Source of the DNA: Taibaiella soli
GTDB taxonomy: Bacteria; Bacteroidota; Bacteroidia; Chitinophagales; Chitinophagaceae
DNA: 64,000 nucleotides
Reading direction: 5' to 3'
Assembly: GCF_003236175.1 (NCBI RefSeq)
Contig: NZ_QKTW01000015.1
Location: forward strand, 1-64,000
Part shown: in pieces, positions 1 to 64,000 of the stretch
Position numbering within the stretch: the first letter of the stretch is position 1
How the letters are laid out: every line of letters starts with the position of its first letter
Position numbers and translations under genes: made by a program
The notes under the pieces: model-generated
Seen by the model: only the letters and a program-made list of their open reading frames with translations
Database searches by the model: none
What the model was told of the DNA's origin: nothing

Positions 1-104
1 ATCGGAATTGAACCGCTTCTTTTTCTCTCAGGCCTTTAACCTGCGCATCTTTTTATTTAAGAACTGTGTTATCTTTTTGTTGCTTTCCGCCGCGAAGCGG
101 GCTG

Positions 105-137
105 CAAAGGTACGCTTTTTATTTTCAAACTTCCAAA
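105..137 (-). promoter_or_regulatory. Leftward promoter P1 (probable rRNA operon)
   Basis: On the minus strand the -7 box TACCTTTG (105-112) lies 21 nt downstream of a TTTG element (134-137), matching the Bacteroidetes sigma-ABfr pattern TTTG-N19-21-TAnnTTTG. It is the promoter nearest the left edge of a set of three similar ones. No gene lies between it and the edge. Strong tandem promoters of this kind typically precede rRNA operons, so a leftward 16S gene just outside the window is the likely target (inference). Confidence 0.6.
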
Positions 138-241
138 TCTTTTTTCAAGATTTATTTTCACAACTCATTCAGCCTCTGTTTGAAACAACCGCGCCTTTTA
201 AAGATCTTCTTTTTTCTTTGCCCCTTTTCAGAAGCGGAGTG

Positions 242-272
242 CAAAGGTAGTGTTTGTTTTCAAATTTCCAAA
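242..272 (-). promoter_or_regulatory. Leftward promoter P2 (probable rRNA operon)
   Basis: TACCTTTG (242-249) on the minus strand with TTTG (269-272) 19 nt upstream. The bases around the -33 element (TTTGGAAATTTGAAAAC) closely resemble those of P1, showing that the two arose by duplication or share strong constraints. Confidence 0.6.
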
Positions 273-392
273 CTTTCTTTGAAAAAGTTTTTCAAGTCTC
301 GCTTTCACTGAATCACTTGCTGTGCAAGCTTTTCAGCCTTTTCATCACCTCTGGCAACCTCTTTAAGAACTGTCCCGTTTTTGTTGGGAGTG

Positions 393-423
393 CAAAGGTA
401 GATAAAGTCTCTTCACTTCCAAA
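393..423 (-). promoter_or_regulatory. Leftward promoter P3 (probable rRNA operon)
   Basis: TACCTTTG (393-400) on the minus strand with TTTG (420-423) 19 nt upstream, the outermost of three tandem promoters. The boxes sit 137 and 151 bp apart. Confidence 0.55.
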
Positions 424-576
424 TGTCTGGCGCAAGTTTTTTGATGAAAACCTCCTTGTAATGGACGGAATGCAGCACTGTGGCCTGGCATGCGTTTCAA
501 AATATATGTCGGCGCCCTTTGCAATGAAGCAAAAGGCACACTATTAACCTTCTTATATAGCATAACCATGTAGTCT

Positions 577-604
577 GTTACTTTTTGCTTGAACAAAAAG
601 TAAC
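577..604. repeat. Perfect 11-bp hairpin in gene-free region
   Basis: GTTACTTTTTG (577-587) and its exact reverse complement (594-604) are separated by a 6-nt loop. It has T and A runs on both sides of the stem, so it could act as a terminator in either direction, but no gene reads into it from nearby. The bases match a kind of short intergenic hairpin common in Bacteroidetes. Confidence 0.6.
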
Positions 605-1350
605 CAAAAATTCAAGGCTGAAGGAAACTACGGCTAAAATGAAATGCATCCAGCTACAATTATTAAAGCTTACTATCTAGCGCTAGGGCTGTCCCTGGCG
701 AAGCTATAACTGAGCTTCGGAGCTCCGGGCACCACCATAATTGCTTTACGCTGGAAGCATTCCATTTTTTAACGCCGGAGTTTCCTTAGGCCGGTTGTAT
801 GGTGCAAGCGAGCTTTTCTGCCACACACCAACATTAGTACGCTAGTCTGCTATTTTTTTGCTTGCCCCAAAAAGCGCTCTCTTCACCCGATCACGCCGGG
901 GTTCAGACAGTCGCCCGATTTAACCACATTGCTACTATGCTACCAGGCAAAGGCTCATTGAGCTCAGATTTCCCAGTCCCGGCTACTGGAATTGCAACCT
1001 GCCTGCATTTCATTTCTTAACACCGGATTCTTAGGCCAGTAGTGCTATGTGGCCAAACGTTCGTGCTCCATTTCATTTGTTCTATTACATATAGCACTCT
1101 GTTACGCGGGATGCCTCGTTCCTCGGCATGACAAACGCGAGTACAATAGGAACGACTCACAACTAAAACGCGCCAAATCGTATATTATATATAGGCGCCT
1201 TCAATAGCAGTACTAGTGATGAACGGAGCGTCGCAACTCAGGCTTAACCGGAGCAGGAATGTTGGTGACAGAGAGTTTTAGAACCAGATACAATCTGCGT
1301 AGAATTTTTAGACACAAGAGCGCTACGCTAACTTTTGCCAGTGGAGGAAA
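605..1350. other. Gene-free stretch with short repeats
   Basis: No convincing coding sequence was found on either strand; frames are short and without family resemblance. The stretch contains small imperfect inverted repeats, for example the GCCTCGTTCCTCGGC region near 1110-1126, and a 20-mer (1219-1238) that recurs inverted at 47287-47306. It looks like an accumulation of dispersed intergenic elements between an outward-facing promoter cluster and the trigger factor terminator. Confidence 0.5.
1219..1238 (+). repeat. Dispersed 20-mer, copy 1
   Basis: GATGAACGGAGCGTCGCAAC here is identical to the reverse complement of 47287-47306, between actB and actC. Both copies are intergenic. Confidence 0.7.
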
Positions 1351-1380
1351 TAAAAAAGGCTACCCTTTCGGATAGCCTTT
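1351..1380 (-). terminator. Rho-independent terminator of tig
   Basis: On the minus strand the stem AAGGCTATCC / GGGTAGCCTT (one G-U pair) closes a GAAA tetraloop and is followed by a T run. It lies 22 nt past the trigger factor stop. Confidence 0.85.
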
Positions 1381-1401
1381 GTATTTTCTGATTAGTATCT
1401 A

Positions 1402-2781
1402 CTAATGATGGTGGTGGTGTGCAGCGTGTGCATCCGGAAGTTTGAAGAACTCTTCTTCAGAAATTTCTTTCTCTTCTGTGTTGAATTGTGTTTCCAGGAA
1501 TTGGAACAGACGATCGAACAACAGACGACGATATGTTTCGTTCATTGTTTTTTCATCTTTTGCCACTTTTGCCATGTAACTATCCAACCAAGGTGCATCG
1601 TCACCGGCTTCCATACCGAAGTAAGCCAGTACGCGTGCTTTGATGTCTTCGTTTACTTCTTCGAGGCTTACGTTGATGTTGTTATCGATGATCAGTTTAT
1701 CAGAGATTAAAGTCCAACGCAACTGGTGTTCGAAAGAACCGAATTCATTTTCTACTTCTGCATCTGTTTTTGGTTTTTCACCACCGTCTTTCAACCAACG
1801 TTTCAGGAACGGAACAGGCAATTCAATGGTTGTCTGATGAACGAGCATTTCGAAGATCTCGTTGTTCAAACGATCTTTAGTAATGCGATCAAATTCACGG
1901 CCGAGTTCTGCTTTGATACGATCTTTAAAATCAGCTTCGCTGGTTACGTTATCGTTCGGGAAAACTTCTACGAAAAGTGTAGCATCTAAATCACGAGGGA
2001 TCAGCAGGCCAACTTTAGTGATTGTAAGTTTGAAATATTGCTGTGCAGCTTCTTCGCCTTGTTTCAGCGGATCTTTCAGGAAGCCTTCCAATTCTTCTGC
2101 GGTACAAACATCTGCCGGACGGAAAACGAAAGTCTCGTTTACACCTTTGCCAATCACCATTTCCTGGAGTTTAGCAGGCAGTTTTTCAACCAGAACAGTT
2201 TCTTCTACTTTGTGTGCACCTTCAGCAACATTACCTTCTGCATCACAAGCTTCGTAAGTACCGTACAGGATGTCATCTTTAGTAGTGATCGTTTCTGGAT
2301 TTTCTACTTTACCATAACGACGACGGATACGTTCGATCTCGTCTTCTACCATTTTATCTGAAGCTGCTACTTTGTAGCGAGTCAGCGTTGCTTTTTCTTT
2401 GAGTGGAGCGATTTCGAAATCTGGTTTCAGACCTACTTCGAATACGAAATCTACTTCAGCAGGAGCGTTCATATCCAGTGACACCTGAGTTTCGCCAGGA
2501 ACCAGCATCGGCTGAGCGAAGATGGCTACTTTTTCGTCTTTCAGATAATCTTCCAGTTTACGGCCTGCAGAACGGAACACTTCATCATTGAAGATGCTTG
2601 GACCGTACATTTTTTTAACCATACCAGAAGGCACCATTCCCTTGCGGAAACCTGGTACATTCGCGGTTTTGGCATATTGTTTCAGAGACTTTTCAAAAGA
2701 AGGCATATAGTCTTCTTTTGCCAGTTTTACTGTGATTTTATCGTGCAGGGTTCCGATGTTATTGCGTGTTACGGTTGCCAT
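1402..2781 (-). CDS. tig: Trigger factor (ribosome-bound chaperone, PPIase)
   Basis: Trigger factor binds the ribosome exit tunnel and shields nascent chains in the cytoplasm. The 459-aa length is usual for the family. The N-terminal ribosome-docking domain shows the signature motif as GFRKGMVP (about residues 44-51); a degenerate FKBP-like domain and a helical C-terminal chaperone domain follow. The ATG at 2781 starts MATVTRNN, with an A-rich leader and no Shine-Dalgarno. The C-terminus ends in a natural His-rich tail (HAAHHHHH), which could bind metal. The gene stands alone: upstream are a terminator and tRNA-Leu, downstream its own terminator. The clp genes that often follow tig in other phyla are absent. 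Confidence 0.95.
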   Translation of the reverse strand: MATVTRNNIGTLHDKITVKLAKEDYMPSFEKSLKQYAKTANVPGFRKGMVPSGMVKKMYGPSIFNDEVFRSAGRKLEDYLKDEKVAIFAQPMLVPGETQVSLDMNAPAEVDFVFEVGLKPDFEIAPLKEKATLTRYKVAASDKMVEDEIERIRRRYGKVENPETITTKDDILYGTYEACDAEGNVAEGAHKVEETVLVEKLPAKLQEMVIGKGVNETFVFRPADVCTAEELEGFLKDPLKQGEEAAQQYFKLTITKVGLLIPRDLDATLFVEVFPNDNVTSEADFKDRIKAELGREFDRITKDRLNNEIFEMLVHQTTIELPVPFLKRWLKDGGEKPKTDAEVENEFGSFEHQLRWTLISDKLIIDNNINVSLEEVNEDIKARVLAYFGMEAGDDAPWLDSYMAKVAKDEKTMNETYRRLLFDRLFQFLETQFNTEEKEISEEEFFKLPDAHAAHHHHH

Positions 2782-2803
2782 TGCTTTTAAATTTAATTAT
2801 GTT

Positions 2804-2831
2804 AAAAAAACAGCCGATCTAAGACCGGCTG
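2804..2831 (-). terminator. Terminator of tRNA-Leu
   Basis: CAGCCG (stem) pairs with CGGCTG across a 9-nt loop and is followed on the minus strand by seven T residues. It separates the tRNA transcript from tig. Confidence 0.8.
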
Positions 2832-2841
2832 ATTGCAGTTG

Positions 2842-2923
2842 TGCGGATGATAGGAATCGAACCTACATGGATTACTCCGCTAGATCCTAAGTCTAGTGCG
2901 TCTGCCAGTTTCGCCACATCCGC
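2842..2923 (-). tRNA. tRNA-Leu (anticodon UAG)
   Basis: An 82-nt cloverleaf reads on the minus strand. The acceptor stem is GCGGATG paired with CATCCGC, with A as discriminator. The D-arm contains GGCGAAACTGGCAGACGC, the anticodon stem is CTAGA/TCTAG around the loop CTTAGGA, and a long variable arm marks it as type II. The T-arm is GGTTCGATTCC. The loop gives anticodon TAG (UAG), decoding CUN leucine codons. CCA is not encoded. Confidence 0.95.
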
Positions 2924-2935
2924 TTTTAAGGACGG

Positions 2936-2968
2936 CAAAGGTAATAATTAATAATCAAATTCAACAAA
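2936..2968 (-). promoter_or_regulatory. Promoter of tRNA-Leu
   Basis: TACCTTTG (2936-2943) on the minus strand, 12 nt before the mature 5' end, with TTTG (2965-2968) 21 nt upstream. It has the same architecture as the three promoters at the left edge. Confidence 0.75.
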
Positions 2969-3136
2969 TCAGTTTATAATAGGTTTCAACGCACTTTCAA
3001 AATCAGGAAAAATGGCGTTTAGTCATACAATTATCATATGTATCTCATTATTGTCATGAGAATCACACATCTGTATTTCGCTACTTGACAGGCATCGCGA
3101 ATTGTCATTATTTTTAAGGTACTAAACCGAACGTAT

Positions 3137-3847
3137 ATGAACGTCAAAGAAAGAAAAGCTTCGCTTTTGGTGGTTGAAGATGAAGAAAGTCTGCGGGAAG
3201 CCCTAAAATTAAACCTGGAACTGGAAGGCTACGAAGTGACAACCGTTGACAATGGTCCTTCTGTATTGAAAATGGTTAAAAATGAATATTTCGATCTTAT
3301 AGTGCTTGACATTATGCTGCCCGACATGGATGGCCTGACTGTTTGCGAAACGATCCGGATGCAACACAATGACGTTCCTATTCTTTTCCTTTCGGCGCGC
3401 AACAGCAGCGGTGATCGTGTAGAAGGGCTCAAAAAAGGCGGTGACGATTATTTAACCAAACCATTTAATCTTGAAGAATTATTACTCCGTGTCAACAAAC
3501 TGGTTGTAAAAAATAAAAAGATCCGTGAACCTCAGGCTGTTCCTGACGTGTACGAATTCGGCGGCTGTAAAATCGATTTTGCAGCGCATCAATGTACCAG
3601 CAAGGATGGCAGTGTGCAGGAACTCAGTAAAAAAGAAGCTGCGTTGCTGAAACTTCTGATTGAGCACAAAAATGAGGTGGTATCACGCGAGCACATCTTA
3701 CAAGTTGTTTGGGGCTATAATGTGTACCCGACTACACGTACGATCGACAATTTCATTCTCAATTTCCGGAAGTATTTTGAAGAAGATAGCCGCAATCCAA
3801 AACACTTTCATTCTGTGCGCGGTATTGGCTACAAGTTTACAGTTTAA
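3137..3847 (+). CDS. OmpR/PhoB-family response regulator
   Basis: A DNA-binding response regulator of 236 aa. The receiver domain (about 9-123) has the acidic pair E14/D15, phosphoacceptor D58 in the run LIVLDIMLPDMDG, S86 and K108 in YLTKPF. A C-terminal winged-helix domain (about 140-234) ends in the typical RGIGYKFTV. It is expected to bind DNA when phosphorylated by a sensor kinase. No histidine kinase gene is adjacent, so it is an orphan here. It resembles the RprY-type regulators of Bacteroidetes, but the signal cannot be told from sequence. A strong terminator follows. Confidence 0.9.
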   Translation: MNVKERKASLLVVEDEESLREALKLNLELEGYEVTTVDNGPSVLKMVKNEYFDLIVLDIMLPDMDGLTVCETIRMQHNDVPILFLSARNSSGDRVEGLKKGGDDYLTKPFNLEELLLRVNKLVVKNKKIREPQAVPDVYEFGGCKIDFAAHQCTSKDGSVQELSKKEAALLKLLIEHKNEVVSREHILQVVWGYNVYPTTRTIDNFILNFRKYFEEDSRNPKHFHSVRGIGYKFTV

Positions 3848-3870
3848 ACAATATAATGGGTGATTAACAC

Positions 3871-3901
3871 AGGCAGGTTGTTTTTACAGCCTGCCTTTTT
3901 C
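3871..3901 (+). terminator. Terminator after the response regulator
   Basis: AGGCAGG pairs with CCTGCCT, with extra TG/CA pairing inside, followed by TTTTT. Confidence 0.85.
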
Positions 3902-3961
3902 TTGCTAAAAAGCAGCATTCTGACGTTTTTTTGTATTTTAATGCTTTAATAATCTTTTGAA

Positions 3962-4273
3962 ATGCGCCCGAAACTATTATTACTGCTGCTTATACCGATG
4001 AGTTTTACCGCCTGTAAAAAGGATAAAGACTGGAAATCTGCCGTTGTTGTCAACACTGGCGATATTACCGCCGCCGGCTGTGGTTTTGTTTTAAAAATGG
4101 ATGACCTGTCGGAACAAAAGCCAATCAATTTGCCAACTGCATATACCTATGATGGTCTTGCTGTAAAAGTAAAATTCCACACTGTAAATAGCCCTGTATC
4201 CTGCAATACAGCGGACGGCACAAAGAATATGGCGAGTATAGAAATCGACGATATCAAACGAGATCTTAACTAG
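3962..4273 (+). CDS. Small lipoprotein of unknown function
   Basis: A 103-aa protein with a short signal peptide and lipobox (SFTAC, Cys18) followed by KKDKDW, so it should be lipidated. The mature part has two more cysteines (in AAGCGF and SPVSCNT) and a section INLP...YDGLAVKVKF that is common in small Bacteroidetes lipoproteins of unknown role. No family can be named with certainty. It is monocistronic: a terminator precedes it and a dispersed word-repeat follows. Confidence 0.7.
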   Translation: MRPKLLLLLLIPMSFTACKKDKDWKSAVVVNTGDITAAGCGFVLKMDDLSEQKPINLPTAYTYDGLAVKVKFHTVNSPVSCNTADGTKNMASIEIDDIKRDLN

Positions 4274-4328
4274 AATGTCTGATAGCGGATTTGTGAGTGG
4301 TGAGTAGTCAGTTCTGAATCCCGCAACT

Positions 4329-4363
4329 TAAATCAGACAATGAGCGATCGAAAAATCAGCGAT
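4329..4363. repeat. Dispersed AATCAGAC/GCGATC word repeat, copy 1
   Basis: AATCAGACAATGAGCGATCG followed by AAAAATCAGCGAT. Related copies occur at 28116-28153, 28204-28241 (inverted) and 32613-32647, all intergenic. Confidence 0.55.
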
Positions 4364-4407
4364 AAAAAAAATCGTCCCAGCAGTACTGTTGGGACGATTT
4401 TTTTTAT
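4364..4407. terminator. Bidirectional terminator
   Basis: AATCGTCCCA pairs with TGGGACGATT around a CAGTACTG-type loop, with A and T runs on both sides. It ends the minus-strand di-heme enzyme operon and could also serve the convergent lipoprotein gene. Confidence 0.85.
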
Positions 4408-5486
4408 GGTTTTGGTTCCTGAAATCTTGGATCTTTTATAAAGGTTTCATCGTTTAATGTATTGAGGAATGCCAGCAGATCTGCTCTTTCCTGCACTGAA
4501 AGATGAATGCCGTTCTGAAGTGCCGGATCAAGCGTCGGTGACGGCTGAATGCCGTGATCATAATGTGCGAGCACAGAATCAAGTTTTGAGAAACGACCAT
4601 CGTGCATGTACGGCGCTGAATATTTCAGATTTCGCAATGAAGGCACTTTGAATTTGTACAAATCAGCAATATCTCGCGTGATATGCGCACGGCCACTGTC
4701 GTTCACTGCTGTTGGCATCAGCCCGTTATTGCGGAACGAAAAATCAGTAAACAAAGGTTCTTTATGGCAGCTCGCACAATTGGTTTTAAAAATCTGCAAT
4801 CCGCTCAATTCCTGCGCAGTCATTGATCCGCCTGCCTCTCCACGCATATAATGATCGTACTTCGAATTATTGGAAACCAACATCCCCATGAATTGACAGA
4901 TCGCTTTGAAGATGCGCTGCGAATTGATGGTTTCGTCGCCAAACGTATTTTTGAACTGCGCTCTGTAATCTGCGTCGGCATTTAGTTTGGTAATAATGTC
5001 CGGCAAATTCTCGTCCATTTCTACCGGGTTCTGAATAGGATTGATTGGCTGCGCTTCTATATGATTGACGCCGCCATCCCAGAAAAAGCTGGTATGCCAG
5101 TTGAGGTTGAACAATGCGGGCGAATTCCTTTTTCCTAAAAGATTATCGACACCATGACTTACCGGGTGATCAAGTTGCGCAAACGCGGCAAACGGTTGAT
5201 GGCAACTGCCACAGGAAACCGTATTGTCACGGGAAAGACGTGGATCGAAAAATAGTTTCCGGCCTAATTCAAACCCCGCATTGGAAAGCTTGTTATTATC
5301 GAACTGGTAGAAAGGCGTCGGCCAGCCCTGCGGAATTTGAAAAACCACAGGTGTTTCATCCGTTGCTTTTCCGCTATCAGTAATTTGCGGATCTTTTTTA
5401 CAGCTTTCTACCAGAATCCCTCCGACAAGAAGCAGGAATGCTGTATTCCTTATTTTTTTAAAACTAATCTTAGTTGAAAATGACAT
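4404..5486 (-). CDS. MbnH/MauG-like di-heme cytochrome c peroxidase-family lipoprotein
   Basis: A 360-aa exported protein of the bacterial di-heme peroxidase family. The N-terminal hydrophobic stretch ends in VESC (Cys29), a plausible lipobox. The two c-heme sites are C92-G-S-C95-H96 and C237-A-S-C240-H241. The gene starts 6 nt past the stop of the MbnP-like gene and is surely co-transcribed. In the methanobactin system MbnH, a MauG relative, oxidises a tryptophan of MbnP to kynurenine to build a copper site (established for the methanotroph pair). The pairing here suggests the same job; a plain H2O2-detoxifying peroxidase is the alternative. Confidence 0.85.
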   Translation of the reverse strand: MSFSTKISFKKIRNTAFLLLVGGILVESCKKDPQITDSGKATDETPVVFQIPQGWPTPFYQFDNNKLSNAGFELGRKLFFDPRLSRDNTVSCGSCHQPFAAFAQLDHPVSHGVDNLLGKRNSPALFNLNWHTSFFWDGGVNHIEAQPINPIQNPVEMDENLPDIITKLNADADYRAQFKNTFGDETINSQRIFKAICQFMGMLVSNNSKYDHYMRGEAGGSMTAQELSGLQIFKTNCASCHKEPLFTDFSFRNNGLMPTAVNDSGRAHITRDIADLYKFKVPSLRNLKYSAPYMHDGRFSKLDSVLAHYDHGIQPSPTLDPALQNGIHLSVQERADLLAFLNTLNDETFIKDPRFQEPKP

Positions 5487-5492
5487 TCAGCT

Positions 5493-6275
5493 CTACTGAT
5501 TATCTACGTGATCGATGGAGAACATATTTTTGTAGTTCTGCGAAATAGATGCGGCGTCAAGACCCGCATCTGTAACAGTATTTAGCTGCGCAAAGTTGAT
5601 CACATTCGGTGTTCCGAACCACTGAGCCGCATCTGAATTCAGATTGATCACGGGCGTTTTCGCAGCACTGACCGTTGCAGCAGTTGGCAATTGCAGGGTT
5701 ACGGTTTTCAATACATTATTTTTACCGGCAAAGCCTCCCATGTGAAATGTTATCGCGTTATTCGGAGCAGTTGACTGAGGTGAAGTTCCTTCGAGCTTGG
5801 CCATGATATAGCCCGAATTCCAGGCCCAGTACATACCATTCTGCGGATCCAGCGCGCCGGTATTTGCGCCAGAAGTATTTGCTGCACTATCTACACCGAT
5901 CAGAAATGTAACAGATGTATAATTGCCGGAAGGCACATTGCTGATCGAAAATGTTTTGGACGAAGTCAGCTCTTCATTTACCAGATGGTAACTGTTAGGT
6001 TCTGCGAAAACGGTTCCGTTATCGCTGGTAAGCTTGATATTACTGATGTAGTATTTGTAAAGATTAATGCTGTATGTATCTCCGTTTGCGTTCTGATACA
6101 CACCTGTATGAAGCACTACCGGTTGATTGCCTACTTTATTGGCAAATGAGAATCCCATCGTACCGGTTGTATTTGTCGGCGTAGTCGGATTACTTGGTTT
6201 GGGATCATCTTTTTTATGGCAGGCACTTAGCAAAACCAGCACAGCCGCAGAAAGCAGCATCATTTTTCTCATCAT
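5493..6275 (-). CDS. MbnP-like copper-binding lipoprotein
   Basis: A 260-aa lipoprotein: signal peptide, lipobox LSAC (Cys19), then HKKDDPKP and a Pro/Thr linker. The mature domain has the MbnP-family pattern, with a start like MGFSFANKVGNQPVVL, a central YYISNIKLTSDNG, and MYWAWNSGYIMAKLEG with candidate tryptophans. A HMGG motif (FHMGGFAGKNN) and QWFGTPNVINF follow. MbnP proteins bind copper at a site that needs tryptophan converted to kynurenine by the partner MbnH, encoded next. No methanobactin synthesis genes are in the window, so a general role in copper handling or delivery to cuproenzymes is inferred. Confidence 0.8.
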   Translation of the reverse strand: MMRKMMLLSAAVLVLLSACHKKDDPKPSNPTTPTNTTGTMGFSFANKVGNQPVVLHTGVYQNANGDTYSINLYKYYISNIKLTSDNGTVFAEPNSYHLVNEELTSSKTFSISNVPSGNYTSVTFLIGVDSAANTSGANTGALDPQNGMYWAWNSGYIMAKLEGTSPQSTAPNNAITFHMGGFAGKNNVLKTVTLQLPTAATVSAAKTPVINLNSDAAQWFGTPNVINFAQLNTVTDAGLDAASISQNYKNMFSIDHVDNQ

Positions 6276-6362
6276 AAGTTCAGGAATGTTTGGGGAGCGA
6301 ACTCGTTTTAAAAATTTTCCGAAAATAAGAAATCTTATCTAAGGATGTGCCATATGAGCGTA

Positions 6363-6698
6363 TTACCACGCAAGATCCTGATCTTCATCTTTTTGAAAAC
6401 CTTTCCTTCTATGTGCAATACGCGATTGCATCTTTTGCCACTGGCGAACATAAATTAAACGGGAAATCGCAGCAGCAGGCGTTTTGGAGAAATACATGGC
6501 CTCCTGCAATTTCCTTTCGGAGATATCAAGGCGATACATAAGTTGAAAAAACGCTTCCGGACCGCGTTCGAGGATCTGCACGACTTTTATTTCAAGCTGC
6601 GCCAGAATGGTTTCCTCGGAGATGAGTTCAGGAATGGCAATACCCCACTCGGTTTGCAATTGCCTTGCCAGTTCCAGTTGTTGCTGCTCATCTGCCAT
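6363..6698 (-). CDS. Conserved-type hypothetical protein, 111 aa
   Basis: A soluble, mainly helical, charged protein without signal peptide or cysteines; the C-terminus is acidic (KDEDQDLAW). No family was recognised. Its ATG immediately follows the T tract of the glyS terminator hairpin (6706-6726), leaving no room for an independent leader. It must be expressed by read-through or from a promoter inside the hairpin region. Coding is supported by its length and amino-acid make-up rather than by homology, and the start could lie further in. Confidence 0.55.
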   Translation of the reverse strand: MADEQQQLELARQLQTEWGIAIPELISEETILAQLEIKVVQILERGPEAFFQLMYRLDISERKLQEAMYFSKTPAAAISRLIYVRQWQKMQSRIAHRRKGFQKDEDQDLAW

Positions 6699-6726
6699 AA
6701 AAAAAGCCGGAAGTTTCCCTCCGGCA
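6699..6726 (-). terminator. Terminator of glyS
   Basis: GCCGGA pairs with TCCGGC across GGGAAACT on the minus strand, followed by seven T residues that run straight into the ATG of the next gene. Confidence 0.8.
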
Positions 6727-6762
6727 AGTTAACTCTTTTATTTCTGTGCTTTGAAAATCAGC

Positions 6763-8220
6763 CTAAAACATCTGGATTTTATCGAGCACTAATTGTTTTA
6801 CAGAAGAAAGCGGAATGCGCTCTTGTTCCATACTATCACGGTAACGAATAGTTACGGTCTGATCTTCTTTTGTCTGGTGATCTACAGTAATGCAGAACGG
6901 CGTACCGATTGCATCCTGACGACGGTAACGCTTACCGATTGCATCTTTTTCTTCGTAGAAACATCTGAAAAGTGGCATACATTCTTTCATCAGTTCACGA
7001 GCGATTTCCGGCAAACCATCTTTTTTAGTCAATGGTAAAATGGCCAGTTTGATCGGCGCAAGCATCGGTGGGAACTTCAATACCACGCGGTCATCTTTCT
7101 TCTCTTCTGTACTCAGATCCTGCAATTCGTAAGCTTCGCTCAGAACCATCATCACAGCGCGATCCAGGCCAATTGAAGTTTCGATTACGTACGGAACGTA
7201 GTTACCGTAAGGCTTTCCGTTTTCGTCGAGATCGTTGTCGAAATACTGCATTTTTTTACCACTGAATTGCTGATGGCTTTTCAGATCGAAGTCGGTGCGG
7301 CTATGCACACCTTCCACTTCTTTGAACCCCATCGGAAAATCATACTCGATATCACAAGCAGCATCTGCGTAGTGTGCCAGTTTTACGTGGTCATGGAAAC
7401 GGTAATGCTCTGCCGGAATACCCAGGCTGAGATGCCATTTCATACGCGCTTCTTTCCAGTATTCATACCACTCTTTCTGTGTGCCAGGGCGAACGAAGAA
7501 TTGCATTTCCATTTGTTCGAATTCGCGCATGCGGAAGATAAAACCACGTGCTACGATTTCGTTACGAAATGCTTTACCAGTCTGCGCAATACCAAACGGC
7601 ACTTTCATACGGCCGGTTTTCTGCACGTTCAGGAAGTTCACGAAGATACCCTGAGCCGTTTCCGGACGCAGATATACTTTGTTGTCATCTGAATTGTCAG
7701 AAGCAACCGCGCCCATTTCCGTATCAAACATCAGGTTAAACTGACGCACATCTGTCCACTCGTTCGAGTCGTTTGGCTGACCTTTCATCTTGTGTTTGAT
7801 GATGAGATCTTTCAAACCGCTGAAGTCATCAGCTGCCAGCAAACGGTCCATTTCATCGAGCAATGCTTTTGCATCTGCCTCTGGTAATGTCTCTGCATGG
7901 CCTTCAATCAGGTGATCGACACGGTAGCGTTTTTTGCTTTCCTTGTTGTCAATCATCGGATCGCTGAAGTTGTCTACGTGACCACTTGCTTTCCAAACTG
8001 TCGGGTGCATAAAGATGGCAGCGTCAATACCCACAATGTTTTCATGCATCTGAGTCATGCTCTTCCACCAGTAGTCACGGATGTTTTTCTTAAGCTCAGA
8101 ACCGTATTGACCATAATCATATACCGCGCTGAGACCATCGTATATTTCGCTCGACTGAAAGACGAATCCGTATTCTTTACAGTGTCCTATAATATCTTGT
8201 AGCTTATTTTCATTTGCCAT
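6763..8220 (-). CDS. glyS: Glycyl-tRNA synthetase (dimeric, class II)
   Basis: Charges tRNA-Gly in the cytoplasm. The 485-aa length and the eukaryote-like single-chain (alpha2) form are usual for Bacteroidetes. Class II motifs are visible: RPETAQGIFVNF, FRNEIVARGFIFRMREFEQ (motif 2), the substrate loop KEVEGVHSRTDFDL, and GLDRAVMMVLSEAY (motif 3). A C-terminal anticodon-binding domain follows. The start is placed at the ATG at 8220 (MANENKLQ). A longer frame to 8271 exists, but a TAnnTTTG box sits only 7 nt upstream of 8220, so the extension would not be transcribed. The mRNA is probably leaderless or nearly so. Confidence 0.95.
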   Translation of the reverse strand: MANENKLQDIIGHCKEYGFVFQSSEIYDGLSAVYDYGQYGSELKKNIRDYWWKSMTQMHENIVGIDAAIFMHPTVWKASGHVDNFSDPMIDNKESKKRYRVDHLIEGHAETLPEADAKALLDEMDRLLAADDFSGLKDLIIKHKMKGQPNDSNEWTDVRQFNLMFDTEMGAVASDNSDDNKVYLRPETAQGIFVNFLNVQKTGRMKVPFGIAQTGKAFRNEIVARGFIFRMREFEQMEMQFFVRPGTQKEWYEYWKEARMKWHLSLGIPAEHYRFHDHVKLAHYADAACDIEYDFPMGFKEVEGVHSRTDFDLKSHQQFSGKKMQYFDNDLDENGKPYGNYVPYVIETSIGLDRAVMMVLSEAYELQDLSTEEKKDDRVVLKFPPMLAPIKLAILPLTKKDGLPEIARELMKECMPLFRCFYEEKDAIGKRYRRQDAIGTPFCITVDHQTKEDQTVTIRYRDSMEQERIPLSSVKQLVLDKIQMF

Positions 8221-8227
8221 AACGTCG

Positions 8228-8235
8228 CAAAAATA
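8228..8235 (-). promoter_or_regulatory. Promoter -7 box of glyS
   Basis: TATTTTTG on the minus strand, 7 nt before the ATG. No clear -33 element is seen at the usual distance. Confidence 0.6.
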
Positions 8236-8362
8236 AAAGGTTATATTGACATATCCAGCTTGCCCAAACACCCAAAGGTGAGTGTCGGCGTGTGTAGCCT
8301 TCTCTCAAAACGCCGAAGACACGACACGAAGCAATTCCAAATCAAAAATCTTCAATCTTAAT

Positions 8363-9874
8363 TTATTGCAACATTTTGTCTGTAGGGTCCTGAACGAGCA
8401 GCTGGGAAGAATCCGGCAGTAACTGGTATTGAGTTCCTAATGCTTTATTCATTACAGTCCGAACAGCATTGACGCTGGTGATCGAATCATATAAAGCGCG
8501 GTAATCCTGGTCAGGAAAATAAATAGCATTGAGATTGGCACAACGCAAAGGCGAGTTAAGTGTCAGGTTGTTGTTCCGATAGCCATGATCGCCAAGGACA
8601 ACGATAATAGCATTACTCTTTTTGCAGTTCTGAATAGCTTTTACCACTTCAAACATTTTTCTGCTGGCATATTGCAGATTGTAGGTGTAAAACTCGGGCA
8701 CACTGTGATCTGATACATAAAGCGCGGAATCAGCACTTAACAGCCGGCCATTTTTATTAAAATAAAATGGCTCATGCGGTGTATAAAAATGTACATAGTA
8801 AAACGAAGGCCTTGATGCCTTTACCGCTGCATCTGCAATCAAATCCTTTGCCAGCTGCTCATTATACCGGTAAGATTGAAAATAATGAACCCCGGGAGCA
8901 AAATGCAACTTGCCCCCTTTTGTACTTAGCCGATATCTCCGCAAAACCACATCGTAAAATGTGTTTTCTGTGAGCAGCGAAATATTATATGGAAAAAACT
9001 CAGCTTGTGAATATTGCAGCGCATGCCCGTCTTTCATATCAAACATAGAGTAGTTACGAATCTGATAACCGTGCTCAGTGAAAACATCCTGCAGACGGTT
9101 GTTATAAATCCGAACGAAACTCTCATGGAGATTGGGTACGCCCACAGCCCTTCTGGCGTTCGTTACAGGAAAATAAGAGGTATTCAGTAATGATGCCGTA
9201 GAATACAAAGTAAGATCATAATTGCTGCGACTATTGGTCTGAACAGAAAATCCATGCTGCTTCAGAAAACTGTCGACATAACTGTTGTCATAGTTTAACG
9301 CTTGCTGCAATCCCCTCGTTCCCATGTATTCGTCGAAAACAATCAAATAAACATCCGGCTTTGTGGTCACCGTATTTAGAGACGTGTTATTAACCAACGA
9401 AGAAAGCTTGTCCTCTTTTTTAGGATCTGAGCTTCGTTTTATGATGAGTCCGACCTCGAACAATAAATAAACAATAAACAGCAGGTTGAGAAAATAAACG
9501 GTCCGTTGCTGCTTTTTTTCCTCTAGCCGATTAAAAATCAGTGAAATAAGAACGATTACTGCAAGTGCTGCCGCCATCGCGAGGAACAGTTTTCCTGAAA
9601 AATGTTCCTCGGTTCTTATAAAAAACCCTTGCCATGCACTCCAGAAATAAAAAAATGCACTGGCAGACAAACATAAGACCGCTGCTTTTTTCCTTGATCC
9701 GAGTAATGCCTGGGTAATTGCAAACACAACAAAGGTTATCAGCAGATAAACACAAGTCATCTCCAGTGCTGCATCCCATTTTACATAACCCCAATATCTC
9801 CTATATAACCGAATGACATAGAATATCGGCACCAGAAAAATGAAAATTGATCTCGTTTTAATAATTTGCGGCAT
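8363..9874 (-). CDS. Membrane-anchored sulfatase-fold (alkaline phosphatase superfamily) protein, paralogue A
   Basis: A 503-aa protein with about five N-terminal membrane helices (residues 1-150) and an extracytoplasmic sulfatase-like domain. Superfamily metal and catalytic features are VYLIVFDEY (D181/E182), SRSNYDLTLYSTASLLN (T222 is the likely nucleophile), a HxxTPHEPFYF-type segment and VVLGDHGYR. The layout resembles phosphoethanolamine/phosphoglycerol transferases (EptA/LtaS type), which move head groups between lipids and glycans. Substrate is unknown. The protein is clearly paralogous to the one at 11639-13111. It is divergent from the 56-aa gene/methyltransferase pair, so the intervening 84 bp must contain both promoters. 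Confidence 0.8.
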   Translation of the reverse strand: MPQIIKTRSIFIFLVPIFYVIRLYRRYWGYVKWDAALEMTCVYLLITFVVFAITQALLGSRKKAAVLCLSASAFFYFWSAWQGFFIRTEEHFSGKLFLAMAAALAVIVLISLIFNRLEEKKQQRTVYFLNLLFIVYLLFEVGLIIKRSSDPKKEDKLSSLVNNTSLNTVTTKPDVYLIVFDEYMGTRGLQQALNYDNSYVDSFLKQHGFSVQTNSRSNYDLTLYSTASLLNTSYFPVTNARRAVGVPNLHESFVRIYNNRLQDVFTEHGYQIRNYSMFDMKDGHALQYSQAEFFPYNISLLTENTFYDVVLRRYRLSTKGGKLHFAPGVHYFQSYRYNEQLAKDLIADAAVKASRPSFYYVHFYTPHEPFYFNKNGRLLSADSALYVSDHSVPEFYTYNLQYASRKMFEVVKAIQNCKKSNAIIVVLGDHGYRNNNLTLNSPLRCANLNAIYFPDQDYRALYDSITSVNAVRTVMNKALGTQYQLLPDSSQLLVQDPTDKMLQ

Positions 9875-9958
9875 CTTATTTGATCTGTCACTGATTATGG
9901 TGTTAAAATTAATAAGATTTACTGCGCAGCACAGCGTTGCCGAAAACTGTATTTAGAA

Positions 9959-10129
9959 ATGAGCGTTCAGTTATTATATATCGATCCGGGAAGCGGCAGT
10001 ATGCTGTTGCAATTTATCATTGGCGCCTGCCTTGGTGTCGTTTTCTTTTTTAAGACTATTGTTTACAGGATCAAATCAATTTTCCGCAAGGAAAAGAATG
10101 ATACAGACACCACTTCTGAATCAAAATGA
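9959..10129 (+). CDS. Small single-pass membrane protein, 56 aa
   Basis: An ATG-to-TGA frame too short for most gene finders. It encodes MSVQLLYIDPGSGSMLLQ, then a hydrophobic segment (about residues 14-33) and a basic tail (YRIKSIFRKEKND). The YIDPGSGS start before the membrane helix looks conserved in kind. Its TGA overlaps the ATG of the methyltransferase gene (ATGA, 4 nt), so the two are translationally coupled and likely form a functional unit. Function is unknown; a scaffold or anchor for the methyltransferase at the membrane is a guess. Confidence 0.75.
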   Translation: MSVQLLYIDPGSGSMLLQFIIGACLGVVFFFKTIVYRIKSIFRKEKNDTDTTSESK

Positions 10130-11508
10130 CTGCAATAACCCGCCACCCTGCTTCTTACCGTGATCCTTCGGGATTTGTGTTTCGTCATTTTGGAGACATT
10201 TACCGCATGGTTAATATTTCGTACAAAGAGGATTACGACCTGCTGATGCAATCTGGTCTTTATACTTCATTGGCCGAAAAGAAAATAATGTTGTCGCACA
10301 CCGATGTAACTGCACAATTTTCTTTAGCGCCAAATGCCTATAAAGTAATCCAGCCAGAAGCAGTTCCTTTCTGGACGTATCCTTATGAATGGAGTTTTGA
10401 ACAGCTGAAACAGGCGGCGTTACTCACATTGCAGTTGAATAAACTGGCGCTGGCGCAAAATATGATTCTGAAAGATGCCACCGCTTATAATATTCAATTT
10501 GTAGCAGGCAAACCGATTCTGATCGACAGTCTTTCTTTTGAAAAATACACAGAAGGTGCTCCGTGGAAGGCTTTTCGCCAGTTCTGCACCCATTTTGTTT
10601 ATCCGCTTTTGCTGCAAAGCAAAGTGGAAGGTCTGAACCCGGCTATCTTTAGCCAATACCCGGACGGCATTTCCGCGAAGCTAACGGCTTCTTTATTGCC
10701 AAAGTCTTCTAAATATAATCTCAACAATTGGCTCTATCTCTATCTGCCGGCCAAACTAGAAGGCAAACAAGACGATTCAGCCAAACAACGTAGCATTTCC
10801 GTTTCGAAAACGAAAATCCTGCAAAACATGGAACAGCTTTCCGGCTTTATTCAAAAGATGAAACCGCCGGTGGTACATTCCAACTGGAATCATTACTACA
10901 GCGAAACAATTCTTAGTCAGGAATATCTTCAGTTTAAGGAACAGACCGTTGCGCAATGGCTGAAAGAAAAATCGCCCAAAACCACAGTAGACGTAGGTTG
11001 TAACACAGGCGTATTCAGTTTTATTGCTTCACAAAACAGCGGGCAGGTTGTTTCATTGGATACTGATCCATACAGCATTGACCTGCTTTTTTTAATGGCA
11101 CAAAAAGAGGGCGTAAAAAACCTGACAACTTTTGTAGGTGATATCTGTAACCCAGCTGCGGCGTTTGGCTGGAATAATGCGGAGCAAAGTGCGCTGCTAA
11201 GTCGCCTGAAAGGTGATATGGTTTTATCTCTGGCATTAATTCATCACCTGGCGCTGACGAAAAACGTACCACTTGAGATGATTCTGGAAACATTCGCCAA
11301 TATCAGCACGCAATACGTGATCATGGAATTTGTTCCCAAGTCTGATCCGCGTTCGCAAACATTGCTGCAAAACAAAACGGATATTTTTCCGTCTTACACA
11401 CAGGCAGATTTTGAAACTGTGGCGCAACAGTTTTTCACTATTGAAAAACAAACGCCAATGCAGGGAAGTGAGCGGGTACTTTATCTGCTTAAAAAAGGCC
11501 ACCTCTAA
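10126..11508 (+). CDS. Class I SAM-dependent methyltransferase (NoeA-like)
   Basis: A 460-aa soluble protein. The N-terminal half has DPSGFVFRHFGDIYRMVN and a stretch LILIDSLSFEKY-like (about residues 135-150). The C-terminal half is a Rossmann methyltransferase with motif I VDVGCNTGVFSF (about 288-299), an acidic post-I end (SLDTDP) and motif IV-like LSLALIHHLAL. This two-part plan resembles NoeA-type nodulation methyltransferases (from memory, moderate confidence). Coupling to the 56-aa membrane peptide and flanking sulfatase-fold paralogues suggests methylation of an envelope glycan or lipid head group (inference). Confidence 0.8.
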   Translation: MTAITRHPASYRDPSGFVFRHFGDIYRMVNISYKEDYDLLMQSGLYTSLAEKKIMLSHTDVTAQFSLAPNAYKVIQPEAVPFWTYPYEWSFEQLKQAALLTLQLNKLALAQNMILKDATAYNIQFVAGKPILIDSLSFEKYTEGAPWKAFRQFCTHFVYPLLLQSKVEGLNPAIFSQYPDGISAKLTASLLPKSSKYNLNNWLYLYLPAKLEGKQDDSAKQRSISVSKTKILQNMEQLSGFIQKMKPPVVHSNWNHYYSETILSQEYLQFKEQTVAQWLKEKSPKTTVDVGCNTGVFSFIASQNSGQVVSLDTDPYSIDLLFLMAQKEGVKNLTTFVGDICNPAAAFGWNNAEQSALLSRLKGDMVLSLALIHHLALTKNVPLEMILETFANISTQYVIMEFVPKSDPRSQTLLQNKTDIFPSYTQADFETVAQQFFTIEKQTPMQGSERVLYLLKKGHL

Positions 11509-11525
11509 CTCCTCCGAAGGAGGAG
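11509..11525. repeat. Perfect 7-bp hairpin after the methyltransferase gene
   Basis: CTCCTCC, GAA loop, GGAGGAG. It starts one base past the methyltransferase stop and has no T tract, so termination is uncertain. Confidence 0.5.
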
Positions 11526-11560
11526 AATTTCCGGCCCTAGGGTATTATCTCAGCGCGGTT

Positions 11561-11586
11561 GTCATGCAGAGCGGAGTCGAAGCATT
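11561..11586. repeat. REP-like GAGCGGAGTCGAAG element, copy 1
   Basis: GTCATGCAGAGCGGAGTCGA followed by AGCATT. Related elements lie at 23652-23677, 32709-32732 and 56026-56048, always intergenic. Confidence 0.6.
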
Positions 11587-11638
11587 ATTGAATAGCCCAC
11601 AAAAACACGAAAACCACAACGCGAGCTACTCACAAAAC

Positions 11639-13111
11639 TCATTTCACGTCATTGAGCTCTGACGTACTATCCGGGAGCATCTGATAATTGGTGCCCAATA
11701 CTTTGTTCATGATTACCCTTAAAACATTCACATTAGAAATACTGTCGTAAAGCGACTGATAATTTTTATCCGGGAAGTAAACAGCATTCAGGTTTCTGAA
11801 CTTGGCGGCGAGATTTACAGTATCATAAGGCACACGATAGCCATGGTCGCTCAACAATAAAATGGCGGCGTTATGATCATAATGCAAAATGGAATCTACC
11901 AGCATTTTCATCTTCAGATTCGCATGTGCAACATTGTATAAATAATGCTGTGTACGATTGTGAAAAAAGCCATATTCCACGCTGTCGGGTGTGTATAAAT
12001 TCCCATTTGGACCGTAATAAAACGGCGGATGCGGCATAGTGAGATGACAATAGACAAATACAGGTTTTTGCTTCGGCTCTTTTGCCTGCTCCATAACCCG
12101 ATCCATCATTTTATTATTGTAGGTATTTGTACGATAGACCGCTTCGTCCGATTTCAGATGCAGCATCTGCAAATAATCTTTTACAAAAAGATCGTACAAA
12201 GTGTTTGCGGTAATAATTTCCGTTCCGCTCAATAAAAACTCATTCTGGCTCAATGCCGGCATATTGCCCACATCGAAATAAGAGCAATTATTAAACAGAT
12301 AATCTTGCTGCACAAACGTCTTCACTACGCTGCTCTCTTTAATGTTTTTTATCGCCTGCTTATAATCCGCCGGGCGCACCGCTTTCGGATTAACGCCCGT
12401 GAGATAATTCGCGTTCAGAATCGAAGCCATTGAGAAGAATGTCTGCGGATAATTGGAACGGCTATGCTCCTGAATGGAAAAATTATGCGCACGCAAAAAG
12501 CTGTCGGTCGCTGCATTGTCAAATCCATAGTCTTCACGAAGCGATTTACTGCCTGCATATTCATCAAACAAAATGAAATAAACATTCCAATGTGTGGCAG
12601 CGGTTGTATTTGCCGATGTGGACTCCTGTCCGGCAACTACTTTTCGGTGATTAAAACTTTTACCGGTGATAACAGAAATATCGACCAGCAGATAAATCAC
12701 AAAGAGCAGATTGAGATAGAAAACAAACTGTTGTTGCGTCTTGTCCCCGAGTTTTTTGAAAAGAAAATATCCAGCAATAATTGCAATGGTCCAGATCGCA
12801 AAAACGACCGGAATTTTGGAAAAGAAACCATCTGGAAATTGAGCTTTTGCCAGTCCTAATGTATCGCCCCAATAAAGCTGCAATAACAATATTAAAAAAC
12901 AAAGAACCGCAGCACTCATCCTGTCTTTTGCAAACAGCCTGATGACGCGATATAACACTGCCGCTACCGCTAAATAAATCACGGAGAGCTGCAACACATC
13001 CTTTACACCCACTAACCCGAAATAATGTTGCCAGCCGTGTATCACAAAAAACAACGGCAACAGGAATGGAAATAATTTCCATTGCTTCAGTATGGCTTGC
13101 GGTGCAGGCAT
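11639..13111 (-). CDS. Membrane-anchored sulfatase-fold protein, paralogue B
   Basis: A 490-aa homologue of the product of 8363-9874 with the same plan: about five membrane helices (1-150), then VYFILFDEY (D183/E184), SRSNYPQTFFSMASILN (T224 candidate nucleophile), HLTMPHPPFYYG and LLLSDHGYR. The divergence between paralogues is large, so this is not a recent duplication. It is convergent with the methyltransferase gene and ends 131 bp from it. A head-group transferase or hydrolase acting outside the inner membrane is likely; the substrate cannot be named. Confidence 0.8.
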   Translation of the reverse strand: MPAPQAILKQWKLFPFLLPLFFVIHGWQHYFGLVGVKDVLQLSVIYLAVAAVLYRVIRLFAKDRMSAAVLCFLILLLQLYWGDTLGLAKAQFPDGFFSKIPVVFAIWTIAIIAGYFLFKKLGDKTQQQFVFYLNLLFVIYLLVDISVITGKSFNHRKVVAGQESTSANTTAATHWNVYFILFDEYAGSKSLREDYGFDNAATDSFLRAHNFSIQEHSRSNYPQTFFSMASILNANYLTGVNPKAVRPADYKQAIKNIKESSVVKTFVQQDYLFNNCSYFDVGNMPALSQNEFLLSGTEIITANTLYDLFVKDYLQMLHLKSDEAVYRTNTYNNKMMDRVMEQAKEPKQKPVFVYCHLTMPHPPFYYGPNGNLYTPDSVEYGFFHNRTQHYLYNVAHANLKMKMLVDSILHYDHNAAILLLSDHGYRVPYDTVNLAAKFRNLNAVYFPDKNYQSLYDSISNVNVLRVIMNKVLGTNYQMLPDSTSELNDVK

Positions 13112-13163
13112 CAGGTAAAGATAATTGAGTTTATTGCTATTTTACGGCAGACATCACTCGCTT

Positions 13164-13586
13164 ATGAAAAATTGGATCTTACTCTTGCTGATTTGTTTTG
13201 CTGTTCCTGCATTTGCGCAAAACAGCAACGAACAACAAATTCTTACGATGCTGGATGCACAGGTGAAAGAATGGAACAAAGGGAATATCGCCGGTTATAT
13301 GCACGGCTACTGGGAAAATGACAGCCTGCTTTTTATTGGCAGTAACGGACCGCGCTACGGCTATACAACCACGCTGAAACGGTACCAGCAAGCCTATCCC
13401 GACAAAGCACACATGGGCACATTGACATCTACGATTACCAGCATGAAGCAACTTTCTCCGGAATATTATTTCATTGTAGGCAAATGGGCCCTGAAACGAA
13501 GCGCTGGCAACGTTTCCGGCAGCTACACGTTGTTATTGCGCAAAATAAACGATGTTTGGGTAATTGTTTGTGACCATAGTTCGTAA
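13164..13586 (+). CDS. Exported SnoaL/DUF4440-like protein
   Basis: A 140-aa protein with a signal peptide (MKNWILLLLICFAVPAFA, cleavage before QNS) and an NTF2-fold domain of DUF4440/SnoaL type. Visible landmarks are MLDAQVKEWNKGNIAGYM, a GPRYGY segment and the C-terminal LLLRKINDVWVIVCDHSS typical of that family. The ATG at 13164 is preferred over an upstream in-frame start because it puts the signal peptide first. Such proteins bind small ligands or act as simple isomerases or cyclases; the role here is unknown. It is 19 bp from the Lgt-like gene and probably begins that operon. Confidence 0.75.
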   Translation: MKNWILLLLICFAVPAFAQNSNEQQILTMLDAQVKEWNKGNIAGYMHGYWENDSLLFIGSNGPRYGYTTTLKRYQQAYPDKAHMGTLTSTITSMKQLSPEYYFIVGKWALKRSAGNVSGSYTLLLRKINDVWVIVCDHSS

Positions 13587-13605
13587 GGCAAAAAACGTAT
13601 GATTA

Positions 13606-14376
13606 GTGGTATTTCCCTATAGCGTACATATCGGACAACAAATCATCAGGCTGCATGGAGTTTTCGAATTCCTGGGCATTTTTATTGCATTCCGTTACTA
13701 CCTGTTTTTGCGTCGCCGGAAAGGTGATACGATCAATACGGAAAACAGACTTTTTATTGTAATCGGAGCCACGTTTGGTGCAGTTATTGGTTCGCATCTA
13801 TTAGGTGCTCTGGAAAATATTCCGGAATGGATGGCAGCTACCAGCAAATGGCAATATCTCTATGGCAATAAAACATTGGTCGGTGGCGTACTTGGCGGAT
13901 TATTCGGCGTTGAATCTGTAAAACTTTTAGTTGGCGAAAAACAGCGCAGCGGCGACCTTTTTGTTTTCCCATTGTTGCTGGGAATGATTATTGGCAGAGT
14001 CGGTTGTTTTAGCGCGGGCATTTACGAAGAAACGTACGGACTACCTTCAAAACTGCCATGGGCAATGGATCTGGGCGATGGTATCCTGCGACATCCCGTA
14101 GCTTTGTATGAAATTGTATTTCTGATTTTACTTTGGACTTCACTGTCTGTTTTGAATAAAAAAGAAAAACTGGATTCAGGTGCATTGTTCAAACTTTTCA
14201 TGATCGGCTACCTGCTATTCCGTTTCCTGCTAGATTTTATAAAACCAGGCTGGCGTTACTGCCTTGGCCTCGGATCTATACAACTGGCCTGCCTTGCAGG
14301 ACTTATTTATTATGGCCGTTATTTATTACGCCCCGCACTTTTACTGAAGAAAAAAGAATTGTCTTATGCCGGTTAG
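13606..14376 (+). CDS. Lgt-family membrane protein (prolipoprotein diacylglyceryl transferase paralogue)
   Basis: A 256-aa polytopic membrane protein (about seven helices) of the Lgt superfamily. The signature is present in altered form: GRVGCFSAGIYEETYGLP, then LPWAMDLGDGILRHPVALYE. The early part (FPYSVHIGQQIIRLHGVFEF) matches an Lgt N-terminus. Canonical Lgt moves diacylglycerol from phosphatidylglycerol to lipoprotein cysteines. This one lacks the usual GRIGNFINGE form and is coupled to a radical SAM gene, so another lipid acceptor is likely. It starts at GTG; the nearby ATG at 13599 is out of frame and soon stops. Its 3' end overlaps the radical SAM gene by 11 nt. Confidence 0.75.
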   Translation: MVFPYSVHIGQQIIRLHGVFEFLGIFIAFRYYLFLRRRKGDTINTENRLFIVIGATFGAVIGSHLLGALENIPEWMAATSKWQYLYGNKTLVGGVLGGLFGVESVKLLVGEKQRSGDLFVFPLLLGMIIGRVGCFSAGIYEETYGLPSKLPWAMDLGDGILRHPVALYEIVFLILLWTSLSVLNKKEKLDSGALFKLFMIGYLLFRFLLDFIKPGWRYCLGLGSIQLACLAGLIYYGRYLLRPALLLKKKELSYAG

Positions 14377-15772
14377 AAAATACACCTATTACGATTACAC
14401 CATCAGCCTTTGTCCGGAATGCCTGAAGCGCATTGAAGCGAAGATTGTGTTTGAAGACAACAAAGTGTACATGCTGAAAACCTGCCCGGATCACGGGTTT
14501 CACAAAACACTCATTGCAACAGATGTAGCGTATTACAAAAACATCCGCAATTATAACAAACCTTCGGAAACGCCATTGCGCTTCAATACGAAAACACACT
14601 ACGGCTGTCCATACGACTGCGGACTTTGTACCGATCATGAACAACACAGTTGTTTAACATTAGTTGAAATCACAGATCGCTGCAATCTGTCCTGCCCTAC
14701 TTGTTACGCAATGTCTTCGCCGCATTACGGACGTCATCGTACGTTAGAAGAAGTAGAACAGATGCTAAAAATCATTGTGGCCAACGAAGGCGAACCAGAT
14801 GTGGTGCAAATCAGTGGCGGCGAGCCAACAATTCATCCGCAGTTCTTCGAAATATTAGACATCGCCAAACGCCTGCCCATCAAGCATCTAATGGTAAATA
14901 CAAATGGCATTCGGATTGCGCAGGATCCTGGCTTTGCAGAACGACTGGCGACGTATATGCCCGACTTTGAGATCTATCTTCAGTTTGATTCTTTCAAGCC
15001 GGAAGTATTAACGGCATTGCGCGGAAAAGATCTTTCAGACATCCGTTATAAAGCGCTGGAAAAACTCAATGAACTCAATCTTTCTACCACGCTCGTAGTG
15101 ACGATGCAGAAAGGCATGAATGATGACGAGGCCGGAAAAATCATAGAGTATGCGCTGAAGCAGCGTTGTGTTCGTGGTGTTACTTTTCAGCCAGTGCAGA
15201 TTGCTGGCCGATTTGAACATGAAAACGAAGAAAAAAACCGACTAACGCTTACGGAAGTGCGCGATAATATTCTATCCCAGACTTCGATCTTTCAGCCAAA
15301 CGATATCATTCCTGTGCCTTGCAACCCTGATGCGCTCGCAATGGGCTACGCGCTGAAATTAAATGGCAATATAGTTCCGCTGACGCGCTACATTGATCCG
15401 GCTTATCTGCTGGACAATTCGAAGAATACAATTGTGTACGAACAAGACACGGTCTTGCACGATCATCTGATCAATATTTTCAGCACAGGTATTTCGGTAG
15501 ATAAAGTGACCGAGAATATGCACCAGCTGTTGTGTTGTCTGCCTCAAATTTATGCCCCGGGCCTTTCTTACGAAAATTTATTCCGAGTTATCATTATGCG
15601 CTTTATTGACGCCTATGATTTTGATGTGCGGGCCATCAAAAAATCCTGTGTGCACATTGTGAGCAAAGACGGGAGAATCATTCCGTTTGAAACCATGAAT
15701 CTGTTTTACCGCGATGACAAAGAAACTTACCTCAACGATCTTAAATCACGCTACGATAAAATTCAATTTTGA
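14366..15772 (+). CDS. Radical SAM enzyme resembling tetraether lipid synthase (Tes/MJ0619-like)
   Basis: A 468-aa enzyme. The radical SAM cluster motif is C106-x3-C110-x2-C113, followed by the SAM-binding SGGEPT. An N-terminal C16-x2-C19 with C40-P-x-H-G looks rubredoxin-like, and C81-x3-C85-x2-C88 with C96 offers another Fe-S site. The C-terminus has SCVHIVSKDGRIIPFETMN. This arrangement matches what is known of archaeal Tes, which couples two lipid chains by a C-C bond, and of bacterial homologues. Placement after an Lgt-like gene and before four membrane proteins supports a membrane lipid substrate (inference). MoaA-like peptide or cofactor chemistry is the alternative. Confidence 0.8.
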   Translation: MPVRKYTYYDYTISLCPECLKRIEAKIVFEDNKVYMLKTCPDHGFHKTLIATDVAYYKNIRNYNKPSETPLRFNTKTHYGCPYDCGLCTDHEQHSCLTLVEITDRCNLSCPTCYAMSSPHYGRHRTLEEVEQMLKIIVANEGEPDVVQISGGEPTIHPQFFEILDIAKRLPIKHLMVNTNGIRIAQDPGFAERLATYMPDFEIYLQFDSFKPEVLTALRGKDLSDIRYKALEKLNELNLSTTLVVTMQKGMNDDEAGKIIEYALKQRCVRGVTFQPVQIAGRFEHENEEKNRLTLTEVRDNILSQTSIFQPNDIIPVPCNPDALAMGYALKLNGNIVPLTRYIDPAYLLDNSKNTIVYEQDTVLHDHLINIFSTGISVDKVTENMHQLLCCLPQIYAPGLSYENLFRVIIMRFIDAYDFDVRAIKKSCVHIVSKDGRIIPFETMNLFYRDDKETYLNDLKSRYDKIQF

Positions 15773-16044
15773 AAAAGCCATTCTTAATAATCGCAGGAAT
15801 TAATCTGGGCATCACTTTGCTGGCTCTTTTTTCTATCCTCCACGATAGCAATTTCAATGCCGCATTTGGCATCGTCATACTGCTTATCGGTGCATTCAAT
15901 GGCGTGGTTGGCGTGCTGCTATGCCTTATCGGCATGGCGGAAAAAGCAGTCATGAAATATGGGCTGGCGATGCTGGCAATTTCAGGTATCTATTTACTAT
16001 CCGGTTTTACACTATGTAGTCAAACCAAAATTTCCGTAAATTGA
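15769..16044 (+). CDS. Small three-helix membrane protein, family copy 1
   Basis: A 91-aa hydrophobic protein with three membrane helices (about 4-24, 31-57, 65-84) ending in LLSGFTLCS. Initiation appears to be at TTG, overlapping the radical SAM stop (TTGA, 4 nt), which argues for coupled translation. It shares with the next three genes a pattern of helix, polar turn, G-LLIGAFN-like helix, charged turn, YG, and a final helix ending in a Cys-containing motif. Function is unknown. Confidence 0.7.
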   Translation: MKKPFLIIAGINLGITLLALFSILHDSNFNAAFGIVILLIGAFNGVVGVLLCLIGMAEKAVMKYGLAMLAISGIYLLSGFTLCSQTKISVN

Positions 16045-16060
16045 TAGGAACATTCTGCGT

Positions 16061-16354
16061 ATGAAACCCGAGATGAAGAGAACTTTTATCGTCAATGCAG
16101 CCCTCGCCGGAATCATACTATTGTTTAGTCTGTTTTCGTCAAATGGCGGTCGCAATGATATCACCATAGCAATGGGAATTGGACTGCTGTTGCTGGCGCT
16201 GCTCAATATTTTTGCGGGTGTGGTGACTTTACTTGCCGCCATTGCTGATTCCAAAGGCCCCGCCAAACATTACGGCAGCGCTATGCTAATGGTCGCCGGC
16301 ATTCTTCTACTTTGTAGCCTCACTTTTTGCAGTACCTCATCTTTTAGTATGTAA
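16061..16354 (+). CDS. Small three-helix membrane protein, family copy 2
   Basis: A 97-aa paralogue of the preceding protein. Shared features are the GLLLLALLNIFAGV helix, a KHYGSAML turn and the ending LLCSLTFCS with two cysteines. It lies 16 nt after copy 1. No enzyme motif is seen. Confidence 0.7.
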   Translation: MKPEMKRTFIVNAALAGIILLFSLFSSNGGRNDITIAMGIGLLLLALLNIFAGVVTLLAAIADSKGPAKHYGSAMLMVAGILLLCSLTFCSTSSFSM

Positions 16355-16368
16355 AGGCTATTCTTCGA

Positions 16369-16662
16369 ATGAAAAAAGAGTTAAAAAGAATCGCAGCTTA
16401 CGACGCAGTTGTTTTTTCGCTGGCACTCATACTTGCCCTGATCCTGCATATCGGTAGCGGCAAAGAACTTATGGCGTTTCTGGGATTAGGATTTTTACTG
16501 GTTGCTTTTGTCAATACCAGCATCGGAATTATTTTTCTTCTGGTCAGTTTTATCAATAAAAACATTGCCGTTCGCCGCTATGGCGCGTGCATGTTGCTAT
16601 TGGCAGGCATTGCCCTGCTTTGTGGATTTTCCTTTTGTAGCGTAGCGCATATTCGTCTCTAA
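16369..16662 (+). CDS. Small three-helix membrane protein, family copy 3
   Basis: A 97-aa paralogue with GFLLVAFVNTSIGI, RRYGACML and the ending LLCGFSFCS, the clearest form of the Cys-x5-Cys motif. It lies 14 nt after copy 2. Function is unknown. Confidence 0.7.
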   Translation: MKKELKRIAAYDAVVFSLALILALILHIGSGKELMAFLGLGFLLVAFVNTSIGIIFLLVSFINKNIAVRRYGACMLLLAGIALLCGFSFCSVAHIRL

Positions 16663-16676
16663 ACCCCATTCTCTCC

Positions 16677-16964
16677 ATGAATAAAGCTTTCGGAATTGTC
16701 TTGTTCATCAGTCTGGCCATCATTGCCATTGTAATGACCTGGGCAATGATCATGTTTCCCGGTCAGAATGATTCCATTGCAATTGCTTTTGGGGCTGCTA
16801 CATTTGGGGCTGGCGTATTAAACCTTCTTTCAGGAATTATTCTTTTACTGATTAGCATTCGCAGAAAACCTTTGCGATATTATACTTACGCCTCGTTTAT
16901 TCTTGCGCTAATGATGCTGCTTTGCGGCTTTTTAGTGATTTGGAAGGTTGCAGCGCAGCATTAG
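16677..16964 (+). CDS. Small three-helix membrane protein, family copy 4
   Basis: A 95-aa, more diverged paralogue: GAGVLNLLSGIILL, RYYTYASF and the ending LLCGFLVIW, where the second cysteine is lost. It is 14 nt after copy 3 and ends the operon. The loss of one cysteine may mark a distinct role within a hetero-oligomer (inference). Confidence 0.65.
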   Translation: MNKAFGIVLFISLAIIAIVMTWAMIMFPGQNDSIAIAFGAATFGAGVLNLLSGIILLLISIRRKPLRYYTYASFILALMMLLCGFLVIWKVAAQH

Positions 16965-17008
16965 TCTGTCAATCAAATTTATTACTTTCACGATCCTAAA
17001 ACAACCTT

Positions 17009-17686
17009 ATGAAGAAGCTACACATCATTTTTTGCCTCCTATCCTTTTTCGCCCTATCCTGCAAAAAGAACAACGATTCTTCAATGAGCTATCAGGTAAA
17101 TGGCGTTGCAAATCTCACGATTCCCAGTACAGGAACTTACGGCCTCCCTATCTCATTAGAATATGCTGCCGGTACTCAGGAACCGGTTTCAATCTCTATC
17201 ACTGATCTGCCTAAAGGTGTTACAGCCAGTGCTTATCCGCAATCCGGTACGCCATCATTTGCAAGTCTGATCACATTCACTACAGATCCAACTGTCGCTA
17301 CAGGCTCTTTTCCAATCAAGATTAAAACAACTGCTCAATCAGGCAGTGTGAAAGAATTATCTTGCTCCATTACAACAACCGCTGATTGCGCCAATGCAGT
17401 TAGTGGCTCCTATGAAGGTTCAAGTTGTGGCAGCAATCAATACACTATTGACGTGCAGGCCGACGCTGATAGAAACAACATAATTATCAAAAATTTTGGT
17501 GGCAACGCCACCATAAAGGCTAGTCTTGATTGTGCTTCGAAAACAATTATTATTCCAACCCAATACTATTATGGTAGCTATACCTGTTCTGGAACCGGCA
17601 CATTTACCGACCAAAGTATCAACATCTCGTATACGATCAACTACGGAACCTCTTCCGACAATTGTACAATGAGTTTCCACAAATAA
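17009..17686 (+). CDS. Lipoprotein of unknown function
   Basis: A 225-aa lipoprotein: signal peptide MKKLHIIFCLLSFFALSC with lipobox Cys18, then KKNNDSS. The mature part has an Ig-like or cadherin-like beta section (about 30-120, with GSFPIKIKTTAQSGSVKE) and a C-terminal beta-rich domain (about 130-225) with six cysteines. The latter is of the kind found in many small surface lipoproteins of Bacteroidetes. Surface location is inferred. It has its own terminator. Confidence 0.7.
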   Translation: MKKLHIIFCLLSFFALSCKKNNDSSMSYQVNGVANLTIPSTGTYGLPISLEYAAGTQEPVSISITDLPKGVTASAYPQSGTPSFASLITFTTDPTVATGSFPIKIKTTAQSGSVKELSCSITTTADCANAVSGSYEGSSCGSNQYTIDVQADADRNNIIIKNFGGNATIKASLDCASKTIIIPTQYYYGSYTCSGTGTFTDQSINISYTINYGTSSDNCTMSFHK

Positions 17687-17716
17687 TTTCACCAATTACA
17701 AAATACAAACGAAGAA

Positions 17717-17748
17717 CGCCCCCCACAATTCTGTGGGGGGCGCTTTTT
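17717..17748. terminator. Bidirectional terminator between lipoprotein gene and rho
   Basis: CGCCCCCCACA pairs with TGTGGGGGGCG around a short AATTC-type loop; TTTTTT follows on the plus strand. The very G/C-rich stem should stop both convergent transcripts. Confidence 0.85.
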
Positions 17749-17770
17749 TATCTCTAGTTGTGAATCGTTC

Positions 17771-19540
17771 TTATTTACCCATTGTAGCAAGGAATTCTTC
17801 ATTATTCTTTGTTCCTTTCATTTGCTGCATCAGGAATTTCATTGCTTCATCTGTATTCATATCAGAAATGTGATTACGGAGAATCCACATTTTATTGAGT
17901 ACATCTTTATCCAGCAACAAATCATCACGACGTGTAGAAGAAGAAGTGATATCGATAGCAGGATAAATGCGTTTGTTCGCCAGTTTACGATCCAGCTGCA
18001 ATTCCATGTTACCAGTACCTTTAAATTCTTCAAAGATTACCTCATCCATTTTAGACCCAGTATCGATCAATGCTGTAGCCAGGATAGTGAGCGAACCACC
18101 GTTCTCAATTTTACGTGCAGCACCGAAGAATTGTTTTGGTTTCTGCATAGCGTTTGCTTCCACACCACCACTTAATACTTTACCGCTTGCAGGTGCTACA
18201 GTGTTGTGTGCACGTGCCAGACGCGTGATAGAATCGAGCAGGATTACTACATCGTGACCAACTTCTACCAGGCGTTTTGCTTTTTGCAATGCGATGGTTG
18301 AAACTTTCACGTGTTTTTCCGCAGGCTCGTCAAATGTAGAAGCGATAACTTCTGCACGTACGCTGCGTTGCATATCTGTTACCTCTTCCGGACGTTCGTC
18401 AACGAGAACGATCATCAGGTAACATTCAGGATGGTTTTTTGCGATTGCATTTGCCACTTCTTTCAGCAGCATTGTTTTACCCGTTTTCGGTTGCGCTACG
18501 ATGAGACCACGCTGACCTTTACCGATTGGCGTAAACAAATCCATGATACGTGTACCATAGCTGGCAGCAGCAGTATACAGATTCAGTTTTTCAAACGGGA
18601 ACAATGGTGTGAGATAATCGAAAGGAACACGGTCACGGATTTCGTCTGGCAGACGGCCATTGATCGTTTCTACTTTCAACAGGGCGAAATATTTTTCACC
18701 TTCTTTCGGCGGACGTACGGTACCAGTAACAGTATCGCCCGTTTTCAGACCAAACAATTTGATCTGTGAAGGAGAAACATAAATATCATCCGGTGAGCTC
18801 AGATAGTTGTAGTCGCTGCTACGCAGAAAACCATAACCATCAGGCATCATTTCCAGAACGCCTTCGCTTACTACAGCACCGTCAAATTCTACATTGAAGT
18901 TGCCATATTGCTGCGCATCACGATTGCGGCGGTTATTATTATTGTTGGAATTATTGTTATTGTTGTTGGGATTATTGTTGTTGCCGGCATTCTGCTGATT
19001 CGGGAAGAATGGCTGCGGGCGCGGCGCTTCCTGTGCAATCGACTCTTGTGGAGGCTGTACTTCCGAAGTTTCTTCTACTGGCATAATGATCGGAGTTTCC
19101 TCTTCATTCTGCTCTGCGCTTTCTGATTCTTCCGCGTTATCGCCAGCAGACCAGTTGCCCGCTTCTGATTCGTGTGCACGCAACTCAGGTTGAAACTCGG
19201 TACGTGGTTTGCGGCCACGGCGTTTTTTCGGTTCGTCTTCTACTTCTGCCACAACAGGTACTGCTGCTTTTGGAGCAGTTTCTGCTACAGGCGCTGTTTC
19301 TTCTTCAGCTTCAGCTTTAGGTTTACGTCCACGACGTTTTTTCGGTTCGTCGTCTGTATTTGTATTCATATCGTTTTTGGTGTTTGGGGCGGCTGGAGCT
19401 TTTAAAGCCTGTTGATCGAGAATTTTATAGATAAGGCTTTGCTTGTCGAGCGACCGGGCGTTATTTATGTGTAAATGTTCTGCTACATCAATCAGCTCGG
19501 GAACGAGCATGTCGTTTAATTGCAAAATATCGTAAGGCAT
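17771..19540 (-). CDS. rho: Transcription termination factor Rho with disordered insertion
   Basis: A hexameric RNA helicase that ends transcription. It has 589 aa against about 420 in E. coli. After the N-terminal helical domain (1-45) comes a long insertion (about 50-215). The insertion holds two AT-hook-like motifs KKRRGRKPK (67-75) and KKRRGRKPR (105-113), acidic stretches, and an Asn-rich tract (181-207). The cold-shock RNA-binding domain follows (about 221-290), then the ATPase with Walker A AQPKTGKT (349-356). Bacteroidetes Rho insertions are known to be disordered, and in Bacteroides they support phase separation. About 190 nt separate the start from the next gene, enough for an autoregulatory leader. 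Confidence 0.95.
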
Positions 19541-19731
19541 GTATATTCTTCTATGTAGTTTAAAAGATGTCTGAAAAAATTAAAAATTTAAAGACCAGTG
19601 GCGGGTGAGTTTGGTTAATATAGAAATGGGAAAATTCAGAAAAGACTGAAGAAAGATGAGGATCGAGTTGTGTGAAACCCTCGATTGCAAGATTACAAAT
19701 GTTTTTCTAAAAAACTAAAAAAAATTTCCAA

Positions 19732-20712
19732 TTACATTTTTTCTGTGGATATATATGCCGCAGCCATCCGCTGTAACGTCTTGTGGATAGGCGTATAAGC
19801 GAAATCAGGAAGGAACGTTAATAATTTACCGTTGTCATACCAGCACTGTTTTTGTGCATTGCGCGCAGACTCTTTTGTAATAGTAACGGTGGCTCCGGTA
19901 AATGCTGTTTTTAACATATTCCAGCGCCATAAAACACCAGTCATAAATGCACTGGCTTTAATACGTGGTGGTTTTTTATTCAGCACCTCTGCCATGATAG
20001 AAAAAATCTCTTTGTAAGAGAAATTACCTGCACTTAATATAAAACGCTCGGAATCAATATCGCTGTACATGAGGTTATACAAAGCATTTACGACATCCTT
20101 CACATCTACCCAACCATTAATGCCTTCAGTGTAAAATGGGAATTCATCTGCGGCCAGTTTCATCAATCGCGAAGAGCCATCGCTCCAATCACCTTCCCCG
20201 AGAATAATACCCGGATTTACAATTACCGCATTCAATCCTTCAGACATGCCGCGCCACACTTCCATTTCAGCATAATACTTGCTGAGACCATAGGCAGAAT
20301 TATACCGGCTTTCTTCCCATTCTTCTTCTTCGGATATTTTCTTGGAAGCTACCGTACGCCCCAACGCCGCTACAGAACTTACATAGGCCAGTTTACGCAC
20401 ATTTTGTACCAATGCTTCATTTACCACATTTGCAGTACTTTCTACATTAGCATGCAGCATTTCTTCTTTTTTCTTCGGATGAAAAGAAACGATCGCCGCA
20501 CAGTGAAATACCTCTTCCACTCCATCCATCGCCGATTCTACGTCGAAAACATCAAGCAGATCACACTTCATCCAGGAAACACCTGGCAACGAAATCAATT
20601 CTTTATCAGGAACTGTATTCCGGTACAAAGCGCGCACGGTTTTACCCTGGCCGCTCAGATGGCGTACCAGATGCTGCCCTACAAATCCGCTTGCTCCTGT
20701 AACGAGAATCAT
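19732..20712 (-). CDS. NAD(P)-dependent epimerase/reductase (extended SDR, dihydroflavonol-reductase-like)
   Basis: A 326-aa extended short-chain dehydrogenase. The Rossmann motif is TGASGFVGQHL at the N-terminus and the catalytic pair is in YGLSKYYAE; a serine (VSSVAALG) completes the triad. NPGIILGEGDWSDGSS is typical of the DFR/3-beta-HSD-like branch. The start is taken at the ATG at 20712, which places MILVTGASG first; a seven-codon longer frame would be atypical. Substrate is unknown, perhaps a sterol-like, sugar or ketone compound. It stands 106 bp from pheS. Confidence 0.8.
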   Translation of the reverse strand: MILVTGASGFVGQHLVRHLSGQGKTVRALYRNTVPDKELISLPGVSWMKCDLLDVFDVESAMDGVEEVFHCAAIVSFHPKKKEEMLHANVESTANVVNEALVQNVRKLAYVSSVAALGRTVASKKISEEEEWEESRYNSAYGLSKYYAEMEVWRGMSEGLNAVIVNPGIILGEGDWSDGSSRLMKLAADEFPFYTEGINGWVDVKDVVNALYNLMYSDIDSERFILSAGNFSYKEIFSIMAEVLNKKPPRIKASAFMTGVLWRWNMLKTAFTGATVTITKESARNAQKQCWYDNGKLLTFLPDFAYTPIHKTLQRMAAAYISTEKM

Positions 20713-20818
20713 ACAATAAAAGTCAAAAGTCAAAAGTCAAAATCAAAAAGTGAAACGTAAAACAATAGCTGCACTACATGAGCTTTGACGTTTCACCTTT
20801 TGACGTTTGACGCTTCAT
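20713..20818. repeat. Low-complexity GTCAAAA/GACGTTT word tract
   Basis: The tract contains AAGTCAAAAGTCAAAAGTCA on one side and TTGACGTTTGACG words on the other. Similar tracts occur at 35868-35905 and 56060-56110. Confidence 0.5.
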
Positions 20819-21844
20819 TTATGAAGATTGGAATTGCCGTAAAAAACGAACATCATTCTGCGAATATAAACGCAGGTCATTTACCTGATATTTTACCTGT
20901 GTAATACGCTCCACACCCATACCAAATGCAAAGCCAGTATACACTTCAGGATCGATACCGAAATTACGCAGCATGTTTGGATGTACCATGCCACAACCCA
21001 GAATTTCAACCCAACCGGTGTGTTTGCACAGGTTACAGCCTTTACCGCCACAAACCGTACAGGAAATATCCATTTCCGCACTTGGCTCTGTGAATGGGAA
21101 ATAAGACGGGCGGAAACGTACTTTAGTATCTGGTCCGAACATTTCAGTCACGAAATAATAAAGTGTCTGTTTCAGATCAGCGAAAGAAACATTTTTATCA
21201 ATGTACAAGCCTTCGCACTGATGAAAGAAACAGTGTGCACGTGCAGAAATCGTTTCATTACGGTACACACGTCCCGGACAGATCACGCGTACAGGCAGAT
21301 TCCCTTGCTCCATAATACGTGCCTGTACAGACGAGGTATGCGTACGCAACACCCAGTCAGGATTTTGAGCAACGTAAAACGTATCCTGCATATCGCGTGC
21401 CGGGTGATGTTCCGGCATATTCAGCGAAGTAAAATTATGCCAGTCATCCTCAATTTCGGGACCGGTTGCCACACTAAAACCCAGTTTTTCGAAAATAGAA
21501 ACGATCTCGTTTTCTACCACACGCAGCGGATGACGCGTACCCATCGGCAATTTCGTGCCCGGCAGCGTTTCATCGATAGAAGGGCCTTTCTTCTGGCTGT
21601 TTTCTGTCAAATGTTTAAATGCTTCGTATTGTGATTCCGCGAGTTGCTTAAACGCATTCAGCACCTGTCCGGCTTCTTTCTTTTGCTCAACAGGTACATT
21701 TTTCATTTCACCAAAAATCTGCTTCACAATGCCTTTCGTCCCTAAAAATTTGATGCGGTAAGCCTCCAGCTCAGCAGCATCTGCCGGCTGAAATGCTTTT
21801 ATTTCCTGCTCATATGAGCTTATTTGCTCCTGTAAGGCTTCCAT
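20819..21844 (-). CDS. pheS: Phenylalanyl-tRNA synthetase alpha subunit
   Basis: The catalytic subunit of the alpha2-beta2 enzyme, 341 aa. It has an N-terminal coiled-coil, then the class II core: RTHTSSVQAR, CPGRVYRNETISARA (motif 2), FHQCEGL, and FAFGMGVERI (motif 3). A CTVCGGKGCNLC insert holds a four-cysteine, probably zinc-binding, knuckle just before WVEILGCGMVHP. The start is the ATG at 21844. An in-frame TTG at 21853 lies inside the promoter box TATCTTTG and cannot be used. pheT is not adjacent. The message appears leaderless. Confidence 0.95.
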   Translation of the reverse strand: MEALQEQISSYEQEIKAFQPADAAELEAYRIKFLGTKGIVKQIFGEMKNVPVEQKKEAGQVLNAFKQLAESQYEAFKHLTENSQKKGPSIDETLPGTKLPMGTRHPLRVVENEIVSIFEKLGFSVATGPEIEDDWHNFTSLNMPEHHPARDMQDTFYVAQNPDWVLRTHTSSVQARIMEQGNLPVRVICPGRVYRNETISARAHCFFHQCEGLYIDKNVSFADLKQTLYYFVTEMFGPDTKVRFRPSYFPFTEPSAEMDISCTVCGGKGCNLCKHTGWVEILGCGMVHPNMLRNFGIDPEVYTGFAFGMGVERITQVKYQVNDLRLYSQNDVRFLRQFQSS

Positions 21845-21850
21845 AATGGA

Positions 21851-21858
21851 CAAAGATA
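21851..21858 (-). promoter_or_regulatory. Promoter -7 box of pheS
   Basis: TATCTTTG on the minus strand, 6 nt before the ATG at 21844. Confidence 0.65.
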
Positions 21859-21996
21859 GGCGGGTTTTGCGATTTATAAAGGGCGACGCAACGTCGATTT
21901 AATTTTGACATTCATCGGGTTTATGTAGTATTGCGGAACCAATTGTAAGTCCTTTTGGCATAATTTTTCATACATTAGAAGAAAAACCACAATATT

Positions 21997-22782
21997 ATGA
22001 AACGCATCCTGATCGCACTAGCCTGCCTGATGATTGGAGTGGCCATGCTGCCATCCTGTGTGGCCAAGAAAAAATACCTTGCCGCACAATCGCGCATCAA
22101 CCGTTTGCATGCTGATAGCCTGGATCTTTACCGTCAGGTACAGGAATTGCAAGGTCGTGTCAGTAAAATGGAGGCTACCAATGAATTTACAAATAACAAG
22201 CTGAATATGAGCCAGGAAGAGCTGGCTAAACAACAGAAAAAGCTGGCGCAACTTCAGGCGTTAATTGAACAACAACAAAGAAATACCGAGGCACTTCGTA
22301 AGAAAATAGCCGATGCCATGGCCGGATTTAGTGCCAACCAGCTGGCAGTAACCATGAAAAATGGTAAAGTGTACGTAAGCATGCAGGAAAGTCTGCTTTT
22401 CCCGTCAGGTAGTGCAAAAGTAAATGATAGTGGTAAAGCCGCACTCGCCACACTGGCAACAGTATTAAATCAAAATCCTGATATCAATGTGAATGTGGAA
22501 GGCCACACGGATAGCGTACCTATCAAAAAAGCTTATCCTGACAACTGGGCGCTGAGCGTAGCGAGAAGTACCGCCATTGCCAGAATATTAATTGACGATT
22601 ACAAGGTAAACCCAGCAACGATCACCGCAAGTGGCCGCAGCAAATACGAACCAGTTGAAACCAACGAAACGCCGGAAGGACGCGCACACAATCGTCGTAC
22701 GGAAATTATCCTGGAACCTAAACTGGATGAAATCATGAAGCTTATTGAAGGGCAACAGGTCCCGGCAACGGAGACGAAGTGA
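21997..22782 (+). CDS. OmpA-family peptidoglycan-binding lipoprotein
   Basis: A 261-aa outer-membrane lipoprotein: signal peptide, lipobox LPSC (about Cys21), then a coiled-coil (about 25-110, with LQALIEQQQRNTEALRKKI). The C-terminal OmpA domain contains NVEGHTDSVPIKKAYPDNWAL, with the Asp and later Arg (RSTAIARIL, AHNRRTEI) that bind diaminopimelate. It tethers the outer membrane to peptidoglycan. It is monocistronic; the long tandem repeat follows about 110 bp downstream. Confidence 0.9.
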   Translation: MKRILIALACLMIGVAMLPSCVAKKKYLAAQSRINRLHADSLDLYRQVQELQGRVSKMEATNEFTNNKLNMSQEELAKQQKKLAQLQALIEQQQRNTEALRKKIADAMAGFSANQLAVTMKNGKVYVSMQESLLFPSGSAKVNDSGKAALATLATVLNQNPDINVNVEGHTDSVPIKKAYPDNWALSVARSTAIARILIDDYKVNPATITASGRSKYEPVETNETPEGRAHNRRTEIILEPKLDEIMKLIEGQQVPATETK

Positions 22783-22890
22783 TGTCTTTAAATCTTTAGA
22801 AAAATGTTTCTGTTTTATATGTGGAATGAGGTTGGCTTCGGTCAACCTTATTTTTTTGCGCGATGGGTTTCCCCGCAAAGATGCACAAGA

Positions 22891-23640
22891 GGCAGAGACG
22901 CTAAGCTATTTTTTCTCACAACGCTCGCTAAGGCGCTAAGCTCTTATTTAGATATAAAAAGCAGCCATTATTCTGACGTAATATTAAAAACGTAGTGCCG
23001 CCGTGAGAAATATCCGGCTCGCTGCGGGAAAAAACCAAGAGCCAGAGACGCTAAGCTATTTTTTCTCACAACGCTTGCTAAGGCGCTAAGCTCTTATTTA
23101 GATATAAAAAGCGGCCATTATCCTGACGTAATATTAAAAACGTAGTGCCGCCGTGAGAAATATCCGGCTCCCTGCGGGAAAAAACCAAGAGCCAGAGACG
23201 CTAAGCTATTTTTTCTCACAACGCTTGCTAAGGCGCTAAGCTCTTATTTAGATATAAAAAGGCAGCCATTATTCTGACGTAATATTAAAAACGTAGTGCC
23301 GCCGCGAAAAATATCCGGCTCGCTACGGGAAAAAACCAAGAGCCAGAGACGCTAAGCTATTTTTTCTCACAACGCTTGCTAAGGCGCTAAGCTCTTATCT
23401 AGATATAAAAGCAGCCATTATCCTGACGTAATATTAAAAACGTAGTGCCGCCGTGAGAAATATCCGGCTCGCTGCGGGAAAAAACCAAGAGCCAGAGACG
23501 CTAAGCTATTTTTTCTCACAACGCTCGCTAAGGCGCTAAGCTCTTATTTAGATATAAAAAGCAGCCATTATCCTGACGTAATATTAAAAACATAGTGCCG
23601 CCGTGAGAAATATCCTGCTCGCTGCGGGAGAAAACTTTGC
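22891..23640. repeat. Five-copy tandem repeat, 150-bp unit
   Basis: Units begin at 22891, 23041, 23191, 23342 and 23491, with periods of 149-151 bp and only a few mismatches between copies. Each contains GCCAGAGACGCTAAGC, then TTGCTAAGGCGCTAAGC (a sub-repeat of the GCTAAGC word), GACGTAATATTAAAAACGTA and GTGCCGCCGTGAGAAATAT. A lone diverged relative of the last part lies at 32811-32846. No open frame spans the array. The array fills the gap between the OmpA-type lipoprotein and the beta-oxidation gene. Confidence 0.95.
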
Positions 23641-23651
23641 TCCTTAGACTG

Positions 23652-23677
23652 GTCGTCCTGAGCGGAGCGTGAGGATG
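23652..23677. repeat. REP-like element, copy 2
   Basis: CGTCCTGAGCGGAGCGTGAG, related to the elements at 11561, 32709 and 56026; it abuts the end of the tandem array. Confidence 0.5.
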
Positions 23678-23771
23678 CGGAAAACCCCAAATTTAATTCA
23701 CAAACAACACCATTTCAACGTATCAACCTATCAACCTTTTAACCTAAATTGTGTATCTAAACTGATTTTCC

Positions 23772-26174
23772 ATGAATCGAGCGATCCGTAAGGTAGCGGT
23801 CATAGGTTCCGGCGTAATGGGATCCCGTATTGCAGCACATTTTGCAGGTATTGGCGCACAGGTTTTATTGCTTGACATTGTTCCGAAGGAACCAAATGAC
23901 GCTGAAAAAGCAAAGGGTTTGACTTTAGAAAGCAAAGCGGTGCGCAACCGTATTGTCAACGATGCTTTGCAGGCTACATTAAAAAGCAAACCTTCTCCAG
24001 TTTATACCAAAAGCGTGATCGCCCGCATTACCACTGGCAATATCGACGATGACCTGCCGAAGATTGCAGATTGCGATTGGGTAATTGAAGTGGTGGTGGA
24101 AAATCTGGGCATTAAACAACAGACGTTTGAAAAAATAGAAAAATACCGCAAACCGGGCACACTCATTACTTCCAATACTTCAGGCATTCCGATTCATCTG
24201 ATGACTGAAGGAAGGAGCGAGGATTTTCAGCAGTGCTTCTGCGGTACGCACTTCTTCAATCCGCCACGCTATTTGCGCTTACTCGAAATAATTCCGGCAC
24301 CAACCACAAAGCCAGAAATTATCGATTTCCTCATGGACTACGGCAGCCGGATGCTCGGCAAAACAACTGTACTCTGTAAAGACACGCCGGCATTTATTGC
24401 CAACCGCGTGGGTGTATTCGGATTTATGGCTGTGTTTGCTGCGATGCAAAAACTGGGACTAAATGTGGATGAAGTAGATGCACTTACCGGACCGATTATG
24501 GGCCGTCCAAAATCCGCTACATTCCGCACCGGCGATGTGGTGGGTTTGGACACATTGGTACACGTGGCAAAAGGGTTAGTTGAAAATGCACCGAACGATG
24601 AAGCCATTGCATTGTTTAAACTCCCGCCATTCCTCGAAAAAATGGTGGAAAATAAATGGCTCGGCGACAAAACGGGACAAGGTTTCTACAAAAAAGTAAA
24701 AGGAGAAAAAGGCAAGTCAGATATTTTGACGTTGAATCTTCAAACGATGGAATATGAGCCGAAGCAAAAATCAAAATTTGCGACCATCGAGACAGCTAAA
24801 CCAATTGAAGATCTCAAAACAAGATTGAAAGCATTGTACGCAGGACAAGATAAAGCGGGCGAATTTTACCGTGAATTCCATCATCTGCTGTTTGGCTATG
24901 TTTCCAATCGCATTCCTGAAATTTCCGACGAACTATATAAAATCGATGATGGGTTGAAAGCCGGCTTCGGATGGGAAATTGGCGCATTTGAAAGTTGGGA
25001 CGCACTCGGTGTAGAGAAAGTATTGGCCAACATGAAAGCTGCAGGCATACAAGCTGCACCGTGGGTACAGGAAATGCTCGATGCCGGTAATAAAACTTTT
25101 TACAAAACAGAAAACGGACAACGTAAGTACTACGATATTCCAAGCAAATCATACAAGGTTATTCCGGGCACGGGATCGTTTATCATTCTGGAACATCTGG
25201 ATGAAAAAGTTATCTGGAAAAACAGTGCGTGTAAAGTGGTAGACATCGGTGATGATGTGATTGCTGTAAGCTGGAATACAAAAATGAATGCCATTGGCGG
25301 CGAAGTGCTGGAAGGCGTACAAAAAGCCGTGGCGCTTGCCGAACAAAATTATAAAGGGCTCGTGATTGCCAACAGCGGCGCCAATTTCAGCGCTGGTGCG
25401 AATGTGGGCCTCATCTTTATGTTTGCCGCAGAACAGGAATATGATGAACTTGATTTTGCAGTTCGTCAATTCCAGCAAACAACCATGCGCCTCCGTTACA
25501 GCAGCGTTCCCGTTGTGGTAGCACCACACGGCATGGCATTGGGCGGCGGTTGTGAAATGTGTTTGCATGCGGATGCCGTTCAGGCGGCAGCGGAGTCTTA
25601 TATCGGGCTGGTGGAAGTTGGCGTGGGTCTGATTCCTGGCGGCGGCGGTTCTAAAGAAATGGCATTGCGTGCTTCAGATCGCAATATCAAAGAAGATATC
25701 GAAGTCAACTATCTGCAGCAATTGTTCATTAACCTCGGTACCGCAAAAGTTTCTACTTCGGCCCACGAAGCATTTGAAAACTTTATCCTGAGACCAGGCA
25801 TCGATCAAATTTCCATCAATCCGGATCGTCGCATCGCTGACGCCAAACGTAAAGTATTGCAATTGCATGAACTAGGCTATACGCAGCCGGCACCACGCCA
25901 TGACATTAAAGTACAGGGTCGCGGTGGATTAGGCGGCATTACAGCTGGTACGCATGCTATGTGGCGCGCTAATTACATTTCTGATTATGATTTACTGATT
26001 GCCAATAAACTCGCGCATGTAATGTGCGGTGGCGACTTATCGGCTCCTACATTGGTCAGCGAACAATATCTGCTTGATCTGGAGCGGGAAGCATTCCTTA
26101 GCCTTTGCGGCCAGCGAAAAACACTGGAACGACTGCAAAGTATTTTACAAACAGGGAAACCATTAAGAAATTAA
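23772..26174 (+). CDS. Fused 3-hydroxyacyl-CoA dehydrogenase / enoyl-CoA hydratase
   Basis: An 800-aa bifunctional enzyme of fatty-acid beta-oxidation in the cytoplasm. The dehydrogenase comes first: VAVIGSGVMGSRIAAHF binds NAD and the catalytic His is in FCGTHFFNPPRYL. The hydratase comes last: SGANFSAGAN and GMALGGGCEMCLHADA form the oxyanion hole, and VEVGVGLIPGGGGSKE carries a catalytic Glu. The order is reversed relative to E. coli FadB but usual for this family in Bacteroidetes. The thiolase and acyl-CoA dehydrogenase genes that commonly accompany it are not adjacent here. Confidence 0.92.
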   Translation: MNRAIRKVAVIGSGVMGSRIAAHFAGIGAQVLLLDIVPKEPNDAEKAKGLTLESKAVRNRIVNDALQATLKSKPSPVYTKSVIARITTGNIDDDLPKIADCDWVIEVVVENLGIKQQTFEKIEKYRKPGTLITSNTSGIPIHLMTEGRSEDFQQCFCGTHFFNPPRYLRLLEIIPAPTTKPEIIDFLMDYGSRMLGKTTVLCKDTPAFIANRVGVFGFMAVFAAMQKLGLNVDEVDALTGPIMGRPKSATFRTGDVVGLDTLVHVAKGLVENAPNDEAIALFKLPPFLEKMVENKWLGDKTGQGFYKKVKGEKGKSDILTLNLQTMEYEPKQKSKFATIETAKPIEDLKTRLKALYAGQDKAGEFYREFHHLLFGYVSNRIPEISDELYKIDDGLKAGFGWEIGAFESWDALGVEKVLANMKAAGIQAAPWVQEMLDAGNKTFYKTENGQRKYYDIPSKSYKVIPGTGSFIILEHLDEKVIWKNSACKVVDIGDDVIAVSWNTKMNAIGGEVLEGVQKAVALAEQNYKGLVIANSGANFSAGANVGLIFMFAAEQEYDELDFAVRQFQQTTMRLRYSSVPVVVAPHGMALGGGCEMCLHADAVQAAAESYIGLVEVGVGLIPGGGGSKEMALRASDRNIKEDIEVNYLQQLFINLGTAKVSTSAHEAFENFILRPGIDQISINPDRRIADAKRKVLQLHELGYTQPAPRHDIKVQGRGGLGGITAGTHAMWRANYISDYDLLIANKLAHVMCGGDLSAPTLVSEQYLLDLEREAFLSLCGQRKTLERLQSILQTGKPLRN

Positions 26175-26190
26175 CAAGAGCTTGTCTGTT

Positions 26191-26219
26191 AAAAGCGCCG
26201 GGAAATCCTGGCGCTTTTG
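26191..26219 (+). terminator. Terminator of the beta-oxidation gene
   Basis: AAAAGCGCCGGG and CCTGGCGCTTTT pair around an AAAT loop and end in a T run. Confidence 0.85.
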
Positions 26220-26266
26220 CAACTTTATACTACATAAACCTAGAGGGATTATTTGTGAAAAAATTT

Positions 26267-28114
26267 ATGTCGAACGATTGGTCTGCGATTTATAGCCTTG
26301 CTCCGCTGAAAAAACTTCAGCGATTGTTTTTATGCCTGCTGCTTTCACTGCCGCTAGTTACAGCTGCGCAATCCGACCAGATGTCGCAGGCGCGCCAATA
26401 TGCAGAAGCTAAGGAATACGCCAAAGCGATCGATATCTATGAAAAACTGTATGACCAGACACCGACTAACCAAGATCTTTATCATGAATATTACAATGCA
26501 CTAATTGCAACAGAAGATTATAAAAACGCAGAAAAGCTGGTGAATGATCAGATAAAAATGCGTCCGCAAAGTCCGCTGTTATTCATTGACCTCGGTAAGA
26601 TTTATGACAAAACCGGCAAAAGTAAAAAGGCCGAAGACCAATATGACAAAGCCATTCAATACATTAACGGCGACGATCTGCTGACCACGCAAATGGCCAA
26701 TAGTTTTACTGCGGCCGGCAAGGAAAAATATACCATTGCAACGTATGAACGCGCGCAGGAATTACTGCATAATCCATATATCTACGGCAATGCGCTTGCC
26801 CGGCTTTATGCCAAAAACGGAGATGTCGACAAAGCGGTTAATACATTACTAAATGCAGGTCCGGCGCAGATTGGCGGCATTGAAGATACAAAAGCGACGA
26901 TGCTGGAATTATTCGGCGGGGATGATCAAAAATTGCTGACGGCTCAAAAAACTTTGGTAAAACGGATCAATGCACAACCGGAAAATCCATATTACGCAGA
27001 TCTGCTTACCTGGTTATTTACACAACGTAACGACTGGGATGGCGCGCTGATCCAGATTCAGGCAATAGATGAACGCAACCGGGAAGGTGGCCAGCGCTTG
27101 CTGGATTTTGCCCACGAAGCAAACCGCCAGCAACAATATGACATTGCAGTAAAGGCGCTGGACGCAGTGGTGGCAAAAGGAAACGACAAGCCGTATTATA
27201 TTATTGCAAAAGCTGAAAAGTTGAGTATTCAGCTGGATCAGCTGCAAAATAATCCGCAGTACAAACCAGAAGATGTAAGCAGACTTGCTAAAGATTATGA
27301 CGCTTTTCTTGCCGAAGCACCGCAGTATTATGCTACTGAAACAGTAAGCGATTATGCGCTGCTGGAAGCACAATATGACAACAATCCTCAAAAAGGAATT
27401 GACCTGCTCACCAAAGCGATTGCACAACCCAATGCCAGAAAGGATTTCGTTGGCAGCTGCAAATTGCAGATGGGCGACTATTATATTCTCGCCGGTAGAA
27501 TCTGGGATGCGTCATTAATCTATAGTCAGGTGGATAAAGCTTTTCGTGAAGATGCGCTTGGTGAAGAAGCACGTTTCCGGAATGCAAAACTGGCGTATTA
27601 TCGTGGCGACTTTCAGTGGGCGCAGGGCCAATTATCGGTGCTTAAAGCATCAACTTCTGAGCTGATTGCGAACGACGCTTTGTACCTCTCTGTTTTGATT
27701 ACGGAAAACATTCCCCCGGATAGCAATCTGGTTCCACTCAAACGTTTTGCGTATGCAGATCTTTTACTGTTCCAAAATAAAGATCAGCAAGCAGAAGCTT
27801 TGCTGGACAGCATTTCACAGGCATTTCCAAAACATCCGCTGAATGACGATATCCTTATGCTGCGTGCGAAACTTGCCGAGAAGCATGGCGAATACACCAA
27901 AGCGCTGGATTATTTAAAAACGATTTACATCCAATACGGGAAAGATGTACTCGCCGATGACGCTGTTTTTAAAACTGCTGAAATTTACGAAAAGCGACTG
28001 CATCAAAATGATCAGGCAAAAACTTTCTACGAAAAACTGATCATTGAATATCCAGGCAGCACGTATGTGCAAACTGCCCGAAAAGAACTGCAGGCAATGC
28101 AGGCGAATCCGTAA
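26267..28114 (+). CDS. Exported TPR-repeat protein
   Basis: A 615-aa protein with signal peptide (RLFLCLLLSLPLVTAAQ) and tetratricopeptide repeats spread over most of its length, such as ARQYAEAKEYAKAIDIYEKL and KNAEKLVNDQ near the start. A C-terminal set resembles YfgC/BamD-type repeats (KTFYEKLIIEYPGSTYVQTA). It is a periplasmic or outer-membrane-associated scaffold. The start chosen at 26267 leaves a normal signal peptide; GTG at 26255 is possible, and the longer frame running back into the preceding gene is not credible. Confidence 0.8.
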   Translation: MSNDWSAIYSLAPLKKLQRLFLCLLLSLPLVTAAQSDQMSQARQYAEAKEYAKAIDIYEKLYDQTPTNQDLYHEYYNALIATEDYKNAEKLVNDQIKMRPQSPLLFIDLGKIYDKTGKSKKAEDQYDKAIQYINGDDLLTTQMANSFTAAGKEKYTIATYERAQELLHNPYIYGNALARLYAKNGDVDKAVNTLLNAGPAQIGGIEDTKATMLELFGGDDQKLLTAQKTLVKRINAQPENPYYADLLTWLFTQRNDWDGALIQIQAIDERNREGGQRLLDFAHEANRQQQYDIAVKALDAVVAKGNDKPYYIIAKAEKLSIQLDQLQNNPQYKPEDVSRLAKDYDAFLAEAPQYYATETVSDYALLEAQYDNNPQKGIDLLTKAIAQPNARKDFVGSCKLQMGDYYILAGRIWDASLIYSQVDKAFREDALGEEARFRNAKLAYYRGDFQWAQGQLSVLKASTSELIANDALYLSVLITENIPPDSNLVPLKRFAYADLLLFQNKDQQAEALLDSISQAFPKHPLNDDILMLRAKLAEKHGEYTKALDYLKTIYIQYGKDVLADDAVFKTAEIYEKRLHQNDQAKTFYEKLIIEYPGSTYVQTARKELQAMQANP

Positions 28115-28115
28115 A

Positions 28116-28153
28116 ATCGCTGATTTTTTGATCGCTGGTGTCTGATTTTTTTA
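28116..28153. repeat. Dispersed AATCAGAC/GCGATC word repeat, copy 2
   Basis: ATCGCTGATTTTTTGATCGC followed by TGGTGTCTGATTTTTT. It faces copy 3 (28204-28241) in inverted orientation within the same intergenic gap, so the transcript could fold on itself. Confidence 0.55.
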
Positions 28154-28203
28154 AAGAGTAAAAGCAATTTCGGCAGAACACTTTATACTTACAATTACCA
28201 AAG

Positions 28204-28241
28204 ACGAAATCAGATATCAGAAAATAAGCGATCAGACATTC
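28204..28241. repeat. Dispersed word repeat, copy 3 (inverted)
   Basis: CGAAATCAGATATCAGAAAA followed by TAAGCGATCAGACATTCC, the reverse-complement form of copy 2. Confidence 0.55.
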
Positions 28242-28288
28242 CAAAAGATTGGCATTGAATTTGCTTTACATCCGGCAAAAATCGCCGT

Positions 28289-30343
28289 ATGCAGCATTGG
28301 CCGATATCACGTGCTTATTTTTGGGAGAAAGCCCCATTTTTCAGAATACTTATTCCGTTTATTGCCGGTATTATTTGTTATGACCGATTTGCGATTTTCA
28401 ACAATATCCATGCCGTCACATCCTTTACAGTAGCAGCTTTCGCTGTAGGTTTCCTACTTCTCTCTAAAAAGAAATTATCGATTTCAGTTGCCAGGAAAAT
28501 CAACAGCTCAGCAATATTTGTTTCACTCTTCTTTATTGCACTGATCATTTCATTTGCCCATGATGACCGGCAAAAAAGCGACTGTTTTGCGCACCAAATG
28601 GTAACAGCAGAAGCCTGGAAAGTTCAGGTAATCGCACCACCTCAGGAAAAAGAAAAAACGCGGAAGTTAAAAGTGTCTGTTCAAAATGCGCTATGCGGAG
28701 ATTCCAGCAATATTGTTTCCGGCAAAGCATTCTTGTATTTGTATAAAGACAGCTCATTCAACGTACACGAAAATGACCAGCTGATTATCCCTAACCATTT
28801 TCAGCCCGTCAAAAATGCAGGCAATCCCTTCGAAATGGATTATGCAAGATTCGCAGCCAGAGACAATTTTTACTTCCAGCAATTTCTTTCACTACACGAC
28901 GTTGTGCTACTGCCCGATCATTCCAAACCTGGCTTACTGGCGCAAATACATCAATTCAGCCTGAATCAGCTGGCGCGCTTCATTAAAGACAAACCAACAC
29001 TCACGTTGCTGCAGGCAATGCTGGTTGGCGAAGACAACGCGCTAGACGAGGATACACGGCAAGCATATTCACAGACAGGCATCATTCATATTGTGTCGAT
29101 TTCAGGATCGCACGTCGTGCTTCTCTTTTATATTATTTGTGCCTTATTTGCCTGATTGCGACACAAAAAATATACAGCTCTAAAATACCTGCTTGCTATT
29201 ATTCCTATCTGGATTTATGTTCTAATGGCAGGGGGTGCCCCTTCCGCCGTTCGCTCGGCGGTGATGTTTAGTATGCTCACCGTTGGGATTGTCTTGCAGC
29301 GCGATCACAATCCACTAAATACATTATTTGCCGCAGCATTCATTTTACTCGTCATCAAGCCGACATGGCTTTTCAGTGTGGGCTTTCAGCTTTCTTTCCT
29401 CGCAGTCTTGTCGCTGATTGTTTTTTACAGTCCGCTTTGCAAATTGATTCAGCCTGGCAATAAAATATTACGTTGGTTATGGAATGCTTGCGCAGCAAGT
29501 ATCGCAGCCGAATTATTGGTCGCCCCGCTTGTGCTTTACTATTTCCATTCATTCCCTGCAATGTTTCTGATTGCCAATATTGTTGCATCCATTTGTATGT
29601 CGGTACTACTGATCGCTGGCATTGCGCTTATTGCTGTGTGCTGGAGCACTACGTTCGCAACATTGATTGCATCTTGCTGTTCGCTGATCACACTCATATT
29701 CAACAAGATCATTTTTGCGCTACAGGCCTGGAGCCCGAATAGTTTTAACCGGTTTCAATTTTCCGCAACGGAAATTTCACTGTTCTACTTTATTATTATT
29801 TGTTGTTCGGTCTGGATTTTTCATCAAAAAAGGAAAATGTTATTAGTGGCCATGTCGTTTGGCTGCACATTTACGGCACTTTTAATTCTCGACAAATGGC
29901 AATCTTTACACCAACATTTACTGATTGTCTACAACACCGGTAAAGCACAAAATGCCGAGCTCATTGTGGGCCGCAGCTTCAGCACCTTACTAAAAACAGA
30001 TACGCTGAAAGAAAATTTCGCTGTGCGGAATGCACACACAGGTTTCCACCTTACCAGACAGAAAGCAATTTCATCCGACGCATTTTTTATCGGAAACAAA
30101 AAAGTGCTGGTTTTAAAAACATCACCGGAAAGTGGCGAACCTTTTCCGGTTGACATACTCATCATAGGCAAACCACTAAAGAAAACCGATTTCTTAGATG
30201 CGTATACTATTTTCAAACCAGGACAAATAGTACTGCCGTCCGGCCAACCCAAACAATTGACAACCGCATGGAAGGATTCGTGCAGCGCACACCACATTAT
30301 ACTTCATGATGCCGCTGAACATGGTTGGTACTATAGCCAATGA
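28289..30343 (+). pseudogene. comEC: ComEC/Rec2 DNA-uptake channel interrupted by an in-frame TGA
   Basis: The inner-membrane channel for transforming DNA, about 684 codons in one continuous frame with TGA at 29153-29155. The first part (288 aa) has the N-terminal helices, a soluble DUF4131 region and the start of the competence domain (MLVGEDNALDEDTRQAYSQT, HIVSISGSHV). The second part (from 29156) continues without loss as LRHKKYTALKYLL and GAPSAVRSAVMFSMLTVG, through more helices to a C-terminal soluble region. A single TGG-to-TGA change explains it. It may be a real knock-out, a sequencing error, or read-through or restart at the adjacent TTG. Confidence 0.85.
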
Positions 30344-30437
30344 AATTTCTTCTTTAATAGCATGGAGGGCCGGTCCTAAAAACATAAAAAAGCAACATAT
30401 AAAAGCGTTGTGTTTTAAGTTTTGTTTAATTCCGCAG

Positions 30438-30445
30438 TATCTTTG
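30438..30445 (+). promoter_or_regulatory. Promoter -7 box of purH
   Basis: TATCTTTG, 32 nt before the ATG; a TTTG lies 13 nt upstream (30421-30424), closer than usual. Confidence 0.6.
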
Positions 30446-30477
30446 CGGCAAATTTCCACGCTTTTAAAGTTTTTTTC

Positions 30478-31992
30478 ATGAATCGTACTATCCAGTCCGC
30501 TCTGATTTCTGTTTTCTACAAAGATGGTCTTGAACCAATTGTGCGCAAACTGCACGAATTGAACGTAACCATCTATTCTACCGGCGGTACCCAAACTTTT
30601 ATCGAACAACTCGGTATTCCTTGCCGTACTGTAGAAAGCGTTACCAGCTATCCGTCCATTCTCGGCGGCCGTGTAAAAACATTGCACCCGAAAGTATTTG
30701 GCGGTATCCTGGCGCGTCGCGATTTTGAAGACGATCAGAAACACGTGGCTGAATATGAAATTCCTTTCCTGGATCTCGTGATCGTTGATTTGTATCCATT
30801 CGAAGAAACACTGAAACAAACTGACGAAGAAAAACTGATCGTTGAAAAAGTAGATATCGGTGGTCCGTCAATGATCCGCGCTGCAGCGAAAAACTTTAAA
30901 GATGTTCTGGTAGTTGCCGCGAAAAAAGAATACGCCGCACTGGAACAACTACTCGATGAACAAAAAGGTGAAACTACCATTCAACAGCGTCGCGCTTATG
31001 CAGCGAAAGCATTTGAAGTAGTGGCTCACTATGATGTAGCAATCTCTGATTATTTCAATGCTACTTCCGAAACGGAGAGCTTCCAGATTTCTGCTACGCC
31101 AAAACAACCTTTGCGTTACGGCGAAAACCCACATCAGGCTGCTGCTTTCTATGGCAACATTGATGAAATTTTCGAAAAACTGAATGGTAAAGAACTTTCT
31201 TATAATAACCTGGTAGACGTTGATGCTGCTGCGCAAATCATTTCTGAATTTGAACAACCTGCATTTGCGATCATCAAGCATACCAACGTTTGTGGCGTTG
31301 CAGAACGCGATACTGTAGAACTGGCTTGGGAAGCGGCGCTGAGCGGTGATCCTGAAAGTGCGTTCGGTGGTGTACTGGCTACAAACCAGACTGTAAACGC
31401 TGCTGTCGCTCAAAAAATCAGCGAACTGTTTTTTGAAATTCTGATTGCACCTGCATTTGATGAAGATGCATTGCAAATCCTGAAAGGCAAAAAAAACCGT
31501 ATTCTGCTGCAACAAAAACAAAGCTTCTACCCTAACCGCGAATTCAAACGTATTCTGAACGGCGTACTGGTACAGGAAGCTGATAAAACAAACTTCGCGG
31601 CATGGAAAGAATCTGGCGCCCGTGAGTGTTCTGCAAAAGAAAAAGAAGATCTGGTATTCGCCAACATCGTTTGTAAACACCTGAAATCAAACGCTATTGC
31701 TCTGGTGAAAGACAAACAACTGATCGGTAAAGGTTGTGGTCAGACCAGCCGTGTAGATGCACTGCGTCAGGCAATTGAAAAGTCAAAACAATTCAACTTT
31801 GACCTGAAAGGCGCGGTACTGGCTTCTGATGCATTCTTCCCGTTTGATGACTGTGTACGCATGGCTCATAAAGAAGGTATCACTGCTGTGATTCAACCAG
31901 GTGGTTCTGTTCGTGATAACGACAGCATCCAGTTCGCAAAAGAAAATGGCCTGGCAATGGTGTTGACTGAAGTACGTCACTTCAAACACTAA
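30478..31992 (+). CDS. purH: Bifunctional AICAR transformylase / IMP cyclohydrolase
   Basis: Catalyses the last two steps of purine synthesis. The 504 aa contain an N-terminal MGS-like IMP cyclohydrolase domain (ALISVFYKDGLEPIVRKL, STGGTQTF, SVTSYPSILGGRVKTLHPK) and a C-terminal formyltransferase domain (LRYGENPHQAAAFYG, with the catalytic KH in AIIKHTNVCG). The end, DNDSIQFAKENGLAMVLTEVRHFKH, fits the family well. It is monocistronic with its own promoter. Confidence 0.96.
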   Translation: MNRTIQSALISVFYKDGLEPIVRKLHELNVTIYSTGGTQTFIEQLGIPCRTVESVTSYPSILGGRVKTLHPKVFGGILARRDFEDDQKHVAEYEIPFLDLVIVDLYPFEETLKQTDEEKLIVEKVDIGGPSMIRAAAKNFKDVLVVAAKKEYAALEQLLDEQKGETTIQQRRAYAAKAFEVVAHYDVAISDYFNATSETESFQISATPKQPLRYGENPHQAAAFYGNIDEIFEKLNGKELSYNNLVDVDAAAQIISEFEQPAFAIIKHTNVCGVAERDTVELAWEAALSGDPESAFGGVLATNQTVNAAVAQKISELFFEILIAPAFDEDALQILKGKKNRILLQQKQSFYPNREFKRILNGVLVQEADKTNFAAWKESGARECSAKEKEDLVFANIVCKHLKSNAIALVKDKQLIGKGCGQTSRVDALRQAIEKSKQFNFDLKGAVLASDAFFPFDDCVRMAHKEGITAVIQPGGSVRDNDSIQFAKENGLAMVLTEVRHFKH

Positions 31993-32073
31993 TTTTTGTT
32001 GTGGCGATTGACTGATAGTTATTAGATTTATAGCAGCAGATGCTGTGTCTGTCACTATCAATTTTTCGCCTGC

Positions 32074-32619
32074 ATGGTCTCGATCTTAATTGACGATAAT
32101 ATACTGCTCCGCTCGTATCAGCCTGATGATGCGGCGGAGCTTTTTCTTGCTATCAACGGATCCCGCCTGCATCTGCGCAAATGGCTTTCCTGGGTGGATT
32201 CTACATTAAAGCCTGAACATTCCGTCAATTTCATACAGCAATCGCTCATCGATCAGCACGATCAACGCGCTTTGTCGCTTGGTATTTTCCACGATCGCCA
32301 GATCATTGGTGGTATCGGATTACACCATTGGGATCATTATCTGCGTAAAGCTGAAATCGGATACTGGATTACGAAAGAATTTGAAGGGAAAGGACTTATT
32401 ACGAAATGTACGACCCGGTTTATTGATTTCGCATTTCAAAAGATCGGCCTGAATAAAATTGAATTGCGTTTCATGCCGCATAATCAACGCAGTGCAGCTG
32501 TTGCGGAAAGACTAGGCGCAAAAGTGGAAGGCATCATTCGCCAAAGTCATCTCTTTAATGGCAAACTGGAAGATATTGTGGTGACGGGAATTTTGAAGGA
32601 TGAATGGGCGCATCGTTGA
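32074..32619 (+). CDS. GNAT acetyltransferase (RimL/RimJ-like)
   Basis: A 181-aa GCN5-fold N-acetyltransferase of the RimL type. The family start is LLRSYQPDDAAELF with LRKWLSWVD. The acetyl-CoA-binding segment is IGYWITKEFEGKGLITKCT (Q/RxxGxG/A-like), then NKIELRFMPHNQRSAAVAERLGAKVEG. RimL relatives acetylate N-termini of ribosomal proteins; this subgroup may act on other proteins or small amines. Confidence 0.85.
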   Translation: MVSILIDDNILLRSYQPDDAAELFLAINGSRLHLRKWLSWVDSTLKPEHSVNFIQQSLIDQHDQRALSLGIFHDRQIIGGIGLHHWDHYLRKAEIGYWITKEFEGKGLITKCTTRFIDFAFQKIGLNKIELRFMPHNQRSAAVAERLGAKVEGIIRQSHLFNGKLEDIVVTGILKDEWAHR

Positions 32620-32647
32620 TTTTCTGATCGCTGATGTCTGATTTTTT
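32613..32647. repeat. Dispersed word repeat, copy 4
   Basis: GATTTTCTGATCGCTGATGT followed by CTGATTTTTT; it overlaps the end of the acetyltransferase gene. Confidence 0.55.
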
Positions 32648-32999
32648 CCCGCAGCAAAACGTATTTTTTCTCGCAAAGACGCAAAGGCACAACGCCCTGC
32701 CCGCGCTTGTCACCATGAGCGAAGTCGAAGGGTTTCTCACGACAACGCAGGGACACAGCGCCCACATAACGTGATCACAAACTATTTATTTGCTTGTATG
32801 AAATCCGCCAAAAACGTAGTGCCGTTATGTCGCCGCGAGAAATAAAACTTTGCCGCTTTGTTCCCTTATTTTGCTTTGCTTGAAATCTATTTAATGCTTT
32901 ACTCTCCTGGAACAAAAAAAAGGATTAAAAAGTCAATTCGGATTCTTACGCATTGCCCGATTTAACCTTTTAACCCTTTAACTAGTTAACTAAATCAAC
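32648..32999. other. Gene-free gap rich in dispersed elements
   Basis: Holds CGCAAAGACGCAAAGGC words (32674-32690), a REP-like element (32709-32732), a stretch (32811-32846) homologous to part of the 150-bp tandem unit, and a TTAACCTTTTAACCCTTTAA tract near 32960. No gene is seen. Confidence 0.55.
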
Positions 33000-33956
33000 T
33001 TATCCTTCCTCCGAATCACGATGCACTTTATCCCATAACTGCGGAATGCGCTTGATCCAGTTGAGTTCTTTCATTTTTTCACGGGCTTCTTCTACCGGAC
33101 TGCCAAAGTAGATTTTACCACCTTCCAGGCTTGCCGGCACACCACTCTGAGCATACACCACAGCGCCCTTGCCAATCACCAGATCTTTGTTCACACCCAC
33201 TTGTCCCCAGAGAATTACTTCATCTTCGATAATTGCTTTACCTGCAATACCAACCTGCGCAGCAAACAAACAGTTTTTACCAATCACGGCACCGTGACCA
33301 ATATGAATCTGATTATCCAGTTTCGTGCCCTGTCCAATGATCGTATCGCCGCTCACGCCTTTGTCAATAGTACAGCTGGCGCCAATTTCCACATCATCTT
33401 CGATAATTACGCGACCACAACTTTCCAGTTTATCATACTGTACCGCACGGTCTTTACGACGTTTAAAGTAAAATGCATCCGCACCAATTACCGTTCCTGC
33501 ATGGATGATGACATTATCGCCAATCACTGCATGATCATAAATAGTTACGTTCGGATGAATAATGCAATTACGGCCAATACGCACATGATTCCCAACAAAA
33601 ACACCCGGCTGTATAATCGTGTCCTCTCCGATCAGCGAAGAATCGCTAATCAGCTTATTAGACGGTTCAAACGGACGAAAATGTTTGACCAGTTTTACGT
33701 ATGCAGTAAACGGATCATTGATTACCAATAAAGTTTTTCCTTCCGGGCAGTCAACTTCTTTATTGATGATGATCACAGTTGCTGCAGAATTCAGACATTT
33801 GCTATAGTATTTCTCAAAGTCGACGAAAGAAATGTCGCCGTTCGTTACTTTATGTATTTCATTAAGACCGGTGGCCATTTGAGACTGGTTGCCTACCAGC
33901 TTTGCTCCTATAAATTCAGCGATCCATGTCACCGAAACTGGCTGCTCAAACTTCAT
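33000..33956 (-). CDS. lpxD: UDP-3-O-acylglucosamine N-acyltransferase
   Basis: Third step of lipid A synthesis, adding an N-linked hydroxyacyl chain. The 318 aa show an N-terminal uridine-binding domain (about 1-100) and a left-handed beta-helix of hexapeptide repeats (about 105-270: GVFVGNHVRIGRNCIIHPNV, ADAFYFKRRKD, IGHGAVIGKNCLF). The catalytic His is expected in NQIHIGHG. The usual lpxC/fabZ, lpxA neighbours are absent, so it may be a second, stand-alone LpxD-like copy. Confidence 0.88.
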   Translation of the reverse strand: MKFEQPVSVTWIAEFIGAKLVGNQSQMATGLNEIHKVTNGDISFVDFEKYYSKCLNSAATVIIINKEVDCPEGKTLLVINDPFTAYVKLVKHFRPFEPSNKLISDSSLIGEDTIIQPGVFVGNHVRIGRNCIIHPNVTIYDHAVIGDNVIIHAGTVIGADAFYFKRRKDRAVQYDKLESCGRVIIEDDVEIGASCTIDKGVSGDTIIGQGTKLDNQIHIGHGAVIGKNCLFAAQVGIAGKAIIEDEVILWGQVGVNKDLVIGKGAVVYAQSGVPASLEGGKIYFGSPVEEAREKMKELNWIKRIPQLWDKVHRDSEEG

Positions 33957-33972
33957 ATGTATTAAGTTTGCG

Positions 33973-33980
33973 CAAAAGTA
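33973..33980 (-). promoter_or_regulatory. Promoter -7 box of lpxD
   Basis: TACTTTTG on the minus strand, 16 nt before the ATG, giving a leader of about ten bases. Confidence 0.6.
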
Positions 33981-34030
33981 ATATGATAATACCGCAATTT
34001 GTCAATTTTCGTAGTCCGATAATTTAAGCG

Positions 34031-34867
34031 ATGAAACCCAACTACATCAACATCAACGGTCACATAACAGACGCAGACCTGGCGCAGGTAAGCCACGACA
34101 ACCGTGCATTCCGCTACGGTTACGGGCTGTTTGAAACCATGTTGATTCAGGATGGGCAAATCCCCTATGCGACACTACACTGGCAACGACTGTTTCGAGG
34201 GCTGGAACGATTGTTCTTTACGCTTCCGCCGCATTTTACCACCGAATACCTTGCGGAAGAAATTGTACGCACAGTCAAAAAGAATAAATGCGAAAAGCTT
34301 TGCAGAGTGCGATTGCAGGTATTTGCAGGCAGTGGCGGTCTTTACGATGGCAAATCTCAGATTCCGGAATTTCTCATTGATTGTTTTGAATTGCAGCCGC
34401 ATGTTTTAAAGCTCAATGAAAACGGCCTTGATGTGGGCATTGCATCAGAAATTGTAAAGAATAACGATAGTCTTTCCAACCTCAAGACATCAAACGCACT
34501 CGTATATGTAATAGCGGCGCAGCAGGCAAAACATAAAAAATGGAATGATGCACTGATCTGCAACGCTGCCGATAATATTGTGGAGAGTACTATTTCCAAC
34601 ATCTTTTGGGTCAAAAATGAAAAAGTATACACGCCACCCCTCTCAGATGGCTGTGTAGCGGGCGTGATGCGTCAGTTTATCATCAACAGACTATTGACGC
34701 AAAAAACAATTGTGATCGAAAAGTCTTTATCGGCTTCAGAATTGGGGAATGCGGACGAGCTTTTCCTGACAAACGCAATCCGCCGATTAAAATGGGTAAA
34801 ATCGGCTACAAACATTGATTTTCGCCACGATTTCACCCGGCATCTCTACTTCGAAATATTCAAATAA
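34031..34867 (+). CDS. Class IV aminotransferase (PabC/aminodeoxychorismate lyase or branched-chain type)
   Basis: A 278-aa PLP enzyme of fold type IV. Family marks are the start YININGHITDADLAQVSHDNRAFRYGYGLFETML, a Lys in the LKTSNALVYVIAAQQAK region, NAADNIVESTISNIFWVK and LSDGCVAGVMRQ. The size and the RYGYGLFET motif fit 4-amino-4-deoxychorismate lyase (folate synthesis), but a D- or branched-chain aminotransferase cannot be ruled out. It is divergent from lpxD. Confidence 0.82.
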   Translation: MKPNYININGHITDADLAQVSHDNRAFRYGYGLFETMLIQDGQIPYATLHWQRLFRGLERLFFTLPPHFTTEYLAEEIVRTVKKNKCEKLCRVRLQVFAGSGGLYDGKSQIPEFLIDCFELQPHVLKLNENGLDVGIASEIVKNNDSLSNLKTSNALVYVIAAQQAKHKKWNDALICNAADNIVESTISNIFWVKNEKVYTPPLSDGCVAGVMRQFIINRLLTQKTIVIEKSLSASELGNADELFLTNAIRRLKWVKSATNIDFRHDFTRHLYFEIFK

Positions 34868-34993
34868 CAAGCACATATTTTGGAATGACCCTTAATTTCT
34901 TTCTTCTTCATTCCTAAACACATTATTTTCTTTTAACAAGCATACAAGACACCCTGGCATGGTTCTTAATCGCTTCGCATGGAAATGATAGTT

Positions 34994-35704
34994 ATGAAAA
35001 AGATTATTTGTTTATTCGGAATTGGATTAATGGGCATTAGCGCCACAAAAGCACAGCATATCAGCCTCGGCCCTGAAGCCGGACTCAACCTCTACAGCAT
35101 CTCCGAACGTTTCGACGGAAGCAAAGAATCAAACAGACTGATTCCTGGTTTCAAAATCGGCGGTGTGGTAGACTTTGGACTGACTCGTCATTTTTCTATC
35201 CAGCCAGGTATGTTCTTCACGACAAAAGGAGCCGTGGATAAATCAACAGACTATACTACAGTAGGCGCTACAACGACCTCAGTAACCACCAGAGACCAAC
35301 TTTGGCTCAACTACTTTGAAGTACCGGTAAATTTCCTTTATAAATCTAATTATTCTCACACAGGACGATTCTTCGCTGGAGGCGGCCCATATATGGCAGC
35401 ACTCTTGGGTGGTAAAATAAAAAATGAACGCACCCGTACTGTTTCCAATGACAATGGAACCACTACCAATCATACGTCAAACACATACTCGGTAAACATA
35501 GGTAATAACCCAAATACAGACGATATACGCGGCGGCGACGTTGGTATCAATATGCAATGTGGTTATGAATTCCGCAGTGGTTTGTTGCTCCGTTACAATC
35601 TCGGTCTGGGTATCGCAAACGTAATGCCAGCCGGTGATGCAGACAACTCCATGCACAATATCGGTATGAGTTTTACTGTTGGTTATTTATTCAGAGTACA
35701 CTAA
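34994..35704 (+). CDS. Outer-membrane beta-barrel protein (PorT-like)
   Basis: A 236-aa protein with signal peptide (MKKIICLFGIGLMGISATKA) and an eight-strand-type barrel of the outer-membrane beta-barrel family 2: LGPEAGLNLYS, FKIGGVVDFGLTRHFSIQPG, FFAGGGPYMAALLGGKI and the closing IGMSFTVGYLFRVH. The start is the ATG at 34994, five codons inside a longer frame. Function is unknown; T9SS PorT is a distant relative. Confidence 0.82.
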   Translation: MKKIICLFGIGLMGISATKAQHISLGPEAGLNLYSISERFDGSKESNRLIPGFKIGGVVDFGLTRHFSIQPGMFFTTKGAVDKSTDYTTVGATTTSVTTRDQLWLNYFEVPVNFLYKSNYSHTGRFFAGGGPYMAALLGGKIKNERTRTVSNDNGTTTNHTSNTYSVNIGNNPNTDDIRGGDVGINMQCGYEFRSGLLLRYNLGLGIANVMPAGDADNSMHNIGMSFTVGYLFRVH

Positions 35705-35735
35705 GTTTTTCCTCTCATATATATATTCTCCTCCA

Positions 35736-35768
35736 AAAAGGTTGCCACTTTCCCCAGGCAACCTTTGT
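35736..35768 (+). terminator. Terminator of the PorT-like gene
   Basis: AAAGGTTGCC pairs with GGCAACCTTT, followed by a T-rich stretch. Confidence 0.8.
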
Positions 35769-35800
35769 TCTTTATGGCTGATCGCTGATTGGGTTCGTAC

Positions 35801-35820
35801 AGACGTTGCATGCAACGTCT
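35801..35820. repeat. Perfect 20-bp palindrome
   Basis: AGACGTTGCATGCAACGTCT equals its own reverse complement. A near-copy lies 117 bp downstream (35918-35937), and both are followed by TCCAAAAAA. Confidence 0.9.
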
Positions 35821-35917
35821 CCAAAAAATTCATCTTGCAACGGCACGGTGCCGCAAAGGCACAGGATTGACCATTCACCATTGACGTTTCACGTTTCACC
35901 AATATCAAACATAATAC

Positions 35918-35937
35918 AGACGTTGCACGCAACGTCT
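35918..35937. repeat. Near-perfect 20-bp palindrome, second copy
   Basis: AGACGTTGCACGCAACGTCT differs from the first by one central base. Between the two copies are GTTTCACGTTTCACC words. Confidence 0.9.
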
Positions 35938-35978
35938 CCAAAAAAATCAACTGACAACTCACCACTCACCGTTTTTCC

Positions 35979-35986
35979 TAAATTTG
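35979..35986 (+). promoter_or_regulatory. Promoter -7 box of gltX
   Basis: TAAATTTG, 6 nt before the ATG at 35993. Confidence 0.6.
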
Positions 35987-35992
35987 CAGTCT

Positions 35993-37522
35993 ATGACTAA
36001 AAAAGTACGTGTACGTTTTGCACCGAGCCCAACAGGTGGATTGCACCTTGGCGGCGTGCGCACCGTTTTATATAATTATCTCTTCGCTCGTCATCATGGC
36101 GGCGATTTTGTACTGCGTATCGAAGACACCGACCAGACTCGTTTTGTAGAGGGTGCTGAAGAATATATTGTGAATACTTTGGAATGGTGCGGCATGACTC
36201 CGGATGAAAGTCCGCAGAGAGGTGGACCATATGCACCATACCGCCAGAGCGAACGCAAACCGATGTACCGTCAGTATGCGCAGCAGCTCGTTGATCAGGG
36301 CCATGCATATTACGCATTTGATACACCGGAAGACCTGGAAAAAATGCGTCACGATCTGAAGACTACGGAAAATCCAATGCCGCAGTACGATGGTAAAACA
36401 CGTATGAGCATGCGCAATTCTCTGTCTCTTTCAAAAGAAGAAACAGACGCGCTGATCGCAAACGGCACACCATATGTTGTCCGCATTAAAATGCCACAAA
36501 ACGAAACGGTGATTTTCCACGATATGATTCGCGGTGAAATCAGTTTCGATACCAATATCAGCGACGATAAAGTATTGCTGAAAGCAGACGGTATGCCAAC
36601 GTACCATCTGGCCGTAGTTGTGGATGATTATTCCATGAAAATTACGCACGCTTTCCGTGGCGAAGAATGGCTGCCAAGCGCGCCTGTGCACCTTTTGCTG
36701 TGGCGTTATCTCGGCTGGGAAAATGATATGCCGGAATGGGCGCATCTGCCACTTATCCTGAAGCCTGATGGCAATGGTAAGCTCAGCAAGCGTGATGGCG
36801 ACCGCCTCGGTTTCCCAGTATTCGCGATGGACTGGACTGATCCCAAATCTGGTGAGGTAACTACAGGTTTCCGCGAACGTGGTTTTTTACCGGAGGCGTT
36901 TGTAAACCTGCTGGCAATGCTGGGCTGGAACGATGGCACCAACCAGGAAATTTTCTCAATGGATGAATTGATCGAAAAATTTTCCATTGACCGCGTACAT
37001 AAAGGCGGCGCAAAATTCGATTTCGAAAAAGCAAAATGGTTCAACCACCAGTACATTCAACTGATGGAAACCAGAAAACTTACTAGTCTTGCGATTCCAT
37101 TCATCGAAACACACGGTGTAAAAGTGGAAAATGACGCCCATCTTCAGGAAATTGTGGAGCTGATCAAAGAGCGCTGCAGCGTGCTTTCTGAATTTTGGGA
37201 TCAGGGGCATTTCTTCTTCGAAAGACCAGAGATCAAAGAATTGCCGGCAATTCAGGATAAATGGAATGAAGCAAAAAAAGCATTCTTCGAAAGCTGGGCA
37301 AATACTCTTTCAAATCTGGACGTATTTAATCAGGTTGCTATTGAACAAAGCTTCAATGACGCATTGCAGCAAAATGGCCTCAAAAAGGGAGATGCGATGC
37401 TTCCGTTCCGCATAATGCTCGTTGGTGGCAAATACGGTCCGGGGGTATTCCACATCGCGGAACTGATCGGCAAAGAAGAAACTATAGGCCGCATCTACGC
37501 CACTTTAGCACTACTTAATTAA
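35993..37522 (+). CDS. gltX: Glutamyl-tRNA synthetase
   Basis: Charges tRNA-Glu, 509 aa, class I. The HIGH-type motif is in FAPSPTGGLHLGGVRT, the KMSKS-type motif is LSKRDGDRLG, and RIEDTDQTR is typical. The start is the ATG at 35993; the in-frame TTG at 35984 lies within the TAAATTTG promoter box and is excluded. The leader is expected to be absent or a few bases long. Confidence 0.96.
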   Translation: MTKKVRVRFAPSPTGGLHLGGVRTVLYNYLFARHHGGDFVLRIEDTDQTRFVEGAEEYIVNTLEWCGMTPDESPQRGGPYAPYRQSERKPMYRQYAQQLVDQGHAYYAFDTPEDLEKMRHDLKTTENPMPQYDGKTRMSMRNSLSLSKEETDALIANGTPYVVRIKMPQNETVIFHDMIRGEISFDTNISDDKVLLKADGMPTYHLAVVVDDYSMKITHAFRGEEWLPSAPVHLLLWRYLGWENDMPEWAHLPLILKPDGNGKLSKRDGDRLGFPVFAMDWTDPKSGEVTTGFRERGFLPEAFVNLLAMLGWNDGTNQEIFSMDELIEKFSIDRVHKGGAKFDFEKAKWFNHQYIQLMETRKLTSLAIPFIETHGVKVENDAHLQEIVELIKERCSVLSEFWDQGHFFFERPEIKELPAIQDKWNEAKKAFFESWANTLSNLDVFNQVAIEQSFNDALQQNGLKKGDAMLPFRIMLVGGKYGPGVFHIAELIGKEETIGRIYATLALLN

Positions 37523-37548
37523 ATAAGTTTTTTCTAAAATATTTATTG

Positions 37549-37580
37549 AGCCACGTGATGTAAATCGCGTGGCTTTATTT
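37549..37580 (+). terminator. Terminator of gltX
   Basis: AGCCACG pairs with CGTGGCT across a 12-nt loop and is followed by TTATTTTA. Confidence 0.7.
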
Positions 37581-37595
37581 TATATTTATAGTAAC

Positions 37596-38672
37596 ATGCG
37601 TCTACCCCATTTATTCACACCGATCTCAGTTTTTCTGCTGCTGCTTTGCGGATGGAACGCAAAAAGTCAGAAGATAAATCTGAAAACAATAAATGACACT
37701 GCCTATATCAGTGATCACAGCAACGACTTCACATTTCGGCTGTACGGATCACGAAAGTACACCAGCTATACCCTGCGAGACCACGATAAGGACACCAAGC
37801 TTGCTTATAAACCGAACGATAATTATAATCTGGGCTTCGGTTTCAACTACAAATTCATCGGTCTGAATATTGGTCTCAATTTTCCGTTTATCAACCACGA
37901 TGATGATAAATACGGCACGACGAACTACCTCGACGTGCAATCTCATATTTACCTCCGCAAGCTAACCGTTGATTTATGGGGCCAATACTACAAAGGGTTC
38001 TATCTATCCAATCCGTCAGATGCGCTCAGCAATTTCAATGCAAGCAGCTATCCGATACGTCCGGACATTCATTTGCTGGCTTTAGGCATAGATCTGCAAT
38101 ATATTTTCAACGATGAGAAATTCTCATTCCGCGCGGCATTTTTACAGAATGAATACCAGAAAAAAAGTTCAGGTTCCTGGATGCTGGGCGGCAGTATTTA
38201 CAATGTTTTCCTCCGCGGCGATACAGCTTTCGTTCCTACACACTTCGTAAAACCGGAGAACGACGCCAATTACTATTTTAATAAGTCAAACATTTACAGC
38301 ATTGCGGCTGGCGGGGGTGGTGCTTATACTTTTGTGATCAAACAACATTTCTTTATCACGGCATCCGCCATGCTGGAAGCGGGTTTCAACTACACTGTAA
38401 TGAAAAATACCTGGTCCGACACCAAAGACGATCGCGGCGGACCTCAATTAATCACGACGGTACGTTTCGCGGCAGGTTATAACTCTGAAAAATATTTTGC
38501 CGGTATTCATATCGTAGATATGAATAGTCTGAGCGGCTCTCCTATCCCGGGTGTAACACAAACATACGGTGGTGGAAATGTCCGGATCACAGTTGCGGAC
38601 CGCTTCAAGGTAAAAAGAAAAACAGAAAAGAAATTTAATGAGGTGATGGACAAAGTGATTCCAGGTAAATAG
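37596..38672 (+). CDS. DUF4421 outer-membrane-type protein
   Basis: A 358-aa exported protein with signal peptide (ISVFLLLLCGWNAKSQ) and a run of aromatic-rich beta strands as in DUF4421 proteins: DFTFRLYGSRKYTSYTL, LGFGFNYKFIGLNIGLNFPF, GQYYKGFYLSNP and GYNSEKYFAGIHIVDMN. A barrel in the outer membrane is likely, role unknown. The stop is only 3 nt from the stop of the convergent BamA-like gene, with no terminator between. Confidence 0.8.
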   Translation: MRLPHLFTPISVFLLLLCGWNAKSQKINLKTINDTAYISDHSNDFTFRLYGSRKYTSYTLRDHDKDTKLAYKPNDNYNLGFGFNYKFIGLNIGLNFPFINHDDDKYGTTNYLDVQSHIYLRKLTVDLWGQYYKGFYLSNPSDALSNFNASSYPIRPDIHLLALGIDLQYIFNDEKFSFRAAFLQNEYQKKSSGSWMLGGSIYNVFLRGDTAFVPTHFVKPENDANYYFNKSNIYSIAAGGGGAYTFVIKQHFFITASAMLEAGFNYTVMKNTWSDTKDDRGGPQLITTVRFAAGYNSEKYFAGIHIVDMNSLSGSPIPGVTQTYGGGNVRITVADRFKVKRKTEKKFNEVMDKVIPGK

Positions 38673-38675
38673 ACA

Positions 38676-39911
38676 CTAAAATACCTCTCCCAGATTTACG
38701 AAAAAGCCTTTGGAACCACCGATACCGACACCGTAGTCGATAGCAAGATTGGTACGGGAATACTTATTAAGCTTAATGCGCAAACCACCGCCAAAACCGG
38801 GTGCGATAATGTCAAACATACCGTAACCTTGTTGCGAAAAAGACTCTGCATTCGCAAAAATAACTGCACCCAACAGTCCATTATGCGTCAGATTAAAACG
38901 ATATTCAGATTCCACATAAACCATGTTCTTAGCCCGATAACGTCCCTGAATATAACCCCGGCCCGTATTGCTGTACGGATCTCCGCCTGTGTTCGGCAAC
39001 ATTAAATAAGGCGGCGACCCATCAATCGTAAACCAGTCAAATGTCCAGAATGCGAGTACACTCTTATTCGGCATTTTAATGTAATCTCTTACATCCACCT
39101 GCAACGACTGCCAGTTACCATCGCTGCCCAATGCTGTAAAATTGGGGCGGTATTCAATATTGGCATAAAGCCCTTTCTCCGGATTGATAGAATTTTTGCG
39201 GTTGTCATAAAGCAAATTCAGTGTGACGCCGGATGCAATCGCTGTTTTAGAAAAGCCATATTGTTCATAATCTGTTTGTTGTCCGGGTGGAGGATCTACT
39301 TCCTTTATATTCCAAAAGACATCGTAAGAGTAACCGACGCCGGCGTAAAAATCTTTAGTAACCTTCCTGAATATTTTCTGGTGAAGCCTTATCGCAGAAT
39401 AATCGACCGTATAGGCGTCATCGAGCGAAGTACCACCGCCTATCCCGTAAGTGTAAGAAGGAAATTTCAGAAACCGCCAGTCCGTTACAATATTGTATTT
39501 GTTCCCGGACGTCCAGATATTCGTTTGAATTGGAAAAATGATCTGGTTATACTGCGAATAAGTAACACTGGTCAATACACTCGATTCATTAGTTTCCTTC
39601 GAATGATCAAGATAAAAAGCAGCATTGGCAAAAGCGATAGCGGCAAACCCTGTTTGAAGTGTATAGCCTGCGGCAGGCAATGCTGAGATACGAATATTTT
39701 TATGCTGTACAGTGGCCGTATCCAAATGCCTTTTGTCTTTAACTTCCATCAGACTGGAAGCAATATCGATCAGGTCTAGTTCATCGGAATGATCTTTCAT
39801 TGCCTCCTTCTTTTCCGCTTTTGTCCGGTCCGGAATGCTGGACTCAGGAATCTGAGCCTCCGCTATACAGGAAATAAACAAACAGAGTAAGATAATGACG
39901 CGCTTAAACAC
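38676..39911 (-). CDS. BamA/TamA-type surface antigen barrel protein
   Basis: A 411-aa protein with signal peptide (VIILLCLFISCIAEAQ), a short N-terminal acidic/basic linker and a C-terminal 16-strand-type barrel of the bacterial surface antigen (D15) family: GVTLNLLYDNRKNSINPEKG (a hallmark segment), FANAESFSQQGYGMF and the end LAIDYGVGIGGSKGFFVNLGEVF. No POTRA domains are seen, so it is not BamA itself and more likely a specialised export barrel. Related proteins often sit with metallophosphatases or patatins, but none is adjacent. Confidence 0.8.
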   Translation of the reverse strand: MFKRVIILLCLFISCIAEAQIPESSIPDRTKAEKKEAMKDHSDELDLIDIASSLMEVKDKRHLDTATVQHKNIRISALPAAGYTLQTGFAAIAFANAAFYLDHSKETNESSVLTSVTYSQYNQIIFPIQTNIWTSGNKYNIVTDWRFLKFPSYTYGIGGGTSLDDAYTVDYSAIRLHQKIFRKVTKDFYAGVGYSYDVFWNIKEVDPPPGQQTDYEQYGFSKTAIASGVTLNLLYDNRKNSINPEKGLYANIEYRPNFTALGSDGNWQSLQVDVRDYIKMPNKSVLAFWTFDWFTIDGSPPYLMLPNTGGDPYSNTGRGYIQGRYRAKNMVYVESEYRFNLTHNGLLGAVIFANAESFSQQGYGMFDIIAPGFGGGLRIKLNKYSRTNLAIDYGVGIGGSKGFFVNLGEVF

Positions 39912-40070
39912 TATAGATACATTCGCCCTTTAGATTAAATATCGCATTATTTTACCATATACGATATCCAGTAGAATTCATTAGACACAAAAATCATGAC
40001 AAGGTTCAACTTTGAAATCTGAAAAAAAACTTAAAATTCAATACGATGAACAGTTGTCCAATTAGTATAA

Positions 40071-40100
40071 ATAAAAAAGGAAGCCTTGAGGCTTCCTTTT
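40071..40100 (-). terminator. Terminator of the act-cox operon
   Basis: A perfect 11-bp stem AAAAGGAAGCC / GGCTTCCTTTT around TTGA (plus-strand reading); a T run follows on the minus strand. Confidence 0.9.
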
Positions 40101-40112
40101 CTATTTATGTTT

Positions 40113-41933
40113 TTAGTGAGACTCTTCACCTGCTTTAAGCGGTACAGTCTGCGGAATGAAGTCATTACCATTGCCATCATCTTTGTAGTCATAAGCCCAA
40201 CGATGAACTTCCGGAATATCACCTTCCCAGTTACCGTGACCAGGTTTGATCGGAGTTGTCCACTCGAGTGTATTTGACTGCCAAGGATTCTGAACAGTTA
40301 CTTTGCGACCACGGAAAATGCTCACGAAGAAGTTGAACACGAACATCAGCTGACCGAAGAATACAACGATTACAACGATACTGATGAAAGAGTTAAGACC
40401 CTGGAATTGTTTGAATGATTCCCAAGCGCTGTAGTCATAGTAACGACGTGGCATACCAGCGATACCTTCATAGTGCATCGGCCAGAAAATCAGATAAGCA
40501 CCGATGATTGTAATGAAGAAGTGGATATAACCCAGCGTGTTGTTCATGAAACGGCCGAACATTTTCGGATACCAGTGATAAATACCGGCAAACATACCGA
40601 AGAAGGCCGACACACCCATTACCAAGTGGAAGTGCGCAATTACGAAATAAGTATCGTGCAGTTGGATATCCAGAGCAGAGTTACCGAGGAAGATACCAGT
40701 CAGACCACCAGAGATAAACAGTGATACGAAACCGATAGCGAAAGTCATCGGAACTGTGAAACGGATATTACCACGCCAGATAGTAGTCAGCCAGTTAAAT
40801 ACTTTTACCGCTGAAGGTACTGCGATCAACAATGTCAGGAGAACGAAGATAGAACCGAGGAACGGACTCATACCTGTTACGAACATGTGGTGTGCCCATA
40901 CGAGGAACGCCAGAACGGTGATACCTACCAGGGAGATGATCATCGCGAAATAACCGAAGATTGGTTTACGGCTGTGCGTAGAAAGCACTTCTGAAGCCAT
41001 ACCCATACCTGGCAGCATGATGATGTATACCTCTGGGTGACCCAGGAACCAGAACAAGTGTTGATAAAGGATAGCAGAACCACCGATGTGCGGCAGTGCT
41101 TTACCACCGATAAAGATTTCAGACAGGTAGAAGCTGGTACCGAAGTGACGGTCAAAAATCAGCAGTACAAAACCTGAAGTCAGTACAGGGAACGAAAGTA
41201 CACCAAGGATAGCAGTGAACAGGAACGCCCAGATTGTCAGCGGCAGACGAGTCATTGCCATACCTTTAGTACGCATGTTCAGGATAGTGGAGATGTAGTT
41301 AAGACCACCGAGGAGCTGAGAAACTACGAACAGCACCATACTGATCAACCAGAGATCCATACCTACGCCCGATCCCAAAGAAGCTTCTTTCAAAGCACTC
41401 AGCGGAGGATAAGTAGTCCAACCACCAGATGCAGGACCAGTTTCAACATACAGAGAAGCGAACATAATCACACCAGCTGCAAAGAAGAACCAGAAAGAAA
41501 GCATATTCATAAACGGAGACGCCATATCGCGTGCACCGATTTGAAGCGGAATAAGAAAGTTACTGAACGTACCACTAAGACCCGCTGTCAATACAAAGAA
41601 TACGAGGATCGTACCGTGCATTGTAACGAGGGCATAGTAGAATTCAGGAGAAAGTTTACCACCTTTAGCCCATTCGCCGAGGAATTTTTCCATGATAGGG
41701 AAAGTCTTATCAGGGAAACCCAGCTGCAGGCGGAAGAATACGGACATCAACGCACCGATAACGGCCCAGATGATACCGGAAATCAGGTATTGTTTCGCAA
41801 TAATTTTATGGTCTTGACTGAAAATGTACTTCCAGATGAAGTGTTGCTCATGATGCTCGTGACCATGATGCTCAGTAGCGGCGTCATGTGCGTGCGCTAC
41901 ACCAGGACCTTGAATAATAACGTCGTTGCTCAT
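40113..41933 (-). CDS. coxA: Cytochrome c oxidase subunit I
   Basis: The haem-copper catalytic subunit of an aa3/caa3-type oxidase, 606 aa, with about 12 membrane helices. The low-spin haem ligands are in TMHGTILVFFV and HFHLVMG. The CuB/cross-link site is GHPEVYIIMLPGMGM and the CuB histidines are in WAHHMFVTG. The K and D channel regions look complete. The N-terminus is unusually His-rich (GVAHAHDAATEHHGHEHHEQH region). The ATG at 41933 is preferred over GTG at 41942. It is last in the act-cox operon, 38 nt past coxB, with a strong terminator after it. Subunit III is not nearby. Confidence 0.96.
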   Translation of the reverse strand: MSNDVIIQGPGVAHAHDAATEHHGHEHHEQHFIWKYIFSQDHKIIAKQYLISGIIWAVIGALMSVFFRLQLGFPDKTFPIMEKFLGEWAKGGKLSPEFYYALVTMHGTILVFFVLTAGLSGTFSNFLIPLQIGARDMASPFMNMLSFWFFFAAGVIMFASLYVETGPASGGWTTYPPLSALKEASLGSGVGMDLWLISMVLFVVSQLLGGLNYISTILNMRTKGMAMTRLPLTIWAFLFTAILGVLSFPVLTSGFVLLIFDRHFGTSFYLSEIFIGGKALPHIGGSAILYQHLFWFLGHPEVYIIMLPGMGMASEVLSTHSRKPIFGYFAMIISLVGITVLAFLVWAHHMFVTGMSPFLGSIFVLLTLLIAVPSAVKVFNWLTTIWRGNIRFTVPMTFAIGFVSLFISGGLTGIFLGNSALDIQLHDTYFVIAHFHLVMGVSAFFGMFAGIYHWYPKMFGRFMNNTLGYIHFFITIIGAYLIFWPMHYEGIAGMPRRYYDYSAWESFKQFQGLNSFISIVVIVVFFGQLMFVFNFFVSIFRGRKVTVQNPWQSNTLEWTTPIKPGHGNWEGDIPEVHRWAYDYKDDGNGNDFIPQTVPLKAGEESH

Positions 41934-41970
41934 TTTTTTCACTTTTATTAGATCACAATAAAGTGATCTG

Positions 41971-43023
41971 TTACTTCATCGCTGTTACTTTAACACTATC
42001 AGTTTTCGGTTTTGCTGAATCACCTGCTGCAGGAGCTGCTGCTGGCGCTGCATTGTTTTGTGCATAGTAAGACTGTTGACTAGCCATCCATGCATCATAC
42101 TCAGCTTGTGTCTGAACAATAATAGTTCCGCGCATTGAGTAGTGACCTTTACCACACATCTGATCACAAGAGATTTCGTAAACGAAATTCGGATTACCAG
42201 TGATCTGTTTCATTTGTTCAGTGGTATATCTTGGCGTAAACCACATGGTAGTGGTAATACCTGGCACAGCATCCATTTTCATACGGAAGTGTGGCAGACC
42301 TACGTCATGGATTACGTCACGTGAACCAATGATCAGTTTTACCGGCTTGTTTACCACGAGGTGCATTTCACCGCTAGGAGAAATGATGTCATCGAGGTTG
42401 TGTGTGTCATTCCAGTCAAGACCCAGGATGTTATTCGCATCGTTGATTTTGCGGAAGTCACGTTTACCAAGTTCATTGTCATGACCTGGGTAACGAACAA
42501 TCCAGTTAAATTGTTTACCAACAATCTCTACAACGGCTGCGTTCGCAGGAGCCTGAGAAGTAATATTAAACCAGTTGCGGAGACCGATTGCAACGAGAGA
42601 GGCCATTGCGATCGCCGGAACTGTAGTCCACAACAATTCAAGTTTGTTGTTGTGTGCATAGTAGAAAGAAGTACGTTTTTCAGTTGCCTGATAACGCCAT
42701 ACAAACCAGAACAGGATTGCCTGAGTTGCGAAGAACACCAGACCAGTGATGATCAATGTAACCTTCAGCATGCTGTCGTAGCCCACACCTTGCTCAGATG
42801 CAGAAACCGGCAACATTTTATCAATTAACAGTTCATGGCATTTCCAGATACCATACACGCCCAAGACAAAGAATGCTACCAGCAATCCGGCCATCGTGCG
42901 GTTGGTCTGCGCTTTTACCTTTTCCTCACCGCGCAGCACGGATGCATATTCACTTGCTTTAGCAATCTGGTATATGATGATAAATACCAGAACAATCAAT
43001 GCTATAATTATAAATCCCGACAT
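41971..43023 (-). CDS. coxB: Cytochrome c oxidase subunit II (CuA)
   Basis: 350 aa. The CuA site is in the C-terminal cupredoxin domain: CDQMCGKGHYSM holds Cys, Cys, His and Met, with another His in HDVGLPHFRMKM. The N-terminus has four predicted membrane helices (about 3-21, 44-62, 88-110, 131-150) instead of the usual two, with a His-poor Ala/Pro tail at the C-terminus. It accepts electrons from ACIII cytochromes or soluble cytochrome c. Confidence 0.93.
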   Translation of the reverse strand: MSGFIIIALIVLVFIIIYQIAKASEYASVLRGEEKVKAQTNRTMAGLLVAFFVLGVYGIWKCHELLIDKMLPVSASEQGVGYDSMLKVTLIITGLVFFATQAILFWFVWRYQATEKRTSFYYAHNNKLELLWTTVPAIAMASLVAIGLRNWFNITSQAPANAAVVEIVGKQFNWIVRYPGHDNELGKRDFRKINDANNILGLDWNDTHNLDDIISPSGEMHLVVNKPVKLIIGSRDVIHDVGLPHFRMKMDAVPGITTTMWFTPRYTTEQMKQITGNPNFVYEISCDQMCGKGHYSMRGTIIVQTQAEYDAWMASQQSYYAQNNAAPAAAPAAGDSAKPKTDSVKVTAMK

Positions 43024-43118
43024 CTTTTTAAATCACTTATTGTTATAAGTATGTTTACCGGTTGTACTAATTCAAAAATAGGTTAAACGTTCGCTGTTCA
43101 CTGCCCAAAAGGCTGTTA

Positions 43119-44339
43119 CTAGCTTTGGTGCAATACTGCTTCCTTGAGTAATACGTTGTTTTGTGGAACCAGAGAAGCGCTTGCAAGTGTACGAGAAACC
43201 GTGAACATTATTACGCCAACGAATCCAACAAAAATACCCAATTCATACCAGCCGAGGTGCCAGTTAGCGCCCATCGGACCAGGCATTGTCATGATATAGA
43301 AATCTAACCAGTGACCGAAGATGATTGTCATCGCCATGAAAGTAACAGTGAAGTAGTTACGTTTGCTAGGACGGCTCATCAGGATCAGGATCGGCATGAT
43401 GAAGTTGATAATGAATACTGAATACCAAATCATGCTGTAAGGACCGTGCTGGCGAATCTTGAAGTAAGTTGTTTCTTCCGGAATGTTACTGTACCAGATC
43501 AACATGTACTGACAGAACCAAACATATGTCCAGAAGATACTGAATGCGAACATCCATTTACCAAGATCGTGAACGTGTTCTTTATTTACCAGTTCCAGGT
43601 TACCTTGGTTTTTCAGGTAAACAACCCACAAAAGGATCAGACTCATACCGCTTACGAAAGCACTACCGAAAGTGTACCAGCTAAACATAGTTGAATACCA
43701 GTGTGCATCGATGCTCATGATCCACATCCACGGAGTGGTGCTCATTTGCGTCAGGGCGTAAACCAACAGGAAAATCGCAGACAGTTTTACTGTAGTCCAG
43801 TAGATTTTTGTGCTGTTTTTAGGAGCAGATTCCTGAGCGAGTGACAATGCGCGGAATTTGCGACCGAAGAAAGACCACAAAGCGATCGTTACGATGGTAA
43901 AACCTGCGAACATGCCTTTACTCAAAAACGCATGCTTACCTTCCAGGATCTTATCACCATGAGGTGTCGCCCAGTGGTAAATCGGATTGTGCCCGTCTAC
44001 CTGGAATGTATAAGCGATCAAAAACAGAATCACCAGCGTAATGATACCGAAGATCCAAACATTGGCGCCGATGGCTTCCGGAATGCGGCGGTAAGCCACA
44101 ATCCAGCTACCTTGAGCCAGAGAAGCAGCAGCCTGGATAAACACACAAGCAACTGTCATTAATAAGAAGAAGACACTGTTATGGAGCAGAACAATCCAAA
44201 AACGTGTTTTACTCAGTTCCGTTGCACCGGCACCATTCAGCAAAGTGAAAGCGCCTATGCCCAAAACCAGCAAACCGATGATCATCAACACGAGGCTGGT
44301 GGTCTTTAATCTGGCTGGTATTTCAAAACGTTCGTTCAT
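43119..44339 (-). CDS. actF: Alternative complex III subunit ActF
   Basis: A 406-aa NrfD-like membrane subunit of quinol:cytochrome c oxidoreductase, about ten helices. Family marks are WIVLLHNSVFFLLM, WMWIMSIDAHWYSTMFSWY and LGWYELGIFVGFVGV. ActF helps form the membrane arm beside ActC but lacks a full quinone site in known structures. It is between actE and coxB in the operon. Confidence 0.92.
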   Translation of the reverse strand: MNERFEIPARLKTTSLVLMIIGLLVLGIGAFTLLNGAGATELSKTRFWIVLLHNSVFFLLMTVACVFIQAAASLAQGSWIVAYRRIPEAIGANVWIFGIITLVILFLIAYTFQVDGHNPIYHWATPHGDKILEGKHAFLSKGMFAGFTIVTIALWSFFGRKFRALSLAQESAPKNSTKIYWTTVKLSAIFLLVYALTQMSTTPWMWIMSIDAHWYSTMFSWYTFGSAFVSGMSLILLWVVYLKNQGNLELVNKEHVHDLGKWMFAFSIFWTYVWFCQYMLIWYSNIPEETTYFKIRQHGPYSMIWYSVFIINFIMPILILMSRPSKRNYFTVTFMAMTIIFGHWLDFYIMTMPGPMGANWHLGWYELGIFVGFVGVIMFTVSRTLASASLVPQNNVLLKEAVLHQS

Positions 44340-44379
44340 TGGTAAACTTTTATTGAAGTACGTCTAATTAATTTTTGAA

Positions 44380-45075
44380 TTATCCTTTTTTGTTGTTTTC
44401 AGCACCGGTTGCAGCAGCTACTTTTTTAGTAGTATCTGCAGCAGGAGCAGCAGCTTTGGTAGAGTCTTTTGCCGGAGCAGCAGTACCAAAAACAAATGCT
44501 TCACCGCCATTTTCCGACTGTACTTTCTTAATGTACGCCAGGATCATCCAACGTTGTTTGATGTCTACCTGACTTGCATAAGAACCCATTGCATTCTTAC
44601 CGAATTTAACGGCAGCGTACATCTGGCCAACAGGCATGTGCAGATATTTACCGTCTTTAAAGTTGGCAGGTGCTGCAGCAAATTTACCGTTACCGCCATT
44701 GTACAACGGACCATTACCATCGAGGTTCTGACCGTGACAGATACCGCAGTAAATGTTGAACAGACGCTGACCTTCTTTCAGTTGCGCTTCATCGAAGCGA
44801 GCTGCAGTGGTAAATGTCTTGTACGCATTTGTATCGCCCTCTACCAGGTGATCCGGCAGTTCGTGGCCGATTGCGATGGTACCATCAACTGGCTTACGGC
44901 TGGTTTGGCTGTCGGCAAAGTTGGGGTTGGATGTATAAGCATCGTAAGCACGTGAGTAAGTCATATCAGGTGCATAAGTCTTACCCGGGTTACGGCGCAC
45001 ATTACCGCTGTTACACGCAGTGAGACCCATACCTACCATCAGGCTTGCAACTACTATGCTTTTGGTCTTATTCAT
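44380..45075 (-). CDS. actE: Alternative complex III subunit ActE, monohaem cytochrome c lipoprotein
   Basis: 231 aa. The signal peptide ends in a lipobox (GLTAC), making it lipid-anchored in the periplasm. One c-haem site, YCGICHGQNLDG, is followed by an axial Met (HMPVGQMYAAVK). An Ala/Lys-rich tail (AAPAADTTKK) closes the chain. The start at 45075 is chosen because it places the signal peptide first; six more codons upstream are possible. ActE carries electrons out of the complex. Confidence 0.93.
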   Translation of the reverse strand: MNKTKSIVVASLMVGMGLTACNSGNVRRNPGKTYAPDMTYSRAYDAYTSNPNFADSQTSRKPVDGTIAIGHELPDHLVEGDTNAYKTFTTAARFDEAQLKEGQRLFNIYCGICHGQNLDGNGPLYNGGNGKFAAAPANFKDGKYLHMPVGQMYAAVKFGKNAMGSYASQVDIKQRWMILAYIKKVQSENGGEAFVFGTAAPAKDSTKAAAPAADTTKKVAAATGAENNKKG

Positions 45076-45144
45076 ATATAATTTGAAATTCAAAATTCAA
45101 AAATTCAAAGGCAAACTATCGGATGCTTCTGTTTATTTAAATTA

Positions 45145-45720
45145 TTAAGCCAGTTGTTGATAAGGTTCGTCTTTATCAAAACGGCCGTACCACCATGAAT
45201 CTTCGGCTACTTGTACTGAAGTTTCGAGCGCACCGGTTGATTTCAGGAAATCAATCACTTCTGTCTCACTGGTGTTGTCGTTCAGTTCAATTGCGACTAC
45301 AAAATAATCATCTGTCTGACGCGGATGGAAAATGTGTTTTTTAACACCCGGCATAATCTGATTCACATAGCAGAATGTCATCACCATACCTACCGCTGCA
45401 AACAAGATCGTTAACTCAAACGTGATCGGAATGAACGCTGGTAAAGAAAGGTGTGGTTTACCACCAAAGTTTACCGGCCAGTCTTTGGTAAAAATCCATG
45501 ACATAAAACCGAGCGCCGTAGATGTACCGGTAAGACCGTAGATAAAACCTGCAACGTGCAGATCTGTTTCTTTCAGTCCCATAGCCTGATCCAGACCATG
45601 CACCGGAAACGGAGTGTAAACATCATGCAGTTTGTACCCACTGTTACGTACTTTTTTCACCGCAGGAAACAGTACATCCTCATCGTCGTAACAAGCAACC
45701 GCAAATTTCTTTATAGCCAT
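45145..45720 (-). CDS. actD: Alternative complex III subunit ActD (DUF3341)
   Basis: 191 aa with two membrane helices (about 62-82, 98-120) and a soluble N-terminal ferredoxin-like fold typical of DUF3341 (KFAVACYDDEDVLFPAVKKV, YTPFPVHGLDQAMG). It is a structural subunit bridging ActC and ActF. Confidence 0.93.
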   Translation of the reverse strand: MAIKKFAVACYDDEDVLFPAVKKVRNSGYKLHDVYTPFPVHGLDQAMGLKETDLHVAGFIYGLTGTSTALGFMSWIFTKDWPVNFGGKPHLSLPAFIPITFELTILFAAVGMVMTFCYVNQIMPGVKKHIFHPRQTDDYFVVAIELNDNTSETEVIDFLKSTGALETSVQVAEDSWWYGRFDKDEPYQQLA

Positions 45721-45784
45721 TTTATTTTAATTAGTCAATTAGACAATTAGCCTATTTGGCAAATTCGTTTTTTATTATTCTTAA

Positions 45785-47221
45785 TTAGTGGTGAGCATGC
45801 ATTTGTTCATGAACAAACTCTTCTGTGCTCTTTGTTTCGATCACTTCCATTTTCTTCTTGTAGTTCTCACCGGAAGTTTTCAGTACAAACTTAATCTCTG
45901 CAATCGCAATTACCGGGAAGTATTTAGCGAACAGGAAGAAGCACGTAAAGAACAAACCGAAAGTACCAAGATAGAAACCAACCTCAGGCCATGTTGGGCT
46001 ATAGTATGCCCAGCTACCCGGAATATAGTCACGGTAAAGTGATGTAACGATGATTACGAAACGTTCGAACCACATACCGATGTTTACTACGATTGACATG
46101 ATAAACGTGAACGGTACGTTACGACGGAGTTTCTTAATCCAGAAGAACTGCGGAGAAACCACGTTACAAGTCATCATCGCCCAGTAGCTCCACCAGTAAG
46201 GCCCCATGATACGCCATTGGAATGCTGCTTGTTCGTATTGAACACCAGAATACCACGCCATGAACAACTCAGTGAGGTAGGCAACACCTACGATAGAACC
46301 TGTCAATACAATTACTTTGTTCATCGCTTCGATGTGACCGAGGGTTACGTACTCTTCAAGGTGAAGAATTTTACGAACCAGGATCAGGAGCGTCTGTACC
46401 ATCGCGAAACCAGAGAAGATCGCACCCGCAACGAAGTAAGGAGGGAAGATCGTCGTATGCCAGCCCGGAATTACAGATGTAGCAAAGTCAAAAGATACGA
46501 TCGTGTGTACAGAAAGTACAAGTGGCGTAGAGACACCGGCGAGTACGAGCGACAAAGCTTCGTGACGCTGCCAGTTTTTCGCTGTACCAGTCCAGCCAAA
46601 AGAAGCAAGACCATATAAGCGCTTACGCAGTTTAGTTTTAGCACGGTCGCGGATTGTTGCGAAGTCAGGAATCAGACCTGAGTACCAGAACAACAGTGAC
46701 ACGGTAAAGTAAGTAGAGATCGCGAATACGTCCCAAAGAAGCGCCGAGTTAAAGTTCGGCCACAGTGGACCACGCGTATTTGGATAAGGAAGTACGAAGA
46801 AACCATCCCATACACGACCCATGTGGAAGATCGGGAACTGGCCCGCACACATTACCGCGAAGATTGTCATCGCCTCAGCCGCACGGTTTACACCGGTACG
46901 CCAGCCCTGGCGGAAGAGTAAGAGGATCGCAGAGATCAGTGTACCTGCGTGACCGATACCTACCCACCATACGAAGTTGGTGATATCCCAACCCCAGCCG
47001 ATGGTACGGTTGATACCCCATACACCGATACCGAAATAAACTTCCCAAAACACGGAGAAAACCCCAAAACATAACAGACAGATCGAGAAGAAGAAACCGA
47101 TGTACCACATACGGCCTGGTTTCTTTTCAATCGGACTAACGATATCTTCCGTTACCTGGCGGTAGGTTTTGTCACCATCTACCAGTGGTTCCCGTACAAA
47201 TGATTCGTACTTTAAATGCAT
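45785..47221 (-). CDS. actC: Alternative complex III subunit ActC (NrfD-type)
   Basis: 478 aa, about ten helices, polysulfide reductase NrfD family. It forms the quinol-binding site in known ACIII. Marks are WWVGIGHAGTLISAILLL, FPIFHMGRVWDGFF, HTIVSFDFATSVIPGWHTTIFPPYFVAGA (read in parts) and YSGVQYEQ. The C-terminus is His-rich (HEQMHAHH). The 112-bp gap before it holds one dispersed 20-mer. Confidence 0.95.
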   Translation of the reverse strand: MHLKYESFVREPLVDGDKTYRQVTEDIVSPIEKKPGRMWYIGFFFSICLLCFGVFSVFWEVYFGIGVWGINRTIGWGWDITNFVWWVGIGHAGTLISAILLLFRQGWRTGVNRAAEAMTIFAVMCAGQFPIFHMGRVWDGFFVLPYPNTRGPLWPNFNSALLWDVFAISTYFTVSLLFWYSGLIPDFATIRDRAKTKLRKRLYGLASFGWTGTAKNWQRHEALSLVLAGVSTPLVLSVHTIVSFDFATSVIPGWHTTIFPPYFVAGAIFSGFAMVQTLLILVRKILHLEEYVTLGHIEAMNKVIVLTGSIVGVAYLTELFMAWYSGVQYEQAAFQWRIMGPYWWSYWAMMTCNVVSPQFFWIKKLRRNVPFTFIMSIVVNIGMWFERFVIIVTSLYRDYIPGSWAYYSPTWPEVGFYLGTFGLFFTCFFLFAKYFPVIAIAEIKFVLKTSGENYKKKMEVIETKSTEEFVHEQMHAHH

Positions 47222-47286
47222 AGCACGTAATTAGAAAAAAGTGTTATTATATTTTTTATTTCAGCGCCTCCATTCTCCTCAACTCC

Positions 47287-47306
47287 GTTGCGACGCTCCG
47301 TTCATC
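47287..47306 (-). repeat. Dispersed 20-mer, copy 2 (inverted)
   Basis: The reverse complement of this stretch is identical to 1219-1238. It lies inside the act operon between actB and actC. Confidence 0.7.
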
Positions 47307-47333
47307 TGTTATACTCTATTCAGGCAGCACTTA

Positions 47334-50300
47334 TTAAATGTGCTCGTTCATCATTCCGTCCAGCTTCTCGTTACCAGCTACGATTTCGTCAGTGTTACGA
47401 ACTTTTGCAAGGTAACTAACGTTTGGCAATGTGTGGATTTGCTCCAGTACATAGAACAAGCGTTCTTTTTGATCCTTTTGACGCAGTTTGTAGATCGCAC
47501 TTTCTTTGTCATAATAGTTACCGAACGTGATCGCATCTGTAGGACATGCTTGCTGACAAGCAGTTTTCACTTCGCCATCAATCAGCGGACGACCAGCTTT
47601 CTTAGCGTTCAGCTTGCCATCTTGCAGACGTTGTACACAGAAGCTACATTTTTCCATTACACCGCGGCTACGAACTGTTACGTCTGGGTTCAACACCATA
47701 CGTGTCAGATCATCGTTCATATCATCACGACGGCCATCTTCGTAAAGGTTGTCATCAAAACAGTCTGCACCGTTCCAATCCATCCAGTTAAAGTGACGTA
47801 CTTTATAAGGACAGTTGTTCGCGCAATATTTGGTACCGATACAACGGTTGTAAGCCATTTGGTTCAGACCTTCAGAGCTGTGGTTGGTAGCTGATACCGG
47901 ACAAACGTTTTCACAAGGAGCGTTATCACAGTGCTGACAAGTCATTGGTTGGAATACAGTCTGGATGCTATCTGGATCTTCCGGCATACCTGAGAAGTAG
48001 CGATCGATACGGATCCAATGCATTTCATGCGCTTTGGCTACGTGTTCTTTACCTACTACAGAGATGTTATTTTCAGCCTGACAACCTACTACGCAAGCAC
48101 CGCAACCGATACAACTGTTCAGGTCAAATGACATGCCCCAGTGAATACCTTGGTGACTAGGTTCGTTGTCGTAGTTAGGGAACATGGTACCGTTTTCGCG
48201 GAAACCTTCGTCCATTTTCTCAGCCATTTCACCTGCGTTCTCTTCCTTATGCCCCTCTTCTTTCTTACCTTCTGACCAAGGAAGCGCAGTGAATTTGCCG
48301 ATTTCTTCGAAACGTTCTTCGATCAGTGCGTTCGGATTCTTAGCGAATTCTTCAGCTGTGAATTCGTGAACTACCGGACGACCTTCATAGCTATGGTGCG
48401 TTTGCGTGATAGCTATATCATATAATTTACCAGTTTCTTCTACAGTAGCAGGTGCTGTATACATTACAGTCTGACCGTTGAAAGAAGTGAACGGATAAGC
48501 ATTTTTACCACCTTTCGTTGCATCACTTGCAGCAGCGCGACCAACTTTTGCATCGCGACCGAAACCAAGTGCTACAGCCACTACGTCGTTGTGCATACCT
48601 GGAACCACTACAATTGGCAATTCCATTTCAACGCCGCCGGCTTTTACTTTGATCACATGCTTCTTAGCATCTACTTCGTTCTGACCGTTCAGTTCAGCAT
48701 GCAGTTCTTTTGCACGAAGAGGAGAAACAGCAGCGTAGTTGTCCCAGGTTGCTTTTGTGATCGGATCAGGCATTTCAAGCAACCATGGGTTGTTACTCCA
48801 TGCACCACCGTGACCGATAGCCACTTTCTGGTACACTACAACTTCCATTCCTGTTGCTACTTTATTAGCAGATACTTTAGCGATAGCATCTGAAACATTA
48901 CCGCTGAATGCAGCGCCACTGATAGTTTCAGCAGCCGGTTCCAGAATACCTTCTTGCAAAGTCTGATCGAAATTTGCCTGGCTACCCAGTTTACCCATCC
49001 AATACTGTTTCCAGAAATCAGCGTAAGTACCGGTTGCACCAGCCCAGGTCATCAGGTTATCCTGGAATGCGCGTGTTTTGAACAGCGGAGCGATACCAGG
49101 TTGTTGCAGACTGAAGAAACCTGTTTTAGGTTCAGCGTCACCCCAGTTTTCCAGGAAATGATGATCAGGAATAACAAATTTTACTTTCTGAGCAGTTTCA
49201 TCCATGCGATCAGCAGTAGAAACCGTAACCGGAACTTTTGCGAGACCGTCTACGAATTTTTTGCTGTCGTGGTATTCGTAAACAGGGTTCAGACCGTGGA
49301 TGATCAAAGTGCCTACCTGTCCTGCGTTCATGGCTTCTACAAGCGCAACCATATCCGCATCGATACCTTGTTTATAATTAGAAGCAACGCCCCAGTTGAT
49401 AGTAGTGCCGTTAGCACCGATCTTATCATTGATTGCGTTTACTACTGTTTGAACACTTACATCGTTTGAACCGGAAACTACCAGACCGTTGCCTTTCTTC
49501 AGATCAGCAGCAGCTTTAGTAATTACTTCGTTCAGTTTCTTGCTGCCGAAAGAAGGTACAGTTCCGTTTACAACCGCGTTATACAATGCAACTGCTACAG
49601 CACCGCTTTCTGAAGGGCGGCAAGTAGCACGGTGATCCGCGTTAGCGCCAGTCAGAGAGTGAACTGATTCTACCTGATAGTGCTTAGACATTTTCAGGTT
49701 CTGTGCACTGATGCGACGGCCAGAGCTGTATTGTTTTGCAAATTCTATCGGAGAAAGCCATGTACCAAGGAAATCAGCACCAAGGCTCACGATTGTTTCT
49801 GCTTTTTCAAAATGGTAAGAAGGCAGGGCACGTTTACCGTAGCTTGCTTCGTTAGCCATCAGCATACCTGAGTAAGAAACCGGATCAGCAACTACGTGCT
49901 TAGAACCAGGGTATTTAGCCAGGAATTGAGCAATAACTTCTTTTGTAGAAGGGCTCAGAATAGAAGACGTCAGGATGTAAGCCGGACGTGCATTAGCCGT
50001 AAGCGCTTCTTTTATTTGACGGTCAATTGCATCGAAGCTCGCTTCTTTACCATCTGCCTGAGGCTGACGGAGACGTGCTTTATCGTACAGATTCAGAACT
50101 GAAGCCTGTACGCGTGCAGAAGTACCACCTTTTGTAATGGAAGATTTTGGATTGCCTTCTAATTTAATAGGACGACCATCGCGTGTTTTAATAATTACAG
50201 CGCAATAATCACCACCATCAGTAAACGTAGAAGCATAATAGTTTGGAACACCCGGAACGATGTCCTCTGGTTTGATAGCGTACGGAATCGCACGGCGTAC

Positions 50301-50507
50301 CGGCATTTCGCAGCTTGCAGCCAGTATTGCAGCAGCAGTACTGAAACCTAAATATTTCAAAAAGTCGCGGCGGGGAGCTGTAGAACCAAGCAGACTATCA
50401 CTGACATCAAAAGGCAATGATTCTCTGAACTCGTTTTCTACCACTTCTTTATGAGCATCTGTGTTATTCAGCTCATCAAGTCCCTTCCAGTATTGTTTTT
50501 GACTCAT
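47334..50507 (-). CDS. actB: Alternative complex III subunit ActB (molybdopterin-like plus Fe-S)
   Basis: 1057 aa, fused from a molybdopterin-oxidoreductase-like domain (about 1-740; known ActB has no Mo) and a ferredoxin domain (about 760-1020). Cys sets for one 3Fe-4S and three 4Fe-4S clusters are visible: CIGCGACVVGCQAENN, CQHCDNAPCENVCP, CIGTKYCANNCP, CSFCVQR and CQQACP. The N-terminus has a Tat-variant signal (APRRDFLKYLGFSTAAAILA, Cys after) as reported for this family. Confidence 0.95.
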   Translation of the reverse strand: MSQKQYWKGLDELNNTDAHKEVVENEFRESLPFDVSDSLLGSTAPRRDFLKYLGFSTAAAILAASCEMPVRRAIPYAIKPEDIVPGVPNYYASTFTDGGDYCAVIIKTRDGRPIKLEGNPKSSITKGGTSARVQASVLNLYDKARLRQPQADGKEASFDAIDRQIKEALTANARPAYILTSSILSPSTKEVIAQFLAKYPGSKHVVADPVSYSGMLMANEASYGKRALPSYHFEKAETIVSLGADFLGTWLSPIEFAKQYSSGRRISAQNLKMSKHYQVESVHSLTGANADHRATCRPSESGAVAVALYNAVVNGTVPSFGSKKLNEVITKAAADLKKGNGLVVSGSNDVSVQTVVNAINDKIGANGTTINWGVASNYKQGIDADMVALVEAMNAGQVGTLIIHGLNPVYEYHDSKKFVDGLAKVPVTVSTADRMDETAQKVKFVIPDHHFLENWGDAEPKTGFFSLQQPGIAPLFKTRAFQDNLMTWAGATGTYADFWKQYWMGKLGSQANFDQTLQEGILEPAAETISGAAFSGNVSDAIAKVSANKVATGMEVVVYQKVAIGHGGAWSNNPWLLEMPDPITKATWDNYAAVSPLRAKELHAELNGQNEVDAKKHVIKVKAGGVEMELPIVVVPGMHNDVVAVALGFGRDAKVGRAAASDATKGGKNAYPFTSFNGQTVMYTAPATVEETGKLYDIAITQTHHSYEGRPVVHEFTAEEFAKNPNALIEERFEEIGKFTALPWSEGKKEEGHKEENAGEMAEKMDEGFRENGTMFPNYDNEPSHQGIHWGMSFDLNSCIGCGACVVGCQAENNISVVGKEHVAKAHEMHWIRIDRYFSGMPEDPDSIQTVFQPMTCQHCDNAPCENVCPVSATNHSSEGLNQMAYNRCIGTKYCANNCPYKVRHFNWMDWNGADCFDDNLYEDGRRDDMNDDLTRMVLNPDVTVRSRGVMEKCSFCVQRLQDGKLNAKKAGRPLIDGEVKTACQQACPTDAITFGNYYDKESAIYKLRQKDQKERLFYVLEQIHTLPNVSYLAKVRNTDEIVAGNEKLDGMMNEHI

Positions 50508-50622
50508 ATCTTTTTGATTAGCTTATGCTAATTAGCTGATTAGCTAATGATATATTGTTTCTTAAAACTTATTTGCTACATCGGTTAGCCAATCTTACAA
50601 TCAGCTAACCGACTGATTATTT

Positions 50623-51882
50623 TTAGTAGTGACAACGTTGACACTCCAGACCGCCGATATCTTCTACTGTTACACCGGTACGTTTACCAGCTTGCAGTTC
50701 TTGGTGATATTTTTCGAAGATGCTGTAGTAGTTGTTGTTTGCAAACTGAACTTGTGTCTGACGGTGACAGTTGATACACCAGCCCATTGACAGTGGAGCG
50801 AATTGGTAAACTTCGTCCATATCCTGGATCGGACCGTGACAACGCTGACATTGTACTTGTCCAACTTTCACGTGCTGTGAGTGGTTGAAGTATACGTGGT
50901 CAGGCAAGTTGTGGATTTTCACCCAGCTGATCGGTTTTGCATCGATATCGCCGTTAGCCTTACGCTTGTATTCTTTCTTAACAGGATCCCAGCCAGCATA
51001 TTCATACAGTTTGTGGATCTCAGCAGTACCATCTACTTTTTTACCTTCAGCAGTGTACAGTGGATATTCTTTCTCCCCAGTGTATTCGTTGATCTGCTTG
51101 TGACAGTTCATACAAATGTTTGGAGAAGGAATCATCGCCTGACGGCTCTTCTCAGCACCTGCGTGACAGTACAGACAGTTGATCTGGTTGATACCGGCGT
51201 GTACTTTGTGTGAGTAGAAGATCGGCTGTTGTGGCTGATAGTTTTGCTGACGGCCCATGTTGATCGCACCATTTACGATCCAGTAACCTGCAGCGATAAA
51301 CACTACGATAGCAGCAACCGCGATGAATACTTTATTACGGTAAACCGGGATTTCTTTTTCTACCGGCAGGCCTTCTTTTTCAGAAGCTACGCGACGCAGA
51401 CCAGCGTTTGCTCTCCACAAGATTATCATCAGCACTACCAGCGCCAGTGTAATGATTGTGTACAGCCAACCGTTGTTTTCCGCAGGAGCTTCACCAGTCG
51501 CACCTGGCGTTTCACCACCCGGCGTAGGAGCCTTTACTGAGTTAACGTAAGTAACTACCGCATCGATCTCTTCTTTAGAGAGACCCGGGAACGGAGTCAT
51601 GTTGGTTTTACCCCATTTGTTATACAGCTCGTTGGCGTACTTGTCGCCACTTGCGATAACAGCTGAAGAGTTGTGAACCCAGTTGTAGATCCAGTCCTTG
51701 CTTGGTACGCGTCCGTCAACACCTTGGAGGTGAGGACCAGTCGCATCCTTCAGAGGATTGTGACAGCTGGCACAATTAGATTGGAAGATGGCCTTACCAT
51801 CTGGGGCAGCATAAGCAGAAATTGAGCTTAACAGCAGTGCAATTACGAAAGCAAATGCGCTCCGGGTAATTTTTTGGAACAT
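50623..51882 (-). CDS. actA: Alternative complex III subunit ActA, multihaem cytochrome c
   Basis: 419 aa with six CXXCH sites. One is N-terminal (C37-A-S-C40-H41, a monohaem cytochrome c domain), followed by a membrane helix (about 136-155) and another (about 180-198). The C-terminal part has CLYCH, CMNCH, CQRCH, CINCH and a last CQRCH that is the final motif before the stop (one Tyr after it). The start at 51882 puts the signal peptide first; a frame to 51984 is possible but adds a non-signal-like stretch. It passes electrons between ActB and ActE. Confidence 0.93.
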   Translation of the reverse strand: MFQKITRSAFAFVIALLLSSISAYAAPDGKAIFQSNCASCHNPLKDATGPHLQGVDGRVPSKDWIYNWVHNSSAVIASGDKYANELYNKWGKTNMTPFPGLSKEEIDAVVTYVNSVKAPTPGGETPGATGEAPAENNGWLYTIITLALVVLMIILWRANAGLRRVASEKEGLPVEKEIPVYRNKVFIAVAAIVVFIAAGYWIVNGAINMGRQQNYQPQQPIFYSHKVHAGINQINCLYCHAGAEKSRQAMIPSPNICMNCHKQINEYTGEKEYPLYTAEGKKVDGTAEIHKLYEYAGWDPVKKEYKRKANGDIDAKPISWVKIHNLPDHVYFNHSQHVKVGQVQCQRCHGPIQDMDEVYQFAPLSMGWCINCHRQTQVQFANNNYYSIFEKYHQELQAGKRTGVTVEDIGGLECQRCHY

Positions 51883-51948
51883 CGGCTTAAATGATTCTGG
51901 CACAGGAATAAAATTGAAAATTAACGTTCCTTTTAGACAAAGCAGGGG

Positions 51949-51956
51949 CAAAACTA
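51949..51956 (-). promoter_or_regulatory. Promoter -7 box of the act-cox operon
   Basis: TAGTTTTG on the minus strand, about 66 nt before the ActA start. All eight genes to coxA are closely spaced and read leftward, so this is the likely main promoter. Confidence 0.55.
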
Positions 51957-52145
51957 CAACACAATCCCCAAACTTTCCACACATTTCACAAAAAATGTTT
52001 TTCAGTACTGGAGCGGGTTTCAGGACATTTTTAATAAAATGACAATGTGAAATGTCATTTTTATGTCACCGTTTTTCCGCTTTTTGAAACCCTAATTTTT
52101 CCGTTTTTTTAAAATGGATGTCTTAGAATTTCCGGTACTTGCATT

Positions 52146-52934
52146 TTAAATCGACCCGGTACGGCCACCATCCACCGGAATACTTGTTCCGTTGACATAA
52201 GCAGCAGCAGGAGACGCCAAAAATGCAACCATTGAGGCAATCTCTTCGGGACGGCCAAAACGTTTCGCAGGAATCTCTTCCATCATTTCCTTTTCCACAG
52301 CATCCTGACCTAAACCGGTCTTGGCAACCTTGTTTCCGATAATTGATTCCAATCGGGCGGTAGCTGTAGCACCCGGCAACACGTTATTAACCGTGATACC
52401 AAATGGCGCCAGTTCATTGGCCATTGTTTTAGCCCATGACGCAACTGCCCCTCTGATAGTATTGGATACGCCCAAACCTTTCAGCGGAATTTTTACGGAA
52501 GTAGATATAATATTAATAATACGACCAAATCCTGCAGCCTTCATTCCGGGAGCCACGGCCGTAGTAGTGATATGATTACAGATCAGATGTTGCTGGAACG
52601 CAGCCAGGAAAGCATCTGTAGTAGCTTCAGTGATCGGGCCGCCTGCGGGACCGCCACTGTTATTAATCAAAATATGAACGGTATGATCTTTTACAAAACC
52701 CGTCATTACCTCACGCACTTGTTCTGTTTTGGAAAAATCGGCCACCAGATAACTGTGAGCCTGACCCTTACCTGTATTCAACGTAGCTACTGCCTTCTTC
52801 AGTGCATCTTCGTTGCGGGCAATCAGCACACAGGTAGCGCCCATTTCGGCCAGTTCCTGTGCTGATGCCAACCCGATACCCTGCGTACTACCAGCGACCA
52901 ACGCCGTCTTACCAGTTAAATCAAGTGAGAGCAT
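52146..52934 (-). CDS. Short-chain dehydrogenase/reductase
   Basis: A classical SDR of 262 aa. The NAD(P) motif is GSTQGIGLA, with NNSGGP (NNAG-like), a catalytic Ser in INIISTSVKI and the C-terminal PVDGGRTGSI. At the place where YxxxK is expected, the sequence reads NTIRGAVASWAK, so the catalytic Tyr is replaced. The subgroup with this change is known in SDRs of the 3-oxoacyl-ACP reductase-like type, but activity is uncertain. It is next to, but divergent in role from, the ACIII operon. Confidence 0.8.
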   Translation of the reverse strand: MLSLDLTGKTALVAGSTQGIGLASAQELAEMGATCVLIARNEDALKKAVATLNTGKGQAHSYLVADFSKTEQVREVMTGFVKDHTVHILINNSGGPAGGPITEATTDAFLAAFQQHLICNHITTTAVAPGMKAAGFGRIINIISTSVKIPLKGLGVSNTIRGAVASWAKTMANELAPFGITVNNVLPGATATARLESIIGNKVAKTGLGQDAVEKEMMEEIPAKRFGRPEEIASMVAFLASPAAAYVNGTSIPVDGGRTGSI

Positions 52935-52952
52935 GTTTTAAAGTTGTGGGCG

Positions 52953-52982
52953 CAAAGATAACACCCGACTTTTTATCGCAAA
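52953..52982 (-). promoter_or_regulatory. Promoter of the SDR gene
   Basis: TATCTTTG (52953-52960) with TTTG 18 nt upstream on the minus strand; it fits the Bacteroidetes consensus well. Confidence 0.7.
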
Positions 52983-53044
52983 CTTTATATACAGATTTTT
53001 TTAGTGATCTATTTAATACGCTGATAATTAACGCAAAAATGTAC

Positions 53045-55861
53045 TTATTTAATTTCCAGCTCATCGATAAACAGATATGATTGCTTACCTGCACTTTCAT
53101 GCCATTCCGGCAATTTTCCAAAGTTTTGGGCCGTTATTTTGACATACTTCGCTCTGAAACCCTTATCCAGCGTGAAGTTTTCCATTTTCACTTTTTCATC
53201 GTGCTCCGCTTTTCCGGCTACAACCGTTTTTATAAGATTCCAGTGGCTAGAATCGTCACTTGCCCAATAAGAAATCACTTTCGGGTAAAAAATCCAGGCT
53301 CCCTGATCCTCTAAAAAGCCAATGGAGATCTGGTGAACATCTTTAATCTTATCGAATGCAACCACCGCTTCAAAATCTTGCTGAAATCCCTGCCAATTGC
53401 CTTTGCGCCAGTTAAGCGTACCACGCAAACCATCAATCAATGCATCTGGCCCACCGGCGTTATACTGTTTTACATAAGGCGAAATCAAAGTAATGGACCG
53501 ATCATCTGGCAAACGGTTAAAGTTTGCTTCCTGAACATAACTTTTCACATTGCCTTTTTGCGCATAGAATTTCAAATTGGCATTTTGGGAAATCGGCAAT
53601 GGCCGGTTATACCGGGCAAATTCCAGGTTATTGAATGAATAATAGATATCAGCGTTTTTATCGGCGCATTGAATCGTAATATCCTGTGCATCCCTGAAAA
53701 CACGACCGGCATTAATAATAAACGGATTGGGCACAATTTCATTAATCAGATCTTTCTCCAAATGAGCATCTAAAAATTGATAAGCAACTGTGTCTTTGAA
53801 ATAGTGATAACGCAGCACGCGATGCTTTCCACTACCCATAGCCAATTCCGCCGCAAATCGTTTTTTCGTGATCAGCGTGTTGCCAATTTTTACAGAGTCG
53901 AACAGCGGCATCCCAATTTCATATTCTGCCCGATTATGAACAACGGGATAAAAACCAATCGCACTCATCACATACCAGGCGCTCATCTGCCCGCAGTCTT
54001 CGTTTCCAATCAGTCCGTCCGGCGTGTTTTTGTAAAAGCTGTCTATTACATACTTCACGACGGCCTGTTCTTTTTCGGGCTTGCCGACGTAGTTGTATAA
54101 GTAAGCGATATGGTGACTCGGTTCATTTCCATGCGCGTACTGCCCTACCAAACCCGCGATGTCATCCAACTGATGGCCTTCGGTTTCTGTTTTGGCGTGA
54201 AATAATGCATCCAGCTTGTCTTCGAATTTTTCTTTTCCGCCCAACATCGCAGCTAATCCGTCAATATCCTGTTGTACAGAAAATGAGTACTGCCATGAAT
54301 TAGCTTCTGTAAAATTATTATCGACCATGTACGGACTGAATGGCTCTGTTAATGTTCCATTCTTACGCGCCCGCATAAAACCGGTTGTTGGATCGTACAC
54401 GTTTTTCCAGTTCTGGGCCCGCTTCGCGAAATAATTATAATCGTCTGTTTTGCCCAAAGCCTTTGCCATCTGCGCGATGCACCAATCATCGTAGGCATAT
54501 TCCAGCGTTTTGGAAACCGATTCATAATCATCTTCCGAACGCACATAACCATACTTTTTATAAGACCCCAAACCAAAATAATTCGTCATGGCGCTATGCT
54601 TCATAGCCTCAAAAGCTTTCGCTGCATCATAGCCTCGAATACCTTTGCTATACGCATCCCAAATTACCGGAATAGCATGATAACCGATCATACACCAGGT
54701 TTCATTCGAAGAAAGTTCCCAGACAGGAAGAATTCCGCCTTGCTCGTACTCTTTAATAAATGTGTTGATGATATCGTTGGTCCGCTTCGGATCAATGATC
54801 GTCAGCAGCGGATGTTCCGCACGATAAGTATCCCAAAGTGAGAATACGGTATAGTAATCGAATTTACCTCCTGTAGTATGAATTTTATCATCGCGGCCGC
54901 GATAACGACCATCTACATCACTGTAAATATTGGGCGCCGTCATGCAATGGTACAAAGCTGTATAGAAAACAGTTTTCTGATCCGCCGTACCGCCGCCCAC
55001 TTCAATTTTCGCCAATTCTTTGTTCCAGGTTTCTTTGGCCGCCTTACGGTATTTCTCAAAATTCCAGTCCAGCATTTCTGCCTGCATATTCTGATGCGCA
55101 CCATTTTCATCTACGGCGCTGACGGCTACTTTCACGAGCAAAGGTTTACCATCATTCCGGAAATGAATTTGGGTAATAATCCGTTTACCAGAAATACTAA
55201 ACGGTACAAACGAACTTGTATTTAGTCCGTCCATTTGCTGTATTGCCTTTGAGAATTTTATTTCGAAGAAAACCTTCTGATTGCGCGCCCAGGCTTTTGA
55301 AAAACGGTAGCCACGCAGCGTAAAACTGTCCAGCACTTCCAATTTGCTGTCGAGTACTTCATCCCGGTGTTTCAGATCAAGCACCACAGACTGCGCTGCA
55401 TTCTTGGGAAACGTATAACGATGCATACCACAACGTGCCGTGGACGTGAGTTCTACGTTCACTTTCGGCGTTGCCAGATAAACCTGATAATAGCCCGGCG
55501 TTGCTTTTTCTTTTTTATGGGAGAACACAGAAGCATACTGATAATGATCAAGCGAAATATTTTGCACGACCGGCATGAGCAGAATATCTCCATAATCACT
55601 GCAACCTGTACCGCTCAGATGCGTATGCGAAAACCCATAGACAACCGAATCACTGTAATGATAACCACTGCAGCCATCCCAGCCGTCAAGCCGCGTATCC
55701 GGGCTCACCTGCATCATCCCAAACGGCACAATCGCGCCCGGAAATGTATGCCCATGGCCACCCGTGCCAATAAATGGATTTACAAACTGGCTCAATTGTT
55801 TTTGAGCGATAACTGTAACAGAGGAAAGAAGAAAAAGCGCTAAAGCAGAAACCCTTTTCAT
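53045..55861 (-). CDS. GH92 alpha-mannosidase-type glycoside hydrolase
   Basis: 938 aa with a signal peptide (VSALALFLLSSVTVIAQ). The GH92 fold begins with FVNPFIGTGGHGHTFPGAIV and includes VSPDTRLDGWDGCSGYHYSD, YRAEHPLLTIIDP, HEPSHHIAYLYNY-like (NEPSHHIAYLYNY) and GNEDCGQMSAWYVMSAIGFYP. GH92 enzymes are calcium-dependent exo-mannosidases. A C-terminal extension carries a chitobiase-C-like segment (about 730-790) and an F5/8-type domain. It stands alone with no SusC/SusD pair, so it is not part of a visible PUL. Start at 55861 (MKRVSAL) chosen over 55882. Confidence 0.9.
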   Translation of the reverse strand: MKRVSALALFLLSSVTVIAQKQLSQFVNPFIGTGGHGHTFPGAIVPFGMMQVSPDTRLDGWDGCSGYHYSDSVVYGFSHTHLSGTGCSDYGDILLMPVVQNISLDHYQYASVFSHKKEKATPGYYQVYLATPKVNVELTSTARCGMHRYTFPKNAAQSVVLDLKHRDEVLDSKLEVLDSFTLRGYRFSKAWARNQKVFFEIKFSKAIQQMDGLNTSSFVPFSISGKRIITQIHFRNDGKPLLVKVAVSAVDENGAHQNMQAEMLDWNFEKYRKAAKETWNKELAKIEVGGGTADQKTVFYTALYHCMTAPNIYSDVDGRYRGRDDKIHTTGGKFDYYTVFSLWDTYRAEHPLLTIIDPKRTNDIINTFIKEYEQGGILPVWELSSNETWCMIGYHAIPVIWDAYSKGIRGYDAAKAFEAMKHSAMTNYFGLGSYKKYGYVRSEDDYESVSKTLEYAYDDWCIAQMAKALGKTDDYNYFAKRAQNWKNVYDPTTGFMRARKNGTLTEPFSPYMVDNNFTEANSWQYSFSVQQDIDGLAAMLGGKEKFEDKLDALFHAKTETEGHQLDDIAGLVGQYAHGNEPSHHIAYLYNYVGKPEKEQAVVKYVIDSFYKNTPDGLIGNEDCGQMSAWYVMSAIGFYPVVHNRAEYEIGMPLFDSVKIGNTLITKKRFAAELAMGSGKHRVLRYHYFKDTVAYQFLDAHLEKDLINEIVPNPFIINAGRVFRDAQDITIQCADKNADIYYSFNNLEFARYNRPLPISQNANLKFYAQKGNVKSYVQEANFNRLPDDRSITLISPYVKQYNAGGPDALIDGLRGTLNWRKGNWQGFQQDFEAVVAFDKIKDVHQISIGFLEDQGAWIFYPKVISYWASDDSSHWNLIKTVVAGKAEHDEKVKMENFTLDKGFRAKYVKITAQNFGKLPEWHESAGKQSYLFIDELEIK

Positions 55862-56025
55862 TAAATGCACATTAATTATCAAACAATGTACGTTGATAAG
55901 TTAATACATTAATAGGTCAATGACTGGTTGATACGTTAACACGAATTAGCGCCGTTGTGCCACCGTGAGCCCTCACGCCTTCGCTCAGAGGGTGACAAAC
56001 TTTGCGACCTTTGCTCCTTACGCTT

Positions 56026-56048
56026 GTGAGACTGAGCGGAGTCGAAGC
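56026..56048. repeat. REP-like element, copy 4
   Basis: GTGAGACTGAGCGGAGTCGA followed by AGC. Followed by a GTCAA/GTGAA word tract (56060-56110). Confidence 0.5.
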
Positions 56049-56059
56049 CTAACAAAACG

Positions 56060-56110
56060 CTGACCATTGACGTTTGACTTTTCACCATTCACAATTGACC
56101 ATTCACCAAA
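56060..56110. repeat. GTCAA/GTGAA word tract
   Basis: On the minus strand it reads as overlapping GTGAATGGTCAATTGTGAAT-type words; like tracts occur at 20713-20818, 35868-35905 and 4300-4325. Confidence 0.5.
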
Positions 56111-56118
56111 TCAGCGAT

Positions 56119-56346
56119 CTACGGTACCGGATCATAACCGTGCCCGCCCCAGGGATTGCAGGAAAGAATACGGCGCAATGCCATCCAACCACCTTTCCAC
56201 GGACCATATTTGCGAATAGCCTCCAATCCATATGCGCTGCAGGTAGGCGTATAACGACATTTAGCTCCTAAAAACGGAGAAATGGCGTTCTGATAAAAAC
56301 GGATCAGTCCGCTAAAAAGTATGGAGAAAAACTTACGCATGAGCAT
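56119..56346 (-). CDS. yidD: YidD membrane protein insertion efficiency factor
   Basis: 75 aa with the family cysteines and motifs [26 protein letters not shown] and [11 protein letters not shown]. YidD aids the insertase YidC. It follows rnpA with a 14-nt overlap in the rpmH-rnpA-yidD order common in bacteria; yidC is not next. Confidence 0.95.
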
Positions 56347-56725
56347 CAGTCATTTGCGGCATCAGCTTGTCGATACATTTTGCCATAGCAGTCTGTACCG
56401 TTTTCAGATCCGGCAATTCCGGCCCTGTAAAAATAAAGAAAACGTGCAGCTGTCGTTCGGGCGCGGCAGCTGTAGCAAGTACATGCTTTTGCAATCGCCA
56501 CGCTTCACGCATCAGACGTTTTACCCGCTGCCGGTCTACCGACTTGCGAAATTTTTTCTTGGGCACAGAGAAACCTGCCAGCGTTGGCGGCATTTCAGAT
56601 GCGCGCGTTACCGGCAGATAAACACACTTAAGCGGAAAAACAGAAAACGCTTTCCCTGTACGGAAAAGCGTATCAATATGCTGTTCGCGCTTCAGCCGCT
56701 CGTATGCTTTTAAAGTATTACGAAT
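56333..56725 (-). CDS. rnpA: Ribonuclease P protein component
   Basis: 130 aa by the reading proposed here. The conserved N-terminal part ([20 protein letters not shown], then [11 protein letters not shown]) runs in frame with no ATG, GTG or TTG before it back to a stop codon. The only near-cognate start in the right place is ATT at 56725-56723. The first ATG (56593) would cut off the first 44 residues, which are typical of the family. The RNA-binding signature is present ([15 protein letters not shown]). The protein is the cofactor of RNase P RNA in tRNA 5' processing. Spacing to rpmH is 18 nt. Confidence 0.85.
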
Positions 56726-56743
56726 GGCGAAATAATTTTAAGG

Positions 56744-56899
56744 TTATTTCAGGCGCTTTTCGTCAGAAACAGTCAGCTTGTGGCGTCCTTTAGCACGACG
56801 TGAAGCAAGAACCTTACGGCCATTAGCTGATTGCATACGCTTGCGGAAACCGTGTACAGTTTTACGACGCTTGCGGTGAGGTTGATACGTACGTTTCAT
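56744..56899 (-). CDS. rpmH: Ribosomal protein L34
   Basis: A 51-aa highly basic protein, [20 protein letters not shown] at the N-terminus and SDEKRLK at the end, an exact family match including [27 protein letters not shown] body. It is first of the rpmH-rnpA-yidD operon. Confidence 0.97.
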
Positions 56900-57069
56900 A
56901 ATCTACTTTTATTATAATTTTGCCCTTTTACAAGGGTATTCATTTTTTCAAGGACTGCAAAGGTAAGGATATATATTTACCCACCAAATTGAAAAATATA
57001 AAAATCAGCAACTACTCTTACAAACACCTCATTATCAGTCAAAATAAGAGATATTATTTTTAAGCGGAG

Positions 57070-57828
57070 TTATTTTTCCACCATCGATTGCTTTGCTGCC
57101 TGCGCCAAATCGCGGATCAGCATCGGATCTTTTTCGATCGCATTACCCACTACTACGACGTTTGCACCTGCCTGACAATTAGCATAAACTTTTTCCGGAG
57201 TATGAATGCCGCCACCAATAATCAACGGTGCGCTGATGTGACTGCTCACCTTACGGATCATTTCTTCAGAAACCGGGTTGCGGGCACCACTACCCGCATC
57301 CATATAAATCACATGTTTGCCCTGAAGCTCAGCCGCCCAGGCAGTACACAAAGCAATATCTGGTTTATTGGCCGGGATTGGCGCAGAATGGCTCATATAA
57401 GAAACCGTTGTCGGCACACCTCCGTCAATTACCATATAACCGGTAGAAATCACTTCAATGCCGCTGGCTTTCACCATCGGTGCAGAAACAACATGCTGAC
57501 CGATAAGCAAATCCGGATTACGGCCGGAGATAAGGGAAAGATAAAGCAAGGCATCTGCATAAGGCGTCACCTGCATCGGGCTGCCCGGAAACAGTACAAC
57601 CGGGATATTTGAATTCGCCTTAAAACGCTGAATACAAACTTCCAGCTCATTGTCGATCAACAGGCTGCCGCCTACAAATAAATAATCGACACCTGCGTCT
57701 TCACACAAAGCGGCCATATGCGGCATATCTGCCGGCGCCACTTTATCGGGATCCACCAAAACCGCAAATGCGCTCTTTCCCTGCGCCTTTAGCGCACAAA
57801 ATTCTTGATATACTTTTCCCTTTGCCAT
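57070..57828 (-). CDS. Geranylgeranylglyceryl phosphate synthase family (PcrB-like, group II)
   Basis: 252 aa TIM-barrel prenyltransferase. Family motifs are VLVDPDKV, GGSLLIDNELE, VLFPGSP, ISTGYMVIDGG, YMDAGSGARNP, IIGGGIHTPE and VVVGNAIEK. GGGPS links sn-glycerol-1-phosphate to a polyprenyl diphosphate and is the first step of archaeal ether lipids; homologues in Bacteroidetes have been shown to do the same. The start is the ATG at 57828, nine codons inside a GTG-started frame, and matches family N-termini. Confidence 0.9.
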   Translation of the reverse strand: MAKGKVYQEFCALKAQGKSAFAVLVDPDKVAPADMPHMAALCEDAGVDYLFVGGSLLIDNELEVCIQRFKANSNIPVVLFPGSPMQVTPYADALLYLSLISGRNPDLLIGQHVVSAPMVKASGIEVISTGYMVIDGGVPTTVSYMSHSAPIPANKPDIALCTAWAAELQGKHVIYMDAGSGARNPVSEEMIRKVSSHISAPLIIGGGIHTPEKVYANCQAGANVVVVGNAIEKDPMLIRDLAQAAKQSMVEK

Positions 57829-57892
57829 TCCTGTAATCCTGGTATGATCCGCCACAAAATTGTATAAATTATCGTTCTTCTGGTAGGTGCGA

Positions 57893-58324
57893 CTAATTCT
57901 TTTTTAATTGATCTCTGATTTCCATCAGCAATTTATCAGTGCTGGATGGTTCTGCAGGAGCCGCAGGAGCCTCTTCCTGTTTGCGCTTCATTTTGTTGAT
58001 GCCTTTGATAAGCATAAAGATGATCAGCGCCAATAAAATGAAATTGATGGCCACTGTTATAAAATTACCGTAAGCAAAAATCACCGTATCAGGGATTTTG
58101 CGGGCATCAGCCAATGCAGCCCCATCAGGAACTGTGCCTTTCATTACAACGTAAAGATTGCTGAAATCCGGCTTCCCGATGATTGCGGCGACAAGCGGCA
58201 TAATGAGGTCATTTACCACACTATCCACAATTTTACCAAACGCCCCACCGATGATAACACCGACTGCCAGATCAATAACGTTACCCTTGACGGCAAACTC
58301 TTTAAACTCTTTGACAAATCCCAT
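57893..58324 (-). CDS. mscL: Large-conductance mechanosensitive channel
   Basis: 143 aa with two membrane helices. Marks are MGFVKEFKEFAVKGNVIDLAVGVIIGGAFGKIV at the N-terminus (given in part), DLIMPLV and the second helix FITVAINFILLALIIFMLIK. A C-terminal charged helix ends in LLMEIRDQLKKN. It acts as a pressure valve in osmotic downshock. Confidence 0.96.
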   Translation of the reverse strand: MGFVKEFKEFAVKGNVIDLAVGVIIGGAFGKIVDSVVNDLIMPLVAAIIGKPDFSNLYVVMKGTVPDGAALADARKIPDTVIFAYGNFITVAINFILLALIIFMLIKGINKMKRKQEEAPAAPAEPSSTDKLLMEIRDQLKKN

Positions 58325-58516
58325 ATTGAACGCGTTTTATACGCTAAAAATATTTATAATTCAGCAATTTTAGATCATTTTGCCGATAAACCGGCTATTT
58401 AGCATAGGCAAAAATTATACCAATCTTTTGCGCACAACCTTCCGCCATTTCTTTTCTGTATTCGTTTTCCCGGCGAAAAACGGCTGAAAAAATCATTCTT
58501 ATAAATAATTATTTCT

Positions 58517-58550
58517 TATGGAAACGTTTTTCTTCGATTTCGTTTCCATA
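58517..58550. promoter_or_regulatory. Palindromic operator of the tetR-efflux operon
   Basis: TATGGAAACG (58517-58526) and its exact complement CGTTTCCATA (58541-58550) are separated by 14 bp. The right arm overlaps the TAGTTTTG promoter box (58549-58556), so a bound dimer would block transcription. Autoregulation by the TetR product encoded at 58567 is the likely use. Confidence 0.75.
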
Positions 58551-58556
58551 GTTTTG
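58549..58556 (+). promoter_or_regulatory. Promoter -7 box of the tetR-efflux operon
   Basis: TAGTTTTG, 10 nt before the ATG at 58567; overlaps the operator by two bases. Confidence 0.65.
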
Positions 58557-58566
58557 CTTATCAATT

Positions 58567-59193
58567 ATGGATACGCTCACAAAAATTATGAATGCGGCCG
58601 TAGAGCTATTCCGCCGGTATGGGTTCAAAACCATCACGATGGATGATATAGCCCGGCATACCGGCGTTTCTAAAAAAACGCTCTATCAGCATTTTGCGAA
58701 CAAACAGGAAGTGATCAATGAATCGGTAACCTGGTACAAAAACCACTTGTTTGAGCTCTGCCAGCAAATCTTTGATTCTTCAGGCAATGCCATTGAAGCT
58801 ATGGTTGGACTGATGTCGCTGATGGAGCAGACTTTCCGGCAGATGAATCCGATTGCAATGATGGAATTGCAACGTTATTATCCCGAAGGACATCAGCGTT
58901 TCCGCGATACTTTGCTGAGCCAGGACGTAGACGTAATTCGCAAGAATATTGAACGCGGCAAAGAAGAAGAATTATATCGGGAAGAGATTAATGCAGATCT
59001 GATGGCAAAGATTTATATAGAAACTTCTGTGTCGCTATGCATGTCGCCAATACTCCTCAACGATCGTTATGATCTGCATGTAATGAACAAGGAATTGATG
59101 GAACATTTTCTCTACGGACTGATGACGCCAAAAGGAATCAAACTTTATACGAAATACAAGAAAACCTATTTAAAGCAAGTAGTCAAAATATGA
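58567..59193 (+). CDS. TetR/AcrR-family repressor
   Basis: 208 aa. The DNA-binding HTH is FKTITMDDIARHTGVSKKTLYQHFANK (about 20-46, read in parts); the C-terminal ligand domain is all-helical, with a Met-rich stretch near 75-100. The stop overlaps the tolC-like start by 4 nt (ATGA). It is predicted to repress its own operon through the palindrome at 58517-58550. Confidence 0.92.
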   Translation: MDTLTKIMNAAVELFRRYGFKTITMDDIARHTGVSKKTLYQHFANKQEVINESVTWYKNHLFELCQQIFDSSGNAIEAMVGLMSLMEQTFRQMNPIAMMELQRYYPEGHQRFRDTLLSQDVDVIRKNIERGKEEELYREEINADLMAKIYIETSVSLCMSPILLNDRYDLHVMNKELMEHFLYGLMTPKGIKLYTKYKKTYLKQVVKI

Positions 59194-60536
59194 GACAATC
59201 ACTATTAAAAACTTCGTTGCTCCTTGCGGTGGGCTTCTTACCGGGCTTAGTTCAGGCTCAGGAAGCTGCTACGCCAATGAGTGTCGATGAATGCATTGAG
59301 TATGCAATCCAACACAAGAACGTGATGAAAAACATCCGGCTCGATGAAGCGATTGCAAAGGCCAAAAACAGAGAAGTAACCGGATTGGCATTGCCGCAGG
59401 TAAATGGTTCCGGATCTTACCAATACTATATTGAAACACAGAAAACGTTCTTACCCGGAGAGTTCTTCGGACAGCCGGCCGGTACATTTCAGGCAATCGC
59501 ATTTACTCCGAAAAACAATGTAACCGGTACCCTGACAGCGTCACAGCTTTTGTTTGACGGATCTGTTGCCGTGGCATTACAAGCGCGTAAAACGCTGGAA
59601 GAATTTGCAACGATCAATACACAACGTACAGAAGTAGATATCCGCGAAACTGTTTCCAAACTCTACTATGCGGTTTTAATCAATGAGAAGCAACTGGAAA
59701 TACTGGACAATAACTACAAGGATGTACAGAAGATTGCAGAAGACAACGAGAAGGCTTATAAAATAGGTGTTGTAGAAAAAATTGCAGTGGATCAGTTGAA
59801 AGTACAGGCAGCCAATATTCAAACGGAAAAGATCCGCCAGGAAAATCAATTTGCGGTGAGTATTCTAACGTTGAAATACCAGATGGGTATGCCGCTGGAT
59901 AGTACGATTGGCTTATCAGACACACTTGCAGAAGGGATGGTTTCTATGGCTGATCTGTTGGAAGATTATCCATTTGAATTTAGTCAACGTCCGGATTATA
60001 AATTGACAGAAACACAACAACAATTGAACTTGCTGGATCTGAAACGTTATAAATGGCAAAACCTTCCTTCGCTGAGAGCAAATGGTGCGTATGGTTACAA
60101 CTATGCGAGCGATCAGTTTAGCGCGATGTTTCAAAATCCATATCTGCATTTCTCGTATGTGGGACTCAATCTTAACGTGCCGATATTCGACGGCAACCAA
60201 CGTAGAAGCCGGGTAAAGCAAGCCAACTTCGCTGTAGAAAAAACGAAGAATACACTGGAAGACCAGCGCAATGGCATTACCTATCAGCAACAGCAATCGC
60301 GCAGCACTTTAAAAAACGCAATTATTGCTTTACAGAACCAACGCGCCAACCTTGATCTGGCAAAAAACGTGTACACGCTGGCTCAGAAAAAATACCGCCA
60401 AGGAGTGGGCAGTAATCTGGAAGTAATTCAAACGGAAACAGCTTATCTGCAGGCACAGTCCAACTTCTTCTTATCGCTGAATGCAGCCATCTACGCTAAG
60501 ATTGAGCTACAAAAAGCATTGGGCATTTTAAAATAA
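59190..60536 (+). CDS. TolC-family outer-membrane efflux protein
   Basis: 448 aa with signal peptide (LLAVGFLPGLVQAQ). The two OEP repeats of TolC are visible, with periodic helices such as LDEAIAKAKNREVTGLALPQ at the start of the first and NLDLAKNVYTLAQKKYRQGVGSNLEVIQ at the end of the second. It forms the exit duct of the RND pump encoded downstream. Confidence 0.92.
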   Translation: MRQSLLKTSLLLAVGFLPGLVQAQEAATPMSVDECIEYAIQHKNVMKNIRLDEAIAKAKNREVTGLALPQVNGSGSYQYYIETQKTFLPGEFFGQPAGTFQAIAFTPKNNVTGTLTASQLLFDGSVAVALQARKTLEEFATINTQRTEVDIRETVSKLYYAVLINEKQLEILDNNYKDVQKIAEDNEKAYKIGVVEKIAVDQLKVQAANIQTEKIRQENQFAVSILTLKYQMGMPLDSTIGLSDTLAEGMVSMADLLEDYPFEFSQRPDYKLTETQQQLNLLDLKRYKWQNLPSLRANGAYGYNYASDQFSAMFQNPYLHFSYVGLNLNVPIFDGNQRRSRVKQANFAVEKTKNTLEDQRNGITYQQQQSRSTLKNAIIALQNQRANLDLAKNVYTLAQKKYRQGVGSNLEVIQTETAYLQAQSNFFLSLNAAIYAKIELQKALGILK

Positions 60537-60569
60537 AACCACTCATTCTGAAAATATAAAATCAAGATA

Positions 60570-61673
60570 ATGAAACACAGTTTATATATACTCATAACAA
60601 CGTTGGCGCTTGCATCATGCGGCGGCGGGCAAACCGGCGAGGAAAAAGCAGACGCTAAACTCGCGAAGCTAAAAAAGCAACGCTCTGAAATTGATATCCA
60701 GATCAAAGAGCTGGAGTCAAAAAATCCGGATACAACCCGAAAAGCAACTCCAGTTTCTATTACCGTAGTGAACCCTGTAGATTTTACCGCTTATGTAGAA
60801 GTACAGGCGCAGATTCTGAGCGATGAAAATGTGGCGGCGACGTCGCAAACGCAAGGAACAATTAAATCGGTATTAGTACGTACTGGTGACAAAGTAAAAA
60901 AGGGGCAACTTCTGGCGACGCTGGACAATGCATTAATTGATCAGCAAATCTCCGGTATGGAACCAAACATCCAGCTTTTGAAATCGCTGTACGAAAAGCA
61001 GCAAAAACTCTGGGCGGAGGATATTGGTTCGGAAGTGCAATTATTGACGGCAAAAGCCAATTACGAGGCGATAGTTAAACAAAAAAGTGCTTTGATCGCG
61101 CAAAAAAACATGGCCCGGATTATTTCGCCAATTGACGGCGTGGTTGACGCGGTAGCCATCAAGGAAGGCGACGTAATTAGCCCCATGCTTGGAGCAATTC
61201 GCATCGTTAATTTCAACAAACTACGTGCCGAAGCTACACTCGGAGAAAACTATCTCGGCAAAGTAAAAACCGGCGATAATGTCATCCTTGAATTCCCGGA
61301 TCTGAATGATTCGCTGAAAACGAAACTGACTTATGTAGCACAAGCTGTAGACCCAATCTCACGCGCGTTTGTGGCACAGGCACGTCTGGGGTATAACGCG
61401 AAGCTGCATCCGAATATGTCTTGCAAAATGAAGATTGCGAATTATGAAAATTCGCACGCTATCGTAGTACCAGTTTCTGTGATTCAGAAAACGGCGAATG
61501 GTGATATGCTTTACGTAGCGAACGGCGATAAAGCTAAATCTGTGATCGTTACTACCGGCCGCATTTCTAACGGACAAGTGGAAATCCTTTCAGGCCTTAA
61601 TGCTGGCGATAAAATTATCACCGAAGGTTTTGAAGAAACAGATAACGGCGAAAAGATCAAAATCATCGAATAG
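60570..61673 (+). CDS. RND efflux periplasmic adaptor (MFP) lipoprotein
   Basis: 367 aa; lipobox LASC (Cys17) after a short signal peptide, then a coiled helix, and a HlyD/AcrA-like body: lipoyl part TGDKVKKGQLLATLDNAL, alpha-hairpin, IDGVVDAVAIKEGDVISPM, and barrel region with RISNGQVEILSGLNAGDKII. It bridges TolC and the pump. Confidence 0.92.
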   Translation: MKHSLYILITTLALASCGGGQTGEEKADAKLAKLKKQRSEIDIQIKELESKNPDTTRKATPVSITVVNPVDFTAYVEVQAQILSDENVAATSQTQGTIKSVLVRTGDKVKKGQLLATLDNALIDQQISGMEPNIQLLKSLYEKQQKLWAEDIGSEVQLLTAKANYEAIVKQKSALIAQKNMARIISPIDGVVDAVAIKEGDVISPMLGAIRIVNFNKLRAEATLGENYLGKVKTGDNVILEFPDLNDSLKTKLTYVAQAVDPISRAFVAQARLGYNAKLHPNMSCKMKIANYENSHAIVVPVSVIQKTANGDMLYVANGDKAKSVIVTTGRISNGQVEILSGLNAGDKIITEGFEETDNGEKIKIIE

Positions 61674-61714
61674 TGCGGATGGCCTGAGTATGCATCACTA
61701 TCAAAATTTAACCA

Positions 61715-64000
61715 ATGAAAGATACATTTAAGGAGTTTAAGCCGTCCAGCTGGGCGATCGATCACCGGACGGCTATCTATATCGTCACGGTCATCATTAC
61801 GCTGGCCGGGCTGTTGGCCTATATCAATCTTCCGAAAGAACAGTTTCCGGAAATCAAAATTCCACAGATTATTGTGCAGACTTTGTATCCTGGTACTTCT
61901 CCTGAAAACATGGAGAACCTCGTCACGAAGCAGATTGAAAAGCAGGTAAAGAACCTGACAGGCATTAAGAAAGTAACCAGTAATTCCTTCCAGGATTATT
62001 CCGTAGTAATCGTAGAATTTAACACCGATGTAAAAATCGATAAAGCCAAGCAGGACGTAAAAGATGCGGTGGACAAAGCGCGGCCGGATATGCCGCAAAA
62101 TCTGCCGAACGAACCTGAAGTAAAGGATATCGACCTTTCGGAGTTACCGATCCTCAACGTGAATATTTCGGGCAACTATGACCTGAACCGTCTGAAGAAA
62201 TATGCAGACAAGGTGAAGGACAATATTGAAGGCCTGAAAGAAATTAAACGCGTGGATATGGTGGGTGCGCCAGAACGCGAAATCCAGATCAATGTAGACA
62301 TGTTTAAGCTGCAGGCATCCGGATTTACGTTTGACGATATTGACCATGCGGTACAACAAGAAAACGTATCAGCCACGGCGGGACAGGTTTCGATGGATAA
62401 TCAGAAACGTTTGCTGAGCATTAAGAATGAATTCAAGACTGCCGATCAGATTGGAAATATCATTGTCAAAAACCAATCAGGTAAAGCCATTTATCTCCAT
62501 GACATCGCAGATGTAGAAGATAGTTTTGAAGAACAAAAAAGCTACGCGCGTCTCGGCGGTAACAATGTAATCACGCTCAATATCATTAAAGCAAAAGGCG
62601 AAAACCTGATCGACGCTTCCGACAAGATTGAAAAACTGCTGGAAGAAATGGAGCAGAATGATTTGCCGCGTGATCTGAAAATTGTGGTAACCGGCGATCA
62701 GTCCGAACAAACAAGACATACACTTACCGACCTCGTGAACACGATCATCATCGGGTTCATATTGGTAACCGTAATCCTGATGTTCTTTATGGGCGTAACC
62801 AATGCCTTATTCGTGGCGCTGTCCGTTCCACTTTCCTGTGCGATTGCGTTCTTTGTGCTTCCTACAATTGGTTTTACACTCAATATGATCGTGCTGTTCT
62901 CATTCCTGCTAGCGCTCGGTATTGTGGTGGATGACGCGATTGTGGTAATTGAGAATACACACCGAATTTTTGACAACGGTAAAGTTCCGATTGATAAAGC
63001 CGCGAAAATTGCAACGCACGAAGTGTTCCTGCCAGTACTGTCCGGTACCGCTACGACCCTCATGCCGTTCGTGCCGCTGGCATTCTGGCCGGGCGTAATT
63101 GGTAGTTTCCTTTTCTACCTGCCAATTACATTGATCATTACGTTGCTGGCGTCTTTGATTGTCGCTTACATCATCAATCCTGTATTTGCGGTAAGCTTTA
63201 TGAAACCGCATGAACATACAGATAAGTTTAAAAAAGCTCGCTTCACTAAACGCGACCGTGCATTGGCCGTTGTTTTTGGTGGGCTGGCATTGCTGTTCTA
63301 CTTATCGAAATCCTGGGGCGTTGGGAACTTCATCATTTTCATCTACCTGTTTATCCTGCTGGAGAAATATGTATTTGCCAAATGGATTTTCACCTTCCAG
63401 AACAAGGTCTGGCCTGCATTCCAAAACTGGTATACAAAATGGTTGAAAGTAGCACTAGACAATCCAGGTAAAGTGGTAGGCGGAACTGTGATATTGTTTA
63501 TTCTATCGATTGTAACATTTGTAGTCCGCAAACCAAATATTGTTTTCTTCCCGGATGCGCAACCAAACTTCACGTATGTGTATCTCAATCTTCCGGTTGG
63601 TACCGATCAGGCTTATACCAATGAAGTATTGCGTAAAATGGAAGGCCGCGTAAATCATGCACTGGGAATAGATCCGAAAACCGGCAAGGGAAATGATGTG
63701 GTAAAATCGGTGATCTCTAACGTAACCATAAATGCCGTAGATCAGAATAGTGGCGAAATCGGCGACTTCCCGAACAAGGGTAAGATTACAGTGGCGTATG
63801 TTGAGTTTGCGAAACGTCATGGTGTGTCTACCTGGAAACTGATGGAAGACATCCGCAATTCGGTTCGCGATATTCCCGGCGCTGAAGTGACTGTAGACAA
63901 AGAAAGCAGTGGCCCACCATTGGCGAAACCAATTGTAATTGAGATTACCGGTGATAACCTCGATTCGTTGGTATCTACTTCTGAAAAACTAAAACGCTAT
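61715..64000 (+). CDS. RND efflux pump, inner-membrane transporter (partial, runs off right edge)
   Basis: The first 762 codons of an AcrB-type transporter: start MKDTFKEFKPSSWAIDHRTA, helix 1, then a periplasmic domain (PEIKIPQIIVQTLYPGTSPE), and the core helices with the RND signature LALGIVVDDAIVVIENT (proton-relay Asp pair DD). SGTATTLMPFVPLAFWPGV is the family motif after it. The stop lies beyond 64000. It is the pump of the tetR-tolC-MFP-RND operon; a hydrophobe/amphiphile efflux (HAE) role is likely. Confidence 0.95.
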   Translation, partial: MKDTFKEFKPSSWAIDHRTAIYIVTVIITLAGLLAYINLPKEQFPEIKIPQIIVQTLYPGTSPENMENLVTKQIEKQVKNLTGIKKVTSNSFQDYSVVIVEFNTDVKIDKAKQDVKDAVDKARPDMPQNLPNEPEVKDIDLSELPILNVNISGNYDLNRLKKYADKVKDNIEGLKEIKRVDMVGAPEREIQINVDMFKLQASGFTFDDIDHAVQQENVSATAGQVSMDNQKRLLSIKNEFKTADQIGNIIVKNQSGKAIYLHDIADVEDSFEEQKSYARLGGNNVITLNIIKAKGENLIDASDKIEKLLEEMEQNDLPRDLKIVVTGDQSEQTRHTLTDLVNTIIIGFILVTVILMFFMGVTNALFVALSVPLSCAIAFFVLPTIGFTLNMIVLFSFLLALGIVVDDAIVVIENTHRIFDNGKVPIDKAAKIATHEVFLPVLSGTATTLMPFVPLAFWPGVIGSFLFYLPITLIITLLASLIVAYIINPVFAVSFMKPHEHTDKFKKARFTKRDRALAVVFGGLALLFYLSKSWGVGNFIIFIYLFILLEKYVFAKWIFTFQNKVWPAFQNWYTKWLKVALDNPGKVVGGTVILFILSIVTFVVRKPNIVFFPDAQPNFTYVYLNLPVGTDQAYTNEVLRKMEGRVNHALGIDPKTGKGNDVVKSVISNVTINAVDQNSGEIGDFPNKGKITVAYVEFAKRHGVSTWKLMEDIRNSVRDIPGAEVTVDKESSGPPLAKPIVIEITGDNLDSLVSTSEKLKRY

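Follow-up and report, generated by a model that had tools for sequence, protein, structure and literature searches.

Lgt, tetraether synthase and related systems

Many bacterial homologues of tetraether synthase (Tes) have no assigned role (Lloyd et al., PMC9433317). Tes, also termed GDGT-MAS (MJ0619; family NF045702; PDB 7tol and 7tom), contains a rubredoxin-like site (CX2CX20CX2H), an N-terminal cluster, [Fe4S4]N, bound by CX3CX2C and a histidine, and the radical SAM motif CX3CX2C. Met439 is the sole ligand of the C-terminal cluster, [Fe4S4]C, that the text of the Tes paper names, and neither Met439 nor Tyr459 varies at all among 1,000 archaeal homologues. For Lgt of E. coli (PF01790; PDB 5azb), R143, R239 and H103, the latter within the HGGL motif, are essential (PMC4728403). 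Two other systems are close to the one proposed here. The DAG-RiPPs (DybA/ChrH-type, PMC12636315) likewise involve a small encoded precursor, a cytoplasmic metalloenzyme and lipidation of a cysteine, but their metalloenzyme is an MNIO, their lipobox is canonical and N-terminal, and they depend on the housekeeping Lgt, LspA and Lnt. The bacterial membrane-spanning lipid synthase Mss, paired with Ger (PMC13274423), is compared by description only and shares with our proposal the suggested joining of acyl-chain ends in bacteria.

In the window, i.e., the whole stretch of 64,000 nucleotides from Taibaiella soli that was analyzed, we identified one tight operon on the + strand, in which an Lgt-like gene (13606..14376; 256 aa, GTG start) is followed by a radical SAM gene (14366..15772; 468 aa) and four genes for small membrane proteins with three transmembrane (TM) helices each. 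The small proteins comprise 91 aa (15769..16044; C-terminus ...LSGFTLCSQTKISVN), 97 aa (16061..16354; ...LCSLTFCSTSSFSM), 97 aa (16369..16662; ...LCGFSFCSVAHIRL) and 95 aa (16677..16964; ...LCGFLVIWKVAAQH). The two enzyme genes overlap by 11 nt, the TTG start of the first small-protein gene overlaps the TGA stop of the radical SAM gene (TTGA coupling), and the gaps between the small-protein genes amount to 16, 14 and 14 nt. All six reading frames thus lie where a preliminary description had placed them, and its account of the overlap, the coupling and gaps of 14-16 nt is accurate. The sulfatase-fold proteins of the window, its methyltransferase-like gene and the gene that lies downstream of the operon were considered as further members and rejected, as they are absent beside the operon at other loci. 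Homologues of the DUF4440 gene at 13125-13586 adjoin the operon in four of the nearest relatives only, and this gene is possibly a lineage-specific passenger.

An Lgt paralogue and a Tes-like radical SAM enzyme

The Lgt-like protein scored 73.9 bits for Pfam PF01790 (cut-off 24.9), in agreement with its previous assignment to the Lgt superfamily. Its structural model (pLDDT 93) had 5azb as the sole significant PDB match (E = 5e-8, TM 0.56), and the Lgt fold is present according to this model. R131 and R206 correspond to R143 and R239 of E. coli Lgt and are invariant in 33 homologues, as are the columns neighboring this catalytic pair; a profile alignment to 5azb further equates E169 and Y202 with E202 and Y235. 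The same alignment places V92 at the position of H103, and C134 takes the position of N146. For the housekeeping Lgt equivalog TIGR00544, the protein reached 36.5 bits and remained below the cut-off of 118.9. The genome also encodes a housekeeping Lgt at a second LGT locus (G000:C23), which scored higher for PF01790 and itself carries a tyrosine at the H103 position (FYGGL). The motif GRVGCFSAG had been regarded as an altered signature. This change (Asn146 to Cys) is not distinctive because the housekeeping Lgt of the same genome contains GRFGC, and we discarded GRVGC as a diagnostic feature.

The radical SAM enzyme matched Tes over its full length in a phmmer search (7tol, E = 2.8e-68), and its model superimposed on 7tom with a TM-score of 0.79. 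Its cysteine sites include a rubredoxin-type site (C16-x2-C19-x20-C40-x2-H43), an N-terminal cluster (C81-x3-C85-x2-C88 with H91 or H94) and the radical SAM cluster (C106-x3-C110-x2-C113). Their ligands are invariant among 35 homologues and their spacings match those in the Tes structure paper, which bears out the tetraether synthase-like layout noted previously. The C-terminal part differs from Tes. Met439 and C456 are kept as M411 and C428; however, C438, C455 and C470 are replaced by I410, S427 and E442, and Tyr459 by I431, an isoleucine that is invariant among the homologues. Conversely, the invariant C319, C390 and C391 are gained relative to Tes and, judged from sequence, could serve as ligands of the C-terminal [Fe4S4]C cluster. 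As the cysteines of this cluster are unlike those of Tes and Tyr459 is replaced, Tes chemistry may not be kept.

The enzyme reached 299 bits for the Tes family NF045702 (cut-off 450), for which a true Tes from the same phylum (L186) reached 494 bits; the best-scoring curated family was TrsS (NF045646; 338 bits, cut-off 490). It is not a Tes proper, as it misses the 450-bit cut-off, and it also lacks Tyr459. Peptide-modifying radical SAM enzymes matched the fold core only (TM about 0.36), and scans of Pfam and NCBIfam revealed no SPASM or RRE domain over its cut-off. These comparisons of family and fold, the former suggested as a check in the preliminary description, support a place in the Tes-like lineage, outside the peptide-maturase and MoaA families. 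The enzyme shares PxPC (C319) and C428 with TrsS-like relatives. In these (L196, L197 and L200), the next gene downstream encodes a methyltransferase, whereas the operon described here holds no methyltransferase gene and has the Lgt-like gene instead. As TrsS-like relatives pair with a methyltransferase, the Tes/TrsS superfamily is not uniformly lipid-joining.

Small membrane proteins and recurrence of the trio

Small proteins 2-4 share 27-34% identity with small protein 1 and are paralogues, as had been recognized; none of the four matched a Pfam family above its cut-off, and the genome encodes no additional copy. A conserved C-terminal cysteine had been overlooked; the fourth copy lacks it at the motif position. 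In 101 of 115 adjacent small proteins, the last TM helix has a cysteine at its outer end; with a stricter window, the count is 94 of 115, whereas it is 1 among 22 small TM ORFs located at a distance. The last TM helix is preceded by a net charge of +2.65 and followed by one of +0.24, the reverse of controls. Apart from this cysteine the sequences vary, and in the 2-TM class only P23, G31, G58 and C60 are invariant. There is usually one conserved cysteine per protein, and no further conserved metal ligands were found. Loci carry one to four divergent copies, and Cys-less paralogues occur beside Cys-bearing ones at other loci too. A positive region, a hydrophobic helix and an outer-face cysteine are thus combined in the last TM helix, not at the N-terminus, which gives this helix, as predicted from the sequences, the topology of a prolipoprotein signal. 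The residue preceding the cysteine is mostly Ile, Val or Thr, and the canonical lipobox ([LVI][ASTVI][GAS]C) was found in 0 of 101 Cys-bearing proteins, which rules out canonical lipoprotein processing.

Of the 87 radical SAM loci fetched, 85 have an Lgt homologue beside the radical SAM gene, and the neighborhood of this pair with small proteins, which had been proposed for a survey, is strongly conserved. Within 392 genomes of the phylum Bacteroidota, the two enzymes co-occur in 31/31 and 31/32 cases (Fisher p = 3.6e-45); a lone Lgt-like gene was present in G031. Conservation at loci across the phylum places the arrangement far beyond chance. In one genome (G091), all three parts are present although each lies on a contig of its own, two of the parts in mid-contig position. 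The same trio was also found on distant actinobacterial plasmids (Mycobacterium and Nonomuraea), where the small proteins end in G-x-C-T-G-[LI]-N-P and the radical SAM enzymes form a separate clade. The trio therefore travels together across Bacteroidota and reappears in Actinomycetota. Cultured, non-pathogenic carriers of the operon include Foetidibacter luteolus, Niabella drilacis, Chitinophaga rupis and a soil Flavobacterium. Two profiles detected no small proteins in G031 and G122; these blanks are weak because the same profiles missed the copy beside the radical SAM gene of G322, which was spotted by eye (L182, 5475-5804). Viral contigs yielded weak core matches only, and the system is not phage-borne in the collection searched. 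Some distant loci carry extra DUF4395 and ICMT/PEMT-type proteins. The literature searched, a scope that excludes most subscription journals, contained nothing on the Lgt/radical SAM pairing.

Candidate functions of the operon

On the observed association and topology of the trio we base a conjectural chemistry, namely a three-component system in which the small proteins accept a dedicated lipid from the Lgt paralogue and Tes-like chemistry acts on the chains. We assign this reading a probability of roughly 40%. The last helix of the candidate acceptors, here the first three small proteins, would follow a cytoplasmic loop of positive charge and end in a cysteine on the outer face of the membrane, and so mimic a prolipoprotein signal. 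The Lgt paralogue, with its active site on the same side as the cysteine, would transfer a diacylglyceryl-type group from phosphatidylglycerol to it; unlike for Lgt, the acceptor would be the C-terminal helix of a polytopic protein instead of an N-terminal signal. As Ile, Val or Thr before the cysteine would not suit signal peptidase II, the protein would stay polytopic. With less certainty, the radical SAM enzyme might remove a hydrogen atom from the acyl-chain end, as Tes does, and join or otherwise alter chains, either those of the donor lipid or those already on the lipidated protein; the product would be a small membrane protein anchored by an unusual lipid whose chains are possibly joined. 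We consider it unlikely that the more specific version applies, in which the non-lipobox cysteine is diacylglycerylated and the Tes-like enzyme joins its chains, e.g., to a lipid in the other leaflet, to form a protein anchor that spans the membrane covalently. The acceptor reading is favored by the Lgt partner at nearly all loci, the co-occurrence and the scattered trio of G091, the last-TM cysteine with its charge pattern and the few invariant residues including C60, the retained catalytic arginines, the full-length Tes fold with its auxiliary-cluster spacings, and the plasmid-borne trio with its separate radical SAM clade. Against it stand the missing lipobox and H103, the Cys-less paralogues including the fourth copy here, the Tes-unlike C-terminal cysteines with Ile431, the methyltransferase partner of TrsS-like relatives and the lone Lgt-like gene of G031.

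The preliminary description had proposed that an unusual membrane lipid is made or modified while the small proteins hold the substrate in the bilayer. In such a free-lipid system, with the small proteins as accessory subunits, the radical SAM enzyme would join or alter phospholipid chains and the Lgt-like protein would alter the head group, which fits the full-length Tes homology, the binding of ordinary phosphatidic acid by Tes (PMC9433317) and phosphatidylglycerol as the Lgt substrate (PMC4728403). The Tes-like lineage and the conserved pairing stand, but membership in Tes proper does not, and a substrate-holding role leaves the near-invariant outward cysteine, the Cys-acceptor type of the partner enzyme and the one to four divergent copies unexplained. 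It is these three features that make the small proteins look more like acceptors. Moreover, the bona fide Tes L186 lacks an Lgt-like partner. The genome encodes no DUF2229 (Ger-type) protein, a difference from Mss/Ger; as this domain presumably marks Ger/PlsA-type ester reductases, a tetraether made by such a route is unlikely. Overall, we regard free-lipid modification as rather doubtful.

The precursor-like small proteins, with divergent tandem copies and one conserved motif, would suit a membrane-embedded RiPP-like protein, which the radical SAM enzyme alters (e.g., by introducing a C-S or C-C bond close to the conserved cysteine) and the Lgt paralogue then lipidates or only recognizes; Lgt-lipidated RiPP precursors are known in Bacteroidota (DAG-RiPPs, PMC12636315). 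The Tes/TrsS fold and family, the core-only match of peptide enzymes, the missing SPASM and RRE domains and a cysteine embedded at the outer helix end, whereas radical SAM enzymes are cytoplasmic, make peptide modification improbable. Less probable still is a redox or metal role of the cysteine, with the small proteins as subunits of a membrane complex and a structural or lipid-binding Lgt-like protein: the usually single cysteine, the missing H103 equivalent and the DUF4395 and ICMT/PEMT-type additions would agree with it, but the arginine pair and its neighbors are invariant, and other metal ligands are lacking.

Under the acceptor reading, the trio has the look of a system devoted to placing an unusual lipid on small proteins, one that has not been described to date. 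New here are the recurrence of the set at the radical SAM loci and the near-perfect co-occurrence of its two enzymes, and for one clade of bacterial Tes homologues the genetic partners are now precisely defined and a protein can be named as candidate substrate. Transfer by a dedicated Lgt paralogue to a non-lipobox cysteine, with the chains joined by the Tes-like enzyme, would, if true, be a type of protein lipidation that has not been described before. If the acceptor reading is right, lipoprotein biology would reach past the N-terminal lipobox, and in common environmental bacteria it would be linked with radical chemistry on lipids.

Operon structure and conservation of the gene set

The operon (13606-16964, forward strand) consists of six open reading frames with exactly the positions, overlaps, and gaps of the preliminary description, i.e., an Lgt-like gene (13606-14376), a radical SAM gene (14366-15772), and four genes for small transmembrane (TM) proteins (15769-16964). 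The host is a member of the Bacteroidota with a genome of 5.4 Mb, and the nearest radical SAM genes among the matches listed lie in loci named Flavipsychrobacter, Taibaiella, and Chitinophagaceae. Genes for two related membrane proteins on the reverse strand (8363-9874 and 11639-13111, the second a Pfam Sulfatase over cut-off) flank a forward-strand methyltransferase-like gene (10126-11508; 460 aa), and none of the three was kept beside the operon at other loci. A DUF4440 protein is encoded directly upstream (13125-13586, forward strand); DUF4440 homologues adjoin the operon on the opposite side in loci L039, L041, L042, and L044.

A scan with one genome per species yielded at least 557 relatives of the radical SAM enzyme. 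In 85 of 87 loci examined, a nearby Lgt-like gene shared the strand of the radical SAM gene, most commonly with overlaps of 8, 11, or 29 nt, and the enzymes were 65-86% identical across the examined loci. Co-occurrence was analyzed across an even sample of 392 genomes of the phylum (E ≤ 1e-120 for the radical SAM enzyme, E ≤ 1e-46 for the Lgt-like protein). All 31 genomes bearing the radical SAM enzyme also encoded the Lgt-like protein, and 31 of the 32 with the Lgt-like protein encoded the enzyme (Fisher p = 3.6e-45, a figure inflated by related genomes). Furthermore, the set is retained together without synteny, which argues for joint function: in one genome (G091), the radical SAM and Lgt-like genes, both in mid-contig positions, and the gene for a Cys-ending small protein all persist on three separate contigs, and in another (G322), the enzyme and Lgt-like genes are unlinked, with the small protein adjoining the enzyme. 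The operon described earlier is real, and the pairing is far stronger than could be known from the preliminary description. A single Lgt-like paralogue (L179, 6653-7498, genome G031) occurred where the radical SAM enzyme was absent and a small protein was not detected; it may be a remnant.

The two enzymes

The Lgt paralogue matched Pfam LGT with 73.9 bits, and its confident model (pLDDT 93) had E. coli Lgt (5azb) as sole structure match (E = 5e-8, TM 0.56). Residues R143, R239, E202, and Y235 of E. coli Lgt, with roles taken from PMC4728403, correspond to invariant R131, R206, E169, and Y202, whereas H103 and N146 are replaced by V92 and C134. The altered signature previously highlighted is not diagnostic, because a separate LGT locus of the host genome, which outscores the operon paralogue, carries GRFGCHFAGDGDWG, plus FYGGL. 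The paralogue is instead distinguished by its context and by the change in the HGGL region, the proposed acceptor-peptide binding part of Lgt (PMC4728403).

The radical SAM enzyme matched the crystallised tetraether synthase (Tes) GDGT-MAS with E = 2.8e-68 (2e-77 by profile). Its AlphaFold model (pLDDT 70, pTM 0.76) is of moderate quality; it superimposed on 7tom along its whole length (TM 0.79), while the structures ranking next matched the core only (TM 0.36). The spacings of the rubredoxin-like CX2CX20CX2H, of the N-terminal CX3CX2C with the following His, and of the radical SAM CX3CX2C are exactly those of Tes (PMC9433317). Residue equivalences were obtained by applying the 20-residue tag offset of the PDB chain and agree with the positions published for Met439 and Tyr459. 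Met439 has its counterpart in M411, but Tyr459, completely conserved in archaeal Tes, is an invariant Ile (Ile431). Of the four candidate cysteines in the C-terminal part of Tes, three are substituted; in their stead, C319, C390, and C391 are invariant. Scores fell below the cut-offs of both nearest curated families (TrsS, 338 bits against 490; Tes, 299 against 450), so the enzyme belongs to neither. A bona fide Tes within the Bacteroidota (L186, 6864-8321, genome G122; 494 bits, over the curated cut-off) lacks an Lgt-like partner; the operon enzyme and Tes are therefore different things. The G122 enzyme is a possible source of bacterial membrane-spanning lipids.

The small proteins and their cysteine

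The small proteins have two to four predicted TM helices, occur in one to four copies per locus, and are highly divergent; their sole constant is a Cys marking the outer end of the final helix. Its context is G-[FLG]-[SG]-[IVT]-C-[SGT], in columns anchored on the G..C pattern, which favours G. A count made without this pattern placed a Cys no more than 8 residues from the helix end in 101 of the 115 adjacent small TM proteins; under a stricter window, this applied to 94 of 115, compared with 1 of 22 more distant small TM ORFs. Mean net charge was +2.65 in the loop before the last helix and +0.24 in the tail, and the controls were reversed, so the Cys faces outward in two-, three-, and four-helix proteins alike. 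This arrangement mirrors that of a prolipoprotein (n-region, h-region, Cys) but is found at the opposite terminus. A canonical lipobox was found in none of the 101 Cys-bearing proteins, and small residues preceded the Cys at position -2 in 89 and at position -1 in 9. Cys-less members, like the fourth in this operon, typically accompany Cys-bearing copies; a search for further copies in this genome found none.

Distant versions and proposed function

Two phylum-level relatives carry a five-gene version (L184, 5486-9088; L185, 3435-6941). Besides the radical SAM enzyme, it encodes an ICMT/PEMT-type methyltransferase, a DUF4395 protein whose C-terminus bears a GxCC motif, a GCCYG-containing Lgt-like protein, and a small protein with FGAC or FGSC at its end. 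Plasmids of Mycobacterium avium (L198, 2817-6542) and M. branderi (L206, 3352-6545) encode an Lgt-family protein, two small TM proteins, and a radical SAM enzyme consecutively, and a Nonomuraea replicon (L201, 3129-6506) encodes a small protein, an Lgt-like protein, and a radical SAM enzyme. These small proteins carry G-x-C-T-G-[LI]-N-P near the C-terminus, and existing annotation, if any, names only hypothetical, Lgt-family, and radical SAM proteins. In the radical SAM tree, in which a number of the deeper branches are long or lack resolution, the Bacteroidota form one clade (100/100 support) and the actinobacterial enzymes a separate one; at least two divergent enzyme clades therefore share the association of Lgt and Cys-protein. 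In TrsS-looking relatives from Mycolicibacterium and haloarchaea, by contrast, the gene that follows encodes a methyltransferase, and there is no Lgt. The component families are already known; their combination appears undescribed, as no description was found in the searchable literature.

The mechanism proposed earlier, an unusual membrane lipid with small proteins holding the substrate, is supported in part, the small proteins being probable substrates rather than helpers. A tetraether made by the Ger-type route is unlikely, because a search of the host genome gave no protein with DUF2229, the domain of Ger-type ester reductases; the same search was positive in four control genomes, Thermotoga maritima among them. 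DAG-RiPPs demonstrate that lipidation via the Lgt pathway is possible for genome-encoded small precursors that a metalloenzyme modifies; there, however, the lipobox is N-terminal and the Lgt is the housekeeping one (PMC12636315). With phosphatidylglycerol as donor, Lgt attaches a diacylglyceryl group to a Cys on the outer side of the inner membrane (PMC4728403). Most simply, the paralogue would be a dedicated transferase for the small proteins, acting on the outward helix-end Cys, since the Lgt catalytic core is kept and outward-Cys small proteins are its near-constant company. Tes abstracts hydrogen at the acyl-chain tip and binds phosphatidic acid (PMC9433317). As a full-length Tes relative in the same operon, the radical SAM enzyme may, again most simply, act on the lipid chains of donor or product, more tentatively so because its C-terminal cluster residues and the position of Tyr459 differ from Tes.

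Follow-up and report, generated by a model that had tools for sequence, protein, structure and literature searches.

A gene set of an Lgt-like enzyme, a Tes/TrsS-like radical SAM enzyme and membrane miniproteins with a C-terminal cysteine in Taibaiella soli and other bacteria

Results

Organization of the locus

The window is the whole stretch of DNA that was analysed, 64,000 nucleotides of Taibaiella soli (positions 1 to 64,000 of contig NZ_QKTW01000015.1, forward strand). The genes considered here are as follows:

13606..14376, + strand: Lgt-like gene (256 aa, GTG start), an Lgt-fold integral membrane enzyme and paralogue of the housekeeping Lgt
14366..15772, + strand: radical SAM gene (468 aa), Tes/TrsS-type
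15769..16044, + strand: miniprotein a (91 aa, TTG start), tail LLSGFTLC-SQTKISVN, Cys83 codon at 16015-16017
16061..16354, + strand: miniprotein b (97 aa), tail LLCSLTFC-STSSFSM, Cys90 codon at 16328-16330
16369..16662, + strand: miniprotein c (97 aa), tail LLCGFSFC-SVAHIRL, Cys90 codon at 16636-16638
16677..16964, + strand: miniprotein d (95 aa), without the tail Cys (LLCGFLVIWKVAAQH)

The Lgt-like and radical SAM genes overlap by 11 bp, the radical SAM stop overlaps miniprotein a by 4 bp, and the miniprotein genes are spaced by gaps of 14-16 bp. Similar packing is found in the 80 named Bacteroidota loci, where the Lgt-like gene lies within 100 bp of the radical SAM gene in 68 of 75 and the radical SAM gene within 100 bp of the first miniprotein in 73 of 78; the gene order is rearranged in loci L103 and L062. 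A search of the region for structured RNA found none, and a promoter scan did no better than on shuffled sequence. Directly upstream of the operon, on the same strand, lies a gene for a DUF4440 protein (13125-13586), and directly downstream, also on the same strand, one for a predicted lipoprotein (FALSC, 17009-17686).

The miniprotein family

The original prediction, made from the letters of this DNA, described four tandem paralogous reading frames with particular C-terminal motifs, and all four are present on the + strand. It was also right that the second Cys is missing solely from the last copy, while the Cys-x5-Cys pair that it reported is in fact C-x4-C in copies b and c. Pairwise alignment scored above the shuffled sequences in all six pairs of a to d (z 4.5 to 12.8, with 0 of 500 shuffles as good), the composition being kept locally, by position, in the shuffles as a control for hydrophobic composition; the proposed common ancestry is therefore confirmed. 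Copies b to d share 26-36% identity with copy a, d being the most diverged of the four, and the invariant columns include N44, G48, Y64, L76 and L77. The AlphaFold2 model of miniprotein c, built on 94 aligned sequences, has helices at residues 3-29, 34-63 and 66-96 with a mean pLDDT of 80, so that a three-helix fold may be assumed with moderate confidence.

No Pfam or NCBIfam model spans the miniproteins, in agreement with the earlier statement that no family was recognised; scattered weak matches to these libraries each involved one or two of the 94 members, and a structure search gave no significant fold match. One such match, of a single member to the lipo-invert C-terminal anchoring domain NF058595 (E 0.003, under the curated cut-off), was set aside as noise, since no genome scored above the cut-off and all 14 control genomes gave matches too.

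That the miniproteins are spurious reading frames was ruled out by dN/dS values of 0.05-0.29 between orthologue pairs and by the enrichment of the tail pattern, which occurs in 114 of 126 miniproteins compared with 22 of 155 for the remaining small multi-helix reading frames at the same loci, an enrichment that is partly circular because the seeds had been chosen with a similar pattern. The miniproteins are under purifying selection. This holds also for Chitinophaga copies that lack the tail cysteine (dN/dS 0.15-0.17), and it follows that a miniprotein has a role besides carrying that residue.

Co-occurrence and copy number

Across the 296 Bacteroidota genomes sampled (thresholds of E 1e-100 for the radical SAM enzyme and E 1e-20 for the Lgt-like protein), the radical SAM gene was found in 24 and the Lgt-like gene in 25; both were present in 24 and the radical SAM gene alone in none (Fisher p 2e-34, a value that overstates the number of independent events because the sampled genomes are related, although the positives span ten families). 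A profile of the miniproteins matched 15 of the 24 radical SAM genomes and one of the 272 others (p 3e-18), and in each of the other nine a short Cys-tailed transmembrane reading frame was seen beside the enzymes by eye, in a reading that was not blind. All of the 80 named loci, which had been found by their radical SAM sequence, carry one to four miniproteins, in line with the functional linkage to the enzyme pair that had been proposed. Genomes that keep the radical SAM orthologue and lack the miniproteins would speak against that linkage, and none was found. The components are retained even where they are scattered: genome G089 has each of the three genes on a contig of its own, and G323 keeps the Lgt-like gene apart from the other two. 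The three genes are thus linked and co-occur.

Two single components were also observed. Genome G030 has an Lgt-like gene with no detected radical SAM partner (L202 3153-3998), and G070, the sole profile match outside the 24, has a Cys-tailed miniprotein with no detected enzymes (L223 4143-4553); the latter adjoins a ribonucleotide-reductase-like gene, as does the miniprotein in G089.

The number of miniproteins detected per locus is one in 43 of the 80 Bacteroidota loci, two in 30, three in five and four in two. Since one or two copies are usual, the four-subunit hetero-oligomer envisaged originally is not supported. The four copies of the window group together in the tree with a weak support of 0.41, which hints at a lineage-specific expansion.

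Related cassettes in other bacteria

A tblastn search of plasmids detected relatives of the radical SAM enzyme, 29-33% identical, in Mycobacterium avium pS2b, M. branderi and Nonomuraea, and on each of these actinobacterial replicons the relative is accompanied by a gene of the Lgt family and by one or two miniproteins with ILSAGxCTGLNP-type tails. The cassettes lie at L167 2222-5542 (M. avium plasmid pS2b), L168 2352-5545 and L169 2129-5506. Their miniprotein tails are strongly conserved (GLGLGLMIGWALxSILSAGxCTGLNP), and the miniproteins of Nonomuraea and M. branderi have Pro-rich N-terminal extensions.

A sister cassette with a TrsS/Tes-like radical SAM enzyme 38-40% identical was found in genomes G209 and G174 (L200 936-4442 and L201 986-4588). 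It contains, together with the radical SAM gene, an ICMT-like methyltransferase, a DUF4395 gene, an Lgt-like gene and, immediately behind the latter, a Cys-tailed miniprotein. Some members of the ICMT family act on lipidated cysteine, but the family also takes in methanethiol and lipid A methyltransferases, and the ICMT-like gene is therefore only suggestive.

The tail cysteine

Most miniproteins end in a final transmembrane helix together with the consensus LL[IV]GFSxC. By a simple count the cysteine is present in 118 of 126 miniproteins, at a median of 8 residues before the C-terminus, and every Cys-less miniprotein detected is an extra copy adjoining a Cys-bearing one. At locus L037 no Cys falls in the 24-residue window of the script, but the reading frame is longer there and the residue sits farther from its end. 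In the alignment of 94 miniproteins only Met1 and the tail Cys are conserved at 90% or above; the frequency of Cys in the family is partly circular because the seeds were picked by a pattern that included it, though a later profile recovered Cys-less members as well. Lys and Arg average 2.4 in the loop preceding the last helix and 0.37 in the tail, and among 115 proteins the loop exceeds the tail in 101 and falls below it in two. From this positive-inside bias the tail Cys is predicted to be periplasmic.

The original prediction raised metal or disulphide use of the cysteine pair. Position -5, where the first Cys of copies b and c lies, is I, V, L or A in nearly all relatives and the second Cys alone is conserved, so that neither use is supported. 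The same observation bears on the suggestion that the miniproteins might be peptides for immunity, regulation or sensing in a lipid pathway run by the enzyme pair, with redox-sensing cysteines. Their small size, rapid divergence and varying copy number, as well as the second Cys in some copies, would suit such peptides; however, that second Cys is unconserved, and strict co-occurrence across phyla together with one conserved cysteine at the membrane boundary argues for a core rather than an accessory role. This explanation appears highly improbable.

It is also conceivable that the miniproteins are not substrates but subunits or scaffolds, which bring the soluble radical SAM enzyme to the membrane and present lipids to either enzyme; the product of the pair would then be a free modified lipid, and the Cys would be structural or pack against an enzyme. 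The continued selection on Cys-less copies, the presence of at least one miniprotein copy in every case and the membership of the radical SAM enzyme in a lipid-modifying family (PMC9433317) would all be expected of a scaffold. A scaffold would account less readily for a family in which, over 94 diverged sequences, strong conservation is limited to Met1 and the Cys while the body falls to 12-37% identity to copy c. In addition, the Cys-less copies detected all lie beside a Cys-bearing one, which is easier to reconcile with a Cys that reacts or is modified than with one that packs. A scaffold role is judged unlikely, albeit the most credible of the alternatives to a substrate.

The Lgt-like enzyme

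The Lgt-like protein matches PF01790 (E 1.6e-20, 73.9 bits against a cut-off of 24.9) and falls under the TIGR00544 equivalog cut-off (36.5 against 118.9 bits). Its AlphaFold2 model (pLDDT 94) has the fold of E. coli Lgt, 5azb, the sole significant match among solved structures (Foldseek E 1.3e-7; VIA Z 13.7 over 242 residues). R131, C134 and R206 align with E. coli R143, N146 and R239, and the equivalents of the phospholipid-binding R143 and R239 are kept in at least 95% of 77 sequences. A Cys occupies the N146 position both here and in the housekeeping Lgt of the genome, the signature GRxGC being common to the two, and H17 stands at the position of Y26, which is counted, like H103, as essential in Lgt. 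The column of E. coli H103 (HGGL), a residue proposed to bind the acceptor, is V or L across the Lgt-like clade, while the housekeeping Lgt has Y there; H103 is not absolutely conserved, as some Lgt have Y, W or F (PMC13251419).

Compared with Lgt, the Lgt-like protein is shorter, is encoded by a second gene beside the housekeeping one, and is nearly confined to genomes with the radical SAM enzyme. Since the housekeeping Lgt is present elsewhere in the genome (at C23), the paralogue would be free for another job. MSMEG_5408, the second Lgt homologue of M. smegmatis, is reported to carry Y26H and N146C (PMC13251419). H17 and C134 are the corresponding changes in the present protein, and the M. 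avium plasmid protein shares them; on this pattern MSMEG_5408 may be followed as a lead to a further member of these cassettes.

The radical SAM enzyme

This protein is a Tes/TrsS/HMPTM-type radical SAM enzyme that carries a zinc-ribbon/rubredoxin domain. It has a rubredoxin motif (C16-x2-C19-x20-C40-x2-H43), an N-terminal cluster (C81/C85/C88, C-x3-C-x2-C) and an RS cluster (CX3CX2C, C106/C110/C113), and the spacing of the rubredoxin and cluster ligands is identical to that described for Tes (PMC9433317). It matches 7tol (GDGT-MAS, MJ0619) with E 2.8e-68, and its C-terminal part aligns to Tes across residues 333-454. The NCBIfam models for Tes (E 5.3e-89, 299 bits, cut-off 450) and TrsS (E 6.6e-101, 338 bits, cut-off 490) place it closer to TrsS; as it lies under both cut-offs, its proper name is Tes/TrsS-like and not Tes. 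The equivalent of Tes Met439, M411, is conserved. Tyr459, which is conserved in archaeal Tes, is replaced by Ile431, itself conserved as Ile, and tail-to-tail coupling by the Tes mechanism is therefore uncertain.

A short, variable protein with a constant C-terminal motif and an adjoining radical SAM gene, present as a small substrate in one to four diverged copies, also calls to mind a RiPP-like pathway. The radical SAM enzyme would then first modify the tail in the cytoplasm, for example by a thioether or other crosslink at GFSxC, and the Lgt-like protein would serve a later step or act as export or anchoring partner. Yet the enzyme is of the Tes/TrsS/HMPTM type, its C-terminus had no match among the SPASM-domain family models of Pfam and NCBIfam, and the motif to be modified sits within and just past a transmembrane helix. 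A pathway of this kind is considered improbable, more so than a scaffold.

Discussion

Homology, fold, the conserved ligands and arginines and the conservation of the tail cysteine are observed directly, and the topology of the miniproteins is predicted. With an Lgt fold beside an invariant cysteine at the periplasmic boundary, the simplest use of that cysteine is as a lipid acceptor, and since the radical SAM enzyme belongs to its particular family, it may be expected to work on lipid chains. Our main reading, to which we give a probability of about 0.42, is that the miniproteins are substrates whose tail Cys is lipidated by the Lgt-like enzyme and that the radical SAM enzyme alters that lipid. 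Cysteine lipidation, one of several uses entertained in the original prediction, thereby becomes the leading option, its chemistry being what we infer.

A possible scheme for such a three-component membrane-modification system can be described as follows. The last helix of the miniprotein would run from the positively charged cytoplasmic loop to the periplasm and end in LL[IV]GFS-x-C, which would bring the Cys to the outer face of the membrane in the geometry of a lipobox, here at the C-terminus. With the two arginines that grip the phospholipid in Lgt still in place, the dedicated paralogue may then move a glyceryl lipid onto the tail thiol. Residue -1 to the Cys is mostly T, V, I or L, whereas S or A predominates at this position in the ordinary lipobox-like starts of flanking genes (a small sample, n=23); cleavage by LspA is therefore unlikely, and the helix would be retained. 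The Tes-like radical SAM enzyme might modify alkyl chains, either in the donor lipid or in the product, by making a C-C bond or something similar, and Cys-less miniproteins would be partners rather than acceptors. The transfer of lipid to the tail Cys, the order of the steps, the substrate of the radical SAM enzyme and the biological role are all parts of this scheme that we infer.

In favour of lipidation we counted the co-occurrence, the retention of unlinked genes in G089 and G323, the recurrence in actinobacterial and sister cassettes, the positive-inside charge, the Lgt arginines, the Tes ligand spacing and the dN/dS of 0.05-0.29. Counted against it were V or L at H103, Ile431 at Tyr459, the selected Cys-less copies, the orphans in G030 and G070, and the presumably cytoplasmic radical SAM enzyme set against a Cys predicted to be periplasmic. 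More speculatively, a lipid remodelled by the radical SAM enzyme, possibly tail-coupled, might be attached to the C-terminal Cys. The cassette would then be an inverted lipoprotein system that has an Lgt of its own, and its bacterial Tes homologue would have no free lipid as end product; we regard this only as a tentative extension of the main reading, and as less probable than it.

Bacterial Tes homologues exist whose product is not known (PMC9433317, PMC8941075), and it has been proposed that they might make brGDGTs (PMC8941075). Through the cassette, one large group of them is linked with a Cys-tailed miniprotein and with the fold of a phospholipid-to-cysteine transferase, so that the question of their product becomes testable in cultured soil Bacteroidota such as Mucilaginibacter and Chitinophaga. 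It also offers a reason for the second, divergent Lgt of some genomes. If the tail Cys is lipidated, bacterial protein lipidation would extend to C-terminal, uncleaved sites by way of a non-housekeeping Lgt.

Comparison with known systems

The three-part gene set is apparently undescribed: no paper on a cassette of Lgt and radical SAM genes was found in the open-access literature, where absence is no proof of novelty. Its parts are known folds and superfamilies, and neither their combination nor the C-terminal Cys tail turned up in the family libraries and papers that were searched. Like bacterial lipoproteins, the miniproteins have a hydrophobic helix that is predicted to run from inside to outside and to bear a Cys at its periplasmic end, with mostly F or L at -3 and S, G or T at -2 in likeness to a lipobox. 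Unlike lipoproteins, they carry this Cys at the C-terminus of a protein of two to three helices, and residue -1 is mostly outside the usual G, A or S. The DAG-RiPPs, RiPP-lipoprotein hybrids of Bacteroidota, likewise join modification by a metalloenzyme to Lgt-type lipidation of a small ribosomal product. Their metalloenzyme is an MNIO, and lipidation takes the usual N-terminal route of lipoproteins (PMC12636315); in contrast, the present cassette has an Lgt paralogue of its own, a radical SAM enzyme of the Tes type and transmembrane miniproteins.
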